IMG/VR virus record: IMGVR_UViG_3300010403_000058
Span: 1 to 22,746 of that record
DNA from: a virus
Strand: one strand, 5' to 3'
Length of the DNA stretch: 22,746 nt
This document shows, piece by piece, positions 1 to 22,746 of the stretch. The notes under the pieces were generated by a model. The model was not told where the DNA came from, made no database searches, and was given only the letters and a program-made list of their open reading frames with translations. Every line of letters begins with the position of its first letter. Within the stretch, counting starts at the first letter, position 1. Both the position numbers and the translations under genes were made by a program.

Positions 1-2946
1 ACCGGCGGTAAACTGATTGTTTACTCCTAGAATCACGTCTGTAAAGACTACAGAGTCTGCGGTGGTCTTGATGGAAACCCGGGATCCAAAAGTGTGTAAA
101 GTCGCCGCTTGAGCAGCGTCCTCTGTAACCACCAGAGAAGCAGGAAACTCGTCTGGACTATTGCTTTTGAAGCTACCGATCCTACCTGCTATCATACCGA
201 AGTAGTCGTCTATCGTTGCACTTATGCAATTGTCTTCTATTCGTAGAGAACTCTCGTTTGCATATGTAGACTTCGGTGGTTTGATATTCTCCACAGGAGT
301 TTTCACTACCGCACCGGCTTGCGTGTTGGATTGTTTGAACCCTTTTATATAGAGTCGTATCACATACTTAGAAGTATACGCTGTTCCATCCACTGAGAAC
401 TTAATAGTATTCATCCCGTCAGGATTGTTCAGCTTCTTGAGGAGAGCGGTAAGAGAACCGGTGACCTTCCCGTCCAACACAGAAAGATCAAACGGTTGCT
501 TGGCAGAAACTGTTCCGCCGGCGCTATTGCGTATGGCGTTGAGGATCTCAACAGATGCCAGCTCGGTATTCACCAGATACGAAACCGTACTCGAGAGGTC
601 GTCTGTTATTGTTGCCCCCATCATTCTGGAGACTTTCGTTCTTAGAAGACTCCCCACATACCCGACAAGAGAAGAGGGATCCGTAAACGAAAGCAGATCC
701 AGATTCTGATCGATAGAGAACTTCTCCATTAGATCTGTCGGTAAGAGCGGAGTGTTCCCTGTAGGGACATCTGTCATAAGCAAGCTACTGAGGGCAGATC
801 TTACGTAATCCATAGAGGTGCCGGTGGATGGGCCGGAGGGCAAGTTCGATTCCAGTCTCGATATAGAAGAAGAGAGAACCTGGAGCATAGCCAGGATCGC
901 CGCTTTGAGATCAGCGGGGAGGGTTACTTCTTCTAGTAATGATATCGCTCGGGTAGCCGCTTTGGCCACGTTAGTTGGATAATAGAGTTTGAACTTCTGA
1001 GGTAGAACATCTCCTGGTTCAAAAGCTGTACTAGCCAGACCGACAAAAGACTGACAGATCATAGACTTGATCATGTCGTCGTATATGATCTTCAGGAAAT
1101 ACATTGCAGCCAAGAGCGGGGAACCGTGGGTCTGGCCGGGAGGTAGAAACTCTGCGAGGAATATATCGGGAAGCTTTCCGGAAGTATTGTCTGCTTCACC
1201 GTCACCCGTAAAGAAGCCCGAGATAGACAGCTCTTCAAATGCCGTACCCAGCAGAACATTGGAGTCCGCTGGGATACGTTCCGCAAAGACTTCCTGTAGT
1301 TTCTGATTCGTCTCTGGCCAAGATGGAGAATACGTTCCGTAATTCTGAGACGAATACTTCCGATAGAGTTCGCTAGCCGGCACTACATCGATCTCTATGT
1401 TCACGTTATTTACCTGGAGACTGTTTCTATAAGAGGCTACAGGTATTACGGGTGCGATGTCGTCGAGGTATGGGATACCGCTGGAGTCAGAAGTTCTGTG
1501 AGCGCCCTTGATCGATGAGTCCGGAATGATAAGTTGTACACCGATCACCGGCTCCGGAGGAGCCACCGAGTATTCCACAACAAGAGTCTTAGCCACATCG
1601 GCAGAGAGGTCCTTGCTCCAATACAGCCGGCCGTTAGATTCTACAAACACCCCCAGACTTTTACCCTGGATTCCCTCGGCCATGTAGTCTTTGAGAGCGG
1701 AGGTAATCGGGTTAGCCTGTTGCCCGTCTATGGTCAGAACATCATCACCATCAATCAGACTGTAGTTATCCCAGCCGATTCTATCTACTATTTCCTGACC
1801 GGTAGTGCCGGAGAAGTAGTCCATTGCTTCTGCAGAGTGCGGCAAGCCGTAGATCTGTCCGCGGTGTCGGGTGTAGATGATCGAACCTTCTTCAATTACA
1901 AACCCACCGGACTCTGTTTCAGATAGCGAGTTGTAATCTTCTACCGGATAGGAATCCACCAGAGCCGGCGAGGTCTGGAGGAATCTAGCTAGAATCTTCG
2001 CTCTGGTCTCATCGTTTATAAAGTCCAAGCCATCAAAGAACCCCAGATTGCTATTACCCAGCTTACCCAGAACAAGGTCTTTACTGAACCCGCGATACTC
2101 GGCGGCCAGAAGCTGCTGAGTCAGGACATCTGTACCACTCTGCTTCAAAGCCCCTCCGGCTTTACTAAAGAACTTCTCTTTGTAATCGGCCCAGATATGT
2201 TTGAGTCGCTGAATCAGAAGAGCGTTGGGGAATATGAGCGGCAGAGTGTTCGGAGTAATGAGTTGATACTGCCCGAAGACCTGGTGCGTCGAAGAGAACA
2301 AACCGTTTCGTAGAAAATACTGACCCTTTGCTCTGCCGTTATCCGCTGAGTTGTAAGTAGTTTCCATCTGGAGTAGAAAGTATCGGAGGTTCTCTTGGCT
2401 TGCATAGATAGCTGTGGCGGTGGATAGATCTATACCGCCCCACATGGTTTCAGTCCCGGTGATGTTTGCACAGGCTAGCAGGTCTACAAGCGCACTGGCT
2501 GCTTTCCGATTGGCGATCAGGTAATCGATCAGAGGGTAATCCTTGAAAGGATTTATCATGGAACCTTCGAGGCCTGCATATGCGTCTCCACTCGAGGTAG
2601 CCACAGTCTCATTCTGCACCGGTGAGCGCGTATTGCTTTCTGAATGCGGAGTAAACAGATGCGAGCTATCGACTTTCTTAAACAGGAGAGCAGTGGGTTT
2701 AGAACCGCTTCTGGTGGTCTTGGAGTTGAGCTCCACCTGAGCAAAGAACAGATCCTGCCCGAGTTCCTTATGGAACAGCATGTCCTCTACTGGTTCTGAG
2801 GGGTCTGGAACGAACATTCGATCGAGAAGGAACGAAGAGAGAAAGGGAAGATAGAGGTAAACTCGAGAGGGCTGTTGCTTCTTCTTCTTGAAGAGTATGT
2901 CTTTCAGACCGTTCTGGTCGTTGCCTATTAAATCAGAGAAGCTCAC
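1..2946 (-). CDS. Large unassigned late protein, 3' end outside the window
   Basis: The minus strand stays open from the GTG at 2946-2944 to the left edge: 982 codons without a stop. The GTG overlaps the TGA of the preceding gene (GTGA) and has a GGAGG ribosome binding site four bases upstream, which fixes the start. The N-terminus begins VSFSDLIGNDQNGLKD, followed by a lysine cluster and a hydrophobic stretch (VYLYLPFLSSFLL). The rest alternates predicted beta-rich and helical parts, with no transmembrane segment long enough to trust. I recognise no family. It is the last visible gene downstream of tail tube and cell-wall enzyme genes, so a baseplate or tail-tip component is the most likely role, inferred from position only. 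A tape-measure protein is less likely because long coiled-coil heptads are not apparent. Confidence 0.85.
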   Translation of the reverse strand, partial: MSFSDLIGNDQNGLKDILFKKKKQQPSRVYLYLPFLSSFLLDRMFVPDPSEPVEDMLFHKELGQDLFFAQVELNSKTTRSGSKPTALLFKKVDSSHLFTPHSESNTRSPVQNETVATSSGDAYAGLEGSMINPFKDYPLIDYLIANRKAASALVDLLACANITGTETMWGGIDLSTATAIYASQENLRYFLLQMETTYNSADNGRAKGQYFLRNGLFSSTHQVFGQYQLITPNTLPLIFPNALLIQRLKHIWADYKEKFFSKAGGALKQSGTDVLTQQLLAAEYRGFSKDLVLGKLGNSNLGFFDGLDFINDETRAKILARFLQTSPALVDSYPVEDYNSLSETESGGFVIEEGSIIYTRHRGQIYGLPHSAEAMDYFSGTTGQEIVDRIGWDNYSLIDGDDVLTIDGQQANPITSALKDYMAEGIQGKSLGVFVESNGRLYWSKDLSADVAKTLVVEYSVAPPEPVIGVQLIIPDSSIKGAHRTSDSSGIPYLDDIAPVIPVASYRNSLQVNNVNIEIDVVPASELYRKYSSQNYGTYSPSWPETNQKLQEVFAERIPADSNVLLGTAFEELSISGFFTGDGEADNTSGKLPDIFLAEFLPPGQTHGSPLLAAMYFLKIIYDDMIKSMICQSFVGLASTAFEPGDVLPQKFKLYYPTNVAKAATRAISLLEEVTLPADLKAAILAMLQVLSSSISRLESNLPSGPSTGTSMDYVRSALSSLLMTDVPTGNTPLLPTDLMEKFSIDQNLDLLSFTDPSSLVGYVGSLLRTKVSRMMGATITDDLSSTVSYLVNTELASVEILNAIRNSAGGTVSAKQPFDLSVLDGKVTGSLTALLKKLNNPDGMNTIKFSVDGTAYTSKYVIRLYIKGFKQSNTQAGAVVKTPVENIKPPKSTYANESSLRIEDNCISATIDDYFGMIAGRIGSFKSNSPDEFPASLVVTEDAAQAATLHTFGSRVSIKTTADSVVFTDVILGVNNQFTAG

Positions 2947-3737
2947 TGTTCCTCCGAGGTTATGTAATTGAATATCGAAAAGACCCTTTCGTACCGCATG
3001 AGATAATCAATACGTTCTGCATCTGTGTCCGGAGTTCTCGGGCTGAAATTCACTCGGCGAACTGTAAGATCTCTGGCACCCAGAGCCTTGCAATAGTTCG
3101 AGCAGAAGTCGGGATCGAATAGAATACTTGGATCATCGGTCAGTGTGCCGTCATCGATTGCATCCAGTGGGGCCTGAAAGTCTGTGGCCTGTACGTTGTT
3201 TGCATAATGAGGCGTAAAGAATACCACGAATCGTTTTGAGCCAGCTGGAGGGAGGTTCAGACAGCCAGTATAAAACATGCGAGCGAAGTAAGTGGCCAGA
3301 TAACCGGCGAAGACCGCGACGAAAACTGGGTGCGGGTTTCTGGCGATGGCGTCTATGAAATCCTGTGGATGAAATATCAGAGCGCGGCCCACATACATGA
3401 TCGGCACGAACTTCCCATCGGGACGATACTTCAGAACGTGTCGACCGCCAAAGTAAAAAGCTGAGGCCGTGGAGATATCCTCCAGGAACTGGGTTTTGAA
3501 GTCCAGTTCCTGCTGGAGTGTAATAATCGAGCCGGACACCGGAGGATAGATGATCGGAGATGCAGACGTGGGAGGCTGATACGGATCAGCCGGTGCTGCG
3601 AAAGGGCTTTCGCCTCTCTTGTCTGTAATCGCTCCGTAGTATAGATCAGATTTATCAAAAAGATATTCTCCAACATACTGGCCTGCATTGGGCCATGTGT
3701 CCTGAAAGAACACAGTTTTGTTAAACAGCTTGGGCAT
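2943..3737 (-). CDS. Unassigned phage protein, 264 aa, probably tail or baseplate
   Basis: ATG at 3737, nine bases after the end of the preceding gene, with only a weak ribosome binding site, so translational coupling is likely. The stop overlaps the GTG of the next gene. The protein is soluble-looking and aromatic-rich: the N-terminal part has FFQDTWPNAGQY and a proline-rich linker near residues 46-68, and the centre has a hydrophobic helix (FVAVFAGYLATYFARMFY). The C-terminal half has a FCSNYCKAL cysteine pair and an RRVNFSPRTPDTDAERIDY segment. I recognise no family. Position among late genes suggests a baseplate or tail-associated component; that is inference from context. Confidence 0.8.
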   Translation of the reverse strand: MPKLFNKTVFFQDTWPNAGQYVGEYLFDKSDLYYGAITDKRGESPFAAPADPYQPPTSASPIIYPPVSGSIITLQQELDFKTQFLEDISTASAFYFGGRHVLKYRPDGKFVPIMYVGRALIFHPQDFIDAIARNPHPVFVAVFAGYLATYFARMFYTGCLNLPPAGSKRFVVFFTPHYANNVQATDFQAPLDAIDDGTLTDDPSILFDPDFCSNYCKALGARDLTVRRVNFSPRTPDTDAERIDYLMRYERVFSIFNYITSEEQ

Positions 3738-3746
3738 TCAAGTTAC

Positions 3747-4883
3747 TCAGGCATTCGCTTCCGCAAGGAAGTCAAGACTAACTAGAAAAGGTATCTTGGT
3801 TATGTCAGTCGGAGACTGAGGAGGGATAGTTACCTTTGCGTTTCTGTTCACCACGTTCACATCTGCAAACGGATTGGCATTAAAGTCGTTTGGAGACTGC
3901 AGTGATCCGTCTGGATTCCGATGAGAGATTCCTGGTAGCGGTTTGATGTTCCCAAGAGAAGACCCGGACAGGGAGCGCATCTTATTTGATGCAAGAATGA
4001 ATTCAGGCTTAGCGGTCTTCGCTAGATTCTGTGCTTCGATTCCCATTAAAGAACACAATACAACTACCAAAGCGCGGGCTCTGCGATTCGCAAGATCGAT
4101 ATCGTATTGATAAGTAGTCTGGCCTGCACTCACGAAACCAGGAATCGCGTCGACCCCGCCCTGTACTCGAAAGCTAGAACCTGCAACGTTCGCATAAGAA
4201 ATCATAGTCTCTTTTGGGAGAACTGATAGAGATTGAAGATATTTACTGAACGTGGCAACAAGTGCGATGAGACTCTGAACCTGATCACCAGCGGGGGCAT
4301 AGGGGTAAAGAAACTGTCGAAAGGTGGCGATCTTATCGGGGGCCGCTTCCAGAAAAGCCAGCTGTGTGGGATTGGGTACGTCGGAGAGATAATAGACAAT
4401 GACTGAAGTGCCATTCAGATTAGATGGTGTGGGTTTCTCTTTCAGTTTTACCACATTGCTTCCATCTGAAACTGCCAAGGCTAGTCCGATACCGCTTCCA
4501 TCGCTACACGCGGTGGGAACTTCCTGATAGCTCTGGATGGCTCCCGCCTCTAGAAGTTTAGCGATAAGAGCATTCTTCATAATGGAGATGCCCTCGTAAA
4601 GTTTGTCTTTGAACGGAGACGCTGGAGCAAAGAACTCCCGGTTATGGTTTGAAGTAACCGCAGGGAACGGGTTCATCTTCTCACTGAAGTATGTTGTGCC
4701 GTTCCCTCTAAAAACACTTACGATGGCGCGGCGATCTGCGGCCGAGACTGTTGAGATATCCGGAGCGGGATCTCCCAGTGCAGCGTTGGCCATGTCTACG
4801 AGACTGGCCAGAGAGGTATCCCCGAGCGCATCTACGATAGAGGCTACCAGAGCCTCTGACGGGGTAACCTCTGGATCCGCCAT
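3747..4883 (-). CDS. Unassigned late protein with a weak OmpA-like segment, 378 aa
   Basis: ATG at 4883, five bases after the stop of the C39-like peptidase gene. AGGG lies directly against the ATG, so the ribosome binding site is poor and coupling to the upstream gene is likely. The N-terminal part is alanine-rich and helical. Residues about 205-290 run helix, beta strand, a GQTTYQYDIDLANRRARAL segment, then a helix ending SLMGIEAQNL. This loosely follows the peptidoglycan-binding OmpA/MotB pattern, in which a GHTD loop is followed by LSxxRAxxV and a GI turn. The loop aspartate of that family is replaced by threonine, so binding activity is doubtful. The C-terminal 60 residues are proline- and asparagine-rich. 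Next to two cell-wall enzymes, an envelope-contacting tail part is plausible but unproven. Confidence 0.75.
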   Translation of the reverse strand: MADPEVTPSEALVASIVDALGDTSLASLVDMANAALGDPAPDISTVSAADRRAIVSVFRGNGTTYFSEKMNPFPAVTSNHNREFFAPASPFKDKLYEGISIMKNALIAKLLEAGAIQSYQEVPTACSDGSGIGLALAVSDGSNVVKLKEKPTPSNLNGTSVIVYYLSDVPNPTQLAFLEAAPDKIATFRQFLYPYAPAGDQVQSLIALVATFSKYLQSLSVLPKETMISYANVAGSSFRVQGGVDAIPGFVSAGQTTYQYDIDLANRRARALVVVLCSLMGIEAQNLAKTAKPEFILASNKMRSLSGSSLGNIKPLPGISHRNPDGSLQSPNDFNANPFADVNVVNRNAKVTIPPQSPTDITKIPFLVSLDFLAEANA

Positions 4884-4888
4884 CCCTG

Positions 4889-5533
4889 TTATTTACCGGG
4901 CAGGAAGTAGGTGATCACACACTGGTTAGGAAGGTTCGTAATCTTTTCACAAATCAAAGGATTGAACCATGTCTTCAGATACTGCACTTGATGGCCGTTC
5001 GGATCACGGTATTGAGTTCTGGCATCGCCGTAGGGATCCTCGAGGATCCAAGCATCAAAGGTTTCTCCTACGATAAGCACAACGTGTCCCTGGTCGGTAA
5101 GCTTTGTGCTAACGACGACCGGAGAGCCTGACTTCAGAGCAGCGCTGATCTCCTCAGTGGTTCCATAGTTGATCCGACCTCCGCCGAGTGGTTCCCCAGC
5201 GCGGCAGACCATCTGCCCTTTTACACCTGCGGCTGCCAGACGCTGCGCGCACGCATCGCGATGTACATAGAACCAGGCACCTGTTCTACCCTTGATCCAA
5301 GGATACTTCTTCTCAGCCTCTTCTGCAATCCCGGGCTTACCGACAAGGGCTTCGGTATCATCCACGTACGCAGTTTCGTATTCTTTCGTACGAGCTATGG
5401 ATATCCAGTTGGATAGGAACATGATGAAAGAAGTGTAGGCACACTGTGCCCAGTACGGGAGGACCCCGCCCCAGTTGTCATTATCACGCTGACTGTTATA
5501 TACAATCTGGATTAACGTAGCTACTTCTTTCAT
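4889..5533 (-). CDS. C39-like cysteine peptidase, probable cell-wall peptidase
   Basis: 214 aa, with ATG at 5533 and a GAGGT ribosome binding site seven bases upstream; the start lies two bases after the transglycosylase stop. Residues resemble the papain-fold Peptidase_C39_2 group: YNSQRDN near the N-terminus (Gln15 as oxyanion-hole candidate), AQCAYTS with Cys31 as nucleophile, DQGHVVLIVG with His150, and LEDPYGD with Asp166. The order Gln, Cys, His, Asp and the spacing fit that family. Phage C39-like domains are commonly found in peptidoglycan hydrolases or tail lysins. No signal peptide or transmembrane helix is visible, so the protein would need a holin-type route or placement on the virion. 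Directly downstream of a lytic transglycosylase, it probably cleaves peptide cross-links while its neighbour cuts glycan. The substrate is inferred. Confidence 0.72.
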   Translation of the reverse strand: MKEVATLIQIVYNSQRDNDNWGGVLPYWAQCAYTSFIMFLSNWISIARTKEYETAYVDDTEALVGKPGIAEEAEKKYPWIKGRTGAWFYVHRDACAQRLAAAGVKGQMVCRAGEPLGGGRINYGTTEEISAALKSGSPVVVSTKLTDQGHVVLIVGETFDAWILEDPYGDARTQYRDPNGHQVQYLKTWFNPLICEKITNLPNQCVITYFLPGK

Positions 5534-5535
5534 GG

Positions 5536-6147
5536 TTACCTCATCCGGGGAGATCTACTCCTGATAGTCGTCTTCTCATACCGCGCAACTATTTTACTGA
5601 TGTAGTCCATGTCGTAGTAGTTACTCGACGGGCCACTGTTGTAGTTCTTCAGCGCTGTAACTACATTACCGTTGGCAAGTCGCAAACAGTACCCGAGGTA
5701 GCGAACGCCCCAATTGATATTAGTAGCCGGATCATAGAGCTCCCGGGTAGGGCCTTCGTAGTTGCTGGCCAGTACCTGCATAAGGCCGATTGCCCGCGTA
5801 CAGAAAACCACACCTTTTGCGTTTGGAATACAGACAGTGGGGCCGTCTACGCCCGCGCGACCGCTGGACTCCTGCTCCACCAGAGACACCACGAGCTCCA
5901 CCGGGACTCCGTACTCCTGACCCTTGAGCCGCATCTGGCCGTATAGATCCACCGTAAGCCATGGGTAGTAAGACTGCAAATACCTATGGCTCCCCTGTGG
6001 AATCGGAGCGGTCACCGATATTCGATCAGCGGCGTCCAGAATACCCCAGGGTTTGCGGACAAACAGGAGTAACAATAGCACAAGAGCCACGCCTCCAAAA
6101 TGGATTATCTCACGCAGGATCTGATGTAGATAGGTCTGCTGTTTCAT
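5536..6147 (-). CDS. Membrane-anchored lytic transglycosylase (SLT/GH23 fold)
   Basis: 203 aa, with ATG at 6147 and a strong GAGGAAAG ribosome binding site. The gene begins inside the last 38 bases of the phosphatase gene. One transmembrane segment lies at about residues 19-31 (GVALVLLLLLFV), with a mostly helical domain after it. SLT motifs are present in order: VEQESSG with catalytic Glu93 followed by Ser94, RAIGLMQV at 118-125, YDPATNINWGVRYLGYCL at about 138-155, and LKNYNSGP in place of the usual AYNAGP near 167-173. An inserted loop between the first two motifs has Cys106 and Cys116, which could form a disulphide outside the cytoplasm. The family cleaves the MurNAc-GlcNAc bond of peptidoglycan. 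Here it could be a signal-anchor endolysin or an infection-stage wall-opening enzyme; the gene order does not decide which. Confidence 0.9.
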   Translation of the reverse strand: MKQQTYLHQILREIIHFGGVALVLLLLLFVRKPWGILDAADRISVTAPIPQGSHRYLQSYYPWLTVDLYGQMRLKGQEYGVPVELVVSLVEQESSGRAGVDGPTVCIPNAKGVVFCTRAIGLMQVLASNYEGPTRELYDPATNINWGVRYLGYCLRLANGNVVTALKNYNSGPSSNYYDMDYISKIVARYEKTTIRSRSPRMR

Positions 6148-7378
6148 TTTGACTTTCCTCGAATGGTGGTAAATTGTAAGAGATTACGACAGATGTTTGA
6201 TCGTCGTCACGATCCCGATTGGCTGCACCGTCTGTGAGAACCACGAGGTTATCGCCGGGATTCAGTTTAATCGTATGACTGGGGGGCACTATGTACCCGG
6301 GGTCTTTGCCCAGAAACCGCCCATTGCACTCCACCTTTTCCTCTTCTCCAGTAGCCATACGGACAATGCATATCTTATCCAGCAGACCATTATATACCAC
6401 TGTGCCGTCCGGCCGGAGTCGAAGACAGATAGCCAGCGTCTCACCTCCGTTCTCTTTATCGATATCGAGCAGAGCTGCATTGATCCCCTCAATCACCCGC
6501 CTCGGGTTCCGGGTGCGGAGCACGGAGAGGACGTTCATACAGAGAGAAGCTCCCGGGGTAACGTTGAGCCCGTGAGACACCACGTCTCCCACCAGCACTA
6601 TCATATCATCCCCGACAGCCTTACAGCGCACGTAGTCAGCCCCGATGTATTTGTCCGGGAAGCGCGTGAGCGAAAGTATGCTGTAATGGCCGTGCGTTAT
6701 ATAGCCATCTGGCTTGATCATATTCTGGTAAGCGCCCGCTATAACCTTGGGGATCCAGATGTTCCGGATATCGGAATCAAGGGCTTCCAGTTCTTTCGTC
6801 TTACGACTCAGAACCCAACCGATCATCATATAGTGGATCACCATATGAATGAATGCCCACTTGTTAACGTAGACCATTACACTGGTCTTACCATAGACGC
6901 CCACGAACCGATCATCAAATGCAACGTAGGCAGAGGCCCATGACATCATACAAACCAATACAGTAGCGTATTTCACATGTCGACTGGTGCCAATAAGAGC
7001 CACGAACATTAGTTGCACTACGAACACTAGCTTCTGGAGTCCGAAGAAGATTGCTTCATTCCTTGAGGGTACTAGCCATTGCGTGAGCCAGAATAAGAAA
7101 GTCGTCTGTATTGTTGGGAGCGCATAACCGATAACATTCAAGTTGCGCATAACAAGGCTTATGTTGTAGCGCCCATAGATCGCGAGCCCGATAAACCCGA
7201 TCATCATCGCGTAAACGTATTTGTAAGACCACAGAGGATAGTTCGTGGATATTGCAGCTGTAGTTGTGATGCCGGTGAATAACAGTCCGAAGACGATATT
7301 CAGATTGAGAACGAAGCTGAGATTGTTACGTGTGGTGGAGCTGAGAGCCGAATTGACCTGGGATTCGAGTGGCGACAA
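6110..7378 (-). CDS. Six-helix membrane protein with SpoIIE-type PP2C phosphatase domain
   Basis: 422 aa from a TTG at 7378, with AGGGG eight bases upstream. An in-frame TGA lies just before the TTG, and the next plausible start is Met58, which would remove two membrane helices, so the TTG is preferred. About six hydrophobic segments fill residues 21-190, then a linker helix (193-210), then a PP2C-type serine/threonine phosphatase of the SpoIIE/RsbU group. Metal-ligand motifs are intact: IGADYV with Asp248, VGDVVSHG with Asp265, LTDGAAN with Asp383, and a DDDQT run with Asp392/393. In bacteria this family dephosphorylates STAS-domain anti-anti-sigma factors. The gene overlaps the ATPase gene by 53 bases and the transglycosylase gene by 38. 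The last 20 residues are acidic and polar. The phosphatase assignment is firm; its target and signal are inferred. Confidence 0.9.
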   Translation of the reverse strand: MSPLESQVNSALSSTTRNNLSFVLNLNIVFGLLFTGITTTAAISTNYPLWSYKYVYAMMIGFIGLAIYGRYNISLVMRNLNVIGYALPTIQTTFLFWLTQWLVPSRNEAIFFGLQKLVFVVQLMFVALIGTSRHVKYATVLVCMMSWASAYVAFDDRFVGVYGKTSVMVYVNKWAFIHMVIHYMMIGWVLSRKTKELEALDSDIRNIWIPKVIAGAYQNMIKPDGYITHGHYSILSLTRFPDKYIGADYVRCKAVGDDMIVLVGDVVSHGLNVTPGASLCMNVLSVLRTRNPRRVIEGINAALLDIDKENGGETLAICLRLRPDGTVVYNGLLDKICIVRMATGEEEKVECNGRFLGKDPGYIVPPSHTIKLNPGDNLVVLTDGAANRDRDDDQTSVVISYNLPPFEESQNETADLSTSDPA

Positions 7379-7781
7379 TCTTCATACCCCTACAGTTAAA
7401 TCGTTCTACTGAAAGATCCCACCCACTGGACAGGATGGTGAGAAATCCTTTTCCCCCGTACTCTGCCGGTGAGCTTTCTTCTATCTTGCCCCGCTCTCCA
7501 TTTCTGAGCATATGTCTTGCTTTATAAATTAAAGCCATCACGTGATCATAGACACTCGGATCTGGAATCTCTTGATCCGTTTCGATTACATCGTCGGTAA
7601 CCGATAGATGTCCAGGACACCCGGAGGCTACCATATTCTCAACGAGCTCCTGGGCTATAAATCGTTGCTCGATATATACATGGGTCTCAAGCATTTCCAT
7701 CTGGAGACGTACAACGTCCTGCGCGTCATGGATTTCAAAAACAGTCGCTATCTCATTTTGTTTGGATGTGGATGTTTTCAT
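7326..7781 (-). CDS. Probable RsbW/SpoIIAB-type anti-sigma ATPase-fold protein
   Basis: 151 aa, ATG at 7781 inside the last 29 bases of the preceding gene, with a modest GAG ribosome binding site. The layout follows small HATPase_c_2 anti-sigma kinases: an N-terminal strand and helix (FEIHDAQDVVRLQMEML), the N-box AQELVENMVASG with Glu45 and Asn49 in the expected Glu-x3-Asn spacing, and a G2-like YGGKGFLTILSSG at about 108-120. A final strand pair ends RGMKIVATRI. The usual DxGxG G1 box between these is not visible; the matching stretch reads ETDQEIPDPS. ATP binding may therefore be weak or lost, leaving a binding-only switch protein. Position between a STAS-like protein and a SpoIIE-type phosphatase supports the call. 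Without that context the sequence alone would be only suggestive. Confidence 0.62.
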   Translation of the reverse strand: MKTSTSKQNEIATVFEIHDAQDVVRLQMEMLETHVYIEQRFIAQELVENMVASGCPGHLSVTDDVIETDQEIPDPSVYDHVMALIYKARHMLRNGERGKIEESSPAEYGGKGFLTILSSGWDLSVERFNCRGMKIVATRIPGQFGSQLHHT

Positions 7782-8307
7782 AATTCTCGAAGACGTTCAG
7801 TAAGACCATCTGATCCGAGAGTGCAATGATGTTCAGAGAGCCAAACTGCTTAGCCTTGTCCTCCAATAGTGATACGAGCGGGGACGTAATGTTGCAGCGG
7901 AGTTCCACAGTGTTGCCTGCAGTCCAGAGCCGATCCAGAACTCCATAAAGCGGGATGTGGCTTTTGTTCCAGAGGTTACCGTAGATAACCACATGAGGCT
8001 CGGGGATCTTGAAACCGATCTTCTCTGTCCCGACCATAGTATAGGCGGAGTACTCGTCGGAGACCAGTGCTAGTTCAGTTTGCTGGTCTCCGTTTTGTAC
8101 TACTTGAGACCCTGAAGACGCTACCTGAGACGGAGCAGCCGCCTGTGGAGTCATCCGGCCCGTCAGTATCCGATTACCGTTCAGGGGGTTTGAAAGACCG
8201 TATTGGAGAATCAGATAACCCGCAACAGACCCGATCAGGATGATCAGGAACATGAGCGGTATAAAGGTACCCCAGAAGCCCAGCTGGTGAAACATCTCAG
8301 CAAACAT
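7753..8307 (-). CDS. Membrane-anchored protein with STAS-like C-terminal domain
   Basis: 184 aa with ATG at 8307. One transmembrane helix lies at about residues 13-36 (FIPLMFLIILIGSVAGYLIL). An Ala/Ser/Gln-rich linker covers about 45-80, and a globular domain follows to the end. That domain has strand-helix alternation like STAS (SpoIIAA/RsbV) domains: PHVVIYGNL, a helix LYGVLDRLWTAG, a strand VELRCN, a TSPLVSLLEDKA segment, GSLNIIAL, then QMVLLNVFENYENIHI. TSPL around Ser142 could stand where the phosphorylated D-S-S-G loop sits, but the loop is about five residues short and lacks the Asp. The STAS assignment is tentative and leans on the next two genes. It starts the three-gene block directly after the tail tube gene, and its start lies in the loop of a 12-bp inverted repeat. 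Confidence 0.45.
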   Translation of the reverse strand: MFAEMFHQLGFWGTFIPLMFLIILIGSVAGYLILQYGLSNPLNGNRILTGRMTPQAAAPSQVASSGSQVVQNGDQQTELALVSDEYSAYTMVGTEKIGFKIPEPHVVIYGNLWNKSHIPLYGVLDRLWTAGNTVELRCNITSPLVSLLEDKAKQFGSLNIIALSDQMVLLNVFENYENIHIQTK

Positions 8308-8338
8308 ACGTAAACATAATGTTCCTTGAGATGTTTCA
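8288..8338 (-). promoter_or_regulatory. 12-bp inverted repeat enclosing the start of the STAS-like gene
   Basis: Arms at 8288-8299 and 8327-8338 are perfect complements (TGAAACATCTCA and TGAGATGTTTCA). The 27-base loop holds the AAGGAA ribosome binding site and the ATG at 8307; the right arm in RNA order is codons 4-7 of the gene. Within the loop the ribosome binding site is better spaced for another ATG at 8317, which opens a six-codon frame (MFTYVC) that stops at 8297 and overlaps the true start. No T-run follows, so it is not a standard terminator. A translational control element is plausible; its function is inference. Confidence 0.55.
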
Positions 8339-8353
8339 GGTACCGATAGGCGA

Positions 8354-9235
8354 CTACGCCTGCCCTAGAACCCGGGCGTTGTTGCCGGTGGTGGCGGTAG
8401 TAACCGTAGCGCCGACCTGAGAAGAATCGGTAAGGCTGGTCACCCCGCCGTAGATCGATTCCTTCTGCTGACCGTTGTTGAGGCTGTACCAGGGCAGACG
8501 CGTAATGGCGATATAGGTCATTTGTTGTTCGTTGGTGATGTCATCCATGGAGATACCACCACCTTCGTTGATCACCTCTACCCCGAGCACACCGGCTGCG
8601 GAAGCGTGGCCGTATTCGTTCTGAGCGATGAGCGTGATATCGAAAGGCATGACCTGGTCGGCAAACTGCGCGCTGCGCTTTACTGTCCGCGCACCGACGA
8701 AGCCACCTGCAGAGGTCTGGCCTGCCTGGAGCGCTACAGGGTTTGCACCCTGATTCACCACTGCCGGCGGAGGCGTGAGCGGCTGTCCCGTAACTGGATC
8801 CAGATTCCCCTGATCTACAGAGAAGTTCTGACCGTTCGCTCCGAGTCCTGCTAGCTGGCCATTCTGGCCTACGTTCGCGTTCGCGCCCTGGAAGTTCTGG
8901 TAGTATAGCCCGATCGCCATGGAAGCGTTAATCGGGTTCGTCAGCCAGTTGATCTCGTCTGCGTGAGCGAAGTACTTGTGATCGTCCGAGAGGAACAACC
9001 CGTAAAACGCATCTCGATCGAAGAGCGTGAACATCATCGAACCGGCCGTACCGCGCTTACCGCGAGAGATCGACCTAGGGTTCGCGCTACCGAAAGTATA
9101 GACGGGCGCCTTCTCTCTGGTGACAGAGATCGCTATCCCCGTCATAGTAGCCAGGGAGATATTGTCAAAGATCGCCGTGATATCCACCCCCGAATAGGTG
9201 GTATATGTTTTGGTAAATATTGATCCGAGTCCCAT
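8354..9235 (-). CDS. Probable tail tube protein
   Basis: 293 aa, with ATG at 9235 and a GAGGAGAGG ribosome binding site upstream. It follows the sheath gene by 18 bases, the classic sheath-then-tube order of contractile tails. The N-terminal region (residues 33-75) carries ISVTREKAPVYTFGSANP followed by RSISRGKRGTAGSMMFTLF, a conserved pattern I associate with virion tube-like proteins of large myoviruses. Residues about 115-190 are an Asn/Gln/Gly/Pro-rich stretch that looks inserted into the beta-rich fold and may be surface exposed. The C-terminal part returns to strand-rich sequence. Tube proteins stack as hexamers inside the sheath and form the DNA channel. The call rests on position and the N-terminal pattern; another small virion structural protein is possible. 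Confidence 0.68.
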   Translation of the reverse strand: MGLGSIFTKTYTTYSGVDITAIFDNISLATMTGIAISVTREKAPVYTFGSANPRSISRGKRGTAGSMMFTLFDRDAFYGLFLSDDHKYFAHADEINWLTNPINASMAIGLYYQNFQGANANVGQNGQLAGLGANGQNFSVDQGNLDPVTGQPLTPPPAVVNQGANPVALQAGQTSAGGFVGARTVKRSAQFADQVMPFDITLIAQNEYGHASAAGVLGVEVINEGGGISMDDITNEQQMTYIAITRLPWYSLNNGQQKESIYGGVTSLTDSSQVGATVTTATTGNNARVLGQA

Positions 9236-9253
9236 CTTCTGTATCCTCTCCTC

Positions 9254-11761
9254 TTACACCAGTGAGATCCGGGTTTCTACATCCACCCTGCGGATCTCTC
9301 TCGATGTAACCATTTGAAGGCCAAGCTTCGTTCTACCCGTGATGGAACCGTCAGGCACATCCAGAACATTGATTTGAATGTCTGCGAATACCTTGGGCAC
9401 CAGATACGCCACGTTCTTCTGGCATTTGTTCTTCATAGCCAGAATGTTCTCCTGGCTACGCGACAGACCGATGAAGCGTGCAGAAGTGATCCGAACAATG
9501 TTGATCGCGGCATAGACCGCATCCAGTACGAACTGACGATCGTAGTTAGAGCCGTTCTGCGCAAGCGTCGGAGCATCCTCTACGATCTTGTTCCCTGCTG
9601 GATCCACATTGAAGAATGTGTACTTCATTGCGTTGAGGTTACCGATGACCTCGGCACTCATGATCTTCACGCCGAGGTCCAGAACCACAGGCGGCAGAAG
9701 CGCATAGACGTGCGACTGTTCGATCGGGAGTTCCTGACGCATTCCAGTATAGATTGCAGCGGGGTAGCCCACATACTGCTGACCACCGAGAACCTGACTG
9801 ATAGCCACGATCGGGGCACCGATAGGGACGCTCAGACGAAATGAGTCCGGACCGGCGGCAGCGTTCATCATATTCGCCGGGCGCCCTACTTCGTTAGCCT
9901 TGGAGGTTACAGCGCGCTCCAGCCAAGCGTTGATATTCGTAGGTGTGTAGTCCGCCGGTGGGCGAATCGACACAGCCATCGTGCACTCTTTCGTCAGATA
10001 GGATCTGCGTTTCAGAGCAGGCACAAGCACCTCGGCCCAGTTCACAGGGACTACAGCAGCTAAGCCAGTCTCGTCATCGTAACCGTCGACGGTATCGTCG
10101 AGGTACACACCGTTCACCAGGATCTGGCGGAACGGATAGATCTCAATAAGGCTGAACGCGTCAGAGACGAGCTGCTTGTAGCGGAGTTTCCCTACACGGC
10201 GCCCGTCATCTCCCCCGCTGAATCCAGACTTCTGAATTACCTGGGTAGAGCTGTCCGGTAGTGTAAGCACCGCGCCGGCCGAAGCAGGGAGCTCTGGCAG
10301 ATACGTATAGGTCACAAGGACCGTATCATCTTCAGCAGGCCTTGTTAGAGGATTGATGAAGTAGATTACGATGTTTTCGCTATCTGTTACATCGATGTCC
10401 GAGGTAGCAAAAACCTTTCTCGTGGCGTAGATCACATCAACTGCAAGACTCAGAGAAGAGCCGAATACGATCTCGTTACCTTTGGCAAAGTAGCTGAACT
10501 CGTTGCCGGCTTCGAGCTGGGATTTCAGGTTAGCTTCTTTGAAGAAGGCCTGAAACTTGTACGAAGCTAGGAACGTATCACCGAGTGCGAAGGCAGTGTC
10601 CCCGTAGTTCGCCAGATTGATCGAAATCAATCCAGCAGAATCCACAGTATAAACCGGTAGAGAATCGAAGATCTTCGGGATCGTAATACGAGCGCCGTTG
10701 CTCTTCACCAGCACAAGAGTGAAGTTTGCAAAGTTCTCACTACTCTCATCGGTCGACCAGACATAGTCAATGTCGCCATCCCATTTGGAGTTAGACTTTC
10801 CGAGGAAGAGGGTCGTACTGTAGGTCTGTCCGCCGACTCGAGTGCCATCCACCGAAAGAACTTTCTCATCGTTGAGTCTGCGCACAAAGGTAGTGATCGT
10901 TCTTGTCAGACCGGCTGGATCTTTTGTAGGAACATTGCTCAGGAAGTAAGAAGTAACACCGAACGGAATCGAATCGGACGCGTCGTCCTGCTCGATTGCG
11001 ATCTCTTCAAGGTTCTCGAGATTATCTCCGTATGTGTCGGTGCCACCATCAATGCTGATATAGTGGCCGCCGTTGGAATCTACCTGTACGGCAACTTCCA
11101 GATCCACTTTCCGCAGCGTTGCATAGCGAGTGATATACCACTTGTTCCAATCTGGATCAGCGTTGAACGCTCTAGCTATATCACGCACATTGTAAAGAGA
11201 CCCGGGCTGTCTGCGGAAAGGATCCAGAGCAAAGCTCTTACGCACCCCATCAGGTGTGACAAAGGTGATGGCCTGTGGTACGCCGTCTTCATCCGTAACC
11301 AGAACTTCGCCGTCATTGGCGGCTTCGCCCTCTACAAGCGCTTCATGGATGAGAGAGAAGATGAGCTTATCGTTGGTTACGTCTTTGCTATAGGCAAAGT
11401 CACCTGAACCGAAGGTGCCATAACCGGTACCCGCAAGGCCCTGGGACTCGTACTGTGCCAGGGTAGCTTTGACAGCATCGCCCAGTCGGAGAAGGAAAGC
11501 GTCTGCACCGTTGCCGGTAGAGCGAGAAACCTCGTAGTACGCGCGCGGCAGGTTGGTGTCAAAGGAAGGATCCGAAGGCACATCCCCGAAGGCACTCTGG
11601 ACCTGAAGGTCATCCCGGGCTGCCACAAGTTGATTGATAAGACCGGTACGGGCTGTGCCCATAATCAATGTAGAGTCAGCAGTTGGAGAACTCTGGAATT
11701 GCTGATTGATCTGGTCGATGATAATCGACCGGGTTCCATTAAAGCTGTCGATGCCTGCCAT
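9254..11761 (-). CDS. Tail sheath protein, unusually long
   Basis: 835 aa, with ATG at 11761 and GAGGT seven bases upstream. The N-terminal segment has the sheath-like opening STLIMGTARTG followed by a region ending AFGD (about residues 29-59), and then NGADAFLLRLGDA. The C-terminal 200 residues have GYPAAIYTGMRQELP, a helix with AMKNKCQKNVAY, and a final strand-rich end (REIRRVDVETRISLV), in line with the conserved C-terminal sheath domains that form the contractile lattice. The middle, about residues 170-500, is beta-rich and probably an inserted exposed domain. At 835 residues it is longer than many sheath proteins (T4 gp18 is 659). The tube-like gene follows immediately. A non-sheath tail protein is possible but less likely. 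Confidence 0.75.
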   Translation of the reverse strand: MAGIDSFNGTRSIIIDQINQQFQSSPTADSTLIMGTARTGLINQLVAARDDLQVQSAFGDVPSDPSFDTNLPRAYYEVSRSTGNGADAFLLRLGDAVKATLAQYESQGLAGTGYGTFGSGDFAYSKDVTNDKLIFSLIHEALVEGEAANDGEVLVTDEDGVPQAITFVTPDGVRKSFALDPFRRQPGSLYNVRDIARAFNADPDWNKWYITRYATLRKVDLEVAVQVDSNGGHYISIDGGTDTYGDNLENLEEIAIEQDDASDSIPFGVTSYFLSNVPTKDPAGLTRTITTFVRRLNDEKVLSVDGTRVGGQTYSTTLFLGKSNSKWDGDIDYVWSTDESSENFANFTLVLVKSNGARITIPKIFDSLPVYTVDSAGLISINLANYGDTAFALGDTFLASYKFQAFFKEANLKSQLEAGNEFSYFAKGNEIVFGSSLSLAVDVIYATRKVFATSDIDVTDSENIVIYFINPLTRPAEDDTVLVTYTYLPELPASAGAVLTLPDSSTQVIQKSGFSGGDDGRRVGKLRYKQLVSDAFSLIEIYPFRQILVNGVYLDDTVDGYDDETGLAAVVPVNWAEVLVPALKRRSYLTKECTMAVSIRPPADYTPTNINAWLERAVTSKANEVGRPANMMNAAAGPDSFRLSVPIGAPIVAISQVLGGQQYVGYPAAIYTGMRQELPIEQSHVYALLPPVVLDLGVKIMSAEVIGNLNAMKYTFFNVDPAGNKIVEDAPTLAQNGSNYDRQFVLDAVYAAINIVRITSARFIGLSRSQENILAMKNKCQKNVAYLVPKVFADIQINVLDVPDGSITGRTKLGLQMVTSREIRRVDVETRISLV

Positions 11762-11779
11762 GTGTTACCTCAGTGCGCC

Positions 11780-12556
11780 TCAGGTTTCGGAAAGTAGTTG
11801 GAACTCATCCCAGTTGTAATCGAGACTTGTGAGTTCCACTTCTCCCGGCCGATAATAGTATTCTTCATGCCGGAAATAGACAGACAGTACTCGTCGGTGC
11901 ATCTTACTCGCATTGTCTATATCCGGGCGTCGCGGGCTGCCCATAGGGATCGCTCGCTGAAGACCAAACTCAAGAAAGAGCTTAGCGTTGGTATAGCAGA
12001 TGTACTCAAAGCATTTATAGAGGAAATTAGCTGTGGCACCATCGCGGCCGAAACAGTTGAACTCGTACATATACTCGTTCGTCTTGGCCAGCACGTAGGT
12101 ATACTCCAGAAGACCGTTGCTGTTGGTCTTCGCGATCTGGAATCGGAAGCGAGGCTTTAGCTCCTTCGTACCACTGAAGATCTTCCGCGCAAACCCGGCA
12201 TTCTCTGCTCGCACTGGAGTGAAGCGTATCGATTCTCTAAAGCTGGTGGTAGGACTATCGGTGGTTTTGACATCGAGGTTCTGGATGTTCGTATCCGGGT
12301 TCTCCGGGCCTAGATCCGGAGTCTCCTTCAGGATAGCGTTGTTCTTGAGTTGTGGTAGCCAGCCGACTTTGAAGTCGTCAGGAATCAACGTATGCCAGGT
12401 GTCCTGTATAACCTTACAGATCTCCGGCATTACAAGTTCAATGGCGCGCCCGTAACCCAGCCGACTACCGGTGACTCCGGCTAGTCTGGCTACGGTCTCC
12501 TCAGGAGTTTCGTTATCGTCCTGGATAAATGTGGTATTGAATACATCGCCATGCAT
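11780..12556 (-). CDS. Probable neck or tail-completion protein, 258 aa
   Basis: ATG at 12556 directly follows the TAG of the upstream gene with no gap and no good ribosome binding site, so translation is probably coupled. The protein is soluble, with an acidic N-terminal helix (DDNETPEETVARLAG), a central polar linker (about residues 75-110), and an aromatic C-terminal part with RHEEYYYRPGEVELT. No catalytic motif or membrane segment is visible. I do not recognise the family by sequence. It lies between head genes and the sheath, where myoviruses usually encode neck, connector or tail-terminator proteins, so that role is inferred from position. Confidence 0.75.
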   Translation of the reverse strand: MHGDVFNTTFIQDDNETPEETVARLAGVTGSRLGYGRAIELVMPEICKVIQDTWHTLIPDDFKVGWLPQLKNNAILKETPDLGPENPDTNIQNLDVKTTDSPTTSFRESIRFTPVRAENAGFARKIFSGTKELKPRFRFQIAKTNSNGLLEYTYVLAKTNEYMYEFNCFGRDGATANFLYKCFEYICYTNAKLFLEFGLQRAIPMGSPRRPDIDNASKMHRRVLSVYFRHEEYYYRPGEVELTSLDYNWDEFQLLSET

Positions 12557-13063
12557 CTATTTGTTCGCTGCGATATCCACATGGAGTATCCAGGCCTCCG
12601 CCCTACCAAAGTCCCCGCGACTCTTCAAAGTATCCAGGATCTCATATCGCTCTCGAAACTGGATGGGAGGTTTCGGTTTCGCTCGGGTATTCCCTCCTTC
12701 GATCTCAAAGAGAAAGTCTGAGATCTGCGGACGTATGGCCGGGCGTTCAGTCGTATGCGCTATGAAGTGTTGCACAATAGCAAGGTAGCCGGCCTTGGGC
12801 ACCACACCCTGAGCGTTCGTAAAGTCAGCTACCAGCCCGAACTCGCCGCCGATCGGGCGCACCAGAGCGTGTACCAGATACTGCTTGTACTTGAACTTCT
12901 CTCCCCCGATGGCTTCGTCGTTTGTAGGCGACCACTGTGGGGTAAGCTTGCCTTTAATCATCCGCCTATAGATCATCCACTCCCCTTCTCCGAGCTTAAA
13001 GAAGTCGCCTTTGAGATACGCGCGCACGTTCTCGCGCATGTCGGGCCACATCGCGTTACCCAT
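12557..13063 (-). CDS. Probable head-tail connector or neck protein, 168 aa
   Basis: ATG at 13063 overlaps the stop of the preceding gene by eight bases; a second in-frame ATG (Met5, 13051) is an alternative with slightly better ribosome binding site spacing. The sequence is basic and compact, with Trp-rich N-terminal MWPDMRENVRAYL, IYRRMIKGKLTPQW, and a C-terminal FRERYEILDTLKSRG segment. It has no membrane segment and no recognisable enzyme motif. Its size and position after the capsid block and before sheath and tube fit a neck or connector subunit. The family was not recognised, so the role is positional inference. Confidence 0.75.
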   Translation of the reverse strand: MGNAMWPDMRENVRAYLKGDFFKLGEGEWMIYRRMIKGKLTPQWSPTNDEAIGGEKFKYKQYLVHALVRPIGGEFGLVADFTNAQGVVPKAGYLAIVQHFIAHTTERPAIRPQISDFLFEIEGGNTRAKPKPPIQFRERYEILDTLKSRGDFGRAEAWILHVDIAANK

Positions 13064-14522
13064 AGAATGGATCGTCCCATACCACTACGAACCCGCGAGG
13101 GTCCGAATAGAAGGAGTCTTCCCGGTCGGGGACCCACGTCCGCGGATCGCGGTGAGCCAGGTCTCCGTAGCCCCGCACCAGGTTCCCGCGCTTGTGTCCG
13201 GGGTAGTACATGCTCCGCACGGATTTGACCCCGATGTCGCCGGCCACCACACTCCAAGGAAGGTTCAACCGCTTCTCGGCTAAGTGGATGCAGCTCAGAA
13301 GGCCGCCGATCTCTCCATCCGGGCGGTTGCGCGTGGTATACGAAACCGACTGACCGAGTACGGAGCGCTGCGTAACAATCTTGAGGAAGTCAAAGGGGCC
13401 AGTGAGTAAATCGTATGCGGTTCGGCAGGAAACGTATCTGGAAACCCAGAACATCTGCGGGCTATTGTAGTCCAGCTTGTAGCTTAGCTTCTGCACCAGC
13501 TCGTAAGATACGCAGTGGATCTTCTTATAGAGGTCGTAGTCTGTGATGTAATCGATGTCCGAGATGTCCAGCACCGAACTCATCAGGGTCTTTACCATAT
13601 CCGGAGTGGCAAACATGGGCGAGAGCGGACCGCAGAAGCGCACCACGGTTTCAGCGTTGCGCACCTTACCGTCAGTGGCAAAAGACAACGAAGCCTGTGG
13701 CACTTTCAGTATGTATTCGAAGTTTGTAGTCTTCCAAGTCCCGTCATTCAAGACCCCGGTCTCTCCCAGAGCAAAGCTCAACAGGTTACTCTGGAGCGCG
13801 GGGCTGCCCATTGCGATCGAACGATCCTGATTCAAGCCAAAGACGTCAGGGTCGTACGGCAGCTGGGTCTTCATAATAGAAGACTGGTCGGCATACCGGC
13901 TCCGGATGTCCTCGTTCCAGTACGACAGGAACTGGGCCAGATCCTTCACCCCGACCGCGCCGTTGGCCGGGTTGCTGAATTCCATGTACAGCTGCGCCAG
14001 CTGAGAACCGTCCTCGTAATAGAAGTCTGGGATCCCACTCTCGCCTTCCAGGAGGTTGTTCACATCCCTGAAGGATACATCGGTATCGGCTGTAACCGGT
14101 GGCGTAGGCTCCGCAGTAGGCGATGGGAAGGTCACGACGCTGTCAGTGATGTCTATCAACAGCTGATTGTTCGGCGCCACACCTGTGGTGAACTGGATCA
14201 CGGCATTGGAGGCCAGTGTTTCGTTTGCGAGGTTCTTTACCCCGTGGGTACCCCCGACTACGATTAGAAGATATTTTGAAGACGGATCCAGAACCTGCAT
14301 CGGGAGCAGATAGACGGCCAGATTGTTTCCAGCCTCGAGGCCCGCGCGCACACCCACCTTTACACTGTCAGCGGCCCGAAAGAGTTGAAAGTAAGTTCCA
14401 ACATTCAGGTCACTGATATAAGCAGCGCCTACCTGAGTATTGAAGAGGAGTTTGAAGTAGGCGTTGAGGGGCACATCAACGGCCGCGCTGGCTGGATCGG
14501 AGGATTGAAACGTAAGAGCCAT
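13056..14522 (-). CDS. Structural protein with N-terminal Ig-like (Big_5-type) domain, 488 aa
   Basis: ATG at 14522. Residues 1-115 match the pattern of bacterial SbsA/Big_5 Ig-like domains: SSDPASAAVDVPLNAYFKLL, a strand with YFQLF, then LLPMQVLDPSSKYLLIVVGG, and the closing AVIQFTTG. A linker rich in Pro and Thr (about 130-145) leads to a larger domain I do not recognise, ending in a Gly/Arg/Asp-rich tail (YYPGHKRGNLVRGYGD and on). Such Ig-like domains decorate many tail and head proteins and often bind weakly to sugars at the cell surface. Following the capsid genes and leading into the neck genes, this may be an adaptor or head-tail junction protein with an exposed Ig domain. A hairpin directly precedes its start. 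Confidence 0.75.
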   Translation of the reverse strand: MALTFQSSDPASAAVDVPLNAYFKLLFNTQVGAAYISDLNVGTYFQLFRAADSVKVGVRAGLEAGNNLAVYLLPMQVLDPSSKYLLIVVGGTHGVKNLANETLASNAVIQFTTGVAPNNQLLIDITDSVVTFPSPTAEPTPPVTADTDVSFRDVNNLLEGESGIPDFYYEDGSQLAQLYMEFSNPANGAVGVKDLAQFLSYWNEDIRSRYADQSSIMKTQLPYDPDVFGLNQDRSIAMGSPALQSNLLSFALGETGVLNDGTWKTTNFEYILKVPQASLSFATDGKVRNAETVVRFCGPLSPMFATPDMVKTLMSSVLDISDIDYITDYDLYKKIHCVSYELVQKLSYKLDYNSPQMFWVSRYVSCRTAYDLLTGPFDFLKIVTQRSVLGQSVSYTTRNRPDGEIGGLLSCIHLAEKRLNLPWSVVAGDIGVKSVRSMYYPGHKRGNLVRGYGDLAHRDPRTWVPDREDSFYSDPRGFVVVWDDPFYG

Positions 14523-14523
14523 G

Positions 14524-14563
14524 CTGACAGAATGCTATCTGTCAGACGGCTAACTGTACCCCT
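14524..14563 (-). promoter_or_regulatory. Hairpin between a distant ribosome binding site and the 488-aa gene start
   Basis: A perfect 8-bp stem (CTGACAGA and TCTGTCAG) with a six-base loop occupies 14524-14545, ending one base before the ATG at 14522. The only good ribosome binding site, AGGGG at 14563-14559, lies 36 bases from the ATG in linear sequence, but only 14 if the hairpin is folded out. This resembles the known T4 case in which an mRNA hairpin brings a remote site closer to its start codon. No T-run follows, so a terminator is unlikely. Function is inference. Confidence 0.5.
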
Positions 14564-14570
14564 TTGAGGC

Positions 14571-15284
14571 TTAGCGTTCTACGGCCGGCAGGTCGCGACC
14601 AATGAGTTCGAGATATTCCGGGCGGGCACGTTCCGCCTTCTCCACCTTGTAAAGGAGCGCCAGATCGTTAGGCTTCAGAGTCTTAACCATCTCAGCAAGC
14701 TCAGAGAGCCCGCTGTCTAGAATCAAACGCATCATCTTGTTGTCTCGATCGAGTTGCTCATCCAGATCCGAGTCTGCCTGTTGTAGCTGGTTGTTCTTAG
14801 TCTTCTTGCCTTTAGCTGGTACCGACTCTTTCGGCTCTTCGTCCAGGAGTTCCAGGACCCCGGTAGTGAGCCCCATGTTAATTTCGCGGATCTGCGCTTT
14901 AGTCGGAGCGCTCTTCTTTTCCAGTTTGATCCAAGTGATATTGTCAAAGCGGGAAAGACGGATAAGGCCATCCGAGGTAGCCCAGACCACCTGGTTTCTA
15001 CCGAGACCAATGATGAAGCTATCCTTGAGTGTTTTCACAGGCTCGTCGTCTGCTGCGCCAAGGCACTTCGCATAGGCGGCCTCAAGAGCCTTCTTGTCTT
15101 TCACAGTAATGCGTTTGGCTTTCAGGCCATGCAGGAGGAAAGTCATAGGAGCCGCGTCGTCTTCTTTTAGAGAAAGCTGCTGGGATAATACCGGAGGTTC
15201 AGCCAGAGCATTTAGAAAGACCACGCCGGGTATTTCAAAGGTAGGGGATTGTTTCTCGTTAAGAGTGACTTCGACATTGAGCAT
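14571..15284 (-). CDS. Unassigned acidic late protein, 237 aa
   Basis: ATG at 15284, the first gene after the post-capsid terminator. No ribosome binding site is properly spaced: the nearest G-rich run is the terminator's own 3' arm, 17 bases away. The N-terminal half is strand-rich (VEVTLNEKQSPTFEIPGVVF). A Lys-rich segment with AKGKKTKNNQLQQ near residues 153-167 leads to an acidic helical C-terminus with LSELAEMVKTLKPNDLALL. No membrane helix or enzyme motif is visible and I recognise no family. Position suggests a head-completion or tail-assembly role; chaperone-like roles are possible because of the charged helical C-terminus, but nothing shows it directly. Confidence 0.75.
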   Translation of the reverse strand: MLNVEVTLNEKQSPTFEIPGVVFLNALAEPPVLSQQLSLKEDDAAPMTFLLHGLKAKRITVKDKKALEAAYAKCLGAADDEPVKTLKDSFIIGLGRNQVVWATSDGLIRLSRFDNITWIKLEKKSAPTKAQIREINMGLTTGVLELLDEEPKESVPAKGKKTKNNQLQQADSDLDEQLDRDNKMMRLILDSGLSELAEMVKTLKPNDLALLYKVEKAERARPEYLELIGRDLPAVER

Positions 15285-15288
15285 GGCG

Positions 15289-15319
15289 TATAAATAAGAA
15301 ACCCCTTCCAGCCAGTCAA
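15289..15319 (-). promoter_or_regulatory. Possible promoter overlapping the terminator
   Basis: In minus-strand order TTGACT (15319-15314) is followed after exactly 17 bases by TATTTA (15296-15291). The -35-like element matches five of six consensus positions; the -10-like element matches only three. Transcription would begin at about the ATG at 15284, giving a leaderless or nearly leaderless message, which would suit the lack of a ribosome binding site there. The overlap with the terminator loop makes chance plausible. Confidence 0.25.
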
Positions 15320-15334
15320 GCCAGAAGGGGTTTC
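15298..15334 (-). terminator. Rho-independent terminator after the major capsid gene
   Basis: A perfect 11-bp stem (GAAACCCCTTC and GAAGGGGTTTC) with a 15-base loop is followed on the minus strand by the T-rich tail TTATTTAT. It starts 24 bases after the capsid stop and no comparable T-run follows on the plus strand, so it acts on the minus-strand transcript. It would cap the abundant head-gene message and let some readthrough feed the neck and tail genes. Confidence 0.78.
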
Positions 15335-15357
15335 AACGAGGATCAGTGTGACAATCT

Positions 15358-16845
15358 TTAGAAGGTCACCAGACTCGAACTGATCGTAGAACTTGTGTCG
15401 TACGGATTCAGCTGGCGCTGGTTCACGTTCTCGAACACATAGTTGCGATCGATTACCACGTTTCTGATCACTGCTACACCACGACCCTGGTAAACAGGGA
15501 ACATACCGAAGCGGCGCTTGAACTTGATGAATCGGACTTCGCGTTCCTGATCAGACCATTCGTCAGTCGTCGGGCCCTCTCCTTGAAGGATGATTCCCGT
15601 TCTCTGTGGGTCGATGAAATACAGGTTGGAGATGTATTTCTTGGACACTGCGTCTTGCTTCCATGGTACGTAAGGAGTTACGATCACACGGAGTCCACCT
15701 GGCCATGCTGCGTTACCAGGAGGAATGTTGAACGTAGCCCAGTAGGGAGTCAGCGTTTTGGAAGCCGGAGAGATCCCGATCTTTCCATAGAACGGATCCA
15801 CAGCACCGTTAGGAGAGTATATCTGCTGGGTTGCGTTCTGTCCACCAAGGCCGGACATTCTGTAACCGAACATTTCACCGAACGGAGACTCGAAGCCCTG
15901 AGCCATCTTGCCGCCCATACGAGCACTGTTGAGTGCGCTGGTAACCTGATTACCGACTACCATGATCTCACGGAGTTCAGGATCCACTGCCCACATCTGC
16001 CATGCAAAAGGGTGCATGAGCAGAACAGAGTAGTTCATCCCGCGAGTGTTCCCGTAAGCCCAGGCGGTCATCATGTCGTTGAGAGTGATAGAACCGTTGA
16101 AGTTCCCATCGATCCCGCGACCGCTGGTGATCTTCTGTTCAATCCCGGCACTAGGGATGGCGTTGTTAAAGATGGTAGTGCCCATCTTGTTTAGAAGGTT
16201 CATAGCCATGGCTTCTTCATGAAGCACAAAGCCATCCATAACCTGACGCATCAGGAAGCCCAGGATACCCCAGTTATCGGACTCGTAGAGTTCGTCTTCG
16301 ATTGCGAGCTTCGCACCGTACTTCTTGATGTCGAGAGCCATACGGAAGGCTTTATCGACAACAGAAGGACCCACTTCTGGGTACGGTTCGTTGCGACCGA
16401 TCTCTTTGATGTTGATCGGGCCGAAGGACCGGATGTTCACCTGATCGCGCTGGCCGGTATAAGGCACAGACGTGAACACTTCACGGGACACGAGAATCTG
16501 AGGCATGATGTAGTTCCTCATCATGACTTCGATAGCCGGCCCAAAGGTGAACGGGAAGTCCTTGGCGGACAGGTAATCTCGGAAGGCGTCTTTGATCGTA
16601 GGCACTTTCATCCCGATCGGCTTGCGGCCTTCCAGGAGATCCACGAAGGTATTTACCGCGGCTGCGTCAGCCTGGGCCATACCGAAGACGACCTCACTTT
16701 CCTTCTGACGATCTCCGCCTGCTGCGCCCATTTCTGAGGCGAACGTACCGGAGTCGGGTTTGGATGGGTCGATCTTCCGACTCAGTGCGTCCTCGAATAG
16801 CTCCGAGTAGGCATCTGTCTGAAGAAGTTCTGCTGCTGTTAACAT
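15358..16845 (-). CDS. Major capsid protein (HK97-fold type)
   Basis: 495 aa, with ATG at 16845 and a doubled purine-rich site (AAGGAAATAGAGGAAAG) upstream, the strongest in the window, as expected for the most abundant virion protein. The N-terminal 55 or so residues are polar and helical and could be a cleaved delta-type propeptide, given the protease encoded upstream; no cleavage site can be fixed. Later segments such as DLLEGRKPIGMKVPTIKD, MRNYIMPQILVSREVFTSVP and the GRNEPYPEVGPSVVDKAFRM stretch fit myovirus major capsid proteins. A long helix (LGFLMRQVMDGFVLHEEAMA) would be the spine helix. The position after portal and protease, and before a terminator, supports the call. The alternative is a minor head protein, but no better capsid candidate is in the window. 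Confidence 0.85.
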   Translation of the reverse strand: MLTAAELLQTDAYSELFEDALSRKIDPSKPDSGTFASEMGAAGGDRQKESEVVFGMAQADAAAVNTFVDLLEGRKPIGMKVPTIKDAFRDYLSAKDFPFTFGPAIEVMMRNYIMPQILVSREVFTSVPYTGQRDQVNIRSFGPINIKEIGRNEPYPEVGPSVVDKAFRMALDIKKYGAKLAIEDELYESDNWGILGFLMRQVMDGFVLHEEAMAMNLLNKMGTTIFNNAIPSAGIEQKITSGRGIDGNFNGSITLNDMMTAWAYGNTRGMNYSVLLMHPFAWQMWAVDPELREIMVVGNQVTSALNSARMGGKMAQGFESPFGEMFGYRMSGLGGQNATQQIYSPNGAVDPFYGKIGISPASKTLTPYWATFNIPPGNAAWPGGLRVIVTPYVPWKQDAVSKKYISNLYFIDPQRTGIILQGEGPTTDEWSDQEREVRFIKFKRRFGMFPVYQGRGVAVIRNVVIDRNYVFENVNQRQLNPYDTSSTISSSLVTF

Positions 16846-16870
16846 CGTCTTTCCTCTATTTCCTTCGTGA

Positions 16871-17944
16871 TTATGGGGTCAGATTGAACATGATGCGGAC
16901 CATACCGTAGTGCCCTGCTTCGAGCTCTGCGATCACATCCGCGATAGAACCAGCTCCACCCTGCGCTTGCAGGATCCGCTGAATGAAGTCGAAGAGACGT
17001 CTGGTCGTACCGCCGGTATTGGTACCGGGCACGTTCAGGCCAGGGAAGCCATCGACAAAGGCATTCAGAGATGGGAAGGTCTGGTTCGTCCAGCTGATGA
17101 TCTTACCGAACGTCGCCGGGTAGGTCGAAGAGTCGGCGGTCAGGATCAGCTTACCGTTACCGTCTACGCGGAGCTTGGCTTCAGGCTGCATCAGAGCGGT
17201 ATCGGTTACAAGAACGAACTGGTGTCTCCAGTATACAGCTTTGTAACCAGCGTCCCCGCCCGATGGCTGTTTGCTTGGAGCATTGATTCTTGTAGAATCA
17301 GCTACCACATAAGGCACGTTCAGAACACCGTAACGGCAGACCGAATAAGCCTGCGTGCTGAGCGCATAGCTCATGTTCGTCCCGGCGGTTTCGCGCATCG
17401 TCTGATGAACAATGGCCCCAATCGGTAACATGCTGGCCGCTCTCTGGAGCGCCACAGTCACGTTAATGTCTCCAGATGCGGCTACTGCGCCACTCGAGAG
17501 CATGCGCTTGATGTCCACATCGGAAGCACTGACATAGTCATTGATGGCTGCGTTTGAAGCGTTTGCCGGCATGATGACTCCGTCCAGAGTCCGATCGTAG
17601 CCGTAGATGCCGCGGACAGAATCCTTGATGGTACCGGAGAAGCCCGTGCCCATGTTCTGGAAGCCGGAGCTATCGATACCAGCTGCGGAAGCGAAGTTCC
17701 CTGCACCGTCGACCAAGTTCGCAGCTGCGATGATCGTTCCGTGTGGGAATACATAGCCTTCCTGATCGTTCAGCGAGGCAAAGAGTGCCGGCAGGAATCG
17801 ATGCGGACGATAAGCGCCGTATTCGAGCCAGTTCTGCTCGACAACTGTTTCCATACCGTCGAGGAACGTATATCGGGAGGGTAGCTCCTTGAGCATTTCA
17901 TCTTGAAATGACTCACCGTTAAGGTCTAGCATGTCATAGTTCAC
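16871..17944 (-). CDS. Head-associated structural protein, 357 aa, unassigned
   Basis: GTG at 17944, with an AGAGAGG ribosome binding site nine bases upstream. The N-terminus MNYDMLDLNGESFQDEML is acidic; residues about 50-75 (LPALFASLNDQEGYVFPHG) and the following Gly/Ala/Ser-rich stretches look beta-structured. The sequence carries no enzyme motif or membrane segment. It sits between the protease-scaffold gene and the major capsid gene, a common place for a decoration, vertex or second capsid protein. I do not recognise the family. The role in the head is inferred from position. Confidence 0.75.
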   Translation of the reverse strand: MNYDMLDLNGESFQDEMLKELPSRYTFLDGMETVVEQNWLEYGAYRPHRFLPALFASLNDQEGYVFPHGTIIAAANLVDGAGNFASAAGIDSSGFQNMGTGFSGTIKDSVRGIYGYDRTLDGVIMPANASNAAINDYVSASDVDIKRMLSSGAVAASGDINVTVALQRAASMLPIGAIVHQTMRETAGTNMSYALSTQAYSVCRYGVLNVPYVVADSTRINAPSKQPSGGDAGYKAVYWRHQFVLVTDTALMQPEAKLRVDGNGKLILTADSSTYPATFGKIISWTNQTFPSLNAFVDGFPGLNVPGTNTGGTTRRLFDFIQRILQAQGGAGSIADVIAELEAGHYGMVRIMFNLTP

Positions 17945-17984
17945 GTTCTATTACCTCTCTTTGTTCTCTAAATGAATGCGTCTT

Positions 17985-18488
17985 TTAGCGTGTGCCCATC
18001 GTGGCAAAAGATCTTCCGCCACGAGAAGGATAGCCGGGCTTTACATCGGTAGTTGTAGTAGTGGTCTTCTTCAGTTCACCGATGGTCTTCTCATGCTCTG
18101 CGATCTTCGCATCTTTTGCTGCGAGTTCCTGCTTGAGGGCTTCAACACTGTCTTTGGCGGCTTCGCCCGCTGCTTCTGGCTTCTTATCTCCTGCTGGAGG
18201 GGTAGTTGTATCTGCAGGTTTCAGAGCCCCGAGAGCGGTCTTGATCTCACCGATAGAATCGCTGAGTGGCTTCAGAGTTTCTTGGACAATAGCCGTTACA
18301 GCTGTTTTATCCAGAGGCTTATCTGCAACAGCCGGTGCCGGAGCAGATGCGGGTGGAGTTACAGAATCCCTGGCCTTCAAAGTATTAACCGCGTCACTCA
18401 TAGCCTTCGTGTTCTCAGACACGTTGGTATTGAGCACGCCGATGATGCCTTTGAGTTCTTGTATCGCCTGAATTGCTTCCTTATCCAT
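17985..18488 (-). CDS. Possible nested scaffold protein from an internal start
   Basis: Inside the protease gene and in the same frame, the ATG of Met279 (18488) has an AGGAG sequence six bases upstream (18499-18495). Translation from there would make 167 residues holding just the helical scaffold part, with DKEAIQAIQELK at its start. Nested in-frame scaffolds inside a protease gene are known, for example lambda Nu3. Caution: the ribosome site is made by two glutamate codons, which mimic such sites by chance. Confidence 0.5.
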   Translation of the reverse strand: MDKEAIQAIQELKGIIGVLNTNVSENTKAMSDAVNTLKARDSVTPPASAPAPAVADKPLDKTAVTAIVQETLKPLSDSIGEIKTALGALKPADTTTPPAGDKKPEAAGEAAKDSVEALKQELAAKDAKIAEHEKTIGELKKTTTTTTDVKPGYPSRGGRSFATMGTR

Positions 18489-19322
18489 CTCGATCTCCTC
18501 TTGGTTGCGTTCCATACTGTTACGATCTACAGATACTGTACCTGTGCCATAGCCCACGGGGACAGAAATATAGCTGAGACGGTCGGTCCCATCCATATCG
18601 AGATCGTAATAAGATGACATGTCGTTCATCGCGACCGAGTCGCCATTGACCTTTGCGAAGCTCATGAGGTAGGCTAGAACATCGGCGGGCGAGTTCACTA
18701 CTGAGCTCTCAAGAAACTCTTTCACATAGCAATCGAGGTAACACTGCTTATCGTTGTAGATGCGGCCTATGACGTGGCGACATGGGTCGGTAGGATCATC
18801 GCCTTCATCGGCATTCTTCTTCGGCACAAACCCGTAGCCCTTCTGTCGATACATGATGTAGTCAAAGCCACAGGTGGAGCACTTGGCGGATGCGAACTTG
18901 AAGGAGGACGAGACGGACATGTGGGTGCCGTCTTCGATCTTCTGCGCATCAGCGCCTTCCGGTACGAAGATCCCCGTCTTGATCAGACCGGTAGCGGTCT
19001 GGCCATCGCCCATTTTGAACGAACCCGGGACAAAGGCAGCTGAGTAGATGCGGCCGATTGCATCCTCGTAGTCGTTGTGCTGTCTGAGGAACGGCTTGGG
19101 TAGTGGAGAATAGAACGTGGAGTAGTTCTGCGCAAAGGACGCACTGTCGTAATTGCGGTTGTTACCGTTTACGAAGCCGGAGTGAGTCGAATCCACCACT
19201 GCAATGATGCCCTTCTTGTCGCCAATGGTCTTATGGACATTGTCGGCTATGGTCTTTTCGAGGGCGTCGTGTTCTTTCTTCTTGGTGGCTTTGCGACCGA
19301 TGATAGTTGGAACTAAATTCAT
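17985..19322 (-). CDS. Prohead protease with zinc-knuckle-like insert and scaffold-like C-terminus
   Basis: 445 aa from the ATG at 19322. The N-terminal domain has GNNRNYD (residues 53-59), PLPKPFLRQHNDYEDAIGRI with candidate catalytic His82, and THMSVSSSFKF with candidate catalytic Ser136 or Ser138, as in herpes-assemblin-like phage capsid proteases. An insert has paired Cys148/Cys151, Cys181/His183 and Cys194/Cys198, arranged to bind one metal ion. Residues about 280-420 are helical and charged with Ala/Pro linkers and a coiled coil (VEALKQELAAKDAKIAEHEK), as expected of a scaffold. A threonine run (TTTTTT) lies near 420-425. Protease-scaffold fusions guide capsid assembly and then cleave head proteins, including themselves. 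It lies between portal and head genes. The start codon is in a small hairpin. Confidence 0.75.
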   Translation of the reverse strand: MNLVPTIIGRKATKKKEHDALEKTIADNVHKTIGDKKGIIAVVDSTHSGFVNGNNRNYDSASFAQNYSTFYSPLPKPFLRQHNDYEDAIGRIYSAAFVPGSFKMGDGQTATGLIKTGIFVPEGADAQKIEDGTHMSVSSSFKFASAKCSTCGFDYIMYRQKGYGFVPKKNADEGDDPTDPCRHVIGRIYNDKQCYLDCYVKEFLESSVVNSPADVLAYLMSFAKVNGDSVAMNDMSSYYDLDMDGTDRLSYISVPVGYGTGTVSVDRNSMERNQEEIEMDKEAIQAIQELKGIIGVLNTNVSENTKAMSDAVNTLKARDSVTPPASAPAPAVADKPLDKTAVTAIVQETLKPLSDSIGEIKTALGALKPADTTTPPAGDKKPEAAGEAAKDSVEALKQELAAKDAKIAEHEKTIGELKKTTTTTTDVKPGYPSRGGRSFATMGTR

Positions 19323-19338
19323 CGTCTACACAACGATG
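19320..19338 (-). promoter_or_regulatory. Small hairpin containing the protease start codon
   Basis: A perfect 6-bp inverted repeat (CATCGT and ACGATG) with a seven-base loop spans 19320-19338, and the ATG at 19322 lies inside its 3' arm. No AGGAG-like site precedes this ATG in the 47-base gap after the portal gene; a tiny frame (ATG GAA AAC TAA) lies about 25 bases upstream. Chance is possible at this stem length. Confidence 0.3.
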
Positions 19339-19369
19339 TTAGTTTTCCATTCGTTCAAAGTACCCGTGG

Positions 19370-20947
19370 CTAATCTTTCTTCGTGCCGCCCTGGGTTTTG
19401 GACCCGTGCTGGTTAGTAGCGGTCTGCTGGGACTTCACCTTGGCGGCGGCGTTAGCAGCGGCAGCTATCTCACCCATGTCCGCCTGAATCTCGAAGTAAT
19501 ACTTCTTGGCCCACTTCTCGTCGATGTGTTCACCAATCATGGATCGGTATTCCCCATGGTTTATAGCCCCGCCCTGGAAGAGCATGATGGCGTGCTGCTG
19601 ATTGGCCCGCAGCTGGTTTTGATCCGGATCGGCGAACACTACCTTCACCGGCGCTGACGCGTTAGCTTCGTCCAGCCCCGCCCCGCGGATGTTCCGATTC
19701 CAGACCTGGGTCACCAGTTCGTTCAGGCCTTCGGCTATGGTTTGTCCCATATCACTGAGCATCCCGAAGACGGACTTCTCAACAGTCCCCGAGGTCTGTC
19801 TACCCACCCCGGACCCTTCTCCGGTAAACAGGTCTGGCATCCCAGCACCTTTCTCGATCCTCTGAACAAAGAGCTTGTGATAAGAGACCAGATCCGGAAA
19901 CGCCCCTTGGACGCCTTTCAGATCGACCTTTACCTTATCGGAGGTTACGAGCATTCCGTTGCCCTCCATGTCCTTGATATTGTCCTTCAGAGCCCGAACC
20001 TCGTTCTGGATATCGCTCTTGTCCATGTTCTCGCGATTGATGGTAGCGTGCATGAACGGGTGGCCGTACTGGAACGAGTTCAGATTGATGTCGTCCTCGA
20101 TACTCCGCAGAGTCAGGATGTCTTCCAGCACCGGGTAAACAGGAGGTATAGAGATCACCGCCTGATGAAGTTTCAAATAGGCGATATGGATCATCTCCTC
20201 CGGAGTATATTTACTGTCCCGGATCCCGGAAGCCACCGAGATGATCCGCGGGATGAAACTGAAATAGCGCGCCAGTTGCATCTGCACGCGGTACGGGTTT
20301 GCATTCCGGATTTGCTTTTCAATATCCCCCCGCTTCCGAATGGCATCGCGTTTCACCCAGAAGTAAAGCCAGCCGGTGGCCCGGTCGACGATGGCGGACA
20401 TTGTCAGAGGGTCAAAGAACTCCAGCCCGTATATCTTGGTATTCGTGTCGGTAGTACTGTCGGGATGTATGAAGACGTTCCCGTACTTGGCGAAGTCGTG
20501 AGAAGTGCGCCGGCAGAGCCCACGCCAGGTCATCCGAGAGCGGCGGAGTACCAGATCCATCTCAGTCTGAATCTTCTTTAGATCTCCCTTGTCATCTGCC
20601 TTGATCTCAAAGCCGGAGGACATGATCATCTCCATCATCTTGTTCACGATGCGGTAGATGAGCCCTTCGTTCTCCCAGTATTTCTCTATCTTATAGAGAT
20701 AGAAGTCCGCCGAGGTCTGGAGCATCCGGTCGGCTTTGCGGGCCGGAAGGTTAACAGTCAGCCCGACCTGGAAATAGTCACTGAAGACGCTTTCTGGATT
20801 TGCAATCTCGATCCGGGAGACCGGTGGCTGGTCGGGAGATAATAGCGGTAGCGTTACGCCCGCGCCGTCGCTTGCAGTTAGAGAACTCTCCGAGCCGCGT
20901 CTGAAAGTCTTAGTTACTATATCGCCCCAGAATGATCGGATGCCCAT
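19370..20947 (-). CDS. Portal protein
   Basis: 525 aa, ATG at 20947 overlapping the preceding TGA by one base, with AGGA seven bases upstream. The pattern fits large-myovirus portals: EGLIYRIVNKMMEMIMSSGFEI near residues 93-114, KYGNVFIHPD, a GLEFFDPLTMSAIVD core strand-helix, and a long helix VLEDILTLRSIEDDINLNSFQ around 270. GAGMPDLFTGEGSGVGRQTSG (about 366) precedes a long helical crown (GMLSDMGQTIAEGLNELVTQVW). The last 40 residues are Ala-, Gln- and Lys-rich. Portals form the dodecameric ring through which DNA enters the head and to which the neck joins. Position before the protease and capsid genes agrees. The terminase genes would be upstream, outside the window. Confidence 0.85.
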   Translation of the reverse strand: MGIRSFWGDIVTKTFRRGSESSLTASDGAGVTLPLLSPDQPPVSRIEIANPESVFSDYFQVGLTVNLPARKADRMLQTSADFYLYKIEKYWENEGLIYRIVNKMMEMIMSSGFEIKADDKGDLKKIQTEMDLVLRRSRMTWRGLCRRTSHDFAKYGNVFIHPDSTTDTNTKIYGLEFFDPLTMSAIVDRATGWLYFWVKRDAIRKRGDIEKQIRNANPYRVQMQLARYFSFIPRIISVASGIRDSKYTPEEMIHIAYLKLHQAVISIPPVYPVLEDILTLRSIEDDINLNSFQYGHPFMHATINRENMDKSDIQNEVRALKDNIKDMEGNGMLVTSDKVKVDLKGVQGAFPDLVSYHKLFVQRIEKGAGMPDLFTGEGSGVGRQTSGTVEKSVFGMLSDMGQTIAEGLNELVTQVWNRNIRGAGLDEANASAPVKVVFADPDQNQLRANQQHAIMLFQGGAINHGEYRSMIGEHIDEKWAKKYYFEIQADMGEIAAAANAAAKVKSQQTATNQHGSKTQGGTKKD

Positions 20948-22746
20948 CAGGCGGTCCTGCCTTTAAAGATATTGAATATGCCGTCGTCGATGGCAAAGAG
21001 ATCCACATACACCTGCGAGACTGTCGTACCCGTGAATTCCTCTATCCGCTGAACGAACTCTTCATATCCTACTAGGCGGCGGGACTGGGTACTATCCGAG
21101 AAAAGTGACAGTGGAGTCGTACTCCGGAGGAGGCGGACTGTGTTGTGGTTCAGAATGGAGTTCGTGAAGTCACTGAAGACGTCCTCGGAGGATTTGACGT
21201 CGGGGTCTATGTTCAGAGGGTCCTGGCCGTCGAGCGTCTTGGACCAGCTATCAAGCTCGGCTGGAGTTACGTTGGCCCTGTCGAGTATGGAAAAGACGTG
21301 CTCGGCATCGCTGTATTGTTCCTGTAAAGCCTGCCCGACGATCGATTTCATATAATCGTTCGGGTCGTAACAGTCCCCGATCCCCAGAAGCAAATCGATC
21401 AGCATCCCGAGCAGGTTGCTGAGGAGATCCAGTACCTTCATCCGCATGCCACCGATACGAATATTGGCCAGCAGAGTCATGTTCTGGAAGTTATTCTTAA
21501 AGAGTTCAAGTGCCAGCTGATTCAATTTCAGCTTCAGCCATTCGATTCCACACTTCAGAATAGAGAAGAAGTCAAAGGCATAGAAACAGTTGGACTGAAT
21601 CATAGCATTGATCTCGGGATTCAGGAGAACTTCATCGATCGCCTTCTCGATCGGTTCAGTAGCAATATCCATCACGATCTTTGTTATGGAACTGACGGTG
21701 GTACGCACTTGCTCCATAAGATCTTTGAGCGGCAGTTCGATACCCTGGAACTGGATCCCTACCTGTAAAGACAGGCGTGCAGCGTCGATGATCTGTTTGA
21801 GAAACGCCAGTTGAATCTTCAGAGCGGCTACATCCTTTCTGTCCTGGAACTTGTTGGCGTACTTGAAGAAGTTACTGATATCATCTGTCGGGCAGATCGC
21901 CTTTCCACGGGCCACGTTCCCCACGAGTACTATCAGATACACCACACAGCAAAACTCTTTGGAACTGAAGAACTTGGTCATGGAATTCACAGAAGATACA
22001 TAGCGATCCATCTCGCTGACAGTTTCCTCCATCGTGCCTACTACCTGTTGCATAAACGCACCGGCCTGCGCACCTGCGGAACCCAGCAGGTCTCCCGCTG
22101 CGTTGTTTAGATTATCAAAGATCTCTCCGCCCCCGATCGTAAGAGTTTCCTTTGGCACGTCCGAGGCGTTGATAGTATTGTCCGTATTCAGTTTGCTGAA
22201 GAACTCTTTGGGATTATAGACGCTGTTGGCCAGACTGAACGCGCCCTGCCCGCCGAACTTGAAACTCGCGGACTCTTCGATGCAACGTTTGGTAGCCGGG
22301 TTCACAAGATCAGGATCCTCTTTGAGGAAGTCTTTCACGTTCTGGAGATTGCTATCCATATGATCGGTGCGCTTGAGGACCGCCACGAGGTTCTGCAGGT
22401 TTTGCGCCTGAGTAGGGCCGGGCTTCTGTGAAGATGCATTCTTCTGTACTACGTATTGCACCAGTTGTTGAGCCTGCTCCCTGTGGATCAGGCTATTGTT
22501 CACTGGCTTCCCCGGGGCTATACAGGGAGGCCCCTGGTATGGATTCCCGGGTTCGTCATGCATCATACCCGCCAGCGCCTGTGTGATACAACTGAACCAG
22601 GAATCGACCGCGTTCTGAAGCTGATCCCCTGCTAGCCCCAATACCTGGTTCTGGATATCTGCGGCGGACTGGTTTGCCTTTTTGATAGAAGCACTGGCCG
22701 CTATCTGAGACTGCAGAGTCTGGTTCTGCTGGGACTGCTTCAGCGC
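20947..22746 (-). CDS. Unassigned late protein before the portal, 5' end outside the window
   Basis: The frame is open from the right edge to the TGA at 20949-20947, with 599 residues visible. A TTG at 22641 would give a shorter protein, but 35 open codons precede it and reach the edge, so the gene almost certainly starts outside. The protein is largely helical and Gln/Asn-rich at its visible start (LKQSQQNQTLQSQIAASAS). It has several cysteines, including CC in EFCCVVYLIVLVG (about residues 264-276 visible), and a hydrophobic LLSNLLGMLIDLLLGIGDCYD segment. I recognise no family. A head or injected virion protein that touches membranes is possible from these segments and its position before the portal; that is inference. 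Confidence 0.8.
   Translation of the reverse strand, partial: ALKQSQQNQTLQSQIAASASIKKANQSAADIQNQVLGLAGDQLQNAVDSWFSCITQALAGMMHDEPGNPYQGPPCIAPGKPVNNSLIHREQAQQLVQYVVQKNASSQKPGPTQAQNLQNLVAVLKRTDHMDSNLQNVKDFLKEDPDLVNPATKRCIEESASFKFGGQGAFSLANSVYNPKEFFSKLNTDNTINASDVPKETLTIGGGEIFDNLNNAAGDLLGSAGAQAGAFMQQVVGTMEETVSEMDRYVSSVNSMTKFFSSKEFCCVVYLIVLVGNVARGKAICPTDDISNFFKYANKFQDRKDVAALKIQLAFLKQIIDAARLSLQVGIQFQGIELPLKDLMEQVRTTVSSITKIVMDIATEPIEKAIDEVLLNPEINAMIQSNCFYAFDFFSILKCGIEWLKLKLNQLALELFKNNFQNMTLLANIRIGGMRMKVLDLLSNLLGMLIDLLLGIGDCYDPNDYMKSIVGQALQEQYSDAEHVFSILDRANVTPAELDSWSKTLDGQDPLNIDPDVKSSEDVFSDFTNSILNHNTVRLLRSTTPLSLFSDSTQSRRLVGYEEFVQRIEEFTGTTVSQVYVDLFAIDDGIFNIFKGRTA

Follow-up and report, generated by a model that had tools for sequence, protein, structure and literature searches.

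A candidate membrane-tethered partner-switching cassette among the virion genes of two phage contigs

The window analyzed here, a 22,746-nucleotide stretch of viral DNA (IMG/VR record IMGVR_UViG_3300010403_000058, positions 1 to 22,746), carries a compact cassette at 5,536-8,307, on the minus strand. Three overlapping genes, encoding a membrane-anchored protein (s184), a small kinase-like protein (k151), and a SpoIIE-like phosphatase, are followed by an overlapping gene for an SLT-type lytic transglycosylase, and the cassette is flanked by genes for a tail-tube-like protein (8354..9235, minus strand; assigned as the tube by its position after the sheath) and a C39-like cysteine peptidase (4889..5533, minus strand). 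The overlaps are 29 nt (s184/k151), 53 nt (k151/SpoIIE-like), and 38 nt (SpoIIE-like/SLT). All cassette genes were found at the positions given by a first-pass annotation of this DNA, whose description of three consecutive overlapping genes with an overlapping transglycosylase is borne out by these positions and overlaps and by a match of the fourth product to PF01464 (E = 3.7e-13). This 203-aa protein (6147-5536, minus strand) has one N-terminal hydrophobic helix (aa 10-28), and its PHROGs matches are lytic tail proteins.

Judged by its sequence, the 422-aa protein encoded at 7378-6110 (minus strand) is a SpoIIE/PP2C phosphatase. It matches PF07228 with 36.7 bits (cut-off 25), and the homologous protein of a related phage, described below, scores 33.6 bits, also above the curated cut-off. 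Four metal-ligand aspartates, D248, D265, D383, and D393 of the GAD, GDV, TDG, and DD motifs, are invariant relative to cellular enzymes, confirming the earlier claim that the ligands are intact. Both phage phosphatases lack approximately 43 residues between TDG and DD, a segment that is not essential to the family match, and the phosphatase domain is a compact C-terminal unit preceded by an N-terminal membrane domain. The latter had been described as having six helices; by hydropathy, this holds for the relative, whereas the window copy has four clear helices. The start codon is TTG, with AGGGG 8 nt upstream.

The neighboring protein, k151 (7781-7326, minus strand), is a predicted GHKL-type kinase of the RsbW/SpoIIAB/SiaB fold, an assignment that draws on its AF2 model (pLDDT 78, pTM 0.74) and is further supported by motifs and a ranked profile test. 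Anti-sigma kinases of the RsbW/SpoIIAB type or SiaB make up all of its 11 best structural matches, with Z scores of 11.3 to 8.3, where 7-8 is typical for models without a clear match; SiaB is the closest (11.3), followed by UsfX (9.9), SpoIIAB (9.2), and RsbW (8.9). An alignment of k151 with eight cellular kinases leaves just four residues invariant, E45 and N49 of the N-box (E-x3-N) and G110 and G112 of G2 (G-x-G), the motifs that the annotation had recognized, and both motifs are kept in the relative's homologue at 24% identity. A profile built from cellular kinases only ranked this homologue first and k151 second among 171 ORFs, and approximately 99% of shuffled copies were beaten, with 26 of 2000 scoring as well for k151 and 11 of 2000 for the homologue. 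In a comparison with a rhizobial kinase, only the N-box stretch aligned (P = 0.0087). Profile comparisons built on single sequences were uninformative for RsbW and RsbV, as they were for a known positive, the phosphatase against RsbU. Both phage copies lack the G1 box, D-x-G-x-G, and k151 may therefore bind ATP poorly and be an atypical or inactive kinase.

The first gene of the cassette encodes s184 (8307-7753, minus strand), which consists of one N-terminal membrane helix (aa ~10-36), a low-confidence linker (~37-88), and a C-terminal domain (~88-184) that a middling model (mean pLDDT 58; about 60-78 in the domain) predicts to be STAS/SiaC-like. The structures closest to it are those of RsfB, of a further anti-sigma antagonist, of RsbV, of SiaC, and of other STAS domains (Z 8.9-7.2), the highest value lying barely above the usual background, and its first Foldseek match is SiaC from the SiaB-SiaC complex. 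No STAS match was obtained in Pfam for either phage or with a STAS profile built from five sequences, which tests proteins this divergent only weakly, and neither s184 nor k151 has a convincing family match in Pfam, PHROGs, NCBIfam, or PADLOC. An N-I-T-S motif (N139-I140-T141-S142; codons at 7882..7893, minus strand) is invariant in both phages, and the predicted alpha2 helix (142-155) begins there. If the fold model is right, T141-S142 is a predicted phosphorylation site at the N-terminus of alpha2, by analogy to the serine of RsbV/SpoIIAA and to SiaC, which is phosphorylated on T68, within LLYLNTSSIK, at the N-terminus of alpha2 (PMC7647112). Structure prediction relates the 151-aa protein to RsbW/SiaB and, tentatively, the 184-aa protein to STAS/SiaC, and does not give them unrelated folds. 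The proposal of a partner-switching trio within a virion operon is supported for the phosphatase by sequence, for the kinase by fold, motifs, and ranked profile, and for the putative STAS component by the predicted fold only.

A second phage contig, IMGVR_UViG_3300043411_000460 (47 kb, lower GC), carries all four genes, overlapping and in identical order (s184-k151-phosphatase-SLT), indicating that the trio is not a chance assembly and that it is conserved in a related phage. The catalytic residues are retained in spite of identities of only 29% (s184), 24% (k151), 30% (phosphatase), and 45% (SLT). Both cassettes lie downstream of homologous tail genes, and cassette GC follows that of each phage genome (0.49 versus 0.52 in the window phage; 0.39 versus 0.37-0.40 in the relative), suggesting long residence.

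The distribution is narrow. Two contigs carry the cassette, both of them genome fragments; the third-closest contig (L014) has no cassette at the corresponding site, near which the C39-like peptidase gene is also found. SpoIIE was found in none of 50 tube-sharing records, and no third copy emerged when viral sequences were scanned further with alignments of the phosphatase, s184, and the sheath. In the phage collection, neither phage phosphatase nor s184 found a match, and a cellular SpoIIE query matched only two Staphylococcus records. One of these, OR845010, was rejected as a phage-borne switch since it is a mislabelled host rsbU-rsbV-rsbW-sigB contig; RsbW matches were also seen in UNVERIFIED faecal "Bacteriophage sp." contigs. 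A pattern scan of bacterial genomes with phosphatase or tube returned no relatives and therefore no clue to the host. Sequence searches of the PDB with three alignments gave nothing convincing, and the viral structure library yielded no convincing small RsbW-like protein, its few named relevant matches being histidine kinases. A reading of the cassette as a defense system was discarded, as PADLOC gave no match. The annotation knew of no described phage module of this kind, and the open-access literature and searchable collections agree, describing no such kinase-phosphatase-STAS set in any virus.

We propose, with a probability of roughly 0.6, that the cassette is a phage-borne, membrane-tethered Ser/Thr partner-switching module resembling SiaABC and expressed together with the virion genes. 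In this module, k151 would phosphorylate T141 or S142 in the STAS domain that s184 anchors to the membrane, and the multi-pass PP2C protein would sense membrane or envelope state and remove the phosphate. The phosphorylation state of s184 would then set its partner, either k151 or a third protein, at the inner membrane face. The switch would probably act late in infection, the late expression and the direction of signaling being what we infer. Of the possible outputs, each of which has less than an even chance, envelope or lysis control is slightly ahead, made somewhat more likely by the SLT gene traveling with the trio; a host regulator, be it a sigma factor, a diguanylate cyclase, or a kinase/STAS immunity controller like CapK/CapS, is only marginally less probable. 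The proteins scanned in the window and the 47-kb relative, both incomplete genomes, include neither a sigma factor nor a diguanylate cyclase nor a DNA-binding output protein.

A narrower form of this proposal, in which the membrane-sensing phosphatase acts via s184 to gate the transglycosylase, set the moment of lysis, or block superinfection, is somewhat doubtful. In its favor, both phages keep the SLT gene as the fourth member of the cassette, overlapping that of the phosphatase, and s184, the phosphatase, and the SLT protein all have membrane segments. However, the SLT domain is expected outside the cytoplasm and the STAS and kinase domains in the cytosol, such that they could touch directly only by way of the membrane helices; moreover, SLT domains near tail genes are often virion-borne, as the lytic tail protein matches recall. 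Alternatively, the circuit could switch transcription, with k151 as an anti-sigma factor or s184 titrating a host anti-sigma factor, so that a host sigma factor is released or blocked. After SiaB, k151 matches UsfX, SpoIIAB, and RsbW best in structure (Z 9.9-8.6), the best matches of s184 include RsfB and RsbV, and a host partner-switching system, RbaVWY, is known to control how RcGTA, a phage-like gene transfer agent, is produced, with no sigma factor identified (PMC3999984). Yet no sigma gene lies beside the trio, unlike in rsbV-rsbW-sigB loci, s184 is membrane-anchored, SiaB is the nearest match of k151, and the time of virion-gene expression would be an odd moment for retargeting transcription. 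We consider such a switch unlikely, and the sigma-factor target suggested by the annotation has no direct support; a block on a host envelope-stress response and the timing of lysis, which it also put forward, are likewise conjectural.

The missing G1 box leaves room for a reading in which only the phosphatase is an enzyme, with a host phosphoprotein as its substrate; k151 would then be an adaptor or pseudokinase that switches the phosphatase on, much as RsbT does with RsbU, and s184 an unrelated membrane protein. The weak s184 model and its lack of a STAS profile match would fit this, but E45, N49, and G2 of k151 are retained at 24% identity, the N-I-T-S of s184 is invariant and its gene stays adjacent, and a canonical G1 is missing as well from rhizobial kinases whose genes adjoin those for SpoIIE and STAS proteins, making this explanation improbable. 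That bacterial DNA was joined to a phage contig, or that the resemblance is fortuitous, is very improbable: mislabelled bacterial contigs do exist in phage collections (OR845010 is one), but this cassette occurs in two contigs of different GC, in the same order and downstream of homologous tail genes, with overlapping genes whose GC follows the phage.

Partner switching is a main bacterial route from phosphorylation to control of sigma factors, cyclic-di-GMP synthesis, or immune operons. If a phage does carry a complete set, maintained in lineages whose GC differs widely, then viruses operate circuits of this type on their own account, and a small system becomes available for studying how infection proceeds from a membrane signal to its reading. 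The G1-less kinase and the shortened PP2C domain also offer a natural way to learn which portions of such enzymes can be dispensed with. It is rather unlikely that these two proteins and the tethered STAS substrate form a membrane-sensing Ser/Thr switch that times lysis or remodels the envelope late in infection via the linked transglycosylase; if true, this switch would represent a type of decision circuit that has not yet been described in phages.

Compared with known systems, the phage set shares with RsbU-RsbV-RsbW and SpoIIE-SpoIIAA-SpoIIAB a SpoIIE-family phosphatase, an RsbW-fold kinase with N-box and G2, a predicted STAS-fold substrate, and adjacent genes, but differs in having no sigma gene and no kinase G1, in the membrane tether of its STAS protein, and in its place in a virion operon. 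CapK-CapS, which represses immune operons and is tied to phage-host conflict, consists of a GHKL kinase and a STAS partner that this kinase phosphorylates on a serine of alpha2 (PMC13373217). The phage set resembles it in pairing a predicted GHKL kinase with a predicted STAS partner bearing a putative alpha2 site; however, CapK contains HTH and STAS domains and CapS carries a winged helix, to which the phage set has no Pfam match, and the description of CapK/CapS mentions no membrane phosphatase (PMC13373217). Rhizobial plasmid loci that combine SpoIIE, a DUF6272-like kinase, and STAS (L069, Phyllobacterium) have, like the phage set, an adjacent kinase without canonical G1 and an adjacent STAS gene, and the L069 phosphatase was the only cellular match in the plasmid collection (23.5% identity over 69% of the query, E = 9e-4). 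They differ in their full-length Cache-HAMP sensor phosphatase, soluble STAS protein, other gene order, and lack of a transglycosylase. The last comparison is with SiaA-SiaB-SiaC of Pseudomonas aeruginosa SiaABCD, whose SiaB circuit controls a diguanylate cyclase and no sigma factor. No gene for that cyclase, SiaD, is present in either phage cassette, and hmmscan reported neither DUF6272 (SiaB), including for k151, nor DUF1987 (SiaC) for window proteins at E <= 1 or for the relative's at E <= 5. As in the phage set, a membrane PP2C is paired with a small GHKL-like kinase; k151 matches SiaB (SiaB-SiaC complex 6kko) more closely than any other structure, and the phospho-threonine of SiaC lies in N-T-S-S at the start of alpha2, comparable to N-I-T-S in s184. 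In contrast to SiaABC, the phage substrate is membrane-anchored, the catalytic domain of the phosphatase is shortened, and the gene order is reversed.

The portal, capsid (PF25209), sheath and tube-like genes of the 22.7-kb virus record all lie on its minus strand, and the tube-like gene (9235-8354, minus strand) and a C39-like peptidase gene (5533-4889, minus strand) flank a four-gene cassette encoding s184 (a putative membrane-anchored STAS/SiaC-like protein), k151 (a small protein with a predicted RsbW/SpoIIAB/SiaB fold), a 422-aa SpoIIE-family protein and an SLT transglycosylase. Successive cassette genes overlap by 29 (s184/k151), 53 (k151/phosphatase) and 38 nt (phosphatase/SLT). The PHROGs family matching window 8354-9235, phrog_9206, carries the label major head protein, which looks wrong, since the gene comes directly after the sheath gene and the Phage_capsid_4 match falls on another protein, of 495 aa.

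The SpoIIE phosphatase gene, the adjacent small genes and the transglycosylase gene are kept together in a second phage, the 47-kb contig IMGVR_UViG_3300043411_000460, whose capsid, sheath and tube proteins are 62%, 62% and 81% identical to those of the window. Its s173, k136, SpoIIE-416 and SLT-182 follow the same order, again with overlaps, at protein identities of 29, 24, 30 and 45%, respectively. Cassette GC tracks that of its own genome in each phage (37-40% in the relative, 52% in the window), and this gap of about 12-15 points despite an 81% identical tube protein suggests different hosts. In the next-closest contig (L014; tube 72% and sheath 51% identical to the window), a 332-aa gene stands in place of the cassette, with the C39 peptidase after it. 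A SpoIIE match was found neither in L014 nor in any other of the 50 records that have the tube protein in common. Given this distribution, the cassette is an accessory element of a small clade, and an old one, its proteins being far diverged with their catalytic residues kept.

In the relative, three extra genes separate tube and cassette (18396-20993 of its stretch L002), one encoding a 527-aa possible metallophosphoesterase (Pfam match weak), and the position of the C39 peptidase is taken by a GDSL-type hydrolase (2956-3690 of its stretch L006); this appears to be a hotspot of gene exchange. In IMGVR_UViG_3300037225_000815, a further tube-like gene, longer at 439 aa, comes after the first (2157-4265 of its stretch L009), suggesting duplication.

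The 422-aa protein scores 36.7 bits against Pfam SpoIIE (cut-off 25), and its metal-ligand aspartates and TDG and D-x-T motifs are among the residues that stay the same in three cellular enzymes and the proteins of both phages. In this alignment both phage enzymes are shorter by about 43 residues between TDG and DD, which makes their phosphatase domain compact. A membrane domain makes up the N-terminal half, with four clear helices in the window copy and six in the relative. Translation starts at a TTG codon with AGGGG 8 nt upstream, and the N-termini of the two phage proteins are alike (MSESSPL vs MSPL).

k151 has no family match of its own and is predicted to be a kinase from its model and conserved positions. 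The AF2 model, built on a two-sequence alignment (pLDDT 78, pTM 0.74), matches SiaB best (Z 11.3, rmsd 6.2, 133 aligned), followed by UsfX (Z 9.9, rmsd 2.7, 107 aligned) and SpoIIAB (Z 9.2, rmsd 3.1, 114 aligned), and its best 11 structural matches are all SiaB, UsfX, SpoIIAB, RsbW or Rv1364c entries. Independently, a profile built from nine cellular kinases only ranked the two phage kinases first and second among 171 ORFs of the two phages, with individually weak E-values (0.14 and 0.58); 11/2000 and 26/2000 shuffled copies scored as high. E45, N49, G110 and G112, at N-box and G2 positions, are the sole residues invariant between k151 and eight profile kinases. The G1 motif is missing, as it is from DUF6272-like kinases of rhizobia whose genes lie between those for SpoIIE and STAS proteins.

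Behind its N-terminal membrane helix, s184 has a linker of low model confidence and a C-terminal domain that is predicted, at middling confidence, to run beta-beta-beta-alpha-beta-alpha-beta-alpha-beta. Sequence profiles gave no support for a STAS identity; structural neighbours of the model are RsfB (Z 8.9), an anti-sigma antagonist (8.5), RsbV (8.4), SiaC (8.1) and more STAS domains, and SiaC is the first Foldseek match. An N-I-T-S motif, invariant across both phages, lies at the predicted start of alpha2, the counterpart of the SiaC phosphorylation site, T68 in LLYLNTSSIK (PMC7647112). s184 is a predicted phosphorylation substrate: k151 and the phosphatase would set phosphorylation of T141/S142 on its membrane-tethered STAS domain, and that state would select the partner of the domain.

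Queries with phosphatase, kinase-type and s184 sequences against 50,697 phage records matched only mislabelled host contigs and unverified contigs. OR845010.1, named Staphylococcus phage SA 1306 Kay in GenBank, carries alanine-racemase-like and MazF-like genes with rsbU, rsbV, rsbW and sigB, and is a mislabelled host chromosome contig. The UNVERIFIED faecal 'Bacteriophage sp.' contigs MT835480, MT835652 and MT835993 encode SpoIIAB/RsbW-like proteins (30-36% identity); these are bacterial contamination or else anti-sigma factors carried by phages. No description of a phage partner switch was found in the open-access literature searched, and neither PP2C nor SpoIIE is mentioned in a survey covering 224 jumbo phages; such negative results do not prove that none exists.

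In RsbUVW, the substrate controls a sigma factor. In SiaABCD its target is a diguanylate cyclase (PMC7278518), in CapK/CapS an immune operon is repressed by the STAS protein itself (PMC13373217), and in Rhodobacter a partner-switching set with no known sigma target affects gene transfer agent production (PMC3999984). In the two contigs with the cassette, both incomplete, an output gene of this sort is not visible. An envelope or lysis role is weakly favoured because the SLT gene constantly accompanies the trio. The components are of known kinds; what is new, as far as could be checked, is how they are combined, the tethering of the substrate, the compact form of the phosphatase and the occurrence in a phage.
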